Shown: positions 1-64,000 of the stretch, in pieces | Layout of the letters: each line of letters begins with the position of its first letter | Position numbering within the stretch: position 1 is the stretch's first letter | Assembly: GCF_007995085.1 (NCBI RefSeq) | Contig: NZ_VOQS01000003.1 | Span: 2,976,001 to 3,040,000 of the forward strand | DNA length: 64,000 nt | Direction: 5' to 3' | Source: Paraburkholderia azotifigens | Lineage (GTDB): Bacteria; Pseudomonadota; Gammaproteobacteria; Burkholderiales; Burkholderiaceae | Notes under the pieces: generated by a model | What the model saw: the letters and a program-made list of their open reading frames with translations, nothing else | The model's database searches: none | What the model was told of the DNA's origin: nothing | Made by a program: the position numbers and the translations under genes

Positions 1-182
1 AGTATCGCCATGACGGCATAGACGGTTGCCTGCACGAGCGCGAAGTCATCGAGCACGCGCGGCAGCACGATCAACATGATCAAGCCGGCGGCCAGCGCGA
101 GTGCCGCGCTCTTCCACGACCGCGAGAAGCGCGAGAGCGCGTCGGCGACGGGCATGGTGCGAGTCGCGTTGACGGGCGTCAT
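1..182 (-). CDS. Liv/Urt-type ABC permease (LivM family), N-terminal part only
   Basis: The gene starts at 182 on the minus strand and runs off the left edge, so only about 60 residues are visible. They comprise a polar N-terminus followed by a hydrophobic segment (SAALALAAGLIMLIVLP), as in the inner-membrane permease LivM/UrtC. The ATG overlaps the TGA of the upstream permease by one base (TGATG), so the two are translationally coupled. With the LivH-type gene beside it, this would form the heterodimeric membrane channel of amide transporter 1. The ATPase genes are presumably further left, outside the window. Confidence 0.8.
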   Translation of the reverse strand, partial: MTPVNATRTMPVADALSRFSRSWKSAALALAAGLIMLIVLPRVLDDFALVQATVYAVMAI

Positions 183-1048
183 CACAATGCCCCCTTGAAG
201 AAGCGGCCTGTGATGCCGCGCGGCAGAAGCCGCAGCATCACGATGGCGCCGACGAGCAGCGCGACCTCGCCGAGCACGGGCGTCGACGCGAATGTGGCGA
301 CCTGATTGATCGCGCCGAACAGCATCGACGAGCTGACCAGTCCCGCAACGATCGCCGGGCCGCCGCCAATTACCGTGATGAAGGCCTTGGCGATAAACGC
401 GCCGCCCATGGTCGGCACGACACCCGTCATGGGCGCGAGCAACGCGCCCGCGAGTCCCGACAGCGCCGCGCCGATGGCGAAGGTAGCCGAATACACGCGG
501 CCGGGCGCGATGCCCAGCGCGTCGGCCATGTGCGGATTCTGCATCGTGCCGCGCGCGATCAGGCCGAGCGACGTATGCAGCAGCACCCACCGCAGCGCGA
601 CGCCGAGCACCACCGCAACCGCGATGATGACGAGCGTATAACTGCTAACCGAGTATCCGCCGATCGTGAAGTTGCCCAGCGGCGCGGAAATGCCCGCCGT
701 CGTATTGCCCGCAATCGACGTGACGACGCCGATCAGCAGCAGCGACAGTCCCCACGTTGCCAGCATCGTGTCGATCATGCGGCCGTACAGCCGCCGGATG
801 AAGATCCGTTCCAGCACGACGCCGATCAGTGCGACCACAAGCGGCGCGACGACGAGAATCGCGACCCACAGGTTCACGCCGAAGCGGATCGCCTCGATAG
901 CCGCATACGCGCCCAGCATCATGAATTCGCCGTGCGCCAGATTGATCACCTTCATCATGCCGAAGATGACCGCGAGCCCCGATGAAATCACGACGAGACT
1001 CGCGATCGCATAGAGCACCTGAATCACAACGATCGCGGCAAGGTCCAT
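182..1048 (-). CDS. Liv/Urt-type ABC permease (LivH family)
   Basis: This is a 288-residue inner-membrane protein with about eight hydrophobic segments, the usual size for LivH/UrtB. The hallmarks GLAVIFGMMKVINLAHGEFM near residue 25 and a late MADALGI...SGLAGALLAP stretch are characteristic of the family. It should form half of the transmembrane channel for a branched-chain-amino-acid, urea or short-amide importer. GAGGAG lies 5 bases before the ATG. It sits 34 bp downstream of the binding-protein gene and overlaps the next permease, so it belongs to the amidase-led transcript. Family assignment is secure. The substrate (amide or urea) is inferred from neighbours. Confidence 0.9.
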   Translation of the reverse strand: MDLAAIVVIQVLYAIASLVVISSGLAVIFGMMKVINLAHGEFMMLGAYAAIEAIRFGVNLWVAILVVAPLVVALIGVVLERIFIRRLYGRMIDTMLATWGLSLLLIGVVTSIAGNTTAGISAPLGNFTIGGYSVSSYTLVIIAVAVVLGVALRWVLLHTSLGLIARGTMQNPHMADALGIAPGRVYSATFAIGAALSGLAGALLAPMTGVVPTMGGAFIAKAFITVIGGGPAIVAGLVSSSMLFGAINQVATFASTPVLGEVALLVGAIVMLRLLPRGITGRFFKGAL

Positions 1049-1082
1049 CGTAGCTCCTCTCCATGAAGGCGCAGCGTGCGCC

Positions 1083-2309
1083 TCAAAGCTTGATCACGTA
1101 TTGCTGGTTGTCGCGCGGGTTCTTGATGAGATTGCATACCGCGCTCGTATCCACAGGAGGCTGGTTCTGGAACGTCTGCACGATGTCGAGCTTGTGATTC
1201 TTCACCTGCGCGATACTCACGTTGAGCACGCAGTGATGCGTCGCCGGATCGATCGACACCTTGCCGCTGGGCGCGTCGATGCTGATCCCGGACTCCAGCG
1301 CCTCGATCACCTTCACGCGATCGAGCGTGCCCGCTTTCTTCACGCCCTGTGCCCAGAGGTTGAAGCCCTGATACGTACCCATCGCCAGCTCGGTGATGTT
1401 CGGGTAGTTCGCGCCGAAACGTTTGTGAAAACGGTCCTTGAACGCCTTGTTCACCGGGTTGTCGAGGTTCTCGAAGTAGTTGTACGAGACCAGGAAACCA
1501 TCGCACTCCTCGGGCGAGAGAACAATCTGCTCGTTGCCACCCGCGAAGGTCGTCGACGCCAGCGGAATTTTCTTGTGCAGCCCCGCCGCCGCCCATTGCC
1601 GGTAGAACGACATATGCGAGCCGCCGACGAGCGCCGACACGAGCATGTCGGGCTTCGCCGACTCGATCTTCGAGATGGTCGAGCCGAAATTGGTGACGTC
1701 GAGCGGAAAGAAGTCGATTGACTGTATGGACCCGCCGTTGTCCTGGACGAACTTCTTCACCCACTGCGAGGTGATCTGGCCGTAGTTGTAATCAGCGGCA
1801 ACGACGTAGACCTTCTTGCCCCACTGCTTCATCGCGTAGGGGATCAGCCTGGCGACGGTCTGGCCCGGCGTCACGCCCGTGCAGAACGTGTTGCGGTCGC
1901 ACACGCCGCCTTCGTACTGCGTGTTGTAAAAATAGAGCGTGCGATAACGGTCCAGCACGGGCCGCATGACTTCGCGCGAAGCCGACGTGATGCCGCCGTG
2001 CACGACCGCGACCTTGTCCTTCAACGCCGATTGCTGCGCGAACTGCGTATAGAGCTGCATACTCGACTGCGGATCGTAATTCAGCAGCTTGATCTGCTTG
2101 CCGAGCAGGCCGCCCTGCGCGTTCCACTCCTCGACGGCAATGGTGAGGCAGTCCGCCATCGGCTTGCCGTAGATATCGAGGCCGCCCGACAGGTCCGTGA
2201 TGCCGCCGACAAGAATCTCGTCGGCCGCTTCGGCGATGAAGGGAAACGAGCCCGCCATTCCTGCGGCTACCGATGCCGCAGACGATTTCAGAAACGCACG
2301 TCGGTCCAT
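1083..2309 (-). CDS. Periplasmic substrate-binding protein, UrtA/FmdD-like, Tat signal
   Basis: A 408-residue type-I periplasmic binding protein of the Peripla_BP_5 (UrtA/AmiC/FmdD) class. The N-terminus MDRRAFLKSS is a twin-arginine motif followed by a hydrophobic stretch, with likely cleavage after AEA near residue 28. Family marks include GGITDLSGGLDIYGK near the mature N-terminus, then YNTQYEGGVCDRNTF and VVAADYNYGQ in the middle. These resemble urea/amide binders more than leucine binders. It lies 40 bp downstream of the amidase gene and upstream of two permeases, so it probably delivers the same amide that the amidase cleaves. It is about 45 percent or so similar by eye to the second binding protein at 12881-14125 (rough impression only). 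Confidence 0.88.
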   Translation of the reverse strand: MDRRAFLKSSAASVAAGMAGSFPFIAEAADEILVGGITDLSGGLDIYGKPMADCLTIAVEEWNAQGGLLGKQIKLLNYDPQSSMQLYTQFAQQSALKDKVAVVHGGITSASREVMRPVLDRYRTLYFYNTQYEGGVCDRNTFCTGVTPGQTVARLIPYAMKQWGKKVYVVAADYNYGQITSQWVKKFVQDNGGSIQSIDFFPLDVTNFGSTISKIESAKPDMLVSALVGGSHMSFYRQWAAAGLHKKIPLASTTFAGGNEQIVLSPEECDGFLVSYNYFENLDNPVNKAFKDRFHKRFGANYPNITELAMGTYQGFNLWAQGVKKAGTLDRVKVIEALESGISIDAPSGKVSIDPATHHCVLNVSIAQVKNHKLDIVQTFQNQPPVDTSAVCNLIKNPRDNQQYVIKL

Positions 2310-2349
2310 AGAGGGGTTCCGGAAAGAGACGCGAGGAGAATCACAAGGG

Positions 2350-3867
2350 TCAGACTTTCGTCCAGTCGATCGACTGTTCGAATGCGTAGGCGCCGCGATA
2401 GATGGTCGCTTCGTCCCAATGCTTGCCGATCAGCATCATGCCCACGGGCAGACCGTCGACCGTGCCGCACGGCACGCTCATCGCTGGATGTCCCGTGCAA
2501 TCGAACGGGCAGGTGTTCGGCAACATCTCGAAAGCGCGCGTGACGATTTCCTCGACGCCCGCGTCCGGCTTGGGCAGTGGCGTCGCCGTGAGCGGCAGCG
2601 TCGGCATCAGGAGCAGATCGTAGTCAGCGAACGCGGCGTCGTAGGCGGCCGTGAGCTGGCGCGACAGGTTCTGCGCCTTCGCATAGAAATGCCCGCGATA
2701 GTGGCGGATGAAGTACTCGCCGAGCACCATCGTGATCTTCAACGTCTCCGACAGTTCGTCCGCGCGCTCATGCCAGCCAGCGTGATAGTCCACCATGCCC
2801 GTGACGTACAGGCCCTTCCAGTTGAAGCCGTGACCGTTGTCCTTCATCATCTGCTGCGTGGCGCCCTCGGCGGCGATCGGCAGCCATATCGACGGGCCCA
2901 CGCGATGCATCGGAATCGATACCTCGCTGACCTTCGCACCCAGTTCCGCAAAATGATCGGCAGCGGCGCGCACCTTCGCGTCCGATTCCGCGAGCGATTG
3001 CGGCCATCCGAAACCCTCTTTCACGACGCCGATCTTCAGTCCGCGCACACCTTCCTTCATCAGGTCCGAATAGGGCTTGGCGGTCTGCCCTGCGTGCTGG
3101 CGTGGATCGAGGCCGTCAGGGCCGGCCAGCACTTCGAGCATCAACGCGTTATCCGTCACGTTGGCCGTCATCGGTCCCGTGTGGTCGATCGTCAGTTCGA
3201 TCGGCATGATGCCCGTATAAGGAACCAGCCCATGAGTGGGCTTCATGCCGTAGATCCCGCAGTACGAGGCGGGCATGCGGATAGAGCCGCCCTGATCGCC
3301 GCCGATAGCGAGATCGACTTCGCCCGCGGCCACGAGCGCTGCGCTTCCCGACGACGAACCGCCCGCCGAATAGCCCATCTTTCGCGGATTGTGCACGGGC
3401 GCCGGCGCGCTCGTATGCGAGCCGCCCGAGAAGCAGAAGTACTCGCAGGTGGCCTTGCCGACAATGGTCGCGCCCGCATCGAGCAGACGCGTCACGATGG
3501 TTGCATCGACATCGGGCACGTAGCCTTCGAGCGTGGAGGCGCCGTTCATCATCGGCACACCTGCAAGGCATACGTTATCCTTCAGCGCGACGGTCTTGCC
3601 CGCAAGCTTGCCCGTGGGCGCGCCCTTCACTTCGCTCTTGACGTACCAGGCGCCATAGCGGTTCTCTTCGCCCGAAGGACGATAACCAGGGGTGCGCGCA
3701 TACGTGACACGCGGGACGTAGTCCGGCATCGCGTCGACGACATCGTATGCGTCGAAATTCGGCTGCAACAACGTGTGATACGCAGCGAGCTGCGCCTCGG
3801 ACAGATGGATGCCAAGACTGATGGCGACTTCGTCAAGCTGGGCGGGCGTGGGACGTTTCACTGCCAT
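2350..3867 (-). CDS. Amidase (amidase-signature family)
   Basis: A 505-residue amidase-signature enzyme that hydrolyses an amide to a carboxylate and ammonia in the cytoplasm. The Ser-cisSer-Lys triad is visible: Lys in TVALKDNVCLAG, the cis-Ser in AGGSSSGSAAL, and the nucleophile in GGDQGGSIRMPAS. A helical N-terminal extension of about 80 residues (starting TPAQLDEVAISLGIHLSEAQ) is like that of Rhodococcus-type enantioselective amidases. The ATG at 3867 is preferred because GAGGAAG lies just upstream and the family N-terminus begins here; a much longer open frame continues upstream but is non-coding. It is the first gene of transporter unit 1. No nitrile hydratase genes lie beside it. Confidence 0.92.
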   Translation of the reverse strand: MAVKRPTPAQLDEVAISLGIHLSEAQLAAYHTLLQPNFDAYDVVDAMPDYVPRVTYARTPGYRPSGEENRYGAWYVKSEVKGAPTGKLAGKTVALKDNVCLAGVPMMNGASTLEGYVPDVDATIVTRLLDAGATIVGKATCEYFCFSGGSHTSAPAPVHNPRKMGYSAGGSSSGSAALVAAGEVDLAIGGDQGGSIRMPASYCGIYGMKPTHGLVPYTGIMPIELTIDHTGPMTANVTDNALMLEVLAGPDGLDPRQHAGQTAKPYSDLMKEGVRGLKIGVVKEGFGWPQSLAESDAKVRAAADHFAELGAKVSEVSIPMHRVGPSIWLPIAAEGATQQMMKDNGHGFNWKGLYVTGMVDYHAGWHERADELSETLKITMVLGEYFIRHYRGHFYAKAQNLSRQLTAAYDAAFADYDLLLMPTLPLTATPLPKPDAGVEEIVTRAFEMLPNTCPFDCTGHPAMSVPCGTVDGLPVGMMLIGKHWDEATIYRGAYAFEQSIDWTKV

Positions 3868-3973
3868 GGCTTCCTCACTCGAACGGATTCGTGACGGACT
3901 GCCGCCTGCTGTCATGCAGGCGCACCGTAATGAACGGGACGAAACGAACTGCACATATCCCGATCTGCGAGCC

Positions 3974-4002
3974 ATGGTATGGACACATATTTTCCGCGTC
4001 AA
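3974..4002 (-). promoter_or_regulatory. sigma70-like promoter of the amidase unit
   Basis: On the minus strand TTGACG (4002-3997) and TACCAT (3979-3974) are separated by 17 bases, giving a near-consensus -35 and a fair -10. The start site would fall near 3967, leaving a leader of about 100 nt before the amidase ATG. The palindrome at 4004-4029 abuts the -35. Called by eye only. Confidence 0.55.
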
Positions 4003-4003
4003 C

Positions 4004-4029
4004 AATTTATTTTCCATGGAAAGTAAATT
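4004..4029. promoter_or_regulatory. 26-bp near-perfect palindrome, probable MarR-family operator
   Basis: The half-site AATTTATTTTCCA pairs with its complement in the other half at 12 of 13 positions. It touches the -35 of the amidase promoter. Read on the minus strand the core TACTTTCC..GGAAA closely matches the smaller palindrome at 5253-5268 before the marR-like gene, so both are likely bound by that regulator. The position next to the -35 fits either a repressor or an activator. Confidence 0.6.
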
Positions 4030-4064
4030 GGACGAAGCCCGATGCGACACGACGCAAGCAGCGC

Positions 4065-5153
4065 TTATAGCCGCGAAAGCACTTCGAAATGATGGCCTGC
4101 GGCCCGCGCGAGATAGATGGGCACGCGGTTCACTCGTCCGCCCGCATAGGCTGAATCGCGGGCGCTTCGAAAAGAAAGCGGCGCGATGCCGAGTTGCGCG
4201 AGTCCTGCCTGCTCGGACAGACGTCTGCGCCGGGCGTCGTCGAACAGCGCAGCCAGAAAATGAATGCCTTCGTAGGTGGATTGACCGAAGGTGTCGAGCG
4301 TCGGCGCACGCGCGCCGTATCGCCCGCGATAACGTTCCTTGAATGCGAGGTTCGCATCCGTGCCCAATGAAGCGAAATAGCCCGAGGCCACATACAGGTC
4401 CGCCGTGTTGCGCGCCCCGATGCCGAGCAGTTCGTTTTCTCCGAGCGCGCACGAAAGCCGCACGATGTGAGTTGCAAGTCCGGCCTCGCCGAACGCGCGA
4501 TTGAAGTCGATGGTGTCCTGGCCGATCAGCGACAGCAGCACGGCATCCGCTCGCCGCTTGCGGATCGCGTCGAGCACCTCGCCATGTTCGCCTCCGCCGA
4601 ACGGCAGATACATGTCGCCGACCACCTCGGCCCCCGCATCGAGCACGTAACGTCGCGCGAGCCGATGCGTCGCGTGAGGCCATACATAGTCGTTGCCGAC
4701 GAAGAACCAGCGCTTCGGGCGGCGCTGCCTGCTGATCCAGTGAATGGCCGGCTGGAGCTGGCGCCGCGTGGTTTCGCCAATCGCGAATACGCCAGGTGTG
4801 CGCTCGCCGCCTTCGTAGAGCGGCGTATAGACGAACGGTAGCTGTCCACCCACGGCTTTGAGCAGATCGAGGCGCACTGCGCTCGTATGCATGCCGACGA
4901 GCGCATCGATTGCGCCGTCGCCAACGAGATCGCTCAACGCACAGTCGAGCCCGCGCGCGTCGTCACCCGCATTGATGGTCAAAAGCCGGCAGGAGCGGCC
5001 CGCGATGCCCGCCGACGCGTTCAGCTCATCGACGGCGAGTTGAGCCGAGGCGAGCGCGCAAGGCCCCCAAAGCCCGGCCGCGCCGCCTAGCGGCACGCAC
5101 AACGCAATGGTCATCTCCTGCGCTGGACGGCAGGCACGGGAACGCGGCTTCAT
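4065..5153 (-). CDS. AmiC-like cytoplasmic amide-sensor/binding protein
   Basis: A 362-residue protein of the type-I periplasmic-binding fold without any signal peptide, so it should be cytoplasmic like Pseudomonas AmiC. Family marks are IALCVPLGGAAGLWG at the N-terminus, LPFVYTPLYEGGERTPGVF (equivalent to AmiC YPTPYEGFEYSPN) and FFVGNDYVWPHATHR. It lies between the amidase gene and the divergent marR-like gene. There is no AmiR beside it, so its partner is unclear; it might be the AmiR encoded at 6563-7214, or none. An internal ATG at 5114 would remove 13 residues, and AGGAG abuts it too closely for a good site. The longer start lacks an obvious ribosome site, so the start is uncertain. Confidence 0.8.
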   Translation of the reverse strand: MKPRSRACRPAQEMTIALCVPLGGAAGLWGPCALASAQLAVDELNASAGIAGRSCRLLTINAGDDARGLDCALSDLVGDGAIDALVGMHTSAVRLDLLKAVGGQLPFVYTPLYEGGERTPGVFAIGETTRRQLQPAIHWISRQRRPKRWFFVGNDYVWPHATHRLARRYVLDAGAEVVGDMYLPFGGGEHGEVLDAIRKRRADAVLLSLIGQDTIDFNRAFGEAGLATHIVRLSCALGENELLGIGARNTADLYVASGYFASLGTDANLAFKERYRGRYGARAPTLDTFGQSTYEGIHFLAALFDDARRRRLSEQAGLAQLGIAPLSFRSARDSAYAGGRVNRVPIYLARAAGHHFEVLSRL

Positions 5154-5252
5154 CAGACGGTCGACGCGGCGGGTTCGAACGATTCAGGATGCACCAACGA
5201 ATGGCGTGCGCGCACCATCGCGCGCACGCGCCAGAGGACACTTTGCACCGAT

Positions 5253-5268
5253 ACTTTCCGCAGAAAGT
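5253..5268. promoter_or_regulatory. Inverted repeat upstream of marR-like gene, probable operator
   Basis: ACTTTC-CGCA-GAAAGT is a perfect 6-bp inverted repeat about 46 bp before the MarR start and between the two divergent genes. Its flanks (TACTTTCC...GAAAGTTTA) match the core of the palindrome at 4004-4029, suggesting autoregulation and shared control of the amidase unit. Confidence 0.55.
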
Positions 5269-5314
5269 TTATTTGCGTAAGATTCACCTATTCGTCTTTC
5301 ACGAAGCATCTACC

Positions 5315-5749
5315 ATGCCGGACACCGACCTCTCCTCCTACCTTGCCTGGCTCATCGCATCCGCGCATCGGCAGATGAAGCTCAGTCTCGCCCAGTTGAC
5401 TGCCGAAGAAGGCGTGAACGAAGAGCACTGGCGCATCCTGCATGCGGTGTCCGACGAGGCGGGCCATTCGATGAGCGAACTCGCCGCTCAAGTCCTGCTC
5501 AATCTTCCCGCGCTGACCAAGAACGTCGACAAGCTCGTGAGCCGCGGCCTGGTGCAGCGGTCGGCGGACGACTACGACAGCCGCAAGGTGCTGATCTTCA
5601 TCACGGACCGGGGCATCAAGCTGCTCGGCCGCCTGCAACCGGGCGTGGACGCGCATCACGCCGCCATCGAAGAAACGCTCGGCCCTCGCAACGCCAGGCA
5701 GTTGAAGCGTCTGCTCGAACGGTTTATCGAGGAGTCGGGACCGCGTTGA
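5315..5749 (+). CDS. MarR-family transcriptional regulator
   Basis: A 144-residue winged-helix regulator. The central HWRILHAVSDEAGHSMSELA and LPALTKNVDKLVSRGLVQR region is the MarR recognition helix, and DYDSRKVLIFITDRGIKLL is the wing. MarR dimers bind palindromes and release them on binding a small ligand. The ATG at 5315 is chosen because the family N-terminus begins there; upstream in-frame codons look non-coding. The gene is divergent from the AmiC-like gene, with the 5253 palindrome between them. It ends 15 bp from the convergent SDR gene. It probably controls itself and transporter unit 1. Confidence 0.9.
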   Translation: MPDTDLSSYLAWLIASAHRQMKLSLAQLTAEEGVNEEHWRILHAVSDEAGHSMSELAAQVLLNLPALTKNVDKLVSRGLVQRSADDYDSRKVLIFITDRGIKLLGRLQPGVDAHHAAIEETLGPRNARQLKRLLERFIEESGPR

Positions 5750-5764
5750 CGCGTGCCGCCCTCT

Positions 5765-6529
5765 TCAAAGCTGCACGCCGCGCGTGAGTGCGCCATCGAC
5801 CACGAAGTTGGTGCCGCTCACGAAACTCGCTGCCGGGCTCGCAATAAACGCGACAGCATTAGCGATTTCCTGCGGCCTGGCCATGCGCCCGGTCGGATTC
5901 AATGCGAGCGCCCGCTCGAACAGCGCCGCATCGTTATGCTCGATCCAGTCCCACACGCCGCCTTCGAAATAGACGTTGCCGGGAGATACCGTGTTCGCTC
6001 GAATGCCTTTGGACGCGAGCTGATTCGCAAGCCCCTGCATGTAGTGAACGAGTGCGGCCTTGAATACGCCGTAAGGGCCGGCGGCGAAATCGATCTCGCG
6101 CCCCGATACACTCGATATCGCGACGATCGACGCCGCCTTGCTCGCTTCGAGCCAGGGCATGGCCGCATCCACGAGATTGACCGTGCCGAGCAGGTCGGTC
6201 TCGAACTCCTTGCGCCACGATTCGAGATCGTTGCCGATAGCGAGCGCGCTGACGTTGGCCACTACGATATCGAGCCCGCCCCAGTCCTTCGCCACGTGCC
6301 CGACCCATGCCTTCAGCGCGTTGCCGTCCGCGACATCCACGGCAGCGCCCGACGCGCGTGCGCCGCCCAGTTCCGCTAGTGCGCCCGCAGTCGCCGTCAC
6401 GGCCGCCTCGTCGCGTGCGCAGATGGCCACGTCGGCGCCTTCCTGCGCGAGCGTACGCGCAATGGCAAGACCGATGCCCTTGGTCCCGCCCGTCACGATT
6501 GCCTTCAGTCCCTTCAGTTGCAAGTCCAT
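5765..6529 (-). CDS. SDR-family NAD(P)-dependent oxidoreductase
   Basis: A 254-residue classical short-chain dehydrogenase. It has TGGTKGIG (residues 13-20) for nucleotide binding, VANVSALAI in place of the usual NNAG, SSVSG with the catalytic Ser, and YGVFK with the catalytic Tyr and Lys. Substrate cannot be told from sequence. It is the last gene of the formamidase operon, 33 bp after amiR, so it may act on a product or precursor of the imported amide, but that is inference. Confidence 0.88.
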   Translation of the reverse strand: MDLQLKGLKAIVTGGTKGIGLAIARTLAQEGADVAICARDEAAVTATAGALAELGGARASGAAVDVADGNALKAWVGHVAKDWGGLDIVVANVSALAIGNDLESWRKEFETDLLGTVNLVDAAMPWLEASKAASIVAISSVSGREIDFAAGPYGVFKAALVHYMQGLANQLASKGIRANTVSPGNVYFEGGVWDWIEHNDAALFERALALNPTGRMARPQEIANAVAFIASPAASFVSGTNFVVDGALTRGVQL

Positions 6530-6562
6530 CTTGGTTGCCCCTTGTTGAACCTACGGTTGAAT

Positions 6563-7214
6563 TCAGTCTTCGCCGCGCCCATCCTCGTGCATCATCCCGC
6601 GCTTGATCTGCAGCACCTCGCCCGCCTGGATCACAGAGTGACAGATGTCGTCGACCGACACACGTTTCTCCATCGCCTGGGCGCGCAGCATGTCGTACGC
6701 TTCGTTCTCGCTGACGCCATGCATCGTCATCAAAATGCCCTTCGCTTCCTGCAGATGCCGGCTGTCGAGCAGCTTCTGCTCGAGCCTTGGCAATTCGTTG
6801 CAAGTGCTGCCGCGAGCGCCGCGCATGATTGAGCGCCATGATTACGGTCGACAGCAGGCCCGAGGCGCGAATCGGCGTCGTGACGATGCCGTCCGATCCC
6901 ATCTTGATGGCCTGATCGATGAAGGTCGGATTCTCATACGCGACCACGCAGATGACGGGCGGCGCATCCGGCCCGGACCATTCGTCCTTCGGCGCGCGCT
7001 CTTCGGGCAACAGCGCACGGAACACCAGATCCGTCCTGTCGGGCAGCGTCTCCAGCGGCGGCCAGCATCGCTCGACCTGAAAGCCCATGCGCCGGAGATG
7101 GTTCGTGAGCGTCTGGCCGTCGTCATCGTCGGGATGGAACACGACCACGCGCGGATGGCGCTCCAGAATCGAACTGGTGAGGCTGCGTTGGTCTCTGCCC
7201 ATGCGCGCGCTCAC
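6563..7214 (-). pseudogene. amiR: amiR: ANTAR-domain antiterminator, frame broken by one extra G
   Basis: Two overlapping frames together make one AmiR of about 216 residues. The N-terminal pseudo-receiver (VVVFHPDDDDGQTL, FQVERCWPPLETLP, DGIVTTPIRASGLLSTV) is followed by a coiled coil and the ANTAR domain (SRHLQEAKGILMTMHGVSE, EAYDMLRAQAMEKR). The frame changes at the GG at 6785-6786; removing one G gives a continuous IAKLEQKLLDSR. AmiR binds leader RNA to prevent termination and is held inactive by AmiC. GTG at 7214 lies 1 bp from the amiC stop; an ATG at 7202 is an alternative start. The break may be a sequencing error. If real, the ANTAR domain is lost. Confidence 0.82.
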
Positions 7215-7215
7215 G

Positions 7216-8366
7216 TCAGTAGTCCCGCGTGCTCAACTTCGTCACCCAGTCCCCGAGTGTCTGGCGTGTCATATACGGGTCGGGGCCGACGGCGAACTTC
7301 GATTCGCGCAGCACGGTGAACTGGCCGTCCGCATTCGCGCGGCCGATACGCGGATAGAGCGCCATGTGATGATTCACGGGATCGATCCGCACCCTGCCTT
7401 GCGGCGCTGCGAATTCGGAGCCGAGCAAATGCGGCATGATCTTGCCGATTTCGTCCGAACCGGCGCGCGTGCAGGCTTCGGCGAACATATGCATCTGATA
7501 GTACGCGGCTTCCCAGTTCATGTCGGTCGGTGTATCGGCGCCGAAGCGCGCCTGGTGCTGCCGCACGGCGCGATGATTCTCGGCTGTATCGATGCTCTGG
7601 AAATACGGCGCCGCCGTGAAGTGTCCCGCCGCGATGCCGCGTTCCATCGCATGAATTTCTGTCTCGGACGTGTTGAGGCTGCCGATCGGCATCCGCGCGG
7701 GATCGAAACCCGCATGCGCGAAGGCCTCGTACAGATACGGCACGGTCGCGCCGATCACCGTGCAGAAAATCCAGTCGGGCGACTTGCGCGCGATATCCGC
7801 AACGACCTGCGCGAACTGCTCGCGGTCCGCCTCAAGCGGTAGATAGCGCTCACCGAGTATGGCGCCTTCCGGATGCTGAAGCAGCAGTTCCTGCATGGTC
7901 CGGTTGCATTCGTACGGATAGACGTAGCGAGAGCCCACGAAGTAGACGCGCGCGCCGAACGTCTGCGTCATGAAGTCGGCGAGCTGCACGCCGTTCTGAT
8001 TCGGCGACGCGCCGCTGTAGATGATGTTGTCCGAGTATTCGAAACCCTCGTACTGTTGTGAATAGATCAGCAGCCGGTTGTGCTTCTCGACGACGGGCAG
8101 CATTTGCGGCTCGTGGACGTATAGCCGCCGAAGATCACGTTGACGCCGTCCTGCACGATCAGGCGCTCGGCAAACTCGCGAAACACGGCGGGGTCCGAGC
8201 CCGGATCGTAGTGGATTGCAACGAGTTCGCGTCCGTCAATGCCGCCGCGCGCGTTGATCTCGTCCATCGCGAGGCACGCGCCGCGCCACTGCGACTGCTC
8301 CAGAAGCGCCGTCGAGCCGCTCGTGGAGCAAAGCAGACCAACTCTGATGGGATCGGACAATGCCAT
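7216..8366 (-). pseudogene. amiC: amiC: amide sensor / AmiR regulator, frame broken by one missing A
   Basis: Two frames join into a protein of about 383 residues colinear with Pseudomonas AmiC: IRVGLLCSTSGSTALLEQSQ, VIFGGYTSTSRK, then MLPVVEKHNRLL, YSQQYEGFEYSDN and GSRYVYPYECNRTMQ. No signal peptide is present, as expected for a cytosolic sensor that sequesters AmiR until an amide binds. The break is at the AAA run (plus 8103-8105); one more A restores SRK-MLPVVE. The gene sits between fmdA and amiR, as in amide operons. Loss of AmiC would be expected to free AmiR, but AmiR is also broken in this sequence. Confidence 0.85.
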
Positions 8367-8423
8367 GTCGTGACGTGCTCTCCGTATGATGCGTGCGGGA
8401 CGGTGCCCGCACGGCAGATCGTT

Positions 8424-9410
8424 TTACTTGAGGTAGTGCTTGGCGACCATCGCGCCGACCGTATATTTTGGATCGACAAAATTGCCGAGCCGCACTTTGC
8501 CGACCTGGCTCAGCATCATATACGCGTCCCACTTATCGAAGCCGTACTCCGCGGCCATCCACAGCACGAGTTCGCGATACGCAATACGTGTCGCGTCTTC
8601 GAGCGGCCGCGCGCTGCCGATGCTCATCAGGGCGTCCTCGTTTTCGAGCCGGGGCCAGTCGATCTTCCACTTCTTGATGAGATCGACCCGTACGGTCGTC
8701 GTGCTCTGATACTCGACGGCTGTGCCGCATACTTCGCCGTCGCCCTGGCAAGCGTGCGCGTCGCCGATGAAAAGCCGCCCGCCGGGCGAGCGCACGGGCA
8801 GATAGGTGATGCTGCCCGGCCCCATGTCGGGCACATCCATATTGCCGCCGTGCGAATCGGGCGTGAGCGAATTGATCGAATCGAGCTCCGGCGACAGACT
8901 CAGCGTGCCGATATGCGGCTTGTACGGTAGCGTGTTGCGCTTGCTCCAGTACACGTTCTCTTCGTCGATCTTGATCTTGCGCACCACTTCGGGCAAAGGC
9001 TCGTTGAGGAGCGCCGTGTAGTCGGTGCCCGTCAGTCCGCCGAAGTTCGGAATCATGCAGCAAAAGCCGTGCGGATCGTCGCCGCGCGGCGACATCTTTT
9101 CGATGTAGACCGCGACCACATCGCCCTTCTCCGCGCCCTCGATCATGATGGGACCGTTCTGCGGATTGAGGAACGGCACCGTCAGCACCTGCGATGGCTT
9201 ATCCGTTTCGTTCTTGATCTTCCCTTCGAACGCGTCACGCGTGTCCACCACCACACGATCGCCGGGCTTCACGTGCAGCACCGGCTGCGAATACGGCCCA
9301 ATGGTGTAGTGGAAGGTCTTCTGCAGTTCCTCGGTCAGATGATGTTCCACCGGTTCGCGATCGGCGCCGACGCCGCGCTTCATCATGATCGATTCTTCTA
9401 GCCATTTCAT
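8424..9410 (-). CDS. fmdA: Formamidase / acetamidase (FmdA_AmdA family)
   Basis: A 328-residue cytoplasmic hydrolase of the FmdA/AmdA family that releases ammonia and a carboxylate (formate or acetate) from short amides. Visible family marks are PVLHVKPGDRVVVDT near residue 45, the GDVVAVYIEKM strand, FGGLTG, DMGPGSITYLPV and the metal/active-site region IGDAHACQGDGEVCGTAVE. It is unrelated to the amidase at 2350. It lies 13 bp after the ATPase gene and 57 bp before amiC, inside a transporter operon. The same link of FmdA to an amide/urea transporter is known from methylotroph fmd genes. Formamide or acetamide is the likely substrate. Confidence 0.92.
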   Translation of the reverse strand: MKWLEESIMMKRGVGADREPVEHHLTEELQKTFHYTIGPYSQPVLHVKPGDRVVVDTRDAFEGKIKNETDKPSQVLTVPFLNPQNGPIMIEGAEKGDVVAVYIEKMSPRGDDPHGFCCMIPNFGGLTGTDYTALLNEPLPEVVRKIKIDEENVYWSKRNTLPYKPHIGTLSLSPELDSINSLTPDSHGGNMDVPDMGPGSITYLPVRSPGGRLFIGDAHACQGDGEVCGTAVEYQSTTTVRVDLIKKWKIDWPRLENEDALMSIGSARPLEDATRIAYRELVLWMAAEYGFDKWDAYMMLSQVGKVRLGNFVDPKYTVGAMVAKHYLK

Positions 9411-9423
9411 GTTCTGCTCTCCG

Positions 9424-10131
9424 TCACAGTGCCAGATACTGGCGTATCAGTTGCTCATCCCCGAGTTGCGCCGGGCTTAACGTGTCCACGATGCGGCCTT
9501 TGTCCATCACGCAGCAGCGCGTCGCGATGCGCTCGACCATACCCATGTCCTGCTCCACCAGCACCACGCCGATGCCCGTCTCGCGCGCGATCGTCAGCAG
9601 CGTCTCGCCGATCAGATCGACAATGGAAGGCTGGATGCCTTCCGATGGCTCGTCGAGCAGCAGCACCTGCGGCGAGCTGACGAGCGCCCGCGCGATGGCG
9701 AGCTGCTGTTGTTCCCCGCCGCTCATCGTGCCCGCCTTTTGCCGGTAGCGCGTCTTGAGAACGGGGAAGTAGCCGACAACCATCTCCCGCATCGACGCTG
9801 CCTTGTCCGGGTTCGCCTGCGCGCCGACCTGAAGGTTCTCCGCGACCGTCAGTGCGCCGAATATCTCGCGGCCCTGCGGCACATAGCCGATGCCTTTGCG
9901 TGCCCGCACATAGGGCTTTTCATGACCGATGGGCGCGCCGTCGAGCACGATCTGGCCCGCGTCGAGCCTGACGAGACCGATCAGCGTGCGCATCAGCGTG
10001 GTCTTGCCGACGCCGTTGCGTCCGATCAGCGCCAGCACTTCGCCGCGCCCGATACCGAACGACACGCCGTTGAGCACGCGCCCGCCGCCATAGCCTGCTG
10101 CCACGTCCGCGACTTCGAGAAGCGCGCTCAT
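9424..10131 (-). CDS. ABC transporter ATPase, LivF/UrtE type
   Basis: A 235-residue ATPase with Walker A GRNGVGKTT, signature MSGGEQQQLAIARAL, Walker B VLLLDEPSEG and a following VLVEQDMGMV switch. EGIQPSIV after Walker B is typical of LivF/UrtE. The ATG at 10131 overlaps the upstream ATPase stop by 4 bp (ATGA); a longer upstream frame is spurious. It pairs with the 10128-10838 ATPase to drive transporter 2. Confidence 0.93.
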   Translation of the reverse strand: MSALLEVADVAAGYGGGRVLNGVSFGIGRGEVLALIGRNGVGKTTLMRTLIGLVRLDAGQIVLDGAPIGHEKPYVRARKGIGYVPQGREIFGALTVAENLQVGAQANPDKAASMREMVVGYFPVLKTRYRQKAGTMSGGEQQQLAIARALVSSPQVLLLDEPSEGIQPSIVDLIGETLLTIARETGIGVVLVEQDMGMVERIATRCCVMDKGRIVDTLSPAQLGDEQLIRQYLAL

Positions 10132-10838
10132 GATTTCTTCCCCAGATAGACTTCCGCGACGTCGTCGCGCGCGAGGATCTCTTCGAGCGGGCCGTCGGCG
10201 AGCAGTCTTCCGCCGTGCAGCACCGTCACGCGCGTCGCGATCTGCCTGACGAAGGTCATGTCGTGCTCTACGACCATCATCGTCAGGCCGGATGCGGAAA
10301 GCCGCTTGATGAGTTCGCCCGTCGCATGCGTTTCCTCGATCGACATGCCCGCAACGGGCTCGTCGAGAAACAGCAGCTTCGGCCGCAGCGACACGGCCAT
10401 CGCGATTTCGAGCCATTGCTTCTTGCCATGCGACAGATTGCGCGCAAGCACATGCTCTTCCTGTTCCAGCAAGAAGCGCTGCAAGAGTTCTTCGATACTT
10501 CCAGGCCGGTCGTCCTTCGCGCGATACAGCGAGAGCTGCAGATGCTGACGTACACTCAGATCCGGAAAGACGCCGGGTATCTGAAACTTGATGCTCATCC
10601 CCATGCGGATGCGCTCGTGCGGCAGCACATGGCTCATGTCCCGCCCGAGAAAATGCACGCTGCCATCGGACGGTCTATGCTCCCCCGTGATGAGCTTGAA
10701 GAACGTGCTCTTGCCTGCGCCGTTCGGTCCGATCACGCAGCGGATCTCGCCCGCGTCGATCTGAAAGTCGATACCGTTGATCACCTGCACACCGCCGAAG
10801 TGTTTCTTGAGCGCGCGTGTTTCGAGCAGCACGGTCAC
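10128..10838 (-). CDS. ABC transporter ATPase, LivG/UrtD type
   Basis: A 236-residue ATPase with Walker [10 protein letters not shown], signature [15 protein letters not shown] and Walker [12 protein letters not shown]. The LSHG-KQWLEI signature is characteristic of the urea-transporter ATPase UrtD rather than LivG, which supports an amide or urea substrate. It overlaps the permease gene upstream and the ATPase gene downstream by 4 bp each. Confidence 0.93.
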
Positions 10839-11941
10839 GATTTACCCTCCTCTTGCTTGAGCGGTTCGTCGAAACACGGGCGGTTGCGACCGTTACCAAG
10901 ATTGCGCTCACGCTCGAAGCGCCGCAATTGCCTTGCTACGAACGGCAGCAGGCCTTCGGGCGCGGCCAGCACGACGACCAGCAGGATCGCGCCCATCAGG
11001 ATCAACGCGTACTGGCTGCCATATACGGCGAGATTCTGCGAAAGCCACACGAGCAACGCAGTGCCGGCAATCGCGCCGCCGATGCTCTTGCGGCCCGACG
11101 TAGCAACCCAGATCACGGGCATGGCCGCAGCCGTGAGGCCCATCGTCGACGGCGTGATGTACGAGCCCCAGATCGTGTACAGCGCGCCCGACAAGCCGCC
11201 CAGTGTGCCGCCGAGCACAAAGACCAGCAACTGATGAAGACGGATATCGACGCCCAGCATTTCCGCGCGCTGCGGGTTCTCGCGGATCGCGATCAGCGTG
11301 AGACCGAAGGGTCCGTCGAGCAGCTTGCGCATGAACGCGTAGACGGCGATCAGCAGGAGCAGCACCAGATAGTAGAAGCTCGTGTTCTCCAGTGTGAGCG
11401 GCCCGCCGGGCCACGGAATCGTCAGCGGCGGCATGCCGCCCATGCCGTTGTAGCCGTTCAGGCGCGCTTCGCCGATCGCCCATTGCGGCCCCGCCGTCTG
11501 CGCCATGAAGGTTTCGAGCACGAGCGTCACCGATAACGTCACGATGCCGATGAACACGCCCTTGATGCGCCCGAAGAAAATCATGTAGCCGATCAGCGCC
11601 GCCACGACGACGCTCACCGCGATGCCCGCGCCGAGGCCGAGCCACGAATCGAACCATGTGTCGCCGAAGTTCAGCGTGAAGATGCCGTAGCTATAGCCGG
11701 CCAGGCCGAAGAACGCGGTCTGCCCGAACGACAGGATGCCGCCGTAGCCCCACATCGCGGCAAGCCCGACCGCGCTGAACGCCCACAGCAGACAGTAGGC
11801 GAGATTGCCGCTCGTGTTCGCGTCCACGACGAGCGGCAGACACAGTGCCACGACCCACGGCATGTAACGCAGCGCACGCGGTGCCGGGCCTGACGCAGCC
11901 AGTTGCGCTTGCGTCACCGATCGCTTCACCGATTGCTTCAC
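10835..11941 (-). CDS. Liv/Urt-type ABC permease (LivM/UrtC family)
   Basis: A 368-residue inner-membrane permease with about ten hydrophobic segments. Family marks are WGYGGILSFGQTAFFGLAGY near residue 65 and IRENPQRAEMLGVDI in the cytoplasmic coupling loop. A GTG start at 11941 is chosen: it overlaps the preceding TGA by 4 bp (GTGA) and GGGAGGAG lies just upstream. A longer open frame continues into the neighbouring permease gene and is not real. It forms the channel of transporter 2 with the LivH-type protein. Confidence 0.92.
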   Translation of the reverse strand: MKQSVKRSVTQAQLAASGPAPRALRYMPWVVALCLPLVVDANTSGNLAYCLLWAFSAVGLAAMWGYGGILSFGQTAFFGLAGYSYGIFTLNFGDTWFDSWLGLGAGIAVSVVVAALIGYMIFFGRIKGVFIGIVTLSVTLVLETFMAQTAGPQWAIGEARLNGYNGMGGMPPLTIPWPGGPLTLENTSFYYLVLLLLIAVYAFMRKLLDGPFGLTLIAIRENPQRAEMLGVDIRLHQLLVFVLGGTLGGLSGALYTIWGSYITPSTMGLTAAAMPVIWVATSGRKSIGGAIAGTALLVWLSQNLAVYGSQYALILMGAILLVVVLAAPEGLLPFVARQLRRFERERNLGNGRNRPCFDEPLKQEEGKS

Positions 11942-12819
11942 GTCTCCTCCCGGCGCAAGCGCATGAACAGGTTGCCGAGCCCTTGCGGCATCAAGCGGAT
12001 CACCACGATCACTGCGACGAGCAGGCCGATCTGTCCGAACAGCTGACCGTAGCACGCGGTGAGCGCGGCCTGGATGATCGCCAGCACGCCGGCCGCCGGC
12101 GTCGTGCCGGCAATCACATTTACGCCCCCGACGACCACCGACACGAACGCCTGCACGATGAAGTTGCTGCCCATCGTCGGCACGGCCGTCATGGTCGGCG
12201 CGTAGAGCGCGCCCGTGAGTCCGGCAAGTCCCGCGCCCAGCGCGAAGGTCAGCGTGTAGAGACGATCCGTGCGCAAGCCAAGGCATTGCGCGATGCTGGC
12301 GTTCTGTATCGTCGCGCGCGCACAGACGCCGTAGTTGGTCTTGAAGAACAGTAGATAAAGCGCGAACAGAATGCAAAGCGCGATTCCCGGCAGCACCGCC
12401 CGATACGTCGAGAACGAATACTCGCCCAGCGAGAACGCGCCGAACGGCGTGCCGATACCTTCGAGCGACGGACCGGCGACGAGCAGCATGGTCTGCTGCA
12501 CGATCAGGCTGATGGCCCACGTCGCCACGACGGAATCGAACAGGCGGTCATAAAGATGACGAATCACGAGCCGCTCGATCACGACGCCCGCCATGGCTGC
12601 AGCCAGCGCGCCGAGCAGCATCGCGAGCGGCAGCGGCATGCCGTTCTTCGCCGAGATGATGGTGACATACGCGCCGCACATGATGAACTCGCCATGCGCG
12701 AGATTGATGACGCCCATCATGCCGAAGATGACCGCCAGCCCGAGCGCGGCCAGCACCAGATACGCAAAGCTGTCGCCGAACTGATAGATCAGCGAATAGA
12801 GCACCGACAAGGTGGCCAT
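11938..12819 (-). CDS. Liv/Urt-type ABC permease (LivH/UrtB family)
   Basis: A 293-residue inner-membrane permease with the family stretch GLAVIFGMMGVINLAHGEFI near residue 30 and GAGLAGLTGALYAPTMTAVP near residue 205. The ATG at 12819 has GGAG 7 bases upstream; an alternative start 42 bp further up adds a non-family extension. It lies 61 bp downstream of the binding-protein gene in operon 2. Confidence 0.92.
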   Translation of the reverse strand: MATLSVLYSLIYQFGDSFAYLVLAALGLAVIFGMMGVINLAHGEFIMCGAYVTIISAKNGMPLPLAMLLGALAAAMAGVVIERLVIRHLYDRLFDSVVATWAISLIVQQTMLLVAGPSLEGIGTPFGAFSLGEYSFSTYRAVLPGIALCILFALYLLFFKTNYGVCARATIQNASIAQCLGLRTDRLYTLTFALGAGLAGLTGALYAPTMTAVPTMGSNFIVQAFVSVVVGGVNVIAGTTPAAGVLAIIQAALTACYGQLFGQIGLLVAVIVVIRLMPQGLGNLFMRLRREET

Positions 12820-12880
12820 GATTGCTCCACTTTCAAAGAACGTGCGCGCCCTTCGACCCATCCGGACACGCCCGTTCGGG

Positions 12881-14125
12881 TCACGACTTCTTCGGCAGAT
12901 TCGACGGCGTGTATTGACGGTGATCCGGCTTGTTCGGCAGATCGCAGCCCACCTTGCCGAGCCAGTACGGCTGCACGTCGTCCCATATCTTCGGGATATC
13001 GACGGAATGGTCGTCCTTCACATGCACGAGAAAGATCGTATGGCTCGCATGATGGCTCTTCGGGTCGATGCAAACCTTGCCCTGCGCGCCTTCCGTACAG
13101 ATGCCGCCGCTCTCCAGCGCCTTGCGCACGGCATCCTGATTGGTGGACTTCGCCTTTTCGGCGGCTGCCTTGTAGAGGTAAATCGCGTCGTAAGCGTTGG
13201 CGGCTTCCTGATTGATGTACGGCTCGTTCGGGAACTTCGCGTGGAAGCGTTTCTTGAAGTCGTTGCTCGCGGGCGTGTCGACTTCCTCGACATAGTTCGC
13301 GGTCACGTACATGTCCTTCAATGCAGGCGGTTTGAAGCGCTTGTGCTCATACGCCTGACCGACGTTCACCGAACTCGCCATCGGCAGATTCAGATGCGCC
13401 GAAGCCTGCTGCTCGTAGTACGACGCCTGATTCGCGCCGACCAGCAAGGTCACGACAAAATCCGGTTTGGCCTTCTGGATGTTCTGGATGGTCTGACCGA
13501 ACTGCGATACCGACAGCGGGATGAATTCCTCGCCCACCATCGTGCCGCCGTTCTCCTTCACGATGTTGCGCACCCATTCGGCGGAGATCTGCCCGAAGTT
13601 GTAATCGGCGGCGATTGTGTACACCTTCTTGCCGAACTTCTGCATCATCCACGGAATCAGCGTCGAGAACTGCTGCTCGGGCACGGCGCCCGTCACGAAG
13701 GTGTTGGTGTCGCACACACCGCCCTCGTACTGGTTGTCGTACCAGTAGAGTTGATGCGCGCGATCCATGATGGGACGAATCGCTTCGCGCGAGGCGCTGG
13801 AGAACGCGCCGAAGATCACGTCCGGCTTGTCGGTCTGCACCAGCCGACGCGCGAGTTCCTGAAACTTGGTGTTGTCCGATTGCGTGTCGTACGCGACGAG
13901 CTGGATCGGGCGGCCAAGTATGCCGCCCTTGGCGTTGATTTCGTCTACGGCGAGCTGCGTCGCGTGAATCTTCGGGATGGTCGCCAGCGCGAAGTTGCCC
14001 GACGCGTCTTCGAGCAGGCCGACCTTCACGGGTTCGGCCGCATCCGTGACATTCGTGACAAGCGACGTGACTGCAAGTCCTGCAATGAAGGCCAGACGCA
14101 TCCAGCCGGACGGCTTAAGCAACAT
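12881..14125 (-). CDS. Periplasmic substrate-binding protein, UrtA/FmdD-like, first gene of operon 2
   Basis: A 414-residue binding protein with a Sec signal (LAFIAGLAVTSLVTNVTDAA, cleavage after DAA near residue 30). KVGLLEDASGNFALATIPK, WYDNQYEGGVCDTNTFVTG and IAADYNFGQISAEW are the amide/urea-binder marks. It captures the substrate for the permeases and ATPases that follow. The ATG at 14125 has GGAG 7 bases upstream. A longer frame to 14194 would translate the terminator hairpin and is rejected. As first gene it lies directly downstream of the leader attenuator, so the whole operon depends on read-through there. Confidence 0.9.
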   Translation of the reverse strand: MLLKPSGWMRLAFIAGLAVTSLVTNVTDAAEPVKVGLLEDASGNFALATIPKIHATQLAVDEINAKGGILGRPIQLVAYDTQSDNTKFQELARRLVQTDKPDVIFGAFSSASREAIRPIMDRAHQLYWYDNQYEGGVCDTNTFVTGAVPEQQFSTLIPWMMQKFGKKVYTIAADYNFGQISAEWVRNIVKENGGTMVGEEFIPLSVSQFGQTIQNIQKAKPDFVVTLLVGANQASYYEQQASAHLNLPMASSVNVGQAYEHKRFKPPALKDMYVTANYVEEVDTPASNDFKKRFHAKFPNEPYINQEAANAYDAIYLYKAAAEKAKSTNQDAVRKALESGGICTEGAQGKVCIDPKSHHASHTIFLVHVKDDHSVDIPKIWDDVQPYWLGKVGCDLPNKPDHRQYTPSNLPKKS

Positions 14126-14168
14126 GCGGATTCTCCAGTAATGGGCTCGAACTCCCGAAAATGCGAAC

Positions 14169-14210
14169 AAAAAAAAGCCCCCTGACGAACACACGGTTCG
14201 TCAGGGGGCT
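14169..14210 (-). terminator. Intrinsic terminator in the leader of operon 2 (attenuator)
   Basis: A perfect 14-15 bp stem (arms 14176-14190 and 14196-14210) with a 5-base loop is followed on the minus strand by eight T (14176-14169). It lies between the promoter and the first gene of the same strand, 44 bp before the ATG, so it must act as an attenuator and not an end-of-gene terminator. Confidence 0.9.
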
Positions 14211-14254
14211 TCTGTGCCGGACCCTCGGGCGGACATCGTTGTCGGGCCGCGAGG
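14204..14254 (-). promoter_or_regulatory. ANTAR-type tandem-hairpin RNA target (AmiR antitermination site)
   Basis: Hairpin 1 (14254-14223) closes with GAC/GTC around the hexaloop AACGAT (14240-14235) and has outer stems GGC/GCC and CCTCG/CGAGG. Hairpin 2 closes with GGC/GCC around the hexaloop ACAGAA (14215-14210), with GGG/CCC further out. Both loops have A at position 1 and G at position 4, the conserved feature of ANTAR-binding leader RNAs. The 3' arm of hairpin 2 (14209-14204) is also the 5' arm of the terminator, so the two structures exclude each other. The operon encodes its own ANTAR protein, AmiR. Confidence 0.75.
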
Positions 14255-14263
14255 AATGGATGC

Positions 14264-14293
14264 AGTCTAAAGCGCCGAATTTTGCGTTGTCAA
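14264..14293 (-). promoter_or_regulatory. sigma70-like promoter of the amide/formamidase operon 2
   Basis: On the minus strand a perfect TTGACA (14293-14288) is followed after 18 bases by TAGACT (14269-14264). The start would be near 14257, so the transcript begins right at hairpin 1 of the antiterminator, with a leader of about 130 nt. Confidence 0.65.
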
Positions 14294-14299
14294 CGCTGA

Positions 14300-14778
14300 T
14301 CAAAAATCCCTTTGCCGTCTGCGCGCGCGGGGAAACGCCGCATTACAGCCGCTCGACAGCCACGTGTCGCCGTGCTCGCAGTACGCGTCAGCGAGCGAGT
14401 GCCATGTCGATGCTCATAGCAGACACCAGTCAGCGGCACGTGCGTCTTCGCCCCCGTGTGCCGGTTCAAGGGAGATCGATTGTGCGCTTACGAGCGGTCG
14501 CGGTCCGGACCCGTTGCCGTCATTCAAGTCTCCACAGCGGCGATGTCCGTTTTCAAAGTCCAACCGCCAGTCGTTCACATCGTGACGCCTGCCCCTTGTC
14601 GGACTCGCCTCGCAACCTGCAACCGATGGGCAGACAGCGACGAACCCGAGAGTTCGTGAAGGTCAATATCCGGCGAACACTCCCGGTCAGATAACAAATC
14701 GGTAATCTGCGCGTCGTTGTTCGGTAATCAGGGGCCACGGAGAATAGAAGTTCAAACACCCTATACGGCACGCACATC
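14300..14778. other. Intergenic region, no gene recognised
   Basis: About 480 bp between the operon 2 promoter and the divergent cytochrome gene. Open frames here have no recognisable family features. It presumably holds the cytochrome promoter, which I could not place. Confidence 0.4.
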
Positions 14779-15363
14779 ATGTTGCCCCTCCGCTCCAGAG
14801 TTACGACGATTGTCACCACCGTTGCAGCGTTGTTCTTTTTGCTCGCCGCTGCAGGTTTGGCCTTCATGTATTCCGGAATGTATGACGTCTCGGCAAGTTC
14901 CAAAGACAACCCGATCATAGCGAAGCTGCTGCATGGAACGTACGAAGCCTCGTTGCACCGGCACGCCAGATCTGACGTCGCACCTGGCGACCTGCTGTCG
15001 TTTGAAAACATTCGTTCGGGTGCGCAAATGTACGACTCCAGCTGTGCCCTCTGCCACGGTGCACCCGACCGTCCACTGAGTCTCATCGGACAGGGTATTC
15101 AGCCCGCCGCGCCCTCGCTCTTGTCTGCCAGCCGTCGGAATAAGCCCGAGCTGATGTTTTGGACGATCAAGCATGGCGTGAACATGACAGCTATGCCTTC
15201 GTTCGGGAAGACGCAGTCGGACCAGGCGATTTGGCAAGTCGCCGCGTTTATCTACGCCGAGCGCGGAATATCGAAGGATAAATACGAGCAGCTCGTACAT
15301 GGCAACGCCCAGGTTGACAACACGGGTGTCTCTCTCAAAGGTCCGACACCGGGTAAAGAGTGA
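14779..15363 (+). CDS. Membrane-anchored cytochrome c
   Basis: A 194-residue protein with an N-terminal hydrophobic segment (IVTTVAALFFLLAAAGLAFM) and one haem-c site CALCH near residue 92, in the form ARSGAQMYDSSCALCHGAP-like. A downstream Met (TAMPSFG) is the probable axial ligand, as in class I cytochromes. The haem domain should be periplasmic and transfer electrons for an unknown partner dehydrogenase; no such gene is adjacent. The next recognisable gene is in the opposite orientation. Confidence 0.85.
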   Translation: MLPLRSRVTTIVTTVAALFFLLAAAGLAFMYSGMYDVSASSKDNPIIAKLLHGTYEASLHRHARSDVAPGDLLSFENIRSGAQMYDSSCALCHGAPDRPLSLIGQGIQPAAPSLLSASRRNKPELMFWTIKHGVNMTAMPSFGKTQSDQAIWQVAAFIYAERGISKDKYEQLVHGNAQVDNTGVSLKGPTPGKE

Positions 15364-15636
15364 CCATGCTGTTCCGATTCACATGCCCAGTCGATTGATT
15401 GATGCTCCTAGGTCTATAACATGAAGCGCGTTGCCATTTCTTGACGAATAGGCCTGAACGTCGACGAATAGCAATCCAGCGGCCGACCGCTGCCAGGTGC
15501 CAATCAACCGTTTCGATGACCGAACGTCAGCGTGAGCACAGGGCAGCTCATGGGCCGTTAATTGCCAATCGGTGTGCAATCAACGAAATCGTTTTGCGAA
15601 CGGCACACACCGCCACGCCTTTTCTGCACGCGATCT

Positions 15637-15843
15637 ATGCTAGACCGATATAACTGTTATTGGGAAACGGCCGCTAGCGAACGGCTCGACCAAAGGCTTC
15701 TTTACGTCAACGTGCTTAAAGCTGGTGCCAGCGGCGAGATTGCGGCAAGCGCCCAGACCAAGGGCATGCACAACAAGTTTATCGTCGATCCTGTCGGTGT
15801 TCAGGCCTTGATTCAACTACACTACAAAAAATTAGGGCGTTAG
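15637..15843 (+). CDS. Small hypothetical protein
   Basis: A possible 68-residue product (beginning MLDRYNCYWETAASER) with plausible amphipathic composition and no family I recognise. An upstream ATG at 15562 would extend it by 25 unlikely residues. Lower GC than its neighbours and no clear ribosome site make it doubtful. The rest of 15364-15872 holds nothing I can support. Confidence 0.25.
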   Translation: MLDRYNCYWETAASERLDQRLLYVNVLKAGASGEIAASAQTKGMHNKFIVDPVGVQALIQLHYKKLGR

Positions 15844-15872
15844 CCTAACGCGATAAACCTCTTTGCCTCCTA

Positions 15873-17533
15873 CTAACGATTCATCCCTCGACGACTTTCC
15901 AGGTATTTGTGAACGAATGCGATTGCCATACTGCCTTCTCCAACGGCGGAGGCGACGCGTTTGACCGGGCTCAGTCGTACATCTCCGCAGGCGAATACGC
16001 CGGGGATACTCGTTTCGAGCAGGTAAGGGTCGCGAGTTTCGGACCAGTGCCCGGCCTTAACGACATCGTCGCCCGTGAGCACGAACCCTCGTTGATCGCG
16101 CGCGATCTCCATCGGTAGCCATCCGGTCTCCGCATCTGCACCGATAAACACGAAAAGCCCTCCGCAGGCTTTCCAGCTCACCTCTCCATGTGACCGATCC
16201 CGCAAACAGATCTCAGAAAGACGGGAGTCCCCCGTACCGCGGTCACTTCCGAATCGAGTTGGACGGAGACGTTGGATTTTGCCTTGATCTGCTCGATTAG
16301 ATAGCGGGACATATTTTTCTCAAGCGACTCCCCGCGCACAACAAGCGTTACGTGCCGTGCATGATTGGCGAAATTCAAGGCGGCCTGACCGGCCGAATTG
16401 CCGCCGCCGATGAGGAAAATGTCAAGACCATGCGTAGCACCGGAATCGCCGCGCGAGGCACCATAATGGATACCCTTGCCAGCAAATCGGTCACAGCCCT
16501 CGATATCGAGCCTCCGCCAGCTGACGCCTGTCGCAAGGATGATTGTTCGCGCCTGAATGATGTCGTCCCCATCGAGGTGTAGACAGTGAGCGCCAATCTC
16601 GACTTTTCTGACCGATCGCGCAACCACGATCTCCGCACCGAGTCGCTTTGCCTGCTGCAACGCGCGGCTTGCAAGCTCTTCCCCTGATACGCCATTCGGA
16701 AAACCCAGATAATTTTCGATGCGCGATGATGTACCCGCCTGACCGCCTAGTGCCTCGCGCTCAAGGACTAAAGTGCGCAGACCTTCAGATGCACCATAGA
16801 CGGCTGCCGCAAGCCCAGCCGGACCTCCTCCGATAATTACGGTGTCGTAGTCGAGAAGGCTCGGCTGGGTACGCAAGCCAAGCGCTGTAGCGAGCTGTCG
16901 AGTTGACGGGCGCCGGAGAACAGCCCCGTCATGCAATTTCAAAACGGGAAAATCAGCTACCTGAAAACGTTCCCCGGACTCCGAAGACTGCTTCTCGAAA
17001 TCATCGGGCGCCTTCACCTCGAAGCTCACCTGATTGCGTTGCAAGAACTGTTGCAACGCCCGGCAGGCCGGATCAAGGCGATCGCCGATCATCGTCGCCC
17101 GAGGCATGGGCGGCTCGTCAGCGATTTCCTGCAGACCCCCGACGCGTTCTCGGGCGAGGAGACCCACTTTTACTGCGATTTCCCGGCATGAGGCCGCAAT
17201 TGCATAATAGTCTTGTGTGTCGACACGCATAACCCGGGAGGGCGAAGCAGCTCGGTAAGAGATAACGAATGGCGAACTCAACACAAGCGGCAGTTCACCG
17301 AACACACTTCCAGGCGTTCTCCAACCAAGCGTGCGCTCAACGCTATCAAAGACCTTGAAGGCTTCTATTTTCCCTTCCAGCACTGCGTAAAGTGCAGGCT
17401 CTCCGCCCTCATGTACGGCAAAATCTCCGGCTTGCAAATGTACATCGCCAGCGGACTTTGCCAAACGATCAAGTTCGCTGTCTGGCAGACCAGCAAACAA
17501 GGGAACCATTCGTATATCGTCTATCGTGAGCAT
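15873..17533 (-). pseudogene. cNMP-binding / thioredoxin-reductase-like flavoprotein, frame broken in a C run
   Basis: Two frames join into about 553 residues. The N-terminal 130 residues are a cyclic-nucleotide-binding domain (FAVHEGGEPALYAVLEGKIE, PGSVFGELPLVL). A short thioredoxin-like linker follows, then an FAD/NAD(P) oxidoreductase with GGGPAGLAAAVYGASEGL, ENYLGFPNG and GGGNSAGQAA. The usual CxxC redox pair is absent (IHYGASRGDSGATHG), as in related non-thioredoxin-reducing enzymes. The frame changes at the five-base C run 16229-16233; a sixth base restores VRG-DSRLSEICLRDRS. C-terminal marks TSIPGVFACGDVR are intact. Possibly a sequencing error. Confidence 0.82.
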
Positions 17534-17985
17534 ATGAAGTGCGGAAATATGGCGACCATATAAATCGAGAGAATAATTTGCTCCTTGCGTTGATCCGCTT
17601 CCGCAAACTAAGTCCCCGCGCTTTCTTCATACATTAGATTTCCGACGGCTTTCAGCGCATTATAATTTGTGGCACCCATACCTCGCTTGGTAGCGCTTTC
17701 AGCGACCGCCGCAGCCATGTTCTCCAACCGGAAAAGCCTGAGGTCCGGCTTTTGGAAACGGACACGCCGTGCGTGTTCCAATGCGTATTCCTGGCAAGAG
17801 AAAAGCCATTCCACTGCAACGCGAATCGTGATTCCACGGCATCGCGAACAAACGTATCCGTCAGCGAAACCGATGCTCTGACGTCACGGCGAGAAGCTGA
17901 TCGCGGGAGCACGAAAGGAGTCGCTGAGCATATTCGCGCCATGTGCAAGCATCTCGGGCGGCGCCGCGCCCGCGTTGCGCGGATT
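17534..17985. other. Intergenic region, no supported gene
   Basis: About 450 bp. A minus-strand open frame at 17608-17814 ends in TNYNALKAVGNLMYEES, which looks like a protein C-terminus, but I cannot assign it; it may be a gene remnant. Confidence 0.3.
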
Positions 17986-18351
17986 TCACCTGGTGCGTGC
18001 TTCGCGGTTCGTCATCATCTCGCCAACCTCCGCGGCATGCGCGGTGCCCCATTCGCATAATGGGGCCAGCGCGTTTGCCAGTGTCTGCCCGAATTCTGTT
18101 AACGAGTAGTCGACTCGCGGCGGAATCTCCTTGTAGTCGACACGATGAACGAGGCCATCGATCTCTAATTCCTTCAATTGCTGGATGAGCATCTTGTGGC
18201 TAACTGCTCCGATCGCCCGCTTCAGCTCGCCATAACGTCGAGTGTCGTGTGCAAGGTGAAACAAAATCAAAGGCTTCCATTTGCCCCCAATTACGGCCAA
18301 CGCCGCGTCGAGGCCACAGGTGAACAGATCGCTTTTCATTCGACATTCCAT
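17986..18351 (-). CDS. HxlR-family transcriptional regulator
   Basis: A 121-residue winged-helix protein. LAVIGGKWKPLILFHLAHDTRRYGELKRAIG and SHKMLIQQLKELEIDGLV are the HxlR core, and KEIPPRVDYSLTEFGQTL is the wing. A Cys at residue 12 (LFTCGLDAAL) is the position used for redox or electrophile sensing in some HxlR proteins. It is divergent from an SDR gene, which it probably regulates. ATGs at 18351 and 18339 are both possible starts. Confidence 0.88.
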   Translation of the reverse strand: MECRMKSDLFTCGLDAALAVIGGKWKPLILFHLAHDTRRYGELKRAIGAVSHKMLIQQLKELEIDGLVHRVDYKEIPPRVDYSLTEFGQTLANALAPLCEWGTAHAAEVGEMMTNREARTR

Positions 18352-18354
18352 GGG

Positions 18355-18387
18355 TACTTACCAAAATGTTCATACTAGCCATAAGTA
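18355..18387. promoter_or_regulatory. Inverted repeat between hxlR and SDR genes
   Basis: TACTTA (18355-18360) and TAAGTA (18382-18387) form an inverted repeat in the 90-bp divergent intergenic region. HxlR dimers commonly bind such sites, but no second copy supports this one. Confidence 0.35.
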
Positions 18388-18441
18388 GAGTGTGGGTCTA
18401 GGATGTCGAGACACAATCGATAGTTTGAAAGGAATACGCAG

Positions 18442-19191
18442 ATGGGTAGGCTGACTGGAAAAGTTGTACTGGTAACCGGAGGCAATAGTGGCATCGGGCT
18501 GGCGAGCGCGAAGCGTTTCGTCGACGAGGGGGCGTTCGTGTTTGTCACGGGGCGCCGTCAAAGCGAGCTTGACAAGGCTGTAGCGATCATCGGGCACAGC
18601 GTGCGGGCGCTGCAGGGCGACGTGTCGAAGCTCAATGATCTCGACCGGATTTTTGCTGCTGTTCAGGCAGAAAAGGGCCACCTTGACGTGCTGTTCGCGA
18701 ACGCGGGGCTCGGCTCGCTGGCGCCGCTTGGAGCGATCACGGAGGAGCAATTCGATCTTACGTTCGACGTCAACGTGAAAGGAACGCTGTTCACAGTTCA
18801 GAAGGCGTTGCCGCTGATGAGCGCGGGTGCTTCGATCATCCTGACCGGGTCAACGACGGGTTCGAAGGGGACGCCGGCGTTCAGCGTCTACAGCGCAACG
18901 AAAGCGGCAATCCGCAACTTTGCGCGCAGTTGGGCGCTCGATCTGAAGGACTCCGGAATCCGCGTGAATGTGCTGTCTCCCGGTGCGACGGCAACGCCGG
19001 GTTTGATGGAGAGCCTTGTCTCGGGCGCTCAGCTCGATGCGATGATCGGCGCGTTGAAAGTGCAGACGCCGCTTGGGCGAATAGCGGATCCGGACGAAAC
19101 CGCTGCCGTGGCGCTATTCCTTGCGTCGGACGAGAGCAGCTTTATGACCGGCAGTGAAGTGTTTGTCGACGGCGGTTTGGCGCAGGTCTGA
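18442..19191 (+). CDS. SDR-family oxidoreductase
   Basis: A 249-residue classical SDR: TGGNSGIG (13-20), NAGLGS, catalytic Ser in TGSTTG, YSATK with Tyr/Lys, and the C-terminal GSEVFVDGGLAQV. The preceding AAGGAATACGCAG fits a ribosome site. Its divergent HxlR neighbour suggests induction by a small electrophile or quinone, as for many HxlR/SDR pairs; that is inference. Confidence 0.9.
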   Translation: MGRLTGKVVLVTGGNSGIGLASAKRFVDEGAFVFVTGRRQSELDKAVAIIGHSVRALQGDVSKLNDLDRIFAAVQAEKGHLDVLFANAGLGSLAPLGAITEEQFDLTFDVNVKGTLFTVQKALPLMSAGASIILTGSTTGSKGTPAFSVYSATKAAIRNFARSWALDLKDSGIRVNVLSPGATATPGLMESLVSGAQLDAMIGALKVQTPLGRIADPDETAAVALFLASDESSFMTGSEVFVDGGLAQV

Positions 19192-20279
19192 CCTGAACTG
19201 GACGGAGACGGACATGCCGTCTGCCGGGATGGGAAACTCCGCAAGAGCGCACTTATCGTTTCGCGCCTGCCGTCCGCCCTGCTTTATCTGTCTTTTCGAA
19301 AGGGGTCGTCTGCCAACGATGCCGGTTTCCGCGATCCTGGTTTCGATTTCGTGCCGGCCGTGTTCGCAGCGTCGCCTTTCTTTAACCGCTGGGAGCGTCA
19401 ACGTCGTGCGCCCATTCGGCCAGCAACGTGAACAACAGTGGCACGATGCGTTTCGACAACTACGAACTAAGCGGCAAGTATGCGTTGATGCGCGAGATCA
19501 GTGTCAGCATCACCGCACGTACACGGATGCGCACACTGGCAATGGGTAGCAGCACGATCTGCGGGGCTAGTCCGAAGTGGAATCAGGTCAACCTTCAATC
19601 CTGCACACCCTGTCGAAGCGGACTGATGTCTACCCGGAAGGCGTGCATCAACACGCGACGGATCACCGCTACGCCGCGTCATCGATACCTCCAGCAGCGC
19701 TTCGTCAACGGTCGATCAGGTCGCTGTTGCTGTCTGACTGCGCACCCGCTTCCAAACAAGACGATGCCCGCCTCAAGCCTACGCATGAAATGTCGTCCGT
19801 AATGCGGCCTGTTCGGCAAGAGTCGGCTCGCGATGTCTTCCCGCAGTCCATCAAGATCAGCGCAAGCGATTTAGCGACATGGCCGGGGTCGCACACGTCT
19901 CGGACAACTCGGAAAGCGGCACGAAACAACGGCTTTCCCAGTTAAGTGCGCGCATCGAGCCCGTCTCGATGTCATAGATGCAACCGTGCAGATTCAACGT
20001 GCGGTTAGCGAGTCCTAGTGCGACAGGCGCGAGTTGTGCGATTACGCGTCCCGCTGGAATTTCAGAAACCCTTCAGAGGGCCTGTCGCGAGTCCGCACAA
20101 CTATTCGTTTCACCAATCGTGACAAGAGTAAATCGGTCTTGGACGCTATAGCTGAACTGGCTCATTCTTCGTTCTTCAGTTCCCGGCAAGCACTCGAAGC
20201 CGGGAACCAAACTTCACCTGATCCGAAGAAACGACGCGCGAATCATGTCCTGAACCGTCGCCATTTAAGCAGGAACGTC
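19192..20279. other. Gene-poor region with remnants
   Basis: Apart from the carbonic anhydrase remnant at 19857-20068, about 1 kb holds only short open frames. A minus-strand stretch near 19450-19580 reads FGLAPQIVLLPIASVRIRVR and may be a membrane-protein fragment; I cannot name it. The base composition is less regular than in flanking genes, consistent with decay after insertion or deletion. Confidence 0.4.
19857..20068 (-). pseudogene. Remnant of a beta-carbonic anhydrase C-terminus
   Basis: Minus-strand frame beginning RVIAQLAPVALGLANRTLN and continuing LHGCIYDIETGSMRAL, ending in TGA at 19857-19859. LHGxxYDIETG is typical of the C-terminal part of bacterial beta-carbonic anhydrases. The zinc-binding core (CxDSR, HxxC) is missing, so only a fragment survives. 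Assignment rests on one motif. Confidence 0.45.
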
Positions 20280-21773
20280 ATGAACACAATGTTAGGCAAC
20301 CTGTCGTCCAGATCGGAGACATCCAGGCCACTTGTCATCGCCGCCGTGATGGCCTCGCTGGCGATGGTCGCCATCGAAGCGACAATCGTCTCGACCGCGA
20401 TGCCGCAGATCGTCACGAAGCTCGGCGGACTGCATTTATATAGCTGGGTTTTCTCGTCGTTTTTGCTGACGCAGACGGCCATGACGGTGGTCTTTGGCAA
20501 GCTTGCGGATATCTTTGGTCGCAAGCGCATCATGCTGGCCGGCATTGCCATTTTTCTGGTCGGATCGGTGCTGGCCGGCTTCGCCTGGTCGATGCCTGCG
20601 ATGATCGTCTTCAGACTCATTCAGGGCATCGGCGCCGGTTCAATACAACCGGTCACGCTGACCATCGTCGGCGACCTCTACCCAGCCAAAGAGCGTGGCA
20701 AGGTGCAGGGCTATCTGGCTAGCGTGTGGGCGACGGCGGCGGTCCTCGGGCCGATGATCGGCGGCTTTATTGTCCGCGACTTCTCGTGGGCGTGGATCTT
20801 CTGGATCAACGTCCCGATCGGACTGATTTCAGCCGCAGGATTCGTCCTGTTCCTGCATGAAAAGGAAAGAGACGCTCGGCCGTCGATCGATATCGGCGGT
20901 GCAGTCCTCTTCACCGTCGCCATCGCCGCGCTCATGATCGGCCTGACGAGCCTGAGTACAGCGGACTATACGCACGCGATGCTCAGCGGCAGCGTGTTCA
21001 TCGCAAGCGCAGCGCTGTTTGTCTGGCAGGAGCGGCGTAGCCCCGACCCGATGATTTCGTTCGGCCTGTGGGGGCATCGTCCCATTGCGATGACCAACCT
21101 CGCGACGGCTTTGTCCGGCATGGCCTTGATGGGGCTGACCACCTTCCTGCCGATGTATGTTCAGGGTGTGCTGCATCGCACGCCGGTGGTCGCAGGCTTT
21201 GCGCTGACCATGGTCATGGTGGGGTGGCCGCTGGGCGCCACGCTTTCCGCCCGCTCGTTTCACCGGTTCGATCTTCGCAAGCTGCTGATTGGTGGAAGTG
21301 CGGTGATCCCGGTTGGCGCGATGATCTTCGTCTCGTTGACCCCTCATAGCGCACCGCTTCTGGCCGGTATCGGATCGCTGGTCATGGGCTTCGGAATGGG
21401 CGCGCTCAGCGTCACGTCGCTCGTCCTCATCCAGGAGCAGGTCGACAAGTCGCAACGCGGCAGCGCGACCGCCTCGAACCTGTTCTCGCGCAACCTTGGA
21501 AGCACACTCGGCGCGACCGTCTTCGGCGCCTTGCTCAACTATGGACTGGCGCACTCGAAGACGCTTGGCGTCGTCACTTCCGATCAACTGCGCAAGGTAA
21601 TCGAGTCAGCGCCCGGCGGCATGGACAGCTTCACCGCCATTCGGATCGCGTTGCATCAATCGGTTCATCTGACGTTTGTTGGACTCCTTGTCGTTGCGGT
21701 GTCGATCGTCGTCTTCGCGGTTCTCGTCCCTGCCGTTGCTGCGGCCAGAAACGGTGAAGCGCCTCAGCGTTGA
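20280..21773 (+). CDS. MFS drug-efflux transporter (DHA2/EmrB-like)
   Basis: A 497-residue, 14-segment MFS permease. Motif A is GKLADIFGRKRIML near residue 65, motif B is RLIQGIGAG, and motif C is GPMIGGFI, which marks proton antiporters. It should export hydrophobic compounds through the inner membrane. The ATG at 20280 has AGGAA 6 bases upstream and begins the family N-terminus; the 80-codon upstream extension is not real. No periplasmic adaptor gene is adjacent. Confidence 0.9.
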   Translation: MNTMLGNLSSRSETSRPLVIAAVMASLAMVAIEATIVSTAMPQIVTKLGGLHLYSWVFSSFLLTQTAMTVVFGKLADIFGRKRIMLAGIAIFLVGSVLAGFAWSMPAMIVFRLIQGIGAGSIQPVTLTIVGDLYPAKERGKVQGYLASVWATAAVLGPMIGGFIVRDFSWAWIFWINVPIGLISAAGFVLFLHEKERDARPSIDIGGAVLFTVAIAALMIGLTSLSTADYTHAMLSGSVFIASAALFVWQERRSPDPMISFGLWGHRPIAMTNLATALSGMALMGLTTFLPMYVQGVLHRTPVVAGFALTMVMVGWPLGATLSARSFHRFDLRKLLIGGSAVIPVGAMIFVSLTPHSAPLLAGIGSLVMGFGMGALSVTSLVLIQEQVDKSQRGSATASNLFSRNLGSTLGATVFGALLNYGLAHSKTLGVVTSDQLRKVIESAPGGMDSFTAIRIALHQSVHLTFVGLLVVAVSIVVFAVLVPAVAAARNGEAPQR

Positions 21774-21884
21774 GAAAGGCTTCATTGTTCTACTCACCGG
21801 CATTCACCATCATCAGTTCTTCATTGTAGTTGCCTGGCACTACGCGGTCTTTAGCTGTTAAACAGAAACATCAAAGGAGTTGGC

Positions 21885-22460
21885 ATGACCCGTCTTACTA
21901 CCGCCACGCTTGAAACCGCGACTGGCGCAACCGCGGAAGTATTCGCGAAGATTAAAAAGAACGTAGGTAAAGTTCCCAATGCATTTGCGACGATCGGCAC
22001 CCACAGTCCTGATGGACTGCAGGCCATCTTCGCTGTCGACGCGGCCGTCACGCGAAGCGAACTGTCAGCCGCGGATATTGAAACGCTCAAGCTGGTCGTC
22101 AGCGAGGGGTCGGGCTGCGATTACTGTGTCGCGGCTCACGCGCTGAAGGGCAAATTCTCGGGCCTGTCTCAGGACGTCATGACGCTGGTCCGCGCGGGCA
22201 AGCTGACGGGTGACGCCAGGCGGGATGCGCTCGTACGTTTCGTTCGGGTTCTTGTCGAAACCCGGGGCACGCTTCCCGCTGCAGAACTGGATGCGTTTCG
22301 CGCGGCTGGCTACAGCGAACATCAGGTGATCGCCGTGTCTCTGGCGATCGCTTCCATCACCTTTGGAAACCTGGTGAACCGGATCAACGATACCGTGATA
22401 GATTTCCCGCTGCCGGCTCAACTGGTGGGCGGGAGCAACGAAAGTATCGATCGCAATTGA
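21885..22460 (+). CDS. AhpD-like / carboxymuconolactone decarboxylase family protein
   Basis: A 191-residue all-helical protein of the CMD/AhpD fold. The peroxidase-type motif CDYCVAAHALKGKF near residue 83 (CxxC plus His) indicates alkylhydroperoxidase-like thiol chemistry. Upstream AAAGGAG at 8 bases from the ATG is a good ribosome site. It follows the MFS gene by 110 bp in the same direction and might be co-transcribed with it as a stress-response pair. Confidence 0.88.
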   Translation: MTRLTTATLETATGATAEVFAKIKKNVGKVPNAFATIGTHSPDGLQAIFAVDAAVTRSELSAADIETLKLVVSEGSGCDYCVAAHALKGKFSGLSQDVMTLVRAGKLTGDARRDALVRFVRVLVETRGTLPAAELDAFRAAGYSEHQVIAVSLAIASITFGNLVNRINDTVIDFPLPAQLVGGSNESIDRN

Positions 22461-22934
22461 GTCGCGGACATCGTTCACCGACGCGACTGAGCCAGAATCA
22501 GGATGACCGCTTCGCCCGCTGTCATGGGACAAGTGTCCAGCTTTTCTCCGGGCATTCGCGGATGCAAACCTTGCAGCGAAAAAGTTTAGTCACGGGAACC
22601 ACGTTGTATTGGAGCCTGGCATTGTTGCTACGGTCGGATACTTGCTAGCAATGGCTCCTGTGATAGGTGTAGCAGCCGTTCGAACGTCCAGGCGTGGCGC
22701 CGGGCGATTGACTCCTCGTGGCCGACTGTACGCATTCGTTGCCTTGGCGAACCCGGACCGATGGCGAACGCGCCAACCCGACCCGTTGCGGACGGTCGAG
22801 CAGGCGCGGCTCCAATGGCAGGTCTCTGAGTGGAACGGCCATTCCGTTGGTATGAGGCGACCTATCGGAGAGGGGCGAAAAATCTGGCTGGCAATAAGAC
22901 ACCGGCCGATGACTTGCGATTGCCATCAGCTGTC
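22461..22934. other. Intergenic region, no gene recognised
   Basis: About 470 bp ahead of the broken cold-shock gene; open frames lack family features. Confidence 0.35.
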
Positions 22935-23194
22935 ATGCTTTCGGGTACAGTGAAATGGTTTAACGATGCAAAGGGCTTTGGTTTCATCATGCCTGACCAA
23001 GGCGGCGAAGACCTGTTCGCCCACCTCTCCGAAATCAAGACGGAAGGCTTCAAGTCGTTGCAGGAAACCAGAAGGTGAGCATCGAAGTGAAGATGGGGCC
23101 GAAGGGCAAGCAGGCCGCCAATATCAAGCCGGTCCAAGCGGCACGCGCATTATCCGGACAAGTGACCAGCCCCAGCGCGGGTCAAATTTTTTGA
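22935..23194 (+). pseudogene. Cold-shock protein (CspA family), frameshifted and without its stop
   Basis: The product starts [18 protein letters not shown] and has the RNP1/RNP2-type core, then leaves frame at the AAA run 23065-23067. The intact copy at 49800 has four A there (QENQKV). With one A restored, the frame continues [15 protein letters not shown] but the stop of the intact copy is CAA here, so it would extend to 23194. Two separate lesions make real decay more likely than in other frameshifted genes of the window. Confidence 0.8.
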
Positions 23195-23370
23195 GTTCAA
23201 CGTGCTGGGAGCACATGCACATGATGGCATTCCGGTGTCCCGTTTCGAGCAGGACCGACAGGCCTTGATCATAAACAGCCACCTCACTGACAATCAGGCC
23301 GTGACGGGGTCCGTGACGTTTTCGTTAGCTCGCGCCGTTGCTACCGGATTGTGTGCCCGCCCGTCTTTGA
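22943..23370. repeat. Degenerate copy of the csp-hns segment (partner 49808-50225)
   Basis: From the csp coding region through the terminator, a non-coding spacer and the 3' end of an H-NS-type gene, this block matches 49808-50225 in order and with few gaps. Conserved islands include GGCATTCCGGTG and CAGGACCGACAGGCC. On the minus strand 23294-23370 still reads RAHNPVATARANEN, the decayed tail of the hns gene (intact RAPNNPVAVAPASE). The rest of the hns gene is absent here. Confidence 0.75.
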
Positions 23371-23515
23371 AATATCCCAGGTCGAGCCGTGTTGCGGAAA
23401 AATCATCTGAGTGCAAGTTCCAGGCTTTCACAACGGCCTTCGCCGGGTGACCTCCACCGAATGGGCTTTGCACGCATTGAAGATCAGCACATCGCGCGTT
23501 CTCCGCCCACTTCGG

Positions 23516-24319
23516 TCAGCGTGTCGCATCCTCTGGCTTGGAATTCCTCGCTGCAACAAAGCGGGTTTGTACAGCGACGAGTTGGTCATCGGTGGTCGCC
23601 GCCAGCCACAAACGCGCGTGCTCCGCGATCTGCCGGTTGTGGTCCTTCAATGGGCCCAGTGCGGCAGCGGCCTTCCAGACCACCGGGCCAATGCGGCTGC
23701 TCCTGCCCGACGACGCGCCTACCAGCAGGCAGTATGGTCCAAGCGGAAGTGATACGAACGGTAGCGCCGGACTGGCGCGCACGCGCCAGTCGATGAAGGG
23801 CGTCTCGCTGATAAGCAGCGGTGTCGGCAATCCGTAAAGTACACTGAAATCGTACAGTGCCAGTTGCTCGCGCATGCCCGCGTAAATACGCCTGATATCA
23901 GCGACAACCGCCGCGTGGATTTCATGCTCGAACATGGGCTCCTGCGCATAGCAGGCCAGTGCCTCACGTGCGGCCGACTGATATGCGCTGAACAGCCCGA
24001 GCTCCACGCAGTCCTGAACTGCACGCTGGACCTCCGCCACAGAGCCGGCCTCTTCTGGTTTGCCCAACTGCGCTGCCCGCAAGAACCGGGCTAGTCCCGC
24101 CTCCTGGATCACAGGGCCAGCGGCAGGCGCATCCACGTCAGCGTCCTTATCGAGCGGCACATAGACGTATTTTTCGGCCGCAAAGCGCGATTTCTTACCT
24201 TCATCGAACCTGATTTCGCCATCGATGCAGTCGAGATAGCGAGTACCGATTCGTCCATGCTCCCAAACCCAGTTCTTCAGGAGCGGGCGCAGTGGATGCA
24301 ACGTGTCGTGGTCAGCCAT
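23516..24319 (-). CDS. Hypothetical protein, 267 residues
   Basis: The start at 24319 has GGAGG 5 bases upstream; an earlier ATG at 24349 lacks one. The N-terminal half contains KKSRFAAEKYVYVPLDKD and the centre a mostly helical stretch with YAGMREQLALYDFSVLYGLP. The C-terminal part has SETPFIDWRVRASPALPFVS. The early section (knitting HGRIGTRYLDCIDGEIRF with an adjacent helical bundle) is somewhat like DUF4238 proteins, but I do not recognise it firmly. No signal peptide or membrane segment. Neighbours give no functional clue. Confidence 0.6.
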   Translation of the reverse strand: MADHDTLHPLRPLLKNWVWEHGRIGTRYLDCIDGEIRFDEGKKSRFAAEKYVYVPLDKDADVDAPAAGPVIQEAGLARFLRAAQLGKPEEAGSVAEVQRAVQDCVELGLFSAYQSAAREALACYAQEPMFEHEIHAAVVADIRRIYAGMREQLALYDFSVLYGLPTPLLISETPFIDWRVRASPALPFVSLPLGPYCLLVGASSGRSSRIGPVVWKAAAALGPLKDHNRQIAEHARLWLAATTDDQLVAVQTRFVAARNSKPEDATR

Positions 24320-24624
24320 GGAAACCTCCGTACCCTCGCATCGTCCCACGCGGTCGCCTGCCCTGTCCAGGATCCGACAAACAATCTGACCAACGGACCG
24401 GCCTTTCTGAATCGGACTAAATCAGCCCTGCCGTCGAACCAACGACCGGCTTGATCGCTCGCCGCGACTCGAAGCGGTCTATCGATCGCCGAAATTGAGC
24501 GACCGGCATGTGAACCAACCGGCCACGCAGCTCAGATCCGAACCGGTTCCCCAATGCGCAGGTTACGCGGGACACCTGGCTGGGCACGATACGGCGCTTC
24601 AGCAGGCTGTCCCGCATTGCCCGG
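24320..24624. other. Intergenic region, no gene recognised
   Basis: About 305 bp between two minus-strand genes; no family-like frame or clear hairpin seen. Confidence 0.35.
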
Positions 24625-24837
24625 TCAGTACCGCTTTTTCGGTGGCAACGACCGTTTGATCTGCTTGCGCAGGCGTGCCACTGCAGCTGCCTTTTTGCGC
24701 TTGCGTTCTGTGGTAGGTTTTTCATAGGCCGTCCGGGAACGAAGCTCCGGAATCAAACCAGTGCGCTCGATTGCGCGACGAAAACGGCGTAATGCAACAT
24801 CCACGGGCTCGTCGGGTTTCAGAATTACGGTAGTCAA
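24625..24837 (-). CDS. rpsU: Ribosomal protein bS21 paralogue (TTG start)
   Basis: A 70-residue basic protein with the bS21 pattern: [20 protein letters not shown], then [19 protein letters not shown]. It occupies the 30S platform near the anti-Shine-Dalgarno region. No ATG fits; TTG at 24837 has AAGGA 5 bases upstream. A longer in-frame ATG (25038) is rejected because the extension is unlike bS21. Residues differ from the housekeeping Burkholderiaceae bS21 in the N-terminus and tail (RSLPPKKRY), so this is a divergent extra copy, here near cold-shock genes. Confidence 0.88.
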
Positions 24838-25311
24838 TTTTTTCCTTGGTTGAGATCCGCCGTAATGGCGAATGGTAATGCGGATGTGCACGCAGCGTGG
24901 TGGCACAGGTAAAGAAGGGACACAACCGACCTTCGGTATTGCGCCCTCAACGACTTCGAAATGCGGCGCGTTGCGTTGCGCCGCCGCTCCGTTCATCCTG
25001 ATGCCGAAAGTTGATTCTCCTTTCGCCAGGCCGTACACGGAGCGTTCCAGCGCTACCCGATCGCCCGCAAGGTGATTCGCGACTATCCAAAGTGTGTCGT
25101 TTCGGCGCTGTGCGAAGCCAAGCGATACTGCATTGTAACCGCAGGCTGGCTGCCGGCCTCGCCACTATCGGGGGAGCGACAAGGAAGCGGGGTCGGCAGC
25201 CATGCGTGCCGACGATGCGCAGTTCGGGATCCCGTGTGATGTTGGGCGCGTTTTGTTGCACCCACCCTGGCGCCTCAGATGCGCCGGGTGTTTCGAACTG
25301 CGGCGCCGTCA
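24838..25311. other. Intergenic region, no gene recognised
   Basis: About 470 bp upstream of the bS21 gene. Presumably its promoter lies here; nothing else identified. Confidence 0.35.
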
Positions 25312-25536
25312 TTAACCGCGCGTGTCGACCCATCCGCGTGCCCACTGCGTCGAGTGCTGCAGCGCCTGCTCTTCACTCTTGAAATAATCGAGCGAATAGA
25401 ACCAGTAGCGGTCTTCGGCTCGCGCGCTATCGATTCGTTCGAGCAGCAGGTTGGATGAAAAGCTCCCGTCGGGCAAACGATGCGCCGAAGATTGGACGGC
25501 ATAGCCGTTGTATAGTTGGATTTGTTTGTTTTGCAT
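25312..25536 (-). CDS. Small hypothetical protein, 74 residues
   Basis: Starts MQNKQIQLYNGYAVQSSAH and ends KSEEQALQHSTQWARGWVDT. The layout (short beta strands, then an alternating helix with A..WA..WV) resembles the C-terminal half of the 30180-30752 product (REDAVRYAANWATEWL). Such small proteins occur in stress-related regions of Burkholderiaceae; function unknown. AT-rich DNA upstream suggests a promoter. Confidence 0.6.
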   Translation of the reverse strand: MQNKQIQLYNGYAVQSSAHRLPDGSFSSNLLLERIDSARAEDRYWFYSLDYFKSEEQALQHSTQWARGWVDTRG

Positions 25537-25815
25537 TTTAATTTTAATAATATTTGAGTGCGCACGTGCCGCACGAAAAGCGCATATGTGCGCCGATTCA
25601 AAGCCATTCGAGCCGAATTCTGAAGCAGTCGAAAAGCCAATAGTGGCGTTGAAGCCTGAAGGAAGAAACCTGGCCCAACCAGGTGCATGGCGCTCGGCAA
25701 GCTGCCAAATGAACAGGTGCCAATCAGTAGTGGTCGCGCCAACTGAGGGAGACGAAGCTCCGCGAGGGTACCGCTGCAACCCGGCATCCGTCGCAGGAGG
25801 CCGGGCTCTACAACT

Positions 25816-26019
25816 TTACAGCGGCTTGATGTTAGCCGCCTGCAGTCCCTTCGGACCTTGCTTCGTTTCGAAGCTCACCTTCTGATTTTCAGTCAGCGTC
25901 TTGAAGCCTTCGCTCCTGATTTCGGAGAAGTGGGCGAACAGGTCGTCACCGCCCTTGTCCGGGGTGATGAAGCCAAAGCCTTTGCTGTCGTTGAACCACT
26001 TAACGGTGCCGGTATCCAT
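25816..26019 (-). CDS. cspA: Cold-shock protein (CspA family)
   Basis: An intact 67-residue cold-shock domain protein: [15 protein letters not shown] (RNP1), [10 protein letters not shown] (RNP2), and the tail [13 protein letters not shown]. It binds single-stranded RNA or DNA and melts RNA structure at low temperature or under stress. More than 200 bp of upstream non-coding DNA fits the long 5' leader usual for csp genes. It is less similar to the pair at 22935 and 49800 than these are to each other. Confidence 0.93.
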
Positions 26020-26267
26020 GAAAAATCCTTGAGAAAACTGCGAAAATTTGCCGTATCAAGAGCGCGTGAAGCTTCAAGGAGGGAGAGGACAACGAATACC
26101 GCGGAGGAGCGAGCAATTGATGAACAGCAATCGAACTTCTTGAACTTCGGAGCGAACACTACCTGCCGGATGGAACAGCGTCAACATTTATCCTGTAACT
26201 GTTTCACCAGGGCCCGTCCTGCATGATTAAGCGCTGCGTTCTCGTGCCCTGGACGGCGGTCGCGCGA

Positions 26268-26552
26268 TCAAAGGGTACCCAGCAGGCGCAGTTGATGCTC
26301 GGTCTCATTTCCCTGAACGAGAGCATAGAAGCACGGGCGCAAGCGCTCTTCGGTCGAAAAACCTTCGGTCTCGGCGAAGGCGTTCCAGAGCATATCGTCA
26401 ATGGCCGTTGGCTTACCATGCGCCTTGGCAAAGGCACACAGATGGCGACTGGCTTCGCGACGAAGCAGAACCCGATCAGAATTCAGGACGTAGGGTGCGT
26501 ATCCCGTACGGATAATCAGGTAATGAGGCACCGAGTTCCTATCTTTTTTCAT
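26268..26552 (-). CDS. Small hypothetical protein, 94 residues
   Basis: Starts MKKDRNSVPHYLIIRTGYAP at 26552 with a GGGAGGG ribosome site about 8 bases upstream. The product is mixed alpha/beta with no membrane segment or motif I recognise. An upstream ATG at 26576 lacks a comparable site. Neighbours are cold-shock and other small genes. Confidence 0.55.
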   Translation of the reverse strand: MKKDRNSVPHYLIIRTGYAPYVLNSDRVLLRREASRHLCAFAKAHGKPTAIDDMLWNAFAETEGFSTEERLRPCFYALVQGNETEHQLRLLGTL

Positions 26553-26690
26553 CGACCGCCCTCCCATGTCCGGCATTCATCGGCAACGGCCTCACCACGC
26601 TTCCGGCTGCCACCGAAGCCAGAGCAGTGTGTCGAGCGAGACAACCTACTTCCGCGGGCAGGTGCCGTCGTTGCTTACGTTTGGATCAGC

Positions 26691-26978
26691 TCACATGTCA
26701 TTGACGGACTCACCGTCCACCTTCCCGTCGATGATGTCCTTGCCCCGCTGACAGGCAGCGGTTCTGGCCACACCAAAATCGGAGAATGTGTTCTCCAGCA
26801 GGAGCCGGAAGACGCGGCTCCCGTGTTCGCCGATTTCAGCTCCTGGACGGCAGATCCGTACCGCAACATCGTAACCTTCGGCATAACGGGAATGCGCGTC
26901 GTCATGTGTGAAGACTCGGGAGAAGACCAAAGGATGAAGCTCAAACCCCTTGTAGATGCCAGGCTGGCGCGTCGACAT
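26691..26978 (-). CDS. Small hypothetical protein, paralogue family A
   Basis: A 95-residue product starting MSTRQPGIYKGFELHPLVFS with GGAG 8 bases before the ATG at 26978. The pattern YxGxxxHxLxxRxF, then YDVAVRICRPG and SRVFRLLLENTFSD, recurs in the broken gene at 29706-29992. Function unknown. The 355 bp upstream to the next gene hold nothing recognisable. Confidence 0.6.
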   Translation of the reverse strand: MSTRQPGIYKGFELHPLVFSRVFTHDDAHSRYAEGYDVAVRICRPGAEIGEHGSRVFRLLLENTFSDFGVARTAACQRGKDIIDGKVDGESVNDM

Positions 26979-27333
26979 GACAATTTCTCCGGCAAAGGAA
27001 AGCATGTGGTCCGTGCGGTGCCCGATGAGGCACCGGCGGCGAATCTGTGCGAGTCCGTTCGCGTAGATCGGGTGTGTTTGCATGTTGCCAGAAAGATGAC
27101 TGCACCGGCGAAGTAAATCGAACTTTCGTCGGACTGTCGAGCCACGAGAGCCGGCAATAAACACCCAACGTGATTGAGCGTCGGCGCCATATCATCTGCC
27201 GCGCTGTTGAATCCAGCAATGAGGTGGCAGCCTAAGGTAACCTGTAACCGCGAGGCGACGATGACGGAGCGGTCAGTTCAGCGGCGACTTCCATCACCGC
27301 AAATTGACGAGACAATTTTTTACGGAAGTTGCC

Positions 27334-27636
27334 ATGGCGACCACTGACGCGCTGCCGACGCTGGCTGAATATCTCGAACTGTGTCTTGACAGTGGCGGCA
27401 GCGTCATCGTGATGCAAAGCTGCGGCGAAGCTTGCGCGGTGTACGTTGGCGACTCAACCAAGCCTCAGGATCGCTGGACGTATTACGGTGCAATCGGGTC
27501 GCTCGTTGCCGAAGACATTCTGAAGGGGACCCGTTCCGGGATCAACCGGGTTGAAATCGGCGGGCAGGTGTACAGGTTCGTACGAAGTCTCACGCACTTC
27601 GAAGACCGGGGCGCAATTGTTTTCACACCAAGATAG
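27334..27636 (+). CDS. Small hypothetical protein, paralogue family B
   Basis: A 100-residue product, MATTDALPTLAEYLELCLDS at the N-terminus, then GSVIVMQSCGEACAVYVGD and YYGAIGSLVAEDIL. The same order of features occurs at 30789-31136. ATG at 27334 follows ACGGAAG. Unknown function; no signal peptide. Confidence 0.65.
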   Translation: MATTDALPTLAEYLELCLDSGGSVIVMQSCGEACAVYVGDSTKPQDRWTYYGAIGSLVAEDILKGTRSGINRVEIGGQVYRFVRSLTHFEDRGAIVFTPR

Positions 27637-28104
27637 CCCCTGTGTCTCTTCGGCAGGAATTACGCTGCGAATCCGCAAAACATGATCCAGCGAGCGCCCA
27701 GGCTTATCGGACATGACACCGGACAGATAGACCGGCTCCTTGTCATCGCGCTGCGAAACGCGACGCTTCGGTATTCATGGCTCACGGAACGACGACCGAC
27801 GAGCAGCACGCGATCGCGATTGAAGCGCCCTACGAATATCCGGCATTCGGAGCGTGGCGATTGCAGGCCAGTTTCGCACTGGCGGACACTGCAAGTCGCC
27901 GCTTAACTGGCGACATCCGAACGAAATCGCGTTGGACGCGTTTGTAGAGGCAGTGGGCAGTGCGCAGAACCGCGTGGGCAGCACGGTACCGTGGAAAAAC
28001 CGCCAGGAAAGCAAAGCTGTTTCCCGGGCTATCCTTCGTTGGACTCGCAAAGAAATGCGATGTGGACGGCGCGGAATTTCGCTTGATTGCCAGTCCCGGC
28101 GCCA
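27637..28104. other. Region with a doubtful short open frame
   Basis: A 55-codon frame at 27779-27946 (MAHGTTTDEQHAIAIEAPYE) has coding-like composition but no recognised family, and it stops in the middle of a stretch whose other frame (WRHPNEIALDAFVEAVG) also looks protein-like. It may be another frame-broken small gene. Confidence 0.3.
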
Positions 28105-29045
28105 TCAGTCATGCGCAGCCGCCAGGCGGCGCTCCTGGCGCTGCAGCACGTCGCGGTAAATCCCCGGCCTGCGTGCGAATTCCTGCGGCGAGCCATCGTC
28201 GACGAGCCGTCCGTGCTGGATCACGACAATGCGATCAAAGTTTTGCAACGTCGATAGCCGATGGGCGCCTCGTCAAGCAGCAGGACTGGTGCGTCTTTCA
28301 GGAACGCACGCGCAATGGCGATACGCTGTCGCTGTCCGCCTGAGAGCCATGTCCCACGCTCCTCCACCATCGTACGCAGGCCATCGGGCAACGAACGGAT
28401 CAGATCGAGGCAACTCGCATGCTTGCAGGCCCGCAGCACTTCATCTTCCGTCGCCTTGGGGCGCCCGTAACGCAAATTGTCCAGCAGTGAACGGTTGAAA
28501 AGCGAGATGTCCTGGGGCACATCAGCGATCGCGTCATTCAGGCTCTTCCGGCTCACGTCGCACAGGCGCTATCGTGAAAATGGCATCTGCGGTCGCCGAA
28601 ATGCGGCTTGACAGTGCGCCCGGCTGTACATTTAAAAAGTACCCGGCTGAGTGGCCGGTCAGGTAGCCGAACAGTTCGCGACGCACGTCCCCGTCACCGA
28701 GACGAACGTATGCACGCTTGCCCAGCCAGCGAGCCGCCAGAACAGATTGTCGGCAAACAGTAGCGCGACAATGATGAGAAACGCGTCTACGACCGCCGCG
28801 GGATGCGCTCGCCCGCCCGGGAGCGCATCAATCAGCGTTTTGATCGCGAACTGCGACCCCAGCGAACAACCGACGGCCGCGACGCCGCCGAGCAGAACCA
28901 GCGCATGACCTGCAGGGTGTTGGCCGACATACCGGAACAGCAACGCAACGGGCCTGCTCGCATAGCTGGCGAGTGCTTTCGCGCGCCGTCCTCGCGTGCG
29001 AGTCTTAGCCCCGTCCCCAGCAACCGATCTGCCTGGCGTGACCAT
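28105..29045 (-). pseudogene. ABC exporter (membrane-ATPase fusion), decayed by internal deletions
   Basis: The start reads as an exporter membrane domain (SRPVALLFRYVGQHPAGHAL, FLIIVALLFADNLFWRL), goes out of frame at the C run 28689-28692 (one more base restores TG-DVRRELFGYLTG), and ends its membrane part at SSRISATADAIF. It then jumps into the middle of the ATPase domain: [20 protein letters not shown] and signature [16 protein letters not shown]. After Walker B LLLDEA a second deletion of about 25 codons removes the D-loop, and the tail [20 protein letters not shown] is in another frame. Walker A is lost. A full exporter would be near 600 residues. Confidence 0.85.
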
Positions 29046-29705
29046 TGGAGGCGTGCCCCCGATTTCCGTCTGAGCCCGAAAGGGAGCGTCAGGGAGCGTC
29101 GAAATGTACAAAACCCGAACGCAACGTTTCCTGACAGGTCATGCGCAAGCAGCTGCGCTTTTTTCACCTGTACGTGAAAGCAAGCGTTCGCGTTCGTTAG
29201 GGACGATGCGCGCCACGATGGCCCATCCGCAAGTTTATCGACAAGGCGCACGTCGCCTCCTCCGCAACGCAGTCGACCTTCCAGATTACGCCCGTGCAGA
29301 TTCCGTTCCCGGCCCCTCTGCGTTGCCTTCGTTAATGCAACCATCGATAAATCGCTTTGCTTGTGAAAGGGCGGGCATCGATCGACATCGTCGAGAGCGT
29401 GCTTGGGCTTTCTCCATCAATGCTGTTGCGGTCAAACCGCCCGGCGCCCGATTTTGTCAGCAAGAGTTACTCAACCGACGCGGAGGTTCCCCTTAGATCA
29501 GAATATCTCGCGACGCGGATCTGCATTGCGCGTAGTATGAGTTCGTTGGCCGATCTTCGCCTCGCCTGGGAATGCTGGGTACTGCCGGCACAGATGCCTT
29601 CCCGAAGCGGCTCCAGGTCTGCGCTCCATTGGTCCGGGACAGCGGCCGGTTGCCATTAGCCTCCCTGAAATCCTGCCGCGTTTGCGCGGTGAAGCAGAGG
29701 TATCC
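29046..29705. other. Gene-poor region
   Basis: About 660 bp between the exporter remnant and the next small gene. Short frames on both strands show no family features. Confidence 0.35.
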
Positions 29706-29992
29706 ATGGCAGATGGTATTTACGTGTACAAGGGCTGGAAGTTTGTCCACTTGTTTATCCGCATGTTCCCACGCGGCCAGGCTTTGCGCACGACTACGAC
29801 GGGGGCTTCGATGCGGCCGTGCGGATCAGGGAGCCCGGTGAGGATGGCCTCGAGGCGAGAAGCCGCGTTTTTCGGCTCCACGTCGATACCCCCTTTTCAA
29901 GTGCCGGTGACGCAAGGCGCGCCTCAACCGCTTACGGAAAGCTATTAATCGACCGAAGCACTCAAGGTAGCGCCATCTGGGACGGCGATTAG
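29706..29992 (+). pseudogene. Family A paralogue, frame broken by one missing base
   Basis: The product starts MADGIYVYKGWKFVHLFIRM and resumes in the next frame as AHDYDGGFDAAVRIREPG, SRVFRLHVDTPFSSAG and a TAG at 29990. The order matches the intact family A protein at 26691-26978. The frame change is near the GG/TTT runs at 29780-29785; one added base restores it. Function unknown. Confidence 0.6.
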
Positions 29993-30179
29993 CAAAGCGC
30001 GTCCTTTAGCGGCCGACTACTGTCCGCGTTACCCCCCCTGATCCGAAAAAGCGTGAAATGGTGTTTGACGACGCTTCCCGGCGCGCGTCAGGTCGAATGC
30101 ACAACATCTTCCTCTGCAATGCACCTGTTTCGTGGGTCATAAATTCAAACAATTCGAACTACTTATCTTATGAGGTGTT

Positions 30180-30752
30180 ATGTCTCGACTCGCCGATCTG
30201 ATAATGCAGCATCACAGTGTGGAGACAGAAATCGCACTCCGCGAACTGGAACTGAACACTTGCCGACTTTCGATCGATGAGCAGACTGCGGCGGGTACGT
30301 CGGCAATCCCGCGTCTCGACACGCTCACATTTTTGGAAGCGCAACTGACTCAGTGGAAGATCAAACGCGAACGATTGGGTCTGGCGATCGCCCGATACGC
30401 TACCGGGCGGATGGTGAACGCATCGGGCGCAGGTCGACTCGGGCCGCGTACCCGCTGTCCAGGGCGCGCGGGCATCTCCATGACGTATCGGAAGGGGAAA
30501 CACATGTACGATTGTTCTGAAGATTTCCATGTCGACCCTACCCCGCGTCGGGCCGACGGCGAATATATTGCCCACGCGAGAATCAGTTGCAGTAGCACCG
30601 ATGGGCGCGAATACGATGTCCATCTGAGTGGTGACCTGGGCGGCTTCGATGCACGCGAAGATGCCGTCCGGTATGCCGCCAACTGGGCAACGGAATGGCT
30701 CAAGACTCACTGCGGCTCGCGTCAGCGGCTACCCGGCGATCACCGTCAATGA
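30180..30752 (+). CDS. Hypothetical protein, 190 residues, possibly two small proteins joined
   Basis: The first 80 residues (MSRLADLIMQHHSVETEIAL, then LEAQLTQWKIKRERLGLAI) are helical and coiled-coil-like. Similar short helical proteins occur nearby (31047-31283). The last 90, from MTYRKGKHMYDC near 30480, form a different module with DGREYDVHLSGDLGG and REDAVRYAANWATEWL like the 25312 protein. The join may be natural or result from a missed stop or indel. An AT-rich stretch and TGAGGTGTT precede the ATG. Confidence 0.5.
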   Translation: MSRLADLIMQHHSVETEIALRELELNTCRLSIDEQTAAGTSAIPRLDTLTFLEAQLTQWKIKRERLGLAIARYATGRMVNASGAGRLGPRTRCPGRAGISMTYRKGKHMYDCSEDFHVDPTPRRADGEYIAHARISCSSTDGREYDVHLSGDLGGFDAREDAVRYAANWATEWLKTHCGSRQRLPGDHRQ

Positions 30753-30788
30753 CACGCATGGCGTCGAATGTCGATCGGGATGCCTGTG

Positions 30789-31136
30789 ATGACTTCCCAG
30801 CCGCTCTCGACGCTAGCCCGGTATCTTGATCTTTCGCTCGACACTAGCGGCAGCGTCATCATGATGCAGAGGTGCAGTGACTTTTGCGCGATTTACATCG
30901 GCAATGCCATGGAAGATCAGGGGCATTGGGAGTACCGGGGCGCGATCGCCGCACTGATCGCGGGCGACATTCTCTCGCCCCGGTGGATGAGCATTCAAGT
31001 CTCACAGGCTGCATTCACGGACAGTGCTCGGTTCGCCCCTGGCTTCCTACGCTTCGTGCTTTTGCAGCCTCGAAATCGATGCTTCGATCAGCGCGCGGTG
31101 CTGCTCGAAGCTGAAAAGCACGGCTTGCATGAGTGA
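30789..31136 (+). CDS. Small hypothetical protein, paralogue family B
   Basis: Starts MTSQPLSTLARYLDLSLDTS and continues GSVIMMQRCSDFCAIYIGN and YRGAIAALIAGDIL, closely following the protein at 27334-27636. After ILSPR it diverges and its last 30 codons overlap the opposite gene at 31047-31283, so the 3' part may be off-frame. ATG at 30789 matches the paralogue start; one at 30768 is also in frame. Confidence 0.5.
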   Translation: MTSQPLSTLARYLDLSLDTSGSVIMMQRCSDFCAIYIGNAMEDQGHWEYRGAIAALIAGDILSPRWMSIQVSQAAFTDSARFAPGFLRFVLLQPRNRCFDQRAVLLEAEKHGLHE

Positions 31137-31283
31137 AAGCAGTTCCTCTGCCTGGCACGTATCGATGGCGATTTCCTGCATCTTCATGATGCTGGCCTCC
31201 TGCGCCTGGATCAGTTGCCTTGCTTGTGCAATGTGATGATCTGTGAGGGCAAGCGTTTGCCGCTCCGTTTCGATGCGGCTCAT
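31047..31283 (-). CDS. Small helical hypothetical protein, 78 residues
   Basis: Highly helical and charged (MSRIETERQTLALTDHHIAQ, then FEQHRALIEASISRLQKHE) with heptad-like spacing, so probably a small coiled coil. The N-terminus MSR.. and helical nature resemble the start of the 30180 protein. Function unknown. The ATG at 31283 follows GAGAATGAA. Confidence 0.55.
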   Translation of the reverse strand: MSRIETERQTLALTDHHIAQARQLIQAQEASIMKMQEIAIDTCQAEELLSLMQAVLFSFEQHRALIEASISRLQKHEA

Positions 31284-31348
31284 TTCATTCTCAGCTGGAC
31301 TCGTTACCCGACTGTACGCGTCGCCGGAGCTCCTGGCAAACGTGGTGT

Positions 31349-32503
31349 TTAACGCCCCGCTCCATCTTGCCCGGAGCCTTGTTCCTGAGCTGGCGAACGC
31401 GGCAGGCGTACGGTGAAGCAGGTCGCACGTTGGGTCGACTCAACTCTGATCGTGCCCTGATGCGCGATGGCAATGCAACGGCAGATGTAAAGACCCAGGC
31501 CGATGCCCGCAGCGATGCCGGTGCGGTTGGGTAGACTGGCCCTCGTTAGCGGGTCGAACAGCGTTGGCAGCGCGTGCTCCGGAATCGGATTTCCTTCATT
31601 GGACACGACAAGGGCGATCTGTCCATCGTGACTTCCGGCTTCAATGACGACCTTGCCCGAACCATATCGGACCGCGTTCGTCAGCAGATTGACCACCAGC
31701 TGTCCGAGCCGGCTGCCGTCCCACCGGCCGCGCAGGTCACTCGTAAGGCGCAACTCGATACGCGCGTGAGGATAAGACGCGCGCACTTCATCGGCCGCGT
31801 CGCGGCAGATCCGCCCGATATCCTGCGACGTAAGATTAACCGGCAGCGTATCTCCCAGACGGGTGCGCGTAAATGTGAGCAGGTCGTCGATCATCTGTCT
31901 CATGCGCGTCGCGCCACGCTGGACGAAAGCGGCGGCTCTCACGCTGGCGGGCGACAGGTTGTCGTCGTTTAACAGCACTTCCCCGGAGTTCAGTATCGCG
32001 CTGAGCGGCGAGCGCAAGTCATGCGCCAATACGCCCGCAAAGAGGTCCCGGATGCGTTCGGTGCGATACGCGTAGTGCCGTACCGATTCGGCGAGCACCT
32101 GGTCAATCGCCTCGTTGAACCGGATCATTTCGATAAAAGCAGCGTCGCCCACGGGTGCCGTTTTCTGCCAGCGACGCAGCACCGTCGCGCGCAGCGCGCG
32201 AAACTCCGCGATCACATCGTTGATCCCGAATCCATGGGACAAACGATCCTCCGCGTGCCGATGCGCAACGTGGTTGAAGCTGGAACCCGGATCCTGCTTG
32301 TCGCCCCGCGACTTGATCTGCTGCTGCGCCGTACTCTGTACCTCGCGCATGTCGGCCGCGATTGCCGTCAGGATGTCGGCCGCCGAGTTGCGCAACTGGA
32401 TTTCCGAGAGTTGGCTGTCGGGCTGGCTGAGCGTAAGCGCATAGTCGGTCCAGTCGTCGATCAGACCGGGCAAATCACCTTCAATGAAGTCGGCCAGGCT
32501 CAT
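31349..32503 (-). CDS. Soluble sensor histidine kinase
   Basis: A 384-residue kinase without membrane segments. The N-terminal helical domain (FIEGDLPGLIDDWTDYALTL, ADILTAIAADM) is like RsbRD-type sensor domains. The dimerisation box is FAGVLAHDLRSPLSAILN with the phospho-acceptor His near residue 205. The ATPase domain has the N-box LVVNLLTNAVRYG and a G-box GIAAGIGLGLYICR. ATG at 32503 has GGAG 6 bases upstream; an earlier start at 32647 adds a poor extension. No intact response regulator is adjacent, only a remnant at 32688-32784. Confidence 0.88.
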   Translation of the reverse strand: MSLADFIEGDLPGLIDDWTDYALTLSQPDSQLSEIQLRNSAADILTAIAADMREVQSTAQQQIKSRGDKQDPGSSFNHVAHRHAEDRLSHGFGINDVIAEFRALRATVLRRWQKTAPVGDAAFIEMIRFNEAIDQVLAESVRHYAYRTERIRDLFAGVLAHDLRSPLSAILNSGEVLLNDDNLSPASVRAAAFVQRGATRMRQMIDDLLTFTRTRLGDTLPVNLTSQDIGRICRDAADEVRASYPHARIELRLTSDLRGRWDGSRLGQLVVNLLTNAVRYGSGKVVIEAGSHDGQIALVVSNEGNPIPEHALPTLFDPLTRASLPNRTGIAAGIGLGLYICRCIAIAHQGTIRVESTQRATCFTVRLPRSPAQEQGSGQDGAGR

Positions 32504-32687
32504 GCGTCTCTCCAGATATGAGGGGTGCTCATGTGCGAAAGCTCGTTGACCGCGCTGGACCGGCGGGCAGCCGTACGCCAATAACCAATCTGAACAATAT
32601 CCCATTTCCCCGTATGGCAGATTCTCGTCAGACCGGGCGATGGACATCGCGCAGGTTGCCGGCCAGCGGGCCGCAAGGCCGCCCGCT

Positions 32688-32784
32688 TCTTGCCGCTGAT
32701 GATTACCTTGCCGGTGCTGAAGCTATTACTGCATCCCTGACCGTTGCGGGATACGAGGCGATGTTCATGCTGGATGGAGCTTAA
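32688..32784 (+). pseudogene. Remnant of a response-regulator receiver domain
   Basis: The stretch RPLLAADDYLAGAEAITASL, then AGYEAMFMLDGA, matches the start of a receiver domain (acidic DD pair after beta-1, then helix 1). It stops after about 30 residues, so the phospho-acceptor Asp and the rest are missing. It lies upstream of the kinase gene in opposite direction. Confidence 0.45.
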
Positions 32785-32818
32785 CGCTCGATACGCGCCG
32801 GCTTCACAACCGCTCGCG

Positions 32819-33430
32819 CTACGTTAGCGCAAGGACGAAATCGAACCAGGCCGCCTTTCGCTTGCCGCCGTTGTCAATCGTCATCAATAGCCGGCGATCG
32901 AACAGAGGATCGCGAGCGTTGCGCTGCTCGGCAGGAAAGTACAGTTGGGTGATGAGGATCGGCCCGTTGGGCGGCTGCACCGTCACGTGGATGTGTCTTG
33001 TGCGTCCCGGATAAAGCCCCGGCACGATGGTCTCAAGGCGGTAGCGTCCCTCACTGTCGGCGAATTGATGGCCGCGTAGCCGGAACCCGTCGACGTCGTA
33101 CTCGCCGCCGTCATCGGCGTGCCAGAAATCCAGCAAAGCCCCCGAAACCGCGCTGCATTGTGTCGAAGACACTCGTCCAGTCAGGACCATCTTCGTTCCA
33201 TTGATGCCGGGTTCGAGCAGCGATACACGTTGCGGCGAGTGCGGCAGGAAAAACGGACCTGGCGTCTGCTGCCGTGTCGGTTCATGCTCGTCGGTGCAAG
33301 CGGGCGTAGCTGAAAGTGCGCCAGGCTGCCCATACGCACCTACGTGGGCCAATAGCAGCAACGTGGACGGCACTGCGGCAGACTTGCGAAGAAAATCGCG
33401 CCGACCCTGGCTCATATTTCGTGTCCGCAT
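32819..33430 (-). CDS. Tat-exported intradiol ring-cleavage dioxygenase
   Basis: A 203-residue protein with a twin-arginine signal (SQGRRDFLRKSAAVPSTLLL) and an intradiol dioxygenase C-terminal fold: QTPGPFF, LDFWHADDGGEYD, GRYRLETIVPGLYPGRTRHI and HVTV. Tyr in YDVDG/LYPG and two His in RHIHV are the Fe(III) ligands of the family. It would cleave a catechol-type ring outside the cytoplasm, unlike pathway catechol dioxygenases, which are larger. The ATG at 33430 has AAGGA 8 bases upstream; ATG at 33415 is also possible. Confidence 0.85.
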   Translation of the reverse strand: MRTRNMSQGRRDFLRKSAAVPSTLLLLAHVGAYGQPGALSATPACTDEHEPTRQQTPGPFFLPHSPQRVSLLEPGINGTKMVLTGRVSSTQCSAVSGALLDFWHADDGGEYDVDGFRLRGHQFADSEGRYRLETIVPGLYPGRTRHIHVTVQPPNGPILITQLYFPAEQRNARDPLFDRRLLMTIDNGGKRKAAWFDFVLALT

Positions 33431-34200
33431 CTGAATAATCCTTGCGTTCCTCGCGCCGGCATCTGTAGCCGCAACGGCGGCCGCATGGCTGGATATCGGT
33501 TCGGCCCAGTGCGCGCAGCGCAGCCTACCGTTCCTATGCTGACCATGGTAAGCCGAAAATGGCCGTGTTGTCGGATGCCACAGAACATGCAAGCCGCACC
33601 GCGTCGCGCCGGTGAAACGCTGCTAGCTCAGCTGGTGAAAAATCAAAGGTGACGCGCCGCGCAAGAACGTGAGCCGTCAACGGCGTCGCTGATCGACCCA
33701 ACTGGACCATGAAGGTCCGTTGTTTGACGGGAGCGGTCGCCTGAATGACGATGCGAACGCGCTGTCGAGTGGCAGCAGTTGGCCGCTTGTCGCCTCTCGG
33801 GGGCCGAAAACCAAGGCTTCGGGTCCAGACAGCAGGTCCTGGATTTCACATTGATATTTATCGGGGACAGCCCGCAAAGCCGCATGCAGCCTGGAGCGTT
33901 CAACCCGGAAATTTGCGCGGGAATCAAGAGGACCCTTGATGCGCAACACCCGCGTGTACCGCTTGGAAGTGTGCTATTACTGTGCAAATAATGCGCATGG
34001 AGGCTCGCCATGAGCGCTTCGCAAGTTCACCTCCGTCCGGACGGAGGTGCTAGTTTCGCCCCCATCCGGTGACTTCCGTTCACTGCGTGTGATCGTGCAA
34101 CGCGTCGTCGTGACGCAACGTGCGTCGATCCACATGACGACGTGAGGTCCATCGGAATCCGTGTTACGGGACAAACGGTCTCAGATCAGAGCCCGAAGAC
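33431..34200. other. Intergenic region, about 770 bp, with one long palindrome
   Basis: No gene recognised. The only clear structure is the perfect palindrome at 34028-34049, reported separately. Confidence 0.5.
34028..34049. repeat. Perfect 22-bp palindrome
   Basis: CACCTCCGTCC is followed directly by its reverse complement with no spacer. There is no T-tract, so it is unlikely to be a terminator, and no promoter could be placed beside it. An operator is possible. Confidence 0.6.
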
Positions 34201-35157
34201 TCAGCAATCGAGTACCAGACGACCCCGTTTGCAACCGGATACACATACCATCATCGAGCTGCCACTCTTTCGTTCGGCCTCGCTCAGCACACTGTCCCGA
34301 TGATCGATTTCGCCTTCAAGGACGGTCATCTCGCAAGTGCCGCAAAATCCCTGTTGGCAGTTGAAAGGAGCATCGATACCGGCTGCAACGAGTGCATCAA
34401 GTAGGCGCGTGCCAGGCTCAACATGGATGGTTTTCCCACTTCGCGCAAGCTGTACGTCATAACCCGGCACGGTCTCGGCTTCAGGGCCAACGGGAGCGGC
34501 GGAAAATCGTTCAATATGGGCGTGACGATAGCCATGTTTATTGCACGTCTGCTCAAATGCGCTCAACATCGGTGATGGGCCGCAACAGTAGTAGCGCGTG
34601 TCGACTCCGCGTCCAGCAATGAATGCATCCAGATCTGGCGGGCCGCTCTTCTCGACATCGAAATGCAGTGTGAGCGGAATGCCAAGTGCCTGAATCGGGC
34701 GAAGCCACGCGGCATGTTCCCGTGAACGGCAGCAGTAAAGCATCTCGACGTGCTTGCCGAGGAACACGAGTCGCTGCACCATGCTGTAGATCGCCGTGAT
34801 ACCAATACCGCCTGCAATGAGGACGAACTCATCCCCGGTCTCGTCGAGCGGAAAGTTGTTGCGTGGAGGCGTAATGGTCAAATGGTCTCCGACACGCAAC
34901 TGCTCGTGAATGAATGCAGAGCCACCCCGGCTTTCGCGCGCGCGTAGCACGCCGAGCACATAGCGCCGGATGTTATCCGATGAGTTCACAAGCGAGTAAC
35001 TGCGCACGATTCCGTTAGGCAGATCCAGGCAGATGTGCGCACCAGCATCGAACGCTGGCAGGCTATCGGAATCAGCGGGACGCAGTTCAATGCTCAGCGT
35101 GTCACTTGCTTCGAGCGTCAGCTTGTCGACTACGACATGAAGGGTGGCGGGATGCAT
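34201..35157 (-). CDS. Oxygenase reductase (FMN/NADH and 2Fe-2S, VanB/PobB type)
   Basis: A 318-residue phthalate-dioxygenase-reductase-type flavoprotein. RSYSLVNSS binds FMN, IAGGIGITAIYSM starts the NAD domain, and YYCCGPSPMLSAFE closes it. The C-terminal plant-type ferredoxin has CQQGFCGTC and a later Cys in MMVCVSGCKRG. It passes electrons from NAD(P)H to a Rieske oxygenase. The ATG at 35157 lies 10 bp after the Rieske fragment stop, so both were in one operon; a longer frame start overlaps the oxygenase gene. Confidence 0.92.
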   Translation of the reverse strand: MHPATLHVVVDKLTLEASDTLSIELRPADSDSLPAFDAGAHICLDLPNGIVRSYSLVNSSDNIRRYVLGVLRARESRGGSAFIHEQLRVGDHLTITPPRNNFPLDETGDEFVLIAGGIGITAIYSMVQRLVFLGKHVEMLYCCRSREHAAWLRPIQALGIPLTLHFDVEKSGPPDLDAFIAGRGVDTRYYCCGPSPMLSAFEQTCNKHGYRHAHIERFSAAPVGPEAETVPGYDVQLARSGKTIHVEPGTRLLDALVAAGIDAPFNCQQGFCGTCEMTVLEGEIDHRDSVLSEAERKSGSSMMVCVSGCKRGRLVLDC

Positions 35158-35167
35158 ATTTTCACTT

Positions 35168-35845
35168 TCAGACGCAGATACGACGTGCGACGTAGCTATA
35201 AAAATCGCGCAAGGTGCCCTCAAGATCTTCCGGTGCTAGGGGCCCTGGTGTGTAAAAGCTAGAGCCGAGACCTATCTGCAGTCTCTCCAGCTTCACCTTG
35301 TCTTCGGCATTGAACGCATCAGCGAACGCGACATATTCTTTCAGGTCTTCCTCGCTCGGCGACTTCTCGTAACCGGCGATACCCCAGCGGATTGCCACGC
35401 TGCCTGTCGACGCCGGCCGGAGGAGTAGGTAGATGGTCTGATGAGGCATATACGTGACAACCAGATTCGGAAAGACACTGAAAATAAGGCTATGTCGGCG
35501 CTCTGTTTCAGTTAGATCGGGGTGAAACGGTTCGCGCTGAGGTGAATCAGGCGTGTAGTGAGATCTATACGCTGAGAAATAACCGTTGCCAGTCACGTGC
35601 TCGCTAAGCTCGCTCGGCGAGCGCGGACGGAGTGTGGTTGGATGCGTTGCGTTCAGGTGATAGCCTTCCATGAAATTCTCAGCAAGGCATTTCCAGTTGG
35701 TTTGCCACACTTCTTCGCGTGTGTAATAGAGTTCCTGTTCTTCGTGATGGTAATTGCGAATGAGCGGTTCAAGCGGTTCAAGGGATTGCTTGAGCGGCGC
35801 AGCGGCACCATCCAAGTTAAGGAATCTCTGCAAAAGTCCTGGCAT
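35168..35845 (-). pseudogene. Rieske oxygenase alpha subunit, 3' part cut off by the IS element
   Basis: The fragment carries the catalytic domain: VWQTNWKCLAENFMEGYHL with the Fe ligands (N, H), then the beta-sheet IFSVFPNLVVTYMPHQT and the C-terminal LRDFYSYVARRI. The Rieske cluster domain is on the other side of the insertion (36956-37495). It begins at an internal ATG after the IS and cannot make an active enzyme alone. Downstream reductase is intact. Confidence 0.85.
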
Positions 35846-36955
35846 TGACGTGAGCTTGGACTATCCTGGGATCAGGAGACTTCATGGAGTGGCGTGATGA
35901 CACAACTTGGTCTTGGTCTGGATCTGTCGACGAAGCGCACCCGCAAGCGCGAGTTTCTCGATGAGATGACGCGCGTGGTGCCGTGGCAGAAGCTGATTGC
36001 GCTCATCGAACCGCACTATCCGAAAGGCAAGACTGGCCGCCCGCCTTTTCCGATCCAGACGATGCTTCGCATTCACTTCATGCAACAATGGTTCAGCCTC
36101 TCGGACCCGGCGATGGAGGAGGCGCTGCACGACATCCCGCTGTACCGGGAGTTCGCGCTGCTGGGCACGGGCATGACGCGGCTGCCTGACGAGAGCACGA
36201 TCCTGCGATTCCGGCACCTGCTTGAGGCCCATGAGCTGTCGGCCAGAATGCTGGCGACGGTCAACGAGATCCTGCAGGCGAAGGGCCTGATGCTCAAGGT
36301 GGGCTCGGCGGTCGACGCAACGCTGATTTCGGCACCCAGTTCGACGAAGAAGGCTGGCACGCGAGACCCCGAGATGAGCCAGACGCAAAAGGGCGGCAGC
36401 TGGTACTTCGGTATGAAGGCGCACATCGGAGTCGATGTGGAGTCGGGGCTCGTGCATACCGTCAAGTGCACGCCGGCAAATGTTCACGACATCACGGTGG
36501 CGCATGAACTGTTGCACGGCGACGAGCAGGTTGCGTTTGCCGATGCGGGCTACGTGGGCATCGAGAAGCGAGGCGAAACGGGTGCCGTCCAGTGGCACGT
36601 GGCGATGAGGCCGAGCAAGCGAAGAAAGCTGGACAAAAGCAAGCGGCTGGACAGAATCTACGAGAAAGTCGAGCGGCTCAAGGCGGGCGTGCGGGCGAAG
36701 GTTGAGCACCCGTTTCGGGTGCTCAAATGTCAGTTCGGCTATCTGAAGGCGCGGTATCGGGGACTGGCGAAAAACACGGCGCAGATCGAAACGCAGTTCG
36801 CGCTGATCAATCTCTGGCTGGCTCGCGGGGTGCTCGGTAAAGCGAAATGAAGGGTGAAGACGCCCCCAAAGGCGCAGCGTCCATGCGCAAGATGCGACCG
36901 GCATCGGTTCAACACAGCGTGAATGAGGACGCGAATTCCACTCCGCGCGTGCCAG
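35846..36955 (+). mobile_element. IS5-family insertion sequence in a Rieske oxygenase gene
   Basis: About 1.1 kb separating the two oxygenase fragments and containing one transposase gene. Terminal repeats could not be defined: GGAGTGG occurs inverted near both ends (35886-35892 and 36938-36944) but flanks match poorly, and no convincing target duplication was found, so the outer limits are set by the ends of the gene fragments. Confidence 0.75.
35897..36850 (+). CDS. IS5-family transposase
   Basis: A 317-residue DDE transposase. The N-terminal segment FLDEMTRVVPWQKLIALIEP and HFMQQWFSLSDPAMEEALHD are typical of the IS5 group. Catalytic residues fit GSAVDATLISAPSSTKK (D), FADAGYVG (D) and the C-terminal region RARVEHPFRVLKCQFG (E). 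It is intact and of normal length, so the element may still be mobile. GTG at 35894 is an alternative start. Confidence 0.92.
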   Translation: MTQLGLGLDLSTKRTRKREFLDEMTRVVPWQKLIALIEPHYPKGKTGRPPFPIQTMLRIHFMQQWFSLSDPAMEEALHDIPLYREFALLGTGMTRLPDESTILRFRHLLEAHELSARMLATVNEILQAKGLMLKVGSAVDATLISAPSSTKKAGTRDPEMSQTQKGGSWYFGMKAHIGVDVESGLVHTVKCTPANVHDITVAHELLHGDEQVAFADAGYVGIEKRGETGAVQWHVAMRPSKRRKLDKSKRLDRIYEKVERLKAGVRAKVEHPFRVLKCQFGYLKARYRGLAKNTAQIETQFALINLWLARGVLGKAK

Positions 36956-37495
36956 TTAGAGATCCCAGGCAGAAAACGGGTTGTTCAGACCTTCCTTAAC
37001 AAAAATGAAGTTTTGCCAGACGGTCGTCGCAATAATTGGCAACGCACAGTTGGCCGTATCGAGCGCCTTGACCTCCTGCATGAGCGGTGCGCGCTTGAGT
37101 TTTCCATCGAGGTCATAGCTCCACGCGTGATAGCCGCAGACGTGGGCTCGAGCATTGCCGCGACCAGTCGCGACAAGATTGCCGCGATGCCTGCAAACGT
37201 TCGAAAGAACGCGAATATCTCCCTGCGAGGTACGCTGCACGAGAAGCGGTTCACCGATCATTTCCGTGGTGAAGTAATCGCCATTATTGGGGATTTCGCC
37301 TACATGTCCCACGCATGCCCAGCCGCTCCGAAAAAGTCGATCCTTCTCCAACTTGGCAAAGGTCTCAGAGGTGTAGAACGCGCCCGGCATGGACAAGACA
37401 GCACGTTCCCGAGTCGATACCAACGACGAAAGCGTTTGAAGTAACTCGTCATCATGTTGCGAATTGGTCGTTGTGGCATTGACGAACGTGGACAT
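36956..37495 (-). pseudogene. Rieske oxygenase alpha subunit, 5' part cut off by the IS element
   Basis: A 179-residue fragment with the Rieske [2Fe-2S] site: NVCRHRGNLV (CxH) and HVCGYHAWSYDLDG (CxxH). It ends at a stop created at the IS border (FSAWDL). AGGAGT lies 10 bases before the ATG at 37495. Aligned by eye with the Rieske protein at 42861, its last 18 or so residues overlap the start of the 3' fragment, so the two parts may not be simple halves of one gene. Confidence 0.85.
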
Positions 37496-37876
37496 GAACT
37501 AGACTCCTGGTCGCATTTCGGCGTTAGTTGGCCTTGCAGCGGGCTAATGGTGGACAAACGAACGGACGCGGGCATGATCCACAAAGAATAAGCGGGCGTG
37601 AAAGCGATGTGTCTCACTAGCCATCCTTCTTGGGGCTGCCAACACATAAAACTTAACGTGTTAATTTGTTGACGTAGACATTATTTTGCGATGTATCTCC
37701 AAGTTTTAGGCTATGCAGCGAAGCTGCAGCGCGATTCTTCCTTTGTGCGAGCTGTTGGGCGAAAAACCGACCGAAACCAACGGATCGCGCGCGACCGGCC
37801 TGGTGACACCACGTCCTCGCAGACGCCAGGGGAGTACCGCTCAGCGTGATACGGACTAGCGCATACCGTCATGACC
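37496..37876. other. Intergenic region, no gene recognised
   Basis: About 380 bp between the deacylase gene and the Rieske fragment, both minus strand. It should hold the Rieske promoter. An AT-rich segment (37650-37700) is visible. Confidence 0.35.
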
Positions 37877-39052
37877 TCACCCCATTGCCGCCATTGGTCT
37901 GGCGGCGTATCTCGCGACGCGCTCCATCATCGAATCGCAGCCGTGAAGTTGCCCGATCGTCAAATATTCGTCAGGTTTGTGGCCTTGATCCATGCTGCCC
38001 GGGCCACAAACGACGGTGGGAATGCCGGCATGATTGAACAGTCCCCCTTCGGTTCCGAACGCGACCGTACCGAACGCTTCCGAGCCGCAAAGCACCGAGA
38101 GAATTCGGGCCGCCTCGCTGTCGGGCGGGGTCGCGAGTCCTGGATATGCGGATAGCGGTTCAAGAAGGATGTCTACATCAGATTTCACGGCGCGCATCTT
38201 CGGCAGCAATTCGGTCCGCGCGTACGTTTGCAAATCGTCGGCAATCTCGTTCGCGTCGAAGCCCGGCAGCCCGCGCACCTCGAAATCGAATTCGCATTCG
38301 GCCGGCACGATGTTGAGCGCGCGGCCGCCCTTGATGACGCCCGTTTGCACGGTCGAATATGGCGGGTCGAAACGCTCGTCGTGATGCTCGGGTTGCGCCA
38401 GGCGCTCACCGATTTCTTCCAGACGATTGATCAGGCGGGCCGCGTACTGAATGGCGTTCACGCCATACGGTGCATATGCTGAGTGACAAGGCGCGCCTTT
38501 CACCTGACAGCGCATTGCGAGTTTGCCCTTATGGCCCAGCACGGGTTTCAATTCGGTCGGCTCGCCAATGAGGCACAACTGAGGTTTGTGCGTCCGCTTC
38601 TCCAGTTCCGCGAGCATCGGCCGTACGCCGAGGCATCCGACTTCTTCGTCGTAGGAGAACGCGAGATGCACCGGCATCTTCAATGAGCTTCCGGTGAACA
38701 TCGGCACTGCCGCGAGCACGGATGCGAGAAAACCCTTCATGTCGGCTGTGCCGCGTCCGTAGAGCCGCCCTTCCTTCTCGCTGAGCGTGAACGGATCGAC
38801 GGTCCAGGCCTGTCCGTCGACGGGCACGACATCCGTATGGCCCGACAGCACGATGCCGCCGCGATCTCGCGGCCCTATGGTCGCGAACAGATTCGCCTTC
38901 GTGCGTTCCGCGTTGTAGAACAGCTCACACTCGACGTCGAGGTTCGCGAGGTAATCGCGTATGAACTCGATCAGCGTCAGATTCGAATCGCGGCTAACCG
39001 TCGCGAATTCGATCAGCCGTTTGAGCAGATCGCGGCTCGTATGCTCACTCAT
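37877..39052 (-). CDS. argE: M20-family deacylase (acetylornithine deacetylase ArgE-like)
   Basis: A 391-residue zinc amidohydrolase. Metal ligands are in LSGHTDVVPVDGQ (H, D), GRGTADMKGF (D), YDEEVGC (catalytic and metal Glu) and a C-terminal GSMDQGHKPDEY (H). The family removes an acyl group from an N-acyl amino acid or amine. Arginine biosynthesis genes are absent here; it lies downstream of DUF1028, RidA and a monooxygenase gene, so a catabolic substrate is likely. Its start overlaps the DUF1028 gene by 8 bp. Confidence 0.9.
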   Translation of the reverse strand: MSEHTSRDLLKRLIEFATVSRDSNLTLIEFIRDYLANLDVECELFYNAERTKANLFATIGPRDRGGIVLSGHTDVVPVDGQAWTVDPFTLSEKEGRLYGRGTADMKGFLASVLAAVPMFTGSSLKMPVHLAFSYDEEVGCLGVRPMLAELEKRTHKPQLCLIGEPTELKPVLGHKGKLAMRCQVKGAPCHSAYAPYGVNAIQYAARLINRLEEIGERLAQPEHHDERFDPPYSTVQTGVIKGGRALNIVPAECEFDFEVRGLPGFDANEIADDLQTYARTELLPKMRAVKSDVDILLEPLSAYPGLATPPDSEAARILSVLCGSEAFGTVAFGTEGGLFNHAGIPTVVCGPGSMDQGHKPDEYLTIGQLHGCDSMMERVARYAARPMAAMG

Positions 39053-39722
39053 CGCCCGGCACCCCGTAACTCGGCGCAGCCGTCGGGTTCAGCGCGCGCG
39101 TGACGTAGTCGCGCATCTGCGGCTCGTACGCGCGCCAGAGTCCATCGAGCTTGCCGATGGGATCGTCGTCGGCCCAGTCGACACGCAGATCGACGAGCGA
39201 CCAGCTCTGCTCGCCCGCGATCTTCAGCGCGGCCGAATGCACCGGCCCCGCTTCGCCGCCGGCCGTGATCGCCGCATGCATTGCCGCGAGCAGACGATCG
39301 GCGAGTTGCCCCGGCGCGTTCTCGAACGCCGGGATCATCGCCTCGATCACGTGGATGCCCGCGAGCATGTTGCCCGCCGCGACACATTGCGCGCCCGCCA
39401 CGGCATGATAGGTGCCGAGCGCCTGTTTGCCGCTGAAAAACGCAGTGCGACCTTGCGCATCGACCACCGTCACCTGCCGGTATTCGCTCCATTCGTTCAA
39501 GGCCAGTGCGCGATCGAGGGCGGCGGCGGGATCGGCCTTCGCGCTTTGCATGTGATCCAGAATCTGCGGACCGAGCGCGGGCAGCGTAACGTTTTGCGTC
39601 GCGACCACGCCGACGCCCGCGCGCACCCATGGACAGCGCGCGCCCACCGCGATGCTCGATGAACTGATCGCGATGCCGAGCTGCCCGGTCCTGTCGCAAC
39701 GTCCGACGATAGAGAATGTCAT
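39045..39722 (-). CDS. DUF1028 family protein (Ntn-hydrolase-like)
   Basis: A 225-residue protein with MTFSIVGRCDRTGQLGIAIS at the start, GVVATQNVTLPALGP, and HAVAGAQCVAAGNML, all typical of DUF1028. After removal of Met the second residue is Thr, fitting an N-terminal nucleophile. The family is often found with RidA and M20 peptidases and is thought to hydrolyse amide bonds; its reaction here is unknown. It sits 10 bp after the RidA gene and overlaps the deacylase gene. Confidence 0.88.
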   Translation of the reverse strand: MTFSIVGRCDRTGQLGIAISSSSIAVGARCPWVRAGVGVVATQNVTLPALGPQILDHMQSAKADPAAALDRALALNEWSEYRQVTVVDAQGRTAFFSGKQALGTYHAVAGAQCVAAGNMLAGIHVIEAMIPAFENAPGQLADRLLAAMHAAITAGGEAGPVHSAALKIAGEQSWSLVDLRVDWADDDPIGKLDGLWRAYEPQMRDYVTRALNPTAAPSYGVPGDE

Positions 39723-39732
39723 GTGACCTCCG

Positions 39733-40170
39733 TTATTCGTTCGGCGGCGTCCATCCGTCGGGGATGACGGCGATCACGTCGATCTCCATCAGCCATTCCG
39801 GCTGACCGAGCGCGACGACCGTGAGTCCCGTCGAGATCGGAAACACGCCCTTCAGCCACTTGCCGACTTCTCGGTACACCGGCTCACGAAACCGCACATC
39901 GGTGAGATACGTGGTCGTCTTGACGATGTGCGAGAGATCGCTGCCCGCTTCTTCGAGCAACTGCTTTACATTCTTCATTGCCTGCTCTGCCTGCGCGCGC
40001 GGATCACCGAGACCGACGAGATTGCCATCGAAGTCCGTGCCTATTTGACCGCGCACATACACGGTATTGCCTGCTCGCACAGCCTGGCAGAGATCGTTGT
40101 CGAGCGATTGATTCGGGTACGTATCCTTCGTGTTGAACATGCGGATACGGGTATGCGTGGGTTGGCTCAT
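39733..40170 (-). CDS. RidA/YjgF-family enamine/imine deaminase
   Basis: A 145-residue trimeric-barrel protein with the family stretch VYVRGQIGTDFDGNLVGLGD, QAMKNVKQLLEEAG and MEIDVIAVIPDG. RidA proteins hydrolyse reactive imines to ketones. In this operon it follows a flavin monooxygenase and could clear an imine made by amine oxidation. The catalytic Arg usual near the end of archetypal RidA (the CRVAEV motif) is not obvious in this copy, so it may belong to a RidA subgroup with a different activity. Confidence 0.88.
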   Translation of the reverse strand: MSQPTHTRIRMFNTKDTYPNQSLDNDLCQAVRAGNTVYVRGQIGTDFDGNLVGLGDPRAQAEQAMKNVKQLLEEAGSDLSHIVKTTTYLTDVRFREPVYREVGKWLKGVFPISTGLTVVALGQPEWLMEIDVIAVIPDGWTPPNE

Positions 40171-40201
40171 CGAAGTACCTTGATGCTGAATTAGTTGAAA
40201 A

Positions 40202-41550
40202 TCAGTTGACGCCCATCTCGCTCACCGTGTGGATGCGCGATGCGCCGGCTACGCCCTCGACGCTTTCCACGCGCTTCTGGTCCACGTGACGATGCGGCTC
40301 GTCGTAATAAGCGTGGTACTTTCGCTGCGTGGTGATGTGATCGGCGATGTGCTTCGCGTCGTGCCACACACCCCAGATGAACGAGGAGCCGCGGCGCGAG
40401 AGCCACGGCAGGCCGAGGAAGTAGATGCCTGGTTCCTTCGCGACACCACGCTGATGTTTCGGCTTGCCCTTTTCATCGAAAGCATCGACTTGCAGCCACG
40501 TGAAATCGACGGCATAACCCGTCGCCCAGATGATCGACGTCACGCCTTCCTTCGCCAGATCGAGCTCATAAAGCGGATGCTTCATGCATTCCGGATCAGC
40601 GGGAATGATCCGCGCTTCCGGCTCTTCAGGAAGATCGAGGCCGTTGCGTTCGACATAAGCGTCAGCTGCGTCGAGTAGCGACAGGTAGTTCTCGTCGCCG
40701 CGACGAACGTTATCGGCGAGATCGTGCTCGAACGTGACGACTGTATCGTCGAACGATTTCGTCAGACCGACGAGCGTGATGCCCTGATGCGCCAGACGCC
40801 TGAAGTCGATCGTATGGCCGCCGCGCGCGCCACTCACCGCGATCGTCACGTGCTCGCGACCAGGTTTCATCACTTCTGCGTCCCATTCGCCCAGCACGCC
40901 GAGCCACCAGCAGAAGTCGCGTCCACGATAGCCACGCGGCGGACGATCGTGCGCGCCGACCGACAGATACACCCGCCGCCCCGCTCGCTGCAATTCATCG
41001 GCGATCTGCACGCCCGACGATCCCGCACCAACCACCAGCACGCCGCCTTCGGGCAATTGCTGCGGATTGCGATAGTCGGCGGAATGAACCTGCGTGAGCA
41101 CCGTACTTTTCGGCGCGATCGGTGGAATGACAGGACGCTGGAACGGCCCGGTTGCCACCACCACGCGATTCGCTTCGATCGTTCCTTCAGACGTATCGAC
41201 TGTAAAACCGGGCCGTCCGACATTGCGCACGACCCTCTTGACTTCGACGCCGGTGCGAATCGGTGCGTCGAACTTTTTGCATAGGCGACAAAGTAGTCGG
41301 CGACCTGCTCCTTACCCGCAAAGCCATCGGGATTCACATCGGCGAATTCGAGATTCGGAAACCGGTCGTGCCATGCCGGTCCGTTGGCAACCAGAGAGTC
41401 CCACCGACCGGTGCGCCAGCGCTCGGCGATGCGATCGCGCTCCAGCACGATATGCGGGATGTCGAGCCTGGTCAGGTGTTCGCTCATGGCGACGCCTGCT
41501 TGCCCGGCGCCCACAACGAGCGTGTCAGTTGCCTTTATTTCGACTGTCAT
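40202..41550 (-). pseudogene. Flavin-containing monooxygenase, frame broken in an A run
   Basis: Two frames combine into about 450 residues. FAD motif VVGAGQAGVAMSEHL is at the N-terminus, the NADPH motif is VVGAGSSGVQIADEL, and FPNLEFADVN and VIWATGYAVDFTW are typical of FMO-like proteins. The frame changes at the T run 41274-41278 (A on the coding strand); a sixth base gives AKKFDAPIRTGVEVKRV. The ATG at 41550 has AAGGA 7 bases upstream. It starts an operon with RidA, DUF1028 and the deacylase. It would oxygenate a soft nucleophile such as an amine. Possibly a sequencing error. Confidence 0.85.
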
Positions 41551-41682
41551 GGCTGAGTCCTTCGAAGAGCGGAGTTCGGTTGTTCCCGTCAGCAGCTTGT
41601 AGCCTTCAGGCACGGTGTTGATCTTTCGGATAGCAATCTACGCCCGCTCTCAGAATCCGAAAAATATATTAAACAATTGCAA

Positions 41683-41698
41683 AGCATCGGATTATGCT
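41683..41698. promoter_or_regulatory. Candidate LysR-type operator
   Basis: AGCAT-N6-ATGCT is a perfect 5-bp inverted repeat in the 215-bp region between the divergent monooxygenase and lysR genes, in an otherwise AT-rich stretch. The layout suits a LysR box. Only one site was seen. Confidence 0.45.
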
Positions 41699-41764
41699 AT
41701 GCAGTCATCTTTGGTCGCTTCACAGTGCGATGCGTCCGACAATGTCAACCGGGAGTAGAAACCC

Positions 41765-42691
41765 ATGGAAAATCAGCCGCTGCGTTATTCGCTGCGCCAG
41801 TTGCGATACTTTGTTGTGACCGCAGAAGTGCTGTCTTTTACGGCTGCTGCAAGACGCCTGCACATTTCCCAGCCGTCCATTTCGACCGCGCTGGCTGACC
41901 TCGAGATCTCGTTCGGTGTGCAATTGTTCATCCGGCATCATGCAAGCGGCCTGTCGCTGACTCAGGCGGGGCGCGATCTGCTCGGACAGGCGCGCAATCT
42001 CCTGAAGATCGCCGAGGAATTCCAGATGACCGCCACCGAGATGGATGGCGGCATGACGGGATCGATCGCGCTTGGCTGTCTTGTCTCTCTGGCTCCGCCC
42101 CTGATGCCAGGATTGATCAGCCGTTTTACGAGCGAGCACGGTGGAATCAGCTTTCGCACCATCGAGGCGCATCAGGATGAGCTATTGAACGGCCTGCATG
42201 ACGGTTCGCTCGACATCGCGCTCACCTACAGTCTCGACCTGTCCGAGGACATTGCCTTTACGCCGCTACTTTCCCTGCCGCCGTACGCGATACTGCCTGC
42301 GACGCACAGATTGGCGCGCGCGCGAAAGGTGTCGCTGCAGGATCTGATAGACGAACCGTACGTGATGCTGGACCTGCCGCACAGCCGGGAGTACTTTGCC
42401 GCGCTCTTCGATGTCGTTGGAGCCCGGCCTGTTCCCGCTTTTCGATCTTCGCAACCGGAAGTCGTACGTGGGATGGTCGCGAACGGGCTTGGCTACAGCA
42501 TCCTGAACTTTCCGCTGAATTCGACGCAAACCGTCGACGGCGGCGAGTTCGTGATCAAGCAGTTTAGGGACAACGTCAACGCGACGACGCTTGGAATCGC
42601 CCAATCGAAAACGATGAAGCCGCGGCAACTGGTGTCTCGATTCTCTACCTTTAGCGAAAGCTATATACGCCGTCTGAGGCTCGACACGTAA
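41765..42691 (+). CDS. LysR-family transcriptional regulator
   Basis: A 308-residue regulator. The winged helix is LRQLRYFVVTAEVLSFTAAA and PSISTALADLEISFGVQLF; the ligand-binding domain follows. The C-terminal effector domain is of the PBP2 type. It is divergent from the monooxygenase operon and upstream of the Rieske/transporter genes in the same direction, so it probably controls one or both units in response to the substrate or an intermediate. Confidence 0.92.
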   Translation: MENQPLRYSLRQLRYFVVTAEVLSFTAAARRLHISQPSISTALADLEISFGVQLFIRHHASGLSLTQAGRDLLGQARNLLKIAEEFQMTATEMDGGMTGSIALGCLVSLAPPLMPGLISRFTSEHGGISFRTIEAHQDELLNGLHDGSLDIALTYSLDLSEDIAFTPLLSLPPYAILPATHRLARARKVSLQDLIDEPYVMLDLPHSREYFAALFDVVGARPVPAFRSSQPEVVRGMVANGLGYSILNFPLNSTQTVDGGEFVIKQFRDNVNATTLGIAQSKTMKPRQLVSRFSTFSESYIRRLRLDT

Positions 42692-42860
42692 CCGGCAACC
42701 ATAGCGGACGGGCTTCGCGCCCCGTGCATAGCTAAATCCTTCTTTTAGCATCCAAAAACAATATTTTGACTAGTAATTTGGCTTGATAGATTTACCTCCA
42801 TTCGAGGCGATCGAAGCGCGGACCCCGTAGCGCAACGCACTCGGCTTTAGGAGCGTCTTC

Positions 42861-44008
42861 ATGGAAAACCCCACCAGGCAAACGGCGGTCCCCGCTTTGG
42901 TCGACGAGCTTGTGGCAGGCTGCGAACGACCATTCAGCGACGCACGCTCGATGCCTCCTGGCGTGTACACGTCGCCCGAGTTCCTGTCTCTGGAAGAGCA
43001 GGCGATATTTGCGAAAGAATGGCAATGCGTAGGTCGCGCGGGCGCGCTGAAGGCGCCTGGCGACTATCTGACCGCGAGCATCGCGGGGCAACCGATCGTC
43101 GTCGTCCGCGATGAGAGGATGGGGCTCCGCGCAATGTCGAATGTGTGCCTGCACCGGATGTCTGTTCTGCTCGAAGGTCGAGGGAATATACGGCGCATCA
43201 TTTGTCCGTATCACGCCTGGAACTACGGACTCGACGGCGCGCTCAAGGGCGCGCCGCTGATGAATCAGCAGGCAGGTTTCTGCACGGAAAGCTACAAGCT
43301 GCCGACGATCCGCTGCGAGGAGTGGCAAGGCTGGATCTACGTGACACTCGATCAGGGTGCACGTCCGGTTCACCAGCAACTCTCGCAACTGAGCGAGCTG
43401 ATCGATGCGTACGGCATGGCCGACTACGTCGAGACTTTTACGAAGAACACGTCTGGGATACCAACTGGAAGATCCTCGCCGAGAACTTCATGGAAAGCTA
43501 TCACCTGCCGATGCTGCACCGCGCAACGGTCGGTCCGCATTCCAGACTCGAAGAGATGGAATGCCCACCGGGTTTTCCCGCATTCAATTACCACTGGATC
43601 ACGAAGGAAGCGTCACTTCCCATCGGCAATGCCCATCCGGACAACGACCGCTTGACCGGTCACTGGCGCAAGACGACCGCGTTGCTCGCGATTTATCCGA
43701 CGCATCTCGTCACGCTCACGCCCGGTTACTTCTGGTATCTCGTGTTGCAGCCGCGCGGCGTCGACAAGGTGCATATCCGCTTCGGCGGTGGCCTTGCACC
43801 CGACTTTATCGCTGATCCCGAAGCCAACGCGCATATGGCCACGCTCAAGGCATTGCTCGACGAAGTGAATGCGGAAGATAAGCGCGGCGTGGAAGCGGTG
43901 TTTCGCGGCGTGCACGCCCCGCTTGCAAAGCCGGGCCATCTGAGCCCCCTCGAACGCCCGAACTATGACTTCGCTCGTTACCTCGCGTCGAAGCTTACTG
44001 CGCTTTAA
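42861..44008 (+). pseudogene. Rieske oxygenase alpha subunit, frame broken in a T run
   Basis: Two frames join into about 382 residues. The Rieske site is NVCLHRMSVLL and IICPYHAWNYGLDG. The catalytic domain is VWDTNWKILAENFMESYHLP with the mononuclear iron ligands, ending in DFARYLASKL. The frame changes at the four-T run 43436-43439; a fifth T gives ETFYEEHVWDTNW. The family oxidises aromatic rings or removes N- or O-methyl groups; the short form and PotABCD-type neighbour favour an amine substrate. No reductase gene lies beside it, so the one at 34201 may serve. Possibly a sequencing error. Confidence 0.87.
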
Positions 44009-44038
44009 TCCAGGCACTCTCGACAGGACGCTATCACG

Positions 44039-45220
44039 ATGTCAAACCCATCCTTCATTTCGTTTTCGGGCGTGAGCAAGTCGTACGACGGCGCTAATTA
44101 CGTCGTCGATGATTTGAACCTTGACGTACGAAAGGGCGAGTTCCTGTCGCTGCTTGGCCCGTCGGGCTCAGGCAAGACAACCACGCTCATGATGCTCGCC
44201 GGCTTCGAGTCGCCCACGCAGGGCGAGATACGTCTCGACGGCAAGCGCCTCGACGACAAGCCGCCGCACCAGCGCGACATCGGCATGGTCTTTCAGAACT
44301 ACGCGCTCTTCCCGCATCTCACGATTGCCGAGAACGTCGCATTTCCGTTGTCCGTGCGACGTGTGAGCCGCGCGGATCAGAAAGCACGGGTGAAGCGCGC
44401 CCTGGAGATGATCGAGTTGCCGCATCTGGCGAACCGGCGTCCCGCTCAGCTCTCGGGCGGACAACAGCAACGCGTCGCGCTCGCGCGCGCACTCGTGTTC
44501 GAACCGAGCGTCGTTCTCATGGACGAGCCGCTCGGAGCGCTCGATAAGCGTCTGCGCGAAACGATGCAGTACGAGATCATGCGGCTGCATCGCGATCTGT
44601 CGCTCACCATCGTCTACGTGACGCACGATCAGGCGGAAGCCCTGACCATGTCCGATCGGGTTGCAGTCTTTTCCGATGGACGCATTCAGCAGGCCGCGAC
44701 GCCCACCGAGCTCTATGAAAACGCCCACAACGCCTTCGTCGCCAACTTCGTGGGCGAGAACAACGGCCTGCGGGGACGCGTTGTGACGGTACAGAACAAC
44801 TGGGCGACGCTGGCGCTTTCCGATGGCAGCATCATTCGCGGCCGATGCGAACAGGGCCTTGGCGAAGGAGATGACGCGATGCTCGCGTTGCGCCCCGAGC
44901 GTGCGTATATCCGTAGTACCGAGGGCACACAAGCGGACGCGCAGAGCAACGTCGTGCGCGCCAGGGTGCAGGAACTTGTGTATTGCGGCGATCATCACCG
45001 CGTGCATTTGACGCTCGGATCGCGTGACTCGCTCGTCGCGAAGGTACCCAACACCCAACGCCACGCCCTGCCTTCGGCTGGCGACGCCATCGAGGTGGCC
45101 TGGCGCCACGACGACTGCAAGATTCTCGCTGCGAGCGTGCCCCGCAGCGCGACCCTGGTTCCTACCCCCGCATCGTCCTCACCTTCCATGATCGCGGCCG
45201 CAGCCGCAGGAGCCCACTGA
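44039..45220 (+). CDS. ABC transporter ATPase (PotA type)
   Basis: A 393-residue ATPase with Walker A GPSGSGKTT, Q-loop GMVFQNYALFPHL, signature LSGGQQQRVALARAL and Walker B VVLMDEPLGALD. A C-terminal TOBE domain (LRGRVVTVQNNWATL) follows. It powers the uptake system encoded by the next three genes and lies 30 bp after the Rieske gene. Spermidine/putrescine-type by similarity; many members import other amines or amino-acid derivatives. Confidence 0.92.
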   Translation: MSNPSFISFSGVSKSYDGANYVVDDLNLDVRKGEFLSLLGPSGSGKTTTLMMLAGFESPTQGEIRLDGKRLDDKPPHQRDIGMVFQNYALFPHLTIAENVAFPLSVRRVSRADQKARVKRALEMIELPHLANRRPAQLSGGQQQRVALARALVFEPSVVLMDEPLGALDKRLRETMQYEIMRLHRDLSLTIVYVTHDQAEALTMSDRVAVFSDGRIQQAATPTELYENAHNAFVANFVGENNGLRGRVVTVQNNWATLALSDGSIIRGRCEQGLGEGDDAMLALRPERAYIRSTEGTQADAQSNVVRARVQELVYCGDHHRVHLTLGSRDSLVAKVPNTQRHALPSAGDAIEVAWRHDDCKILAASVPRSATLVPTPASSSPSMIAAAAAGAH

Positions 45221-45221
45221 A

Positions 45222-46268
45222 ATGCGCACTCACATCAAAGCACAATGCGTCGCACTTGCCGTAGTCGCCGTCGCTGCTGTTACGGCGCACGCCGCGGAAA
45301 CGCTCAACGTTGTCACCTTTGGCGGCGCCTATGAGGCCGCGGCGAAGAAAGCCTATTTCGAGCCGTTCACGCAGGCGACCGGCGTCAACTTCTCGCTCGA
45401 ATCGTATGACGGCGGTCTCGCGAAACTTTCAGCGATGGAGCAGGCGAAGAACACAACATGGGATCTCATGGATCTCGAGAGCAACGATGCCATCACGGCA
45501 TGTGACGAAGGGCTGCTCAAGAAGTTCGACAAGAAGAGTCTTGGCAATACGAGCGACTTCATTCCCGGGGCTATCAGCGACTGTGCGGTCGCAAGCATGG
45601 TGTGGTCCACGGTCTACGCCTATGACGCGAGCAAGCTCAAGACAGCGCCGAGCACTATCAACGATTTCTTCGACTTGCAGAAATTCCCTGGCAAGCGCGG
45701 GCTGCGCAAGTCACCGAAGGGGTCGATGGAATGGGCGCTGATCGCCGACGGCGTCGATCCGAAAGACGTGTACAAGGTGCTCGGGACGCCAGCGGGCGTT
45801 GACCGCGCATTCAAGAAGCTCGACACGATCAAAAAGAGCATCGTCTGGTGGGAGTCGGGCGCACAAGCGCCGCAACTGCTCGCCGATGGCGCCGTCGTGA
45901 TGACGCAGGCCTACAACGGCCGAATCGACGATGCTGCGAAGAAGGACAACAAGCCCTTCAGGATCGTCTGGGATGGGCAGGTCTATGACTATGAATGGTG
46001 GGGCATCCCAAAGGGAGCAAAGCACGCCGACGCGGCCGCGAAGTTCATCGTCTCCGCGTCGCAGCCGAAGGCTTATGCCGATCTCTCGAAGTACATCGCC
46101 TATGCGCCGCCGCGCAAGGACGCGATCTCGCTCGTCGAGAAGCAGCGACTGGCCGACCTGCCGACCGCGCCGGATAACTTCAAGCGTGCGATTCAGATCA
46201 ATCCGACCTTCTGGGCGGATAACGCTGACGAGATCAACAAGCGCTTCCAGGTTTGGTTGACGCAGTAA
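45222..46268 (+). CDS. Periplasmic substrate-binding protein (PotD type)
   Basis: A 348-residue binding protein with a Sec signal (VALAVVAVAAVTAHA, cleavage near residue 25). ETLNVVTFGGAYEAAAKKAY begins the mature part. WDLMDLESNDAITACDEGLL and EWWGIPKGAKHADAAAKFI are typical of the spermidine/putrescine-binding group, but some acidic residues that hold polyamines in PotD are not obvious, so another amine or amide substrate is possible. It begins 1 bp after the ATPase gene. Confidence 0.9.
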   Translation: MRTHIKAQCVALAVVAVAAVTAHAAETLNVVTFGGAYEAAAKKAYFEPFTQATGVNFSLESYDGGLAKLSAMEQAKNTTWDLMDLESNDAITACDEGLLKKFDKKSLGNTSDFIPGAISDCAVASMVWSTVYAYDASKLKTAPSTINDFFDLQKFPGKRGLRKSPKGSMEWALIADGVDPKDVYKVLGTPAGVDRAFKKLDTIKKSIVWWESGAQAPQLLADGAVVMTQAYNGRIDDAAKKDNKPFRIVWDGQVYDYEWWGIPKGAKHADAAAKFIVSASQPKAYADLSKYIAYAPPRKDAISLVEKQRLADLPTAPDNFKRAIQINPTFWADNADEINKRFQVWLTQ

Positions 46269-46293
46269 CACTTCCATTGAAAGAGAGCCCGCT

Positions 46294-47565
46294 GTGACCG
46301 CGACTACCCATACCCCCGTACCGGCCCATGCTCCCACCCCGGGCTCTCCGACGAGCGCCGACGGCCGCGCGTCCTATCAGAAGGCACAAGGCCGCGCATC
46401 GCTTCGAGCGCTGATGCTGGCGCTTCCCCTGATCGTGTTTCTACTGTCGACCTTCATTGCGCCGATCGCGCTGTTGCTCGCCCGCAGCGTACAGAATCGC
46501 GAAGTGCCCGACAGCCTGCCAGCACTTTCCCGCGCACTCGATGCTTGGGACGGCGGTGGCGTGCCTGATGAGCATACGTTCGCCCTGCTCGCATCCGGAA
46601 TCAAGGACGCCCAGCAAAGCGGACAGCTCGGCACAGTCGCGAAGCGCATGAATTTCGCGCAGCCCGAATTCCGCAGCCTGCTGATGAAGACAGCGCGCGG
46701 CATTCGCAGCGATACGCCTCCCGCTTGGAAGCCGACGCTGATCGAGATCGACGAACGCTGGAACTCGCCCGAAACATGGCGCCTGTTGAAGCGCGCCGCC
46801 GCGTCGCCGACTCCCGATTACCTGCTGAATGCCGTGGACGCGAGAGTGACGCCGCAAGGTTCGATCGCCTCGCTGCCGGCTAACACCGCGGTCTATCGCG
46901 AAGCGTTCGTGCGAACGATCTCAATCAGCTTCACGGTGACGGTGCTCTGCTTGCTGTTGGGTTATCCAGTGTCCTGGTTGCTCGCGAATCTGCCCGAAAA
47001 AAGCAGCAACCGGTTGATGCTGTTGGTTATCGTGCCGTTCTGGACCTCTCTGCTGGTGCGTACGACGGCGTGGTATGTGCTTCTGCAACCGGGTGGCGTC
47101 GTCAACAGCCTGTTGATGAGTCTCGGCATCGTGACACATCCGGTGCCGCTCGTTTTCAATCGCACAGGTGTATTGATCGGCATGACGCACGTGCTTTTGC
47201 CTTACATGATTCTCGCGATCTACTCGGTGATGAAGAGCGTCTCGCCCGTTTATCTGCGCGCAGCAAAGTCTCTGGGCGCTCATCCCTTCACCGCGTTCGT
47301 GCGGGTCTATATCCCCCAAACGTTGCCGGGGGTCGGAGCAGGATGCTTCCTGGTGTTCGTGCTCGCGCTCGGCTACTACATCACGCCAGCCCTGCTCGGC
47401 GGCGCCGGCGACGAGATGATCAGCCAACTCATCGCGGATCAGACGAACACGCAACTCAACTGGGGACTCGCGGGCGCGCTGTCAGCCTATCTCGTGATCT
47501 TTACCGCGATCTTCTATTTCATCTTCAATCGCATCGTCGGCATCGACCGTTTGCGGTTCGGTTGA
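46294..47565 (+). CDS. ABC permease (PotB type) with a long periplasmic insert
   Basis: A 423-residue inner-membrane permease. The first membrane segment (LMLALPLIVFLLSTFIAPIA) is followed by about 130 hydrophilic residues before the second (SISFTVTVLCLLLGYPVSWL). The EAA loop that docks the ATPase is AAKSLGAHPFTAFVRVYIPQ. Typical PotB is about 280-300 residues, so the insert is an extra domain; such long forms occur in several PotB-like permeases. Confidence 0.88.
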   Translation: MTATTHTPVPAHAPTPGSPTSADGRASYQKAQGRASLRALMLALPLIVFLLSTFIAPIALLLARSVQNREVPDSLPALSRALDAWDGGGVPDEHTFALLASGIKDAQQSGQLGTVAKRMNFAQPEFRSLLMKTARGIRSDTPPAWKPTLIEIDERWNSPETWRLLKRAAASPTPDYLLNAVDARVTPQGSIASLPANTAVYREAFVRTISISFTVTVLCLLLGYPVSWLLANLPEKSSNRLMLLVIVPFWTSLLVRTTAWYVLLQPGGVVNSLLMSLGIVTHPVPLVFNRTGVLIGMTHVLLPYMILAIYSVMKSVSPVYLRAAKSLGAHPFTAFVRVYIPQTLPGVGAGCFLVFVLALGYYITPALLGGAGDEMISQLIADQTNTQLNWGLAGALSAYLVIFTAIFYFIFNRIVGIDRLRFG

Positions 47566-47591
47566 GGCATGTAAGTCCCAAGGGAGCAATC

Positions 47592-48419
47592 ATGCAAGAC
47601 AAACGCAATACGGTACTAACGGAGCGCGTCGCTTCCCGATGGGTGCGATTGCACTGCGCGCTCGTTCTGTTCTTTCTGGTGGCGCCGATTCTCGCGATCA
47701 TTCCGCTTTCGTTCAACTCCGGCTCGTATTTCTCATATCCACTGCAGGGGTTCTCGCTGCGCTGGTATGAACAAGCCCTCACGAGTGCGGACTGGCAACG
47801 TGCGCTGCTGAACAGTATCGCCATAGGCGCAGCGTCCACTTTGATAGCGACCTGTCTCGGGACGCTGGCGGCGCTCGGCCTGTCGCGAACGCAGTTTCCG
47901 CTGCGCTCGATCGTCATGCCGATCATCATATCCCCGATGATTGTGCCGATCGTCGTGGTAGCCGCCGGCTTCTACCTTGTCTTCGCGCCACTCGGGCTCG
48001 TGAATTCCTACCCCGGCGTCATCCTTGCACATGCCGCGCTCGGCACGCCGTTCGTCGTCATCACGGTGACCGCGTCGTTATTGTCTTTCGATCAGAGTCT
48101 ACTGCGCGCGGCGTCCGGGCTCGGCGCGCAACCGTGGGTCGCGTTCAGGCGCGTGACGCTTCCATTGATCAAACCCGCGGTCGCGACTGGAAGCGTCTTC
48201 GCCTTCGCCACCTCCTTCGACGAAGTCATCGTGATTCTCTTCATTGGCGGCCCGGATCAAAAGACCGTTCCACGGCAGATGTGGAGCGGCATCCGGGATT
48301 CCATCGATCCATCGATCCTGGCCGTGGCGACCATGCTGATCGTGTTCGCCGTGCTGCTGTTCGCGAGTATCAACTGGCTGCGTAGCCGCGCGGCGGCGGC
48401 GAGTCAAGTGATGGTCTGA
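47592..48419 (+). CDS. ABC permease (PotC type)
   Basis: A 275-residue permease with six membrane segments and the EAA loop ASGLGAQPWVAFRRVTLPLI. The ATG at 47592 is preceded by GGGAG at 6 bases; a much longer frame start inside the potB gene is not real. It completes the four-gene importer. Confidence 0.92.
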   Translation: MQDKRNTVLTERVASRWVRLHCALVLFFLVAPILAIIPLSFNSGSYFSYPLQGFSLRWYEQALTSADWQRALLNSIAIGAASTLIATCLGTLAALGLSRTQFPLRSIVMPIIISPMIVPIVVVAAGFYLVFAPLGLVNSYPGVILAHAALGTPFVVITVTASLLSFDQSLLRAASGLGAQPWVAFRRVTLPLIKPAVATGSVFAFATSFDEVIVILFIGGPDQKTVPRQMWSGIRDSIDPSILAVATMLIVFAVLLFASINWLRSRAAAASQVMV

Positions 48420-48687
48420 TTCAACCGAGGGCATGTTCGCCCGGTCAGTCGTTGGACATCGATCGGAATTGCGTCTTTGCGTATTCCCATGAACAACCGA
48501 GCGGGCAGCGTCAATTGATTTCGTCTCAACCAGTTGCTACCAAAGCTGAACAGACGACCGGCTCCGCGCCCTCAACCGCGACGACTTCGGGTCCATCAAA
48601 GGTCGCCGGTGCGTGCGGGGCGCCCGATCAGAAACGTGTATCCGAACCCCTGGCCGATCATGCCGCGAACGGCCAAAATTGGCGATC

Positions 48688-48895
48688 GCGAATTGAATGC
48701 AACATACGCCCGTCCTTTCGATGACGCGCGCGGCGCCAAGTTGAGCGGGCTCGTCAAGGCGGGGATATCTGATGGCAGGCAGGTATCACTGGCAGTCCGT
48801 GTCCTCGTTCGGGAAAGCGATTTGATTCGCTGCACGCGTACTCGAACGTCTGCCTGCACAGGATTTGCGTGCTCCTGAAGGGCGGTCGCCTGGTT
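48688..48895 (+). pseudogene. Remnant of a third Rieske oxygenase gene
   Basis: The stretch LNATYARPFDDAR corresponds to LVAGCERPFSDAR near the N-terminus of the 42861 protein. After a frame change it reads AYSNVCLHRICVLLKGG, matching the first half of the Rieske site (CxH), then decays. Frames change at least twice and the rest of the gene is absent. The flanking 48420-48690 holds nothing else recognised. Confidence 0.5.
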
Positions 48896-48928
48896 TCGAC
48901 TGGTGGGCAGGCGGCCTTCGAAGCAAGA

Positions 48929-49423
48929 TCAGACTACGAACGCAAATTCTTCCTCCGGCAGCGGGTCGCCCGGAGTCAGCCGGTCAGCAAGATGACGATA
49001 CGGGGGCGAAGTTTCGCCGCCTCTATCGACATACACGGCATTGTCACCGAGCCAGCGAAACGATACCACGCGCCGGGAAACGGACCCGGAGCGATTTCCA
49101 GGCGCGCCGTGCACCGTCAATCCTTCCCGCCTTATCGCCTCGGCGCGTTGGCAAAGAACTTCGCCTCCTTCCGCGCGAGCCAGCTTCAACAGACATCGGG
49201 CCGTCCCGTTGACGAGACCTACGTCGACAAAAAGAGACAGGACTTCGGGCGGTAGCTCTGAAACGGCTACGGCTTCCCGGATACGTGCGAAGCCGACAGG
49301 CCGCTCGTAAATGGCCGAAAACCGCTCCGCCGCGTCCCGATATGAATTCCATTGCGCACCCAAACCGGCGCGATAGATGGTGGCCAATTGGAGCGGGCCG
49401 TTTATCGCGGTTTCCTTGCTCAT
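48929..49423 (-). CDS. Hypothetical protein, 164 residues (partition-like)
   Basis: Starts MSKETAINGPLQLATIYRAG, then GAQWNSYRDAAERFSAIYER and GFARIREAVAVSELPPEVLS, a helix-turn-helix-like segment. The order loosely resembles DNA-binding middle regions of ParB/KorB-type proteins, but the nuclease-like N-terminal box of ParB is absent, so I leave it as hypothetical. The ATG at 49423 follows AGGCAGACT; a longer frame to 49552 looks non-coding. No parA lies beside it. Confidence 0.55.
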   Translation of the reverse strand: MSKETAINGPLQLATIYRAGLGAQWNSYRDAAERFSAIYERPVGFARIREAVAVSELPPEVLSLFVDVGLVNGTARCLLKLARAEGGEVLCQRAEAIRREGLTVHGAPGNRSGSVSRRVVSFRWLGDNAVYVDRGGETSPPYRHLADRLTPGDPLPEEEFAFVV

Positions 49424-49799
49424 AGTCTGCCTATAGTTAACCAATGGATTATCGGCCGGTTTCGTCCGGCTCATTGGCCACGAAACGCGATCAAAAAAAA
49501 GAGCTCTTCGACGTTTCGGGTGCGTCTGACCATTCCATGCTACCGGCCGCACCTGTCAAGGAAGGGAGAAGGCGAACGCGAGGAGAGGCTATCGCGCGGC
49601 GGATGCCGTCGAGATGAGGCCGGGAGTGACGTCGTCGGCAGACCGACTGAGGCCAGGGAAAAGCAGACCAGGTGCTGTTGGCCAATGCGCTGACTGGCAG
49701 GTATCATTCCGGCGTGGTACAAATTCTTCTGTCGCGGGCGGCCGTTTTGTGTGGTACGGCGGTCGCGTACGCGGATTTCAAACGTCTAAAGGTTCAAAA
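49424..49799. other. Intergenic region and csp leader
   Basis: About 375 bp between the hypothetical gene and the csp gene. The last 100 bases probably form the csp 5' leader. No other gene seen. Confidence 0.4.
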
Positions 49800-50003
49800 A
49801 TGGCAACTGGTACAGTGAAATGGTTTAACGATGCAAAGGGCTTTGGATTCATCACGCCGGACGAAGGCGGTGAAGACCTGTTCGCCCACTTCTCCGAAAT
49901 CAAGACGGAAGGCTTCAAGTCATTACAGGAAAACCAGAAAGTAAGCTTCGAAGTGAAGATGGGGCCGAAGGGCAAGCAGGCCGCCAATATCAAGCCTATC
50001 TAA
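49800..50003 (+). CDS. cspA: Cold-shock protein (CspA family)
   Basis: An intact 67-residue protein: [34 protein letters not shown] and the tail [14 protein letters not shown]. Both RNA-binding motifs are complete. It is the intact partner of the broken copy at 22935 and is followed by a terminator at 50028. Confidence 0.93.
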
Positions 50004-50225
50004 GCGGCGCGCGCTATCCTGACAAGTGACCCGCCCTGTGCGGGTCAAGTTTTTAGGTTCAGCGTGTCGGGAGTCCGTGCACGGCGTGGCATTCCGGTGC
50101 ACCGATTCGGGCAGGACCGACAGGCCCTGCTCATAACCCGTCATCCCACTGACCATCAGCCCGCGACGGGCACCGGGGCGCTTTCGCTGGCTGGTGCAAC
50201 TGCTACCGGATTGTTCGGCGCGCGC
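49808..50225. repeat. Intact copy of the csp-hns segment (partner 22943-23370)
   Basis: Shares coding sequence from within the csp gene onward, the terminator position, the spacer and the 3' end of the hns gene with 22943-23370. Upstream of the csp start the two loci are unrelated, so the duplication begins inside or at the csp gene. Confidence 0.75.
50028..50054 (+). terminator. Intrinsic terminator after csp
   Basis: Stem GACCCGC/GCGGGTC with a 5-base loop, then AAGTTTTT. It lies 25 bp after the csp stop. In the degenerate copy the stem is no longer perfect. Confidence 0.75.
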
Positions 50226-50590
50226 TTCGCAGGTGTCTTCCTCGCCACAGTTTTCCTGGTTACGGCCTTCTTCGCCGGTGCTGGTTTTGGCAGTGCCTTG
50301 GCATTCTTCGCGGCAAGCGCTTTTTCCTTTACCTTTTTGGTCGCCGCTTGCTTCACGGTTGCTTTCGTGGACGAAACGGCCTTCGAGCCTGAACCGCTCG
50401 CGTCCGCATCGACAATCAGAAACTTCGAACGGTCTTTGGCACCAGACAACCATGCCGGCGCCCGACCGCGGCCACTCCATGTCGCCCCACTCTTTGGGTC
50501 ACGGTATTTCGGCGTCTGGGGGCCCATCACGTAGTTGCCAGCCTTCGCGCGTTTCTTTGCGGCAACGACCGCTTGTGCATGCGGATTCAA
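50156..50590 (-). CDS. H-NS-family nucleoid protein with a basic Ala/Lys tail
   Basis: The H-NS C-terminal DNA-binding motif is present: YRDPKSGATWSGRGRAPAWL, then RSKFLIVD. It is followed by a long Lys/Ala/Pro/Thr tail (KKAVTRKTVARKTPAKRAP) like other Burkholderiaceae H-NS proteins. The usual N-terminal oligomerisation helix is missing or replaced; the only open start near the family domain is TTG at 50590, so the start is uncertain and the gene may be 5'-truncated. It faces the csp gene. Such proteins silence AT-rich foreign DNA. Confidence 0.75.
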   Translation of the reverse strand: MNPHAQAVVAAKKRAKAGNYVMGPQTPKYRDPKSGATWSGRGRAPAWLSGAKDRSKFLIVDADASGSGSKAVSSTKATVKQAATKKVKEKALAAKNAKALPKPAPAKKAVTRKTVARKTPAKRAPNNPVAVAPASESAPVPVAG

Positions 50591-50663
50591 CCGGTGGATG
50601 CAATAGTTCGACGAAAACGTCAGCTTTCTCGGGTTCGCCCTTTAGCAATGAAGCGCCCACGAA

Positions 50664-51185
50664 TCAGGCATCGAAGGCATTGACTGGGCCAATGAAATCC
50701 AGCTTCTTGAGGTCTACGCCATTCGTGCGCAAAATCGCATAAGCCATGGCTACATGGAAGTAGATGTTCGGAATCACGATCTGCAACAGATAGTTTTCGC
50801 CAGTCAGCTTACCCGGCACCCAGGTTACTTTTACGATTTGACCGGCGGCGTCAGCGTACCGGTCTGCCGCCACGCTTTCAACAAAGTCGATCGTCTTGCG
50901 GATGCGCGCACGCGCTTCGTCAAGCGTCTGCTCATTGTCTTCATGCTGCGGTGGCTGCTGCCCTGAAAGCCAGGCGGCTCCGCCCTTCAGATAGTCGCAG
51001 GCGCTTTGTATCTGATACAGCAATCCGCCCATGTCGGGAGCGAGACGGGTCGACAAAAGAATACCAACATCGAATTTCTTCGCATCTGCAAGGCGCTCTG
51101 CCTTGTCGAGATAAGTCTCCATACTTTTTACTGCTTGCACGCATTGCGCGATAGCCTGTGCATACATCGGAATCTCCAGCAACAT
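50664..51185 (-). CDS. DUF1993 family protein
   Basis: A 173-residue all-helical protein of the DinB-like fold: MYAQAIAQCVQAVKSMETYL near the start, RLAPDMGGLLYQIQSACDYL, and NYLLQIVIPNIYFHVAMAYA near the end, all typical of DUF1993. Biochemical role unknown. It is divergent from a LysR gene, which may regulate it. Confidence 0.85.
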   Translation of the reverse strand: MLLEIPMYAQAIAQCVQAVKSMETYLDKAERLADAKKFDVGILLSTRLAPDMGGLLYQIQSACDYLKGGAAWLSGQQPPQHEDNEQTLDEARARIRKTIDFVESVAADRYADAAGQIVKVTWVPGKLTGENYLLQIVIPNIYFHVAMAYAILRTNGVDLKKLDFIGPVNAFDA

Positions 51186-51271
51186 GTGTTTTCGTCACGT
51201 CATGCCTTGATACGACATCGCGAAGAACTTCTCATACAATACGACGACCTGATACCACGTGAGCGAACGCG

Positions 51272-52192
51272 TTGGACCGACTAGAAGCCATGGAAATGCT
51301 GCTGACCGCCGTGGACAGGGGAAGCCTGTCGGCGGCAGCGCGCGAACTGAAGATCCCTGTGAGCACGCTCACCCGCAAGGTAGCCGATCTCGAAGAGTTG
51401 CTTGGAACCCGGTTGCTGATACGAACCACCCGCAAACTGACATTGACGGACGCAGGGATGTCATACGTCGCGGCGGCCCGCCGCATTCTCGACCTCGTGC
51501 GTGAACAGGAGCACGAGGCCACCGGCGAATTCGCGACCGCGAAAGGCGAACTGGTCGTGACTGCACCAGTGCAGCTTGGTCGCCTGCATGTTTTGCCTGT
51601 CATCAATCAGTTCCTCGCGCAGTATCCGGACATCACCGTTCGACTCCTTCTCTCCGACCGAAACATCGACCTCATCGATTCGCACGCCGACCTCGCCTTG
51701 CGCATCGGAGAACTCGCGGATAGCAGCATGATTGCCACGCGCATCGGCTCATTGCGCCCGATCGTCTGCGCGAGTCCGGCCTTCCTTGCCAACCATACGC
51801 CCCCGCGCGAACCCGACGATCTCGTGAAATATTCGTGTGTCGTCTTCAATAGCCCGTATCTGTCGCCGTGGCGCTTCCGCCTTCCCACGACGAGCAAGAT
51901 CTACGTGCTTGGCGTGAAACCCCGTCTCGAGGTCACGACACCCGACGCTGCCGTCAGCGCCGCCGTGGACAACGCAGGCATCACCTACGTATTCGAGCAC
52001 GATGCCGATGAAGCGCTGCGGAACGGGCAACTCGAGATACTCCTGCCACAGTTCGAGATCGAGCCCGTGCCCGTTCATCTGGTTCATGTGTCCAGAAATC
52101 TGATGGCCATCAAACTGCGGCATTTCATCGACTTCGCGGCGCCCAAACTCAGGCAATCGCTCTCGCGATTCGGCAAGCAGAAGCGACACTAG
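51272..52192 (+). CDS. LysR-family transcriptional regulator
   Basis: A 306-residue regulator. DNA-binding region is MDRLEAMEMLLTAVDRGSLS, then PVSTLTRKVADLEELLGTRL. The effector domain is in the class that follows AaeR/DmlR-like proteins. It is divergent from the DUF1993 gene (86 bp gap) and convergent with the hxlR gene. Target unknown. Confidence 0.9.
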   Translation: MDRLEAMEMLLTAVDRGSLSAAARELKIPVSTLTRKVADLEELLGTRLLIRTTRKLTLTDAGMSYVAAARRILDLVREQEHEATGEFATAKGELVVTAPVQLGRLHVLPVINQFLAQYPDITVRLLLSDRNIDLIDSHADLALRIGELADSSMIATRIGSLRPIVCASPAFLANHTPPREPDDLVKYSCVVFNSPYLSPWRFRLPTTSKIYVLGVKPRLEVTTPDAAVSAAVDNAGITYVFEHDADEALRNGQLEILLPQFEIEPVPVHLVHVSRNLMAIKLRHFIDFAAPKLRQSLSRFGKQKRH

Positions 52193-52209
52193 CGCATTCT
52201 CTCTTTCCT

Positions 52210-52734
52210 TCAGGCGCACGACTCGTCGCTCTGGTCCCCGAGTACCCGGTCATTCCGGTTCTCGATGACCTCCCGCGTCGCCTTCGTTGCGCCCGGACCG
52301 GCAGCAAACCGCACGTCCTGGTACGTCAGTGCCTGCCCGCCCGTCGCGCGAATTTCCACGGTCTCTACGGGCATCCCGCTCGCATGCTCCACCAGGGTGA
52401 TCGTCGGTTTTCCGTTTGGCCTTAACCACTTGTCTCCCCACTGCATCAGCGCGACCAGCACCGGGTATAAATCCGCCCCTTTCGAGGTCAACCGGTAACC
52501 GAACGTGTTGGCGCGTTCCGCGATGGGGAAGCGTTCAATGATATCCAGCTCGATCAAACGTTCCAGCCGCGCCGCGAGGACATTGCGGGCGATACCCAGC
52601 CCGCTCTGAAATTCGTCGAAGCGCCTGCTGCCTTGCGTGCACTCGCGAACGATCAGAAGCGTCCACCACTCGCCCACCTCGTCGAGGGCGCGAGCGATCG
52701 AACAGTCCATTCCATCGAAGCGTTTTCTATACAT
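52210..52734 (-). CDS. HxlR-family repressor of the efflux genes
   Basis: A 174-residue regulator starting MYRKRFDGMDCSIARALDEV, the exact family N-terminus, with a Cys at position 11, and continuing EWWTLLIVRECTQGSRRFDE and RNVLAARLERLIELDIIE. An extra C-terminal 60 residues follow the usual core. ATG at 52734 is chosen over 52770. Near-palindromes lie just upstream (52756) and at the efflux promoter (52838), with a third before the MFS gene (59002), so it likely controls itself and both pumps. Confidence 0.88.
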   Translation of the reverse strand: MYRKRFDGMDCSIARALDEVGEWWTLLIVRECTQGSRRFDEFQSGLGIARNVLAARLERLIELDIIERFPIAERANTFGYRLTSKGADLYPVLVALMQWGDKWLRPNGKPTITLVEHASGMPVETVEIRATGGQALTYQDVRFAAGPGATKATREVIENRNDRVLGDQSDESCA

Positions 52735-52755
52735 GATGGAACGTATCATAGCGCA

Positions 52756-52772
52756 AGTTTCGTCACGCAACT
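52756..52772. promoter_or_regulatory. HxlR operator O1
   Basis: AGTTTCGTCACGCAACT, a palindrome around its central base, 21 bp upstream of the hxlR start. It matches O2 with two positions exchanged between the half-sites. Confidence 0.65.
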
Positions 52773-52834
52773 TAACCGGATTGTGGGGAACAGCTTCCCG
52801 GTTTCAGCCAGTAGTGTGACGCAACGGTGTTGCC

Positions 52835-52854
52835 TATAGTTGCGTCACGAAACT
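52835..52854 (+). promoter_or_regulatory. Efflux-operon promoter with HxlR operator O2
   Basis: A good -10 TATAGT (52835-52840) overlaps the operator AGTTGCGTCACGAAACT (52838-52854). A recognisable -35 is weak (TAGTGT at 52812-52817), as in the matching MFS promoter. GTGACGCAAC at 52816-52825 forms an added inverted repeat with GTTGCGTCAC at 52839-52848. Binding would block the -10, implying repression. Confidence 0.65.
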
Positions 52855-53012
52855 TAGCCGGCAGTCGTTCACGGGGAAGTCTCCCGGGAACGCGGCCTGG
52901 TTCTGAAATATCCCGCTTTCTTCATGCAAGAAAGCAACGATCGATTATCTCTAACGGGCGAGCCGGGACAAAACCCTCTGTCGTACAACCTGTTTCCATA
53001 TTTAGGAATGCC

Positions 53013-54262
53013 ATGAATACTGAAGTTGATCAGGCCGAGGCGCGAGTCACGACTCCCGGCAACCCGGCGACATCCGGCTCCATTCGATGGGTCGGCAAAG
53101 GCGTCGCAGCCGCAGTGATCGTCGCCGTGGCGGCGACGGCGGCGCATCTGCACTGGTCGAGTGCCGCGCCTGTTGCCGCGCCGGCGCCCCCTCGGTTGCC
53201 ATTAGCGTGCCGTTGCAGCGCGATATCGAGGGCCGGCTAGGGTTCCTCGGCCAGTTCTCGGCCGTGAATCGTGTCGAATTGCGCGCTCAGGTGGGCGGCA
53301 CGCTCATGCAGATCAATTTCAAGGATGGTGACATCGTGCACAAAGGCGACGCGCTGTTCGAGATCGATCCTGAACCGTATCAGATCAAGCTAAGCCAGGC
53401 GACGGCCGGACTCGAGTCCGCGAATGCCCGGCTGGCGCTCGCCACGCGCGAGCTTGCCCGCGCGCAGGAACTGCAGCGGTCGGAGGCAGGAACGGTCGAG
53501 AACGTCGACCAGAAAATCGCTGAACAACGCACCGCTCAAGCGGCGGTCGACAACGCCAATGCGCTCGTTCTCGACGCCCGGTTCGACCTCGATCGCTGCA
53601 AGATCACGGCACCTTTTACCGGTCGCATCGGCACACATCTCGTGTCGACAGGCAATCTGGTATCCGGCAGCCGCGCCGGCAGCAGCCCCACAACCCTGCT
53701 CGCGACCATCGTTTCGCTGGACCCGATCTACCTCGATTTCGACATCAGCGAAAACGACTACGCCGCTTTCCAGCACGCCCGTGAAAACCGGCAGGGACCG
53801 CTGGCGGACGCAGTGAACATTTCGCCGACGGGCGACGGCGACTATGCGCGCACTGGCACGCTCAACTTTATCGACAACGCGCTCGACCGTTCGAGCGGAA
53901 CCATTCATGCGCGCGCAACGATTCCCAACAGTGACCTGTCGCTGACGCCGGGTGGCTTCGCACGCCTGCGGCTGGCAACGACTGCACCGCAACCGGCATT
54001 GCTCGTTCCCGATGCCGCCGTCCTCCAGGACCAGACCGACCACATGGTGTACGTCGTCGGTGCCGACAACGTGGCCGCGCCCAGAAAGGTCGAGATCGGC
54101 GATCTTCGGGGCGGCCTGCGCGTGATTCGTTCAGGACTTGCACCGACCGACCGGATCGTGATCGACGGCATTGCGTCGGTGCGCCCCGGTTCGAAGATCT
54201 CGCCGCACGCGGGAGCGATCCAGTTCTCGGCGGAACACGGCGATGAAGGAGCCAGATCATGA
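53013..54262 (+). pseudogene. RND efflux periplasmic adaptor (membrane-fusion protein), frame broken in a C run
   Basis: Two frames join into about 417 residues. The N-terminus has a membrane anchor (GVAAAVIVAVAATAAHLHW). After the frame change at the five-C run 53187-53191 (a sixth C gives APPSVAISVPLQRDIEG) the lipoyl domain VELRAQVGGTLMQINFKDGD and DALFEIDPEPYQIKLSQA, a helical hairpin, and the barrel domain PFTGRIGTHLVSTGNLV are intact. It links the inner-membrane pump to the outer-membrane channel. AGGA lies 6 bases before ATG 53013. The intact pump genes downstream make a sequencing error likely. Confidence 0.87.
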
Positions 54263-57200
54263 AACTGACGCACTTCTTTATCGAGCACCCGCGCTTTGCG
54301 GCGGTGCTCAACATATTTGTGGTGCTGGTTGGCCTGGCAACCATGGTGAAGCTGCCCGTCGCTCAATATCCGAACATCGTTCCCACGACGATCCAGATCA
54401 CGACCTCGTATCCCGGTGCTTCGGCCGATACGATTGCGCGCACGGTCGCAACGCCGCTCGAGCAGTCCGTCAATGGTGTCGAGAACATGGATTACATCTC
54501 GAGCCAATCGACTAGCAACGGTCAGTTGACGATTACCGTGATCTTCAAGGTCGGAACGGACCCGAATACGGCGCTTCTGCTCACACGCAGCCGCGTCGAA
54601 GACACGTTGTCGCGTCTGCCCGCCGAAGTGCAGTTGCAGGGCGTGCAGGTGAAAAAGACTATCCAGGCGCTGTTGCTCGGCGTGCATGTCTATTCGCCCG
54701 ACGGCTCCCGCAGTCCCGAATACCTGTCGAACTACATGCTCAAGGTGCGGGATCAGATCGCGCGTTTGCCTGGCGTGTCGGACTTCCAGCTGTTCGGCGA
54801 ACGCCAGTACGCGATGCGCATCTGGATCGATCCCGACAAGGCGGCTTCGTACAACATCAGCGCCAATGAAATACTCGCGGCGCTTCGCGCGCAGAACGCC
54901 GCTGTGTCGGCAGGCGTGCTCAATCAGCCGCCTGTGTCGAACAACGGTACGGGTGCCTACCAGATCAACATCGACGCGCTTGGCCGCCTGACGACGCCCG
55001 AACAGTTTGGCGATGTCGTCGTCAAGTCCGATACGCAGGGGCGCGTGACACGCATTCGCGATATCGGCCGTGTCGAGCTCGGCTCGGTTGACTATGGCTC
55101 CAGGGCTTACGCTGACAGATATGCAGCCACGCCGTGGTTCGTCATCGCCACGCCCGATGCGAATGTCGTGCAGGTCGAGCATGACGTGTGGGCCAAAATG
55201 GCCGAACTCAAGAAGAGCTTCCCGCCCGGCGTCGACTACATCAAGATCTACGACCCGACCACGTTTGTTTCCCAGTCGATCGAAGAGGTCGCGAAAACCA
55301 TCGGTATCGCCATTCTGCTGGTAGTTGGCGTGGTGTATCTGTTCCTGCAGAACTGGCGCGCCACGATCATTCCGGTCGTCGCGATTCCGGTGTCGCTGGT
55401 CGGCACGTTCGCCATCCTTTCGCTGTTCGGCGCGTCCATCAATAACCTATCGTTGTTCGGACTGGTTCTGGCCGTCGGGATTGTCGTCGACGATGCCATC
55501 GTGGTGGTCGAGAACGTGGAACGGAACATGGCGCTCGGCATGTCACCGAAAGAAGCCGCTCATCGAACGATGAACGAAGTCTCGACAGCCATTATCGCCA
55601 TCGCGCTCACGTTGTGTGCGGTGTTCGGTCCGACTGCACTGATGTCCGGCATCTCGGGTCTGTTTTTCAAGCAGTTCGCGATTACGATCGCCGCGTCGAC
55701 CGTCATCTCGTGCTTCGTCTCGCTTACGCTGAGCCCGGCTCTGTGTGCGGTGCTTCTCAAGCCACACGAGATGGAAAAGTCCCGTGGCGGTTCGACCGCG
55801 CTGGGTCGCCTCCATCACGCGATTTTCGGCCGGTTTAACGCGTCGTTCGAATGGCTGTCGTCCCGTTACGGACAAATGACAGGCCGCGCCGTACGTGCGA
55901 CCACCGTGATGCTGATCGTCTACGCAGGTCTGATTGGGGCGACCGCACTGCAAATGTCGAGAATGCCCACCGGCTTTATTCCGGAACAGGACATCGGCTA
56001 TCAGGCTGTGATTGCGTTTCTTCCTCCCGGCTCCAGTCTCGAGCGCACCGACAAGGTGATCCGCGAGATCAACGACATCGTGCTCGATACGCCGGGACTC
56101 AAAGGCGTGACGCACACGTCGCCCGTGTCGGGTCTCGACGTTACGACGGGCACTGTAGCGCCCAACGTGGGAACGCTTTTCTACGGACTGCCTTCGCTGT
56201 ATGGCAAGCATGTTCCCGGCGTCAATGCAGCGTCGATGCTGGGCGAACTCCGCAAGCGGGTCGCGGGTGTCAAGGACGCAGTGGTCGTCGTCGTCAATCC
56301 GCCGCCCGTGCAGGGACTGGGCGCAGCGGGCGGCTTCAAGCTGATGCTGGAAGACCGTGGCGGACTCGGCCCGCAAGCGCTCGCGGACGCGTCGCGCGCA
56401 CTTGTGGCGGCAGCCAGCAAGGACAAGGTGTTCGGTGGTGTATTCACGCTTTACAACGCGGGCGCGCCATCTGTTTATGCGGACATCGACCGCCTGAAGG
56501 CGGAAAAGCTCGGCCTCACGCCAACCGATGTGTTCTCGACGATGGATCTTTACCTTGGCTCGCAGTACGTGAACGACTTCAACTTCATGGGCCGTACGTA
56601 TCAGGTACGCGTTCAGGGCGATGAAGCATTCCGGCGGACACCCGAAGATATCGGAAGGCTCAAGGTGCGCAACCCGGCGGGCGACATGGTGCCGATCAGC
56701 AGCGTAGCGACGTTCAGGAACACGACCCAGCCGTATCGCGTGCCGCGCTACAACATGTATCCCGCAGCGGAAATCATGGGTGCGGCCGGCCCCGGATATT
56801 CGTCGGGCGACGCCATCCAGCACATGGAACAACTCGCAGCGCAGGTTCTTCCGAACGGCATCACGTACGAGTGGACCGACCTCGCTCACCAACAGAAAGA
56901 GCAGACCATGTCGCCGCTTGTGATCTTTGCTGCGTCGGCACTGTTCGTGTTCCTCGTGCTTGCCGCGCAGTATGAAAGCTGGAAGACGCCTCTCGCAATC
57001 GTGCTGATCGTGCCGATGTGTCTGCTCGCGGCGGCGATCGGTCTGAACATGCGCGGCATGCCGATCGACATTCTTGCGCAGATCGGCTTCGTTGTGCTCG
57101 TTGGGCTCGCCGCGAAGAACGCCATTCTCATCGTCGAATTCGCCAGACAGCGTCAGGACGAAGACGGCATCGATGCACAAGAGGCTGCCACCCATGCGGC

Positions 57201-57447
57201 ACATGTGCGGTTGCGCCCCATCCTGATGACGTCGTTCGCGTTTATCGCGGGCGTGGCGCCGCTCGCCATTGCCAGCGGCGCCGGCTCGGAAATGCGGCAA
57301 TCGCTCGGCACGACGGTGTTCTTCGGCATGCTCGGTGTGACGCTCTTCGGGCTCGCGTTCACCCCGGCGTTTTATGCCTTCGTCCGCAAGCTCGGCATCA
57401 AGAGCGCGCCCGCCTTGCGGAAACTTGATAGTGGAGAAGCGAAATGA
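54259..57447 (+). CDS. RND multidrug efflux pump (HAE1/AcrB-MexB type)
   Basis: A 1062-residue, 12-segment pump, normal length. VATPLEQSVNGVENMDYISS near residue 60 and the fourth-segment charge pair in GIVVDDAIVVVENVERNM are hallmarks of proton-driven drug exporters. Large periplasmic loops follow segments 1 and 7. It overlaps the adaptor gene by 4 bp and the channel gene by 4 bp. It exports hydrophobic drugs or aromatic compounds from the periplasm and inner-membrane leaflet. Specificity is not visible from sequence. Confidence 0.95.
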   Translation: MKLTHFFIEHPRFAAVLNIFVVLVGLATMVKLPVAQYPNIVPTTIQITTSYPGASADTIARTVATPLEQSVNGVENMDYISSQSTSNGQLTITVIFKVGTDPNTALLLTRSRVEDTLSRLPAEVQLQGVQVKKTIQALLLGVHVYSPDGSRSPEYLSNYMLKVRDQIARLPGVSDFQLFGERQYAMRIWIDPDKAASYNISANEILAALRAQNAAVSAGVLNQPPVSNNGTGAYQINIDALGRLTTPEQFGDVVVKSDTQGRVTRIRDIGRVELGSVDYGSRAYADRYAATPWFVIATPDANVVQVEHDVWAKMAELKKSFPPGVDYIKIYDPTTFVSQSIEEVAKTIGIAILLVVGVVYLFLQNWRATIIPVVAIPVSLVGTFAILSLFGASINNLSLFGLVLAVGIVVDDAIVVVENVERNMALGMSPKEAAHRTMNEVSTAIIAIALTLCAVFGPTALMSGISGLFFKQFAITIAASTVISCFVSLTLSPALCAVLLKPHEMEKSRGGSTALGRLHHAIFGRFNASFEWLSSRYGQMTGRAVRATTVMLIVYAGLIGATALQMSRMPTGFIPEQDIGYQAVIAFLPPGSSLERTDKVIREINDIVLDTPGLKGVTHTSPVSGLDVTTGTVAPNVGTLFYGLPSLYGKHVPGVNAASMLGELRKRVAGVKDAVVVVVNPPPVQGLGAAGGFKLMLEDRGGLGPQALADASRALVAAASKDKVFGGVFTLYNAGAPSVYADIDRLKAEKLGLTPTDVFSTMDLYLGSQYVNDFNFMGRTYQVRVQGDEAFRRTPEDIGRLKVRNPAGDMVPISSVATFRNTTQPYRVPRYNMYPAAEIMGAAGPGYSSGDAIQHMEQLAAQVLPNGITYEWTDLAHQQKEQTMSPLVIFAASALFVFLVLAAQYESWKTPLAIVLIVPMCLLAAAIGLNMRGMPIDILAQIGFVVLVGLAAKNAILIVEFARQRQDEDGIDAQEAATHAAHVRLRPILMTSFAFIAGVAPLAIASGAGSEMRQSLGTTVFFGMLGVTLFGLAFTPAFYAFVRKLGIKSAPALRKLDSGEAK

Positions 57448-58922
57448 ACGGCTTCGCATCGAGAACTTCGAAAGCGATCATCGGTAGTCTGATTGTCAGC
57501 GCAATGCTTGCTGGCTGTGCCGTCGGGCCCGACTACGTTGCGCCTCACACCGAGATGGCCGCGTTTCACAACGCGAAGGTCGTCGCCGAACGGCAAACGG
57601 CATTGCCGGCCCCGAACCTCGATAGCTGGTGGGCGGGCTTCAATGATCCCGAGCTGGTCAAGGTGGTGCAACGGGCACTCGATCAAAACCTGAGCCTCCA
57701 GGCTGCGATCGCACGCGTCGCGCAATCGCGCGCCGCGGCTCAGGCGGCTGGGGCCCGCCTGCTTCCGACAGTCGATGCCAACGCATCGTACACGGCGCTA
57801 CACCAGAGCACGCAGAGTCCTCTTGGCACGATTGCAAGCGCGTTTCCCAACTATAGCCGCGACCAGAAGGAGTACGTCGCAGGTGCCACGGCAAGCTGGG
57901 AAATCGATCTGGCGGGCGGTCTGCGTCGCGCACACGCGGCAGCCACCGACGAAGAGCAGGCCGCCGAGGCCGCGCAACTCGGCACGCGCGTGACGGTCGC
58001 TGCCGACGCCGCCGACGCCTACCTGCAAATCAGAGGGCTGCAAGCGCAACTGGCCGTCACCCAGGATCAGGTCGATACCGATGCGCGTCTGCTGGAACTC
58101 GTGAAAGCGCGCAAACAGGCCGGTGCATCGGACGAACGCGAGGTCGCGCAGGCTGAAGCCTTGTTGCGCCAGGCACGCGCTACCGTTCCAAGCTTGCGCG
58201 TGTCGCTGGAAGCGCAATTGAACCGGCTCGATGTGCTGATGGGCGCCCAGCCGGGGACCTATGCGGCAGAACTCGCCACGAACGCGGGTGTGATTCCGGA
58301 TGTGCCCGCCATCGGCGGCGCGGATCAGCCCGTCGACGTGCTGCGGCGACGCCCGGACATCATCGCTGCCGAACGCCATCTGGCGGCTTCGAACGACGCG
58401 ATCGGCGTGGCAATTGCCGGCTACTACCCGAAGATTTCGCTCTCCGGCGCACTGGGATTCGACAGCATTTCAGCCAGTCACTTCCTGAGCGCGAAGTCGT
58501 TCCAGCCAATCGGCACGGGTGCGCTGCAGTGGCGACTGTTTGATTTCGGCAAGGTGGACGCCGAGGTCAAGGGTGCGCGCGGCGCTTACGCGGAGGCGTT
58601 GGCGCAGTACCGGGAGGCCGCACTCAAAGCAACCGAGGACGTCGAAGACGCATTGATGACGCTGTCGCAAACGGAGATTCGCGCGCAGGAAATTCAACAG
58701 GAAGTCGCTGCATTGACGAAGGCGCGAGACCTTTCGGAGAAAGCGTATCGCGCGGGTTCGATCACGCTCACTGATGTGCTCGACGCCGACCGGCAGCTGC
58801 TCGACGCGCGCGACGATCTCGATGCAACGAAGGCAGACGCTGCCCGCGCCGCCGTGAGAACGTTCCGCTCCCTAGGCGGCGGATGGGATGCACCGCATCA
58901 GCAGCTCGCGCAGACGAAGTGA
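57444..58922 (+). CDS. Outer-membrane efflux channel (NodT/OprM type), lipoprotein
   Basis: A 492-residue TolC-family protein. The lipobox LAGC (AMLAGCAVGPDY, Cys near residue 25) indicates lipid anchoring. NLDSWWAGFNDPELVKVVQR starts the first helical hairpin, and VDVLRRRPDIIAAERHLAAS is the signature of the second repeat. It forms the trimeric exit duct of the tripartite pump and overlaps the pump gene by 4 bp. Confidence 0.93.
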   Translation: MNGFASRTSKAIIGSLIVSAMLAGCAVGPDYVAPHTEMAAFHNAKVVAERQTALPAPNLDSWWAGFNDPELVKVVQRALDQNLSLQAAIARVAQSRAAAQAAGARLLPTVDANASYTALHQSTQSPLGTIASAFPNYSRDQKEYVAGATASWEIDLAGGLRRAHAAATDEEQAAEAAQLGTRVTVAADAADAYLQIRGLQAQLAVTQDQVDTDARLLELVKARKQAGASDEREVAQAEALLRQARATVPSLRVSLEAQLNRLDVLMGAQPGTYAAELATNAGVIPDVPAIGGADQPVDVLRRRPDIIAAERHLAASNDAIGVAIAGYYPKISLSGALGFDSISASHFLSAKSFQPIGTGALQWRLFDFGKVDAEVKGARGAYAEALAQYREAALKATEDVEDALMTLSQTEIRAQEIQQEVAALTKARDLSEKAYRAGSITLTDVLDADRQLLDARDDLDATKADAARAAVRTFRSLGGGWDAPHQQLAQTK

Positions 58923-58998
58923 CCCGGCGCACCACTTAACCGGTTTATGGGGAACAGATTCCTGCTTTCGGCCCGTAGTGCGAGGCAGTCGGCTTCCC

Positions 58999-59018
58999 TA
59001 TAGTTTCGTCACGAGACT
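58999..59018 (+). promoter_or_regulatory. MFS-gene promoter with HxlR operator O3
   Basis: -10 TATAGT (58999-59004) overlaps AGTTTCGTCACGAGACT (59002-59018), which differs from a perfect site at one base. The whole block 58935-59020 matches 52771-52856 without gaps at 68 of 86 positions by my count. Confidence 0.6.
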
Positions 59019-59047
59019 TGATTCACAACCCTTCTGGAGAAGTCGAC

Positions 59048-60223
59048 ATGGATCGCCGCCTTCTAACACTTTCACTCGGCATGTTCGCGCTGGGCACCGA
59101 CAGCTTTGTCTTCGCGGGCATCCTGCCCGAAATCGCGCACTCGTTTGGCGTCAGTATCGGCGCTGCGGGTCAGCTTATCAGCGTGTACGCGCTGAGCTAT
59201 GCCCTGCTTGGTCCGACCATCGCAGCGCTGGCTGCGAACGTGCCGCGCAAGCGTCTTTTGCTCGGCGGCATTGGATTATTCGTCATCGCCAATATCGGCA
59301 CCATCGTTGCGCCGAATCTCGGCATCGCATTGGCCACACGCGCTTTCGCGGGACTTGGCGCGGCCATGTTCTCGCCGACGGCCAGCGGAACTGGCGCGTC
59401 GCTGGTGCCGCCGGAACGTCGCGGGTACGCATTGTCCATCATCGTGGCGGGACTGACGACGGCTACCGCGCTGGGCTCGCCCATTGGCGCCGTGATTGGC
59501 GGACTCGCGAGCTGGCACTGGACACTGGTTCTCGTTGCCGCGCTTGGCGCCGCTGCGTTCGCAGGCATTCTCGCGTTCATGCCTGAAGTCCCGCTGCCGC
59601 CTGCCATCTCGCTGCGCGAACGCGTGTCTCCGCTCACCGATTCCCGCGTCGGACTCACGCTCGCGACGACGGTGCTTGCCCAGATCGGCACCTTCATCAT
59701 CTTCAGTTACTTCTCCGTTGTGTTCGATCGCGCGATCGGCCATAGCGCACCGGTGCTGGGTGGATTGCTGGTGCTATGGGGACTGGCGGGAACGTTTTCG
59801 AACCTGCTGACAGGACGGATTCTCGACAAGATCGGCTCCCACAAGGTCGTTCTGATCAAGCTCACCATCGTCGCAATCGTCATCCTCACGATGCCGATAA
59901 CAGGCGCACACCTCTGGAGCGCAGCCATCGCCGTGACGATCTGGGGAGCCTGTGCATGGGGTGTACTGGTTCCGCAGCAGTTCCGTCTCGCGAGTCTGAA
60001 TCCGCCGATGACGGCTGTGCTGGTCGGGCTCAACACGTCGGCGACTTATGTGGGTGTATCCATTGCCGGGGCGCTCGGTGCTGCTGTGATGCCCGTCATC
60101 GGCAGCCATAACCTGGGCTACCTCTCCAGCATTCCCGTGGTGATCGCGATCCTTGTCTCCGGGCTCGCGACGCGCCGCATCGCATCGTTTGCAAATACAG
60201 CAAACGGCGCCGTGGCGGCCTGA
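59048..60223 (+). CDS. MFS transporter (DHA1, AraJ/Cmr-like exporter)
   Basis: A 391-residue, 12-segment MFS protein. LTLSLGMFALGTDSFVFAGI opens the first segment, and AALAANVPRKRLLLGGIGLF is motif A. GLTTATALGSPIGAVIGG is motif C of antiporters. ATG at 59048 follows CTGGAGAAG at a good distance; an upstream in-frame ATG at 59018 lies within the operator. It follows the RND operon with its own copy of the same promoter/operator, so both pumps should respond to one inducer. Confidence 0.92.
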   Translation: MDRRLLTLSLGMFALGTDSFVFAGILPEIAHSFGVSIGAAGQLISVYALSYALLGPTIAALAANVPRKRLLLGGIGLFVIANIGTIVAPNLGIALATRAFAGLGAAMFSPTASGTGASLVPPERRGYALSIIVAGLTTATALGSPIGAVIGGLASWHWTLVLVAALGAAAFAGILAFMPEVPLPPAISLRERVSPLTDSRVGLTLATTVLAQIGTFIIFSYFSVVFDRAIGHSAPVLGGLLVLWGLAGTFSNLLTGRILDKIGSHKVVLIKLTIVAIVILTMPITGAHLWSAAIAVTIWGACAWGVLVPQQFRLASLNPPMTAVLVGLNTSATYVGVSIAGALGAAVMPVIGSHNLGYLSSIPVVIAILVSGLATRRIASFANTANGAVAA

Positions 60224-60252
60224 ATTCCAATCCCTTTACGAGGAAAACAGCA

Positions 60253-61068
60253 ATGTCTAATGCAAAAGCATTTCGTCACTTGCACGACAATTCGATCCCG
60301 CTGCGCTTGCCTAATGTCTGGGATGCCGGCAGCGCACGTCTCGTTGAGGCGTTGGGTGCTTCCGCAATCGCCACGACGAGCGCGGGTCTCGCGTGGGCGT
60401 TGGGCTATCCCGACGGCCGCATCCTGCCTTTCGATGAGGTCGTTGCTTCTGTTCGCCGTATCGTCCGCGTGCTGAATGTGCCTTTGTCGGTCGATATCGA
60501 ACATGGCTATTCCGACGACCCCAAAGCCGTTGCGGACCATGTGGTGCGACTGGTCGATCTCGGCATCGCGGGCATCAATATCGAAGACGGCCCGGACCCG
60601 GCATCGCTTCTCGCGCAGAAGATCGAAGCGATCAAGAATGCCCTCGTGAAGTCAGGTTCGGATCTCTTCGTCAACGCACGCTCCGACGTCTTTCTTGCAG
60701 GCCTCGCTGAAAAAAAATCCAGGCAAGCCGAAGAGTCGATTGCTCGCGGCAATCTGTATGCATCGGCCGGTGCGGATGGGCTTTTCCTGCCGGCCCTCTT
60801 GCAGTCATCCGATATCGAAACGATTGCGGGCGCAACGCGTCTGCCTCTTAACGTCATGGCCGTGCCAGGACTCGCCGATGCAGCGACCCTCGGCAAGCTC
60901 GGCGTGCGCCGGTTGAGCGCCGGCAGCGGCATCTCGCAGGTAGTGCTCGGCAAGGCGAAGGCCCTCGCGCAGGACTTTCTGAACGACGGCCGTTCCGGGA
61001 CGCTCGCTAGCCATTCCTTGCCGTACTCAGAAATCCAGAACCTTTTCGCCGGACTGATCGAGCGATGA
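60253..61068 (+). CDS. Isocitrate lyase / PEP mutase family enzyme
   Basis: A 271-residue TIM-barrel protein. IPLRLPNVWDAGSARLVEAL and TTSAGLAWALGYPDG begin the domain, LSVDIEHGYSDDP holds metal-binding acidic residues, and GINIEDG and FVNARSD follow. Members cleave or form C-C or C-P bonds in 2-oxo acids. The KKCGH loop of true isocitrate lyases is absent; an oxaloacetate decarboxylase-like activity is possible. It begins 29 bp after the MFS gene and may be co-transcribed with it. Confidence 0.87.
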   Translation: MSNAKAFRHLHDNSIPLRLPNVWDAGSARLVEALGASAIATTSAGLAWALGYPDGRILPFDEVVASVRRIVRVLNVPLSVDIEHGYSDDPKAVADHVVRLVDLGIAGINIEDGPDPASLLAQKIEAIKNALVKSGSDLFVNARSDVFLAGLAEKKSRQAEESIARGNLYASAGADGLFLPALLQSSDIETIAGATRLPLNVMAVPGLADAATLGKLGVRRLSAGSGISQVVLGKAKALAQDFLNDGRSGTLASHSLPYSEIQNLFAGLIER

Positions 61069-61147
61069 GCGAAAGATGTATCGCAAAGGTTAGATCGTCG
61101 ACGTTAGCTCAAACTTCTTTCACTACTGAACACATAAGGAGAGTTTC

Positions 61148-61885
61148 ATGAACCTCAAAGGCAAACGCGCGCTTGTCACCGGTGCAAGTCGGGGCATTGG
61201 TGCTGCGATCGCAAATGCATTGGCGGCTGCCGGCGCAGATGTGGCAATTACCTATGAAAAATCGGCTGAGCAGGCCGCGCGCGTCGTCAAGGCGATCGAA
61301 GCGGAGGGCCGGCGCGGCGTCGCAATCCAGGCGGATAGCGCAAACGCATCGGCCGTGCAGGCATCCGTACAGAAGACGGTCGAAGCATTGGGCGGGCTCG
61401 ATATCCTCGTGAACAACGCGGGCATTCTGCGCATGGGCGACGTCAAGGATATGTCCATCGAAGACATTGACGCGACGCTCAACGTCAACGTGCGTGCACC
61501 GATCGTAGCCGCCCAGGCCGCCATCCCGCATCTCGGTGCAGGAGGACGGATCATTTCGATCGGCAGTTACTTCGCCGACCGCGTCCCGGCCTCGATGCTC
61601 GGCGTCTACGCTGGCTCAAAGTCCGCTCTCGTCGCGCTCACACAGGGTCTCGCGAGAGAACTCGGCCCGCGAGGCATTACTGCAAACGTCGTCCAGCCCG
61701 GCTCGATCAACACGGATATGAATCCGGTGGACGGTCCGTTCGCGCCCACGATGAAATCGCTGACCGCCACCGGCGATTACGGCAAGGGCGAAGACATTGC
61801 GCAAGCAGTCGTGTTTCTCGCGAGCGCCAATGCCGCTTATGTCACGGGCGCCACGCTCACCGTCGACGGGGGAGCCAATGCTTAA
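61148..61885 (+). CDS. SDR-family oxidoreductase
   Basis: A 245-residue SDR: TGASRGIG (12-19), NNAGILRMG, SIGSYFAD with the catalytic Ser, YAGSK with Tyr/Lys, and GATLTVDGGANA at the end, as in 3-oxoacyl-ACP reductase-like enzymes. AAGGAGAG precedes the ATG. It probably belongs to the same transcript as the two genes upstream. Substrate unknown. Confidence 0.9.
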   Translation: MNLKGKRALVTGASRGIGAAIANALAAAGADVAITYEKSAEQAARVVKAIEAEGRRGVAIQADSANASAVQASVQKTVEALGGLDILVNNAGILRMGDVKDMSIEDIDATLNVNVRAPIVAAQAAIPHLGAGGRIISIGSYFADRVPASMLGVYAGSKSALVALTQGLARELGPRGITANVVQPGSINTDMNPVDGPFAPTMKSLTATGDYGKGEDIAQAVVFLASANAAYVTGATLTVDGGANA

Positions 61886-62469
61886 AGGTTGATACAGATG
61901 CCGGCGGGAGGGTGAATGAAAGGTCCAGCCCGATGGTTGCATATGTCTATCATTCCGTCGCCGCCATTGCGTCGCGCCAAGGTCTTCTCAATGCGACGAA
62001 GCGGTCATTCGCGGGCGAATCTTGAGAGACCACTTTTGGCCGACCCGGCTCTGACATAGTGCCGTCGCCGTTGTTGCCTCACTCATCGGGCCGCGTCAGG
62101 CAGAAACCGGACCCGCAACGGCCGCACGCGCACTGATCTCACGAAAGGCGGCTACAGAACGTATCGATGTAGCCGGCAAGGAGTCGGAGCGTCAAAGCGA
62201 AGACGGTTGTCCCGCCAGACATGTCGAACTGGCAATACCGGCCCTACACACCCTCCTGGCGAGGCACATGGCTGAATCCGGGCAGACGGCGAACGCGCCG
62301 TACCGCCCCTGAGCGGACACATGGTTACACCGTGCAAATCCCAGGACTGCGCGCGTCCACACATCGACGCTTACGCATTCAACGACATCCCGATTTCGTA
62401 GCTCCACTAGAGAACCGTTCTTATGAATCACTTCGACGTCAATTCCGTTGGGACATTCAATGCAAAGGA
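61886..62469. other. Intergenic region, no gene recognised
   Basis: About 580 bp ahead of the transposase remnant. Short frames on both strands have no family features. Confidence 0.35.
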
Positions 62470-62848
62470 CGCGTTGCGCCCTGACGCTCATCCGCGAACG
62501 CTACGCCGATTTCGGGCCGACGCTGGCGCGCGAGAAGCTTGAGGAATGTCACGGCATCGCGTGCCGCGCAAGGTCTCCAATGCGCTGACCGTGCAGCACG
62601 ACCGCGTGATGTATTTGCTGGATGACACGCCTGTGTGTCGTGGGCTGATCCATGAATACGTCGAGGTCGTTGAATATCCCGATGGCGTGATCGAGATCCA
62701 GGCCAGCGGTGTCACGCTGCCGTACCGGCAATACGATCGCATCATGCGTAGCACGGCAAAACCCGACATTTTTTATATGGTCGCCTCCCGCCTGAACGGG
62801 CCGCTCAACGCCGCGAAATTGCCTTGCAAATGGGAGCCGACCATATAA
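62470..62848 (+). pseudogene. ISNCY-type transposase remnant
   Basis: A first frame reads LTLIRERYADFGPTLAREKL, the entry to the catalytic region of ISNCY transposases. It then jumps, after EECHGIA, to the C-terminal segment NALTVQHDRVMYLLDDTPVC and VEYPDGVIEIQASGVTLPYR in another frame. Several hundred bases of coding DNA between them are missing and no terminal repeats remain. Confidence 0.7.
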
Positions 62849-62862
62849 GAAATGTCGCGTCG

Positions 62863-63630
62863 TTACGGCTTCTCCAGCGACTGCAAAAGCCGCGTCAGGT
62901 TCTGAGGCTGGACATGGATGATGCCGCCCCGAGGACTGTCGATATCGGCGATAAGCGCCAGCGAAAGCGCGACGGTCACAGGCAGAACCGTAACGAGCAG
63001 CCCTCGTTTCAACGAGCCTTTCGTGCCGTAACCCTGAACGACGCACCCCAGCACGGCAATCAGGATCATGAGAAGCCATGAGCCGAGCGGGATATGGTTG
63101 ATCCGGGCGGCCTCCGAATAATCCTGCGAGTTCAGCACGTCGTTCATTCCGGCGACCACGAGAGCGCCTATCGGCGTCGGCTTGTCCTGCGCGACCTGGG
63201 TCGCGAGCTTCCATAGTTCAGTTTGCAAATTCGCCGTATCCCGCATGATGCGTTCGAGCTTCTGCGGATCGCGCGTCAGGTAGTCTTCCCGCCGCAGTTT
63301 CGTGTACCGAACCAACCCGTCCTTGATCTTCGCGCCGACGCTCGCGTCTGCAAGGTCGGCGCGCGCATATTCGGTGCCGATTGCGTTGGCCTCGCCTTCC
63401 TCCAGATTCTTGCGTTGATCGTACCGGCCAACCGCCATCGACAGGCTGAAGCCGACAAGCAGCGCCAGCAGTGTCAGCGTCGCCGACTGGACGATGTTGA
63501 AGTCCTCGCGATCTTCTTCGGGCAGTCTGGCGATGTGTCGAAGCCCGTGCGCGCCGAACACCACCGCGCCAACAAACAGAAGGAACAGGACCACGAACAG
63601 GATACCGGGATGATCGATGAATGCTCTCAT
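62863..63630 (-). CDS. DUF4239 (bestrophin-like) membrane protein
   Basis: A 255-residue protein with four hydrophobic segments: ILFVVLFLLFVGAVVFG at the N-terminus, TLTLLALLVGFSLSMAVGRY, then LGSWLLMILIAVLGCVVQGY and LLVTVLPVTVALSLALIADI. GRYDQRKNLEEGEANAIGTE is the family signature between segments 2 and 3. Function unknown, perhaps a channel. The ATG at 63630 begins the family N-terminus; a start at 63708 would add a non-family stretch. Confidence 0.82.
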   Translation of the reverse strand: MRAFIDHPGILFVVLFLLFVGAVVFGAHGLRHIARLPEEDREDFNIVQSATLTLLALLVGFSLSMAVGRYDQRKNLEEGEANAIGTEYARADLADASVGAKIKDGLVRYTKLRREDYLTRDPQKLERIMRDTANLQTELWKLATQVAQDKPTPIGALVVAGMNDVLNSQDYSEAARINHIPLGSWLLMILIAVLGCVVQGYGTKGSLKRGLLVTVLPVTVALSLALIADIDSPRGGIIHVQPQNLTRLLQSLEKP

Positions 63631-64000
63631 GCGTGACCCACGGGTTATGGCGCCCCCTTCGTTTCGACGATTCCATGTAGCGCAAGATGCAAGCTGCTTG
63701 CGAGGCAAGGCTAACTGAATTGGCCTTCGCCTTTATCGGCAACCGCCCTTCCGCCAGGGTTCGTTTGCCGTGAAAGGTTAGCCCACGGACCGTTTGAAAG
63801 GATATTGGACCTTGGTCCAATGGCCCACGGGCCTCGATCGCCGTCGACAGTGAAGTCGGACGCGGCACCACGCGTGCTCGCCACGGGCCATGACGCCGGA
63901 AGCATCCCCGCCGACTACATGCGGCGTACGGCGACGACTCTCAGTGGAGCGCTATCCGAAAACGCGCGCCCAGACCGCCCTGATTCGCCGTGCGCGATCG
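63631..64000. other. Right-edge region, no gene recognised
   Basis: The last 370 bp show no frame with family features. A gene could begin beyond the window. Confidence 0.35.

Follow-up and report, generated by a model that had tools for sequence, protein, structure and literature searches.

The window, by which we mean the whole 64-kb stretch of Paraburkholderia azotifigens DNA that was analysed, carries on its minus strand an operon whose first start codon lies at position 14125. It encodes a periplasmic binding protein, two permeases and two ATPases of a Urt/Fmd-type importer, an amidohydrolase of the FmdA_AmdA family and, at its 3' end, AmiC and AmiR, and it is preceded by a leader with two small hairpins (P1 and P2) and an intrinsic terminator (Table 1). 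The reading frames of the importer genes and of fmdA are open. Against the Urt equivalog models, the binding protein scores over the TIGR03669 cut-off and the other four importer genes score below theirs, while FmdA reaches 81 bits against an NCBIfam formamidase equivalog cut-off of 500; the names "formamidase" and "amide importer", and with them the presumed substrate, come from family resemblance. Similarity to two close relatives ends just upstream of the promoter, at 14336 and 14388, so that leader and operon together look like a movable block. The cNMP-binding/pyridine nucleotide oxidoreductase ORF at 16178-17533 is perhaps a broken gene, as it terminates prematurely within the Pfam domain, at profile position 214 of 291.

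Table 1. Leader elements and genes of the amide operon, with their positions in the window
Feature	Position	Strand	Remarks
Sigma-70 type promoter	14264..14293	-	-35 TTGACA 14293-14288; -10 TAGACT 14269-14264
P1 hairpin	14223..14254	-	hexaloop AACGAT 14240-14235, with A1 and G4
P2, putative antiterminator mini-hairpin	14207..14218	-	GGC-ACAGAA-GCC, 3 bp; loop 14215-14210, with A1 and G4
Intrinsic terminator	14169..14212	-	17 pairs, 14212-14196 with 14190-14174; U8 14176-14169
Periplasmic binding protein, Urt/Fmd type	12881..14125	-	above TIGR03669 cut-off
Permease, UrtB-like	11938..12861	-	under family cut-offs
Permease, UrtC-like	10835..11941	-	under family cut-offs
ABC ATPase, UrtD-like	10128..10838	-	under family cut-off
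ABC ATPase, UrtE-like	9424..10131	-	just under family cut-off
FmdA_AmdA family amidohydrolase	8424..9410	-	Pfam PF03069
amiC, frameshifted near 8103	7216..8366	-	N-terminal frame 8366-8067 (99 aa); C-terminal frame 8103-7216 (295 aa)
amiR, frameshifted near 6788	6563..7214	-	AmiR_N (PF21332) in 7214-6783; ANTAR (PF03861) in another frame, 6826-6563

Most of the leader anatomy given in a preliminary description of this DNA was recovered. The near-consensus promoter reads TTGACA-18-TAGACT, with 10 of 12 consensus matches, and both hairpins are present, their hexaloops AACGAT and ACAGAA each bearing A at position 1 and G at position 4 (A1/G4). The terminator has the eight U announced, although its stem is longer than the 14-15 bp given, with 17 to 18 pairs according to fold and scan and a perfect 16-nt inverted repeat. 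P1 consists here of 11 pairs interrupted by one bulge and one internal loop. The fold of the 131-nt leader has a z-score of -4.6, none of 200 shuffled sequences being equally stable. A strict motif rule (two A1/G4 hexaloops, the second one feeding a terminator) picks out a single site on both strands of the window, which is the amide-operon leader, and no site at all in 150 simulated 64-kb windows drawn from a second-order Markov model.

P2 and the terminator share bases, as had been proposed: the 3' arm of P2 (GCC, 14209-14207) sits within the 5' arm of the terminator, and enforcing P2 opens the terminator base and leaves an 11-bp shortened stem that is separated from the U-tract. The free fold with the terminator reaches -51.9 kcal/mol and the fold with P2 enforced -40.9 kcal/mol, a cost of 11 kcal/mol. 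Since the terminator fold is the cheaper one, termination would be the default, and capture of P2 would need a protein or kinetics. The same arrangement of hairpins and terminator is described for ANTAR leaders by Stewart and van Tilbeurgh and by Ramesh et al. in sections of PMC3369936 and PMC3369931, respectively.

We found the same leader at the head of the same operon in Paraburkholderia, Caballeronia, Yersinia, Brenneria, Klebsiella and others. Starting from the best 80 of 460 loci in a binding-protein scan of genomes, to which further genomes added more, a leader lies at most 350 nt upstream of the binding-protein gene in 41 of the 86 loci examined, a set that includes at least one duplicate pair (L036/L116) and leaves out two plasmid loci. 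An ANTAR gene is present in 39 of these 41, the exceptions being one locus whose contig ends inside amiC (L045) and that of Brenneria izbisi (L073). In the latter, leader and first genes are kept, but the operon breaks off within the first of its ATPase genes. Another 36 of the 86 loci have an ANTAR gene without a leader at that place, and nine have neither, six of which are informative, the other three (L066, L070, L092) being contigs too short to tell. Among the 39 loci with an ANTAR gene downstream of the binding-protein gene, 38 have the leader, L061 being the one without it.

A finder for similar leaders was run on 24 loci (L050, L061, the 14 alphaproteobacterial loci L076-L089, six from Bradyrhizobium and two from plasmids) and gave matches only in the six Bradyrhizobium loci, between divergent genes and with an unconvincing P1. 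This finder has false negatives, as it missed the Klebsiella plasmid locus L122, where a weak match (E 0.76) to the covariance model R1 described below sits just upstream of the first gene. In that same locus an IS5-like element lies between the AmiC-like gene and the ANTAR gene of the operon (8936-9916).

No Rfam family matches the window at gathering threshold. The sole match under E 0.01 is Bp2_287, on the opposite strand, with 23.7 bits against a cut-off of 70 and resting largely on the inverted repeat of the terminator; the weak matches, at E up to 10, were judged to be terminator look-alikes. In the window's own genome the model R1, built from 20 Burkholderia-group leaders, has a single match, accompanied by its antisense shadow. 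It matches 23 of 144 genomes of the genus, in one of which (G148) the match stands before a different operon, and 28 of 398 genomes drawn from the family, at least three of these matches (L195-L197, E 0.001-0.009) looking like plain terminators. When applied to 20 leaders outside its training set, R1 recovered six at E about 0.01 or less and 11 at E <= 1, and it missed nine of 13 enteric leaders at E <= 1, so that the genus and family tallies are lower bounds. Antisense matches, which correspond to the terminator repeat, reach 41 bits outside the training set and 48 bits in the family search. Judged by this recovery, R1 is specific when applied to close relatives and weak on distant ones.

The match in G148 (locus L171, at about 9030-9110) is an ANTAR-type leader with the loops AAAGGC and AATGAA, and it precedes genes that by eye are acyltransferase/hydrolase-like, amidase-like and permease-like. 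In several Burkholderiales (L192, L246-L251, L253-L256) the same kind of leader stands before a UrtA/AmiC-like binding-protein gene. A wider pattern search matched 22 of 369 and 37 of 399 genomes, against about 4 and 8 for a reversed-pattern control; 16 loci in which the match holds a terminator-like inverted repeat were kept by eye, the rest looking like chance matches in coding sequence. The first ORF in the kept loci matches the binding protein or AmiC in 11 cases and is presumably AmiE-like in two, L211, L212 and L224 making up the remaining three.

Collapsing identical leaders left 37 distinct ones, all of them before the same gene. These had been selected with a P2 pattern that fixes GGC, the A1 of the loop and GCC, and with a U-run as well, letters that consequently carry no independent weight. 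Loop 1 lay outside this selection, and it has A1 and G4 in 37 of 37 leaders, with positions 3, 5 and 6 varying. Each leader contains exactly one C-ANNGNN-G upstream of P2; this pattern itself names the A, the G and the closing pair, and a MAFFT alignment also shows these to be invariant. The distance between the two loops is 19 nt in 35 leaders and 18 nt in two. A best-fit promoter scan upstream of P1, which is a fit and not a test, returns an exact TTGACA in 36 of 37, and P1 starts 6-15 nt after the -10 element.

The preliminary description had pointed to covariation in both stems as a check on its reading. It is found in P1, where changes on both sides affect six of 12 pairs across 19 distinct stems; the 3-bp stem of P2 never varies in the set and is uninformative. 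Of the cells of the P1 alignment, 197 of 228 are paired, compared with a mean of 174.1 and a maximum of 184 in 2000 shuffles, a count that leans towards structure insofar as the bulges and the pair register were placed by hand for each lineage. Sliding P1 out of register leaves 28-46% of cells paired. Within the 20 Burkholderia-group leaders only, the signal is thin, with both-side changes in one P1 pair and two terminator pairs. A second set, overlapping the first, was taken from 44 loci around R1 matches and leans to the Burkholderia group on which R1 was trained. It gave 40 readable leaders, 33 of them distinct, in which, with no loop letters named beforehand, A1/G4 of loop 1 is present in 33 of 33, G4 of loop 2 in 33 of 33 and A1 of loop 2 in 31 of 33. 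P1 covariation, the conserved A1/G4 of loop 1, the fixed inter-loop spacing and the co-occurrence with AmiR together argue for a putative ANTAR-type attenuator, and on these comparative grounds the original proposal is well supported.

In Pararobbsia (L050, about 9796-9900), a leader-like P2 and terminator precede the same gene, with no A1/G4 loop 1 at the expected place. This leader belongs to neither set, its short U-run having kept it out of the 37. The idea that it degenerated through loss of AmiR was dropped, as a diverged ANTAR gene sits upstream there.

Loop 2 behaves differently from loop 1. The published A1/G4 rule holds for both loops in the window and for loop 1 of all 37 leaders, but it fails for loop 2 in 13 of them: 24 leaders have G4, 11 have a G at position 5 and two have neither. 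The G5 group consists of Enterobacterales and Pollutimonas, and the pair without G of Noviherbaspirillum and an Oxalobacteraceae genome. Loci representing all 13 leaders without G4 contain an ANTAR gene, and the core AYxx(L/I)RxxAM is kept in 11 of 11 leader-bearing loci whose ANTAR segment was inspected. The 16 further leaders kept by eye from the wider pattern search, which lie in the window's order and class and whose search pattern fixes A1/G4 of loop 1 and A1 of loop 2, show G4 in 10, G5 only in three and neither in three; six of them belong to one genus that has both the G4 and the G5 form. In two leaders (L233, L237) position 4 and position 5 of loop 2 both lack G; they stand before an amidase that we take to be AmiE-like from its N-terminus. 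In L188 and L189, the two leaders of the second set without A1 in loop 2, this loop reads GTAGAA, with A1 lost and G4 kept.

For EutV, altering G4 of loop 2 lowered both induction and binding, according to a section of PMC3369931, and G4 is given as the only base-specific contact in the part of the structure paper PMC8934654 that also proposes successive docking on P1 and then P2. Although it falls slightly short of an even bet, we tentatively suggest from the leader alignments that in AmiR-type leaders loop 1 may be the base-specific signal and loop 2 mainly a structural antiterminator, in which the G may slide to position 5 or vanish, and A1 is lost in two further leaders. Such an unequal role of the loops would break with the symmetry of the A1/G4 rule, which was derived from EutV and NasR, and would fit successive docking. 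This class of operons offers a ready natural mutant series: with its dozens of leader variants it could be used to tell apart what each of the two loops contributes, a question raised by the 2022 EutV structure.

Concerning the regulators, the genes for AmiC and AmiR are indeed in the operon, as the preliminary description had it, and their pieces contain PF13433, PF21332 and PF03861. They are not intact, however, and the operon was wrongly called complete for this genome: the assembly does not encode full-length AmiC and AmiR, both frames being broken in it, and in amiR the break falls between the AmiR_N and ANTAR domains. Comparison of 11.4 kb with a 97.9% identical relative (L034) shows five length differences. 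Through two of them amiC (near 8103) and amiR (near 6788) each lose the reading frame. Of the remaining three, one changes the start of a permease gene by 12 bases in frame, one lies within the terminator and is private to L034, and one, at 5244, is private to the window and outside the operon. A 93% identical relative (L114) gives the same two regulator breaks, and the net frame of the importer genes and of fmdA is unchanged against either relative. AmiR pieces were found in 57 of 66 loci examined, the window included. Only the window has AmiR out of frame; the remaining 56 loci, in all of which it is unbroken, reduce to 48 distinct ones once eight duplicates are removed. A corresponding tally of 62 loci for intact AmiC was set aside, at least six being ~24%-identical matches, probably to the binding protein. 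The intact relative L034 shows the orthology of both regulators: its AmiC matches P. aeruginosa AmiC (1qnl) with E 4e-82, and its AmiR matches AmiR (1qo0) with E 2e-19 and EutV (6wsh/6ww6) with E 6e-14.

Programmed frameshifting in amiR was considered and rejected, as we saw no slippery site by eye and amiR is read without any shift in the 56 relatives. Translation from an internal ATG at 6826 could yield an 87-aa ANTAR fragment, with no good ribosome site by eye. A search of the genome for a second AmiR found none besides the frameshifted one. It did reveal two further ANTAR genes, both open: one that by resemblance is NasT-like, adjoining a gene that by resemblance is NasS-like, and one for a 132-aa protein. 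The latter (L121, 8746-9144) lies near FmdA/AmdA-like genes.

In this strain the leader may be an ANTAR element by descent that is now orphaned, with amiC and amiR as pseudogenes and the operon locked in early termination, yielding a short terminated RNA only; we give this explanation about an even chance. It would account for frame-breaking differences in both regulators next to importer genes and an fmdA that keep their frame against the 97.9% and 93% relatives, as well as for an AmiR that is out of frame in the window alone among 57, and it agrees with the remaining ANTAR genes being NasT-like and the 132-aa one. The regulators make up about 1.8 kb of the 10 kb of coding sequence, which puts the chance that two random events both strike them at ~3%, as estimated from gene lengths. 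Yet these are just two events, which may be assembly errors; the third length difference private to the window lies outside the operon, and leader, promoter and terminator show no decay. Unless the assembly is in error, the switch may have lost its regulator in this strain.

Another ANTAR protein of the same cell, either the NasT-like or the 132-aa one, might work the leader in trans. Both genes being open speaks for this, as does the related genome G148, where the ANTAR-type leader is on one contig and all three ANTAR genes found are on another; we regard it as improbable all the same, given that 38 of 39 suitable loci combine the leader with an AmiR downstream and that Nas leaders respond to nitrate. 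It is very improbable that the region is no more than a common terminator, or else the gene of a small RNA, lying between unrelated units and bearing hexaloops by accident. The terminator is admittedly the strongest feature, and the Bp2_287 match depends largely on its repeat, but P1 covaries, A1/G4 of loop 1 is kept across orders, the order of P1, P2, terminator and start codon is preserved along with the inter-loop spacing, and the strict motif did not arise in any simulated window.

We consider it highly probable that the 5' leader of the amide operon is a transcription attenuator of the AmiR/NasR (ANTAR) dual-hexaloop class, the proposed mechanism taken as a whole included. As pieced together from sections of PMC3369931, PMC3369936 and PMC8934654, this mechanism would run as follows. 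Transcription would start probably around the base of P1, and by default the nascent RNA would fold into P1 and the terminator, halting RNA polymerase at U8. Once AmiC lets go of AmiR, an ANTAR dimer would dock on loop 1 and next capture P2. Because the GCC arm of P2 is the base of the terminator 5' arm, P2 would shorten the terminator and separate its stem from the U-tract, and importer, FmdA, AmiC and AmiR would then be transcribed. Binding by AmiR, a small-amide ligand and read-through are expected by analogy with known relatives. In this genome the operon would probably stay terminated, with basal read-through only, unless the frameshifts are assembly errors or the ANTAR fragment is made. 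The mechanism class first proposed is very likely right for the operon family, whereas a complete, working switch in this genome as assembled is not supported. The family offers a compact and widely shared example of a nitrogen-scavenging importer that would be gated by AmiR-type attenuation, and the paired frameshifts are a possible natural case of an attenuator that lost its regulator.

The preliminary description knew of no account of such an arrangement, a statement that is partly answered by the literature. A 2012 search by Ramesh et al. reports ANTAR leaders in Burkholderia and before urea transporters, as parts of PMC3369931 state, and the novelty is therefore modest; a section of a 2026 paper (PMC13209695) describes a Klebsiella plasmid on which amiE, amiC and amiR share one operon with ABC-transporter genes. 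In the full-text literature, judged mostly by titles and abstract openings and including few subscription journals, we recognised no account of the operon of leader, importer and FmdA. The Klebsiella plasmid operon resembles it in joining AmiC/AmiR with an importer, but has an AmiE-type amidase, and no leader is discussed in the relevant portions of PMC13209695. The fmdCABDEF genes of Methylophilus methylotrophus likewise pair a formamidase with an importer for short-chain amides and urea, and formamide and urea act as inducers according to parts of the review PMC10781810, whose main text names neither AmiC nor AmiR; the gene order differs from that seen here.

Among leaders of the class, that of Klebsiella nasF with NasR is similar in having a P1 with A1/G4 followed by the terminator (as given in sections of PMC3369936) and in serving nitrogen assimilation, but NasR is a one-protein nitrate sensor and the operon is a different one. 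The Enterococcus eutP leader with EutV (6ww6) shares P1, P2 and the terminator overlap, together with the ANTAR sequence match. It differs with regard to loop-2 G4: EutV needs this base, which 13 of the 37 leaders analysed here lack. EutV is switched by phosphorylation, and AmiR by AmiC. The likeness extends to the regulators in the amiE leader of P. aeruginosa, which has orthologues of both AmiC and AmiR, is linked to amide nitrogen metabolism and, as described in parts of PMC3369931, has dual A1/G4 hexaloops before the terminator. In contrast to that system, the leader analysed here heads an operon for an importer and FmdA, with amiC and amiR at the 3' end, both of them frameshifted in this genome.
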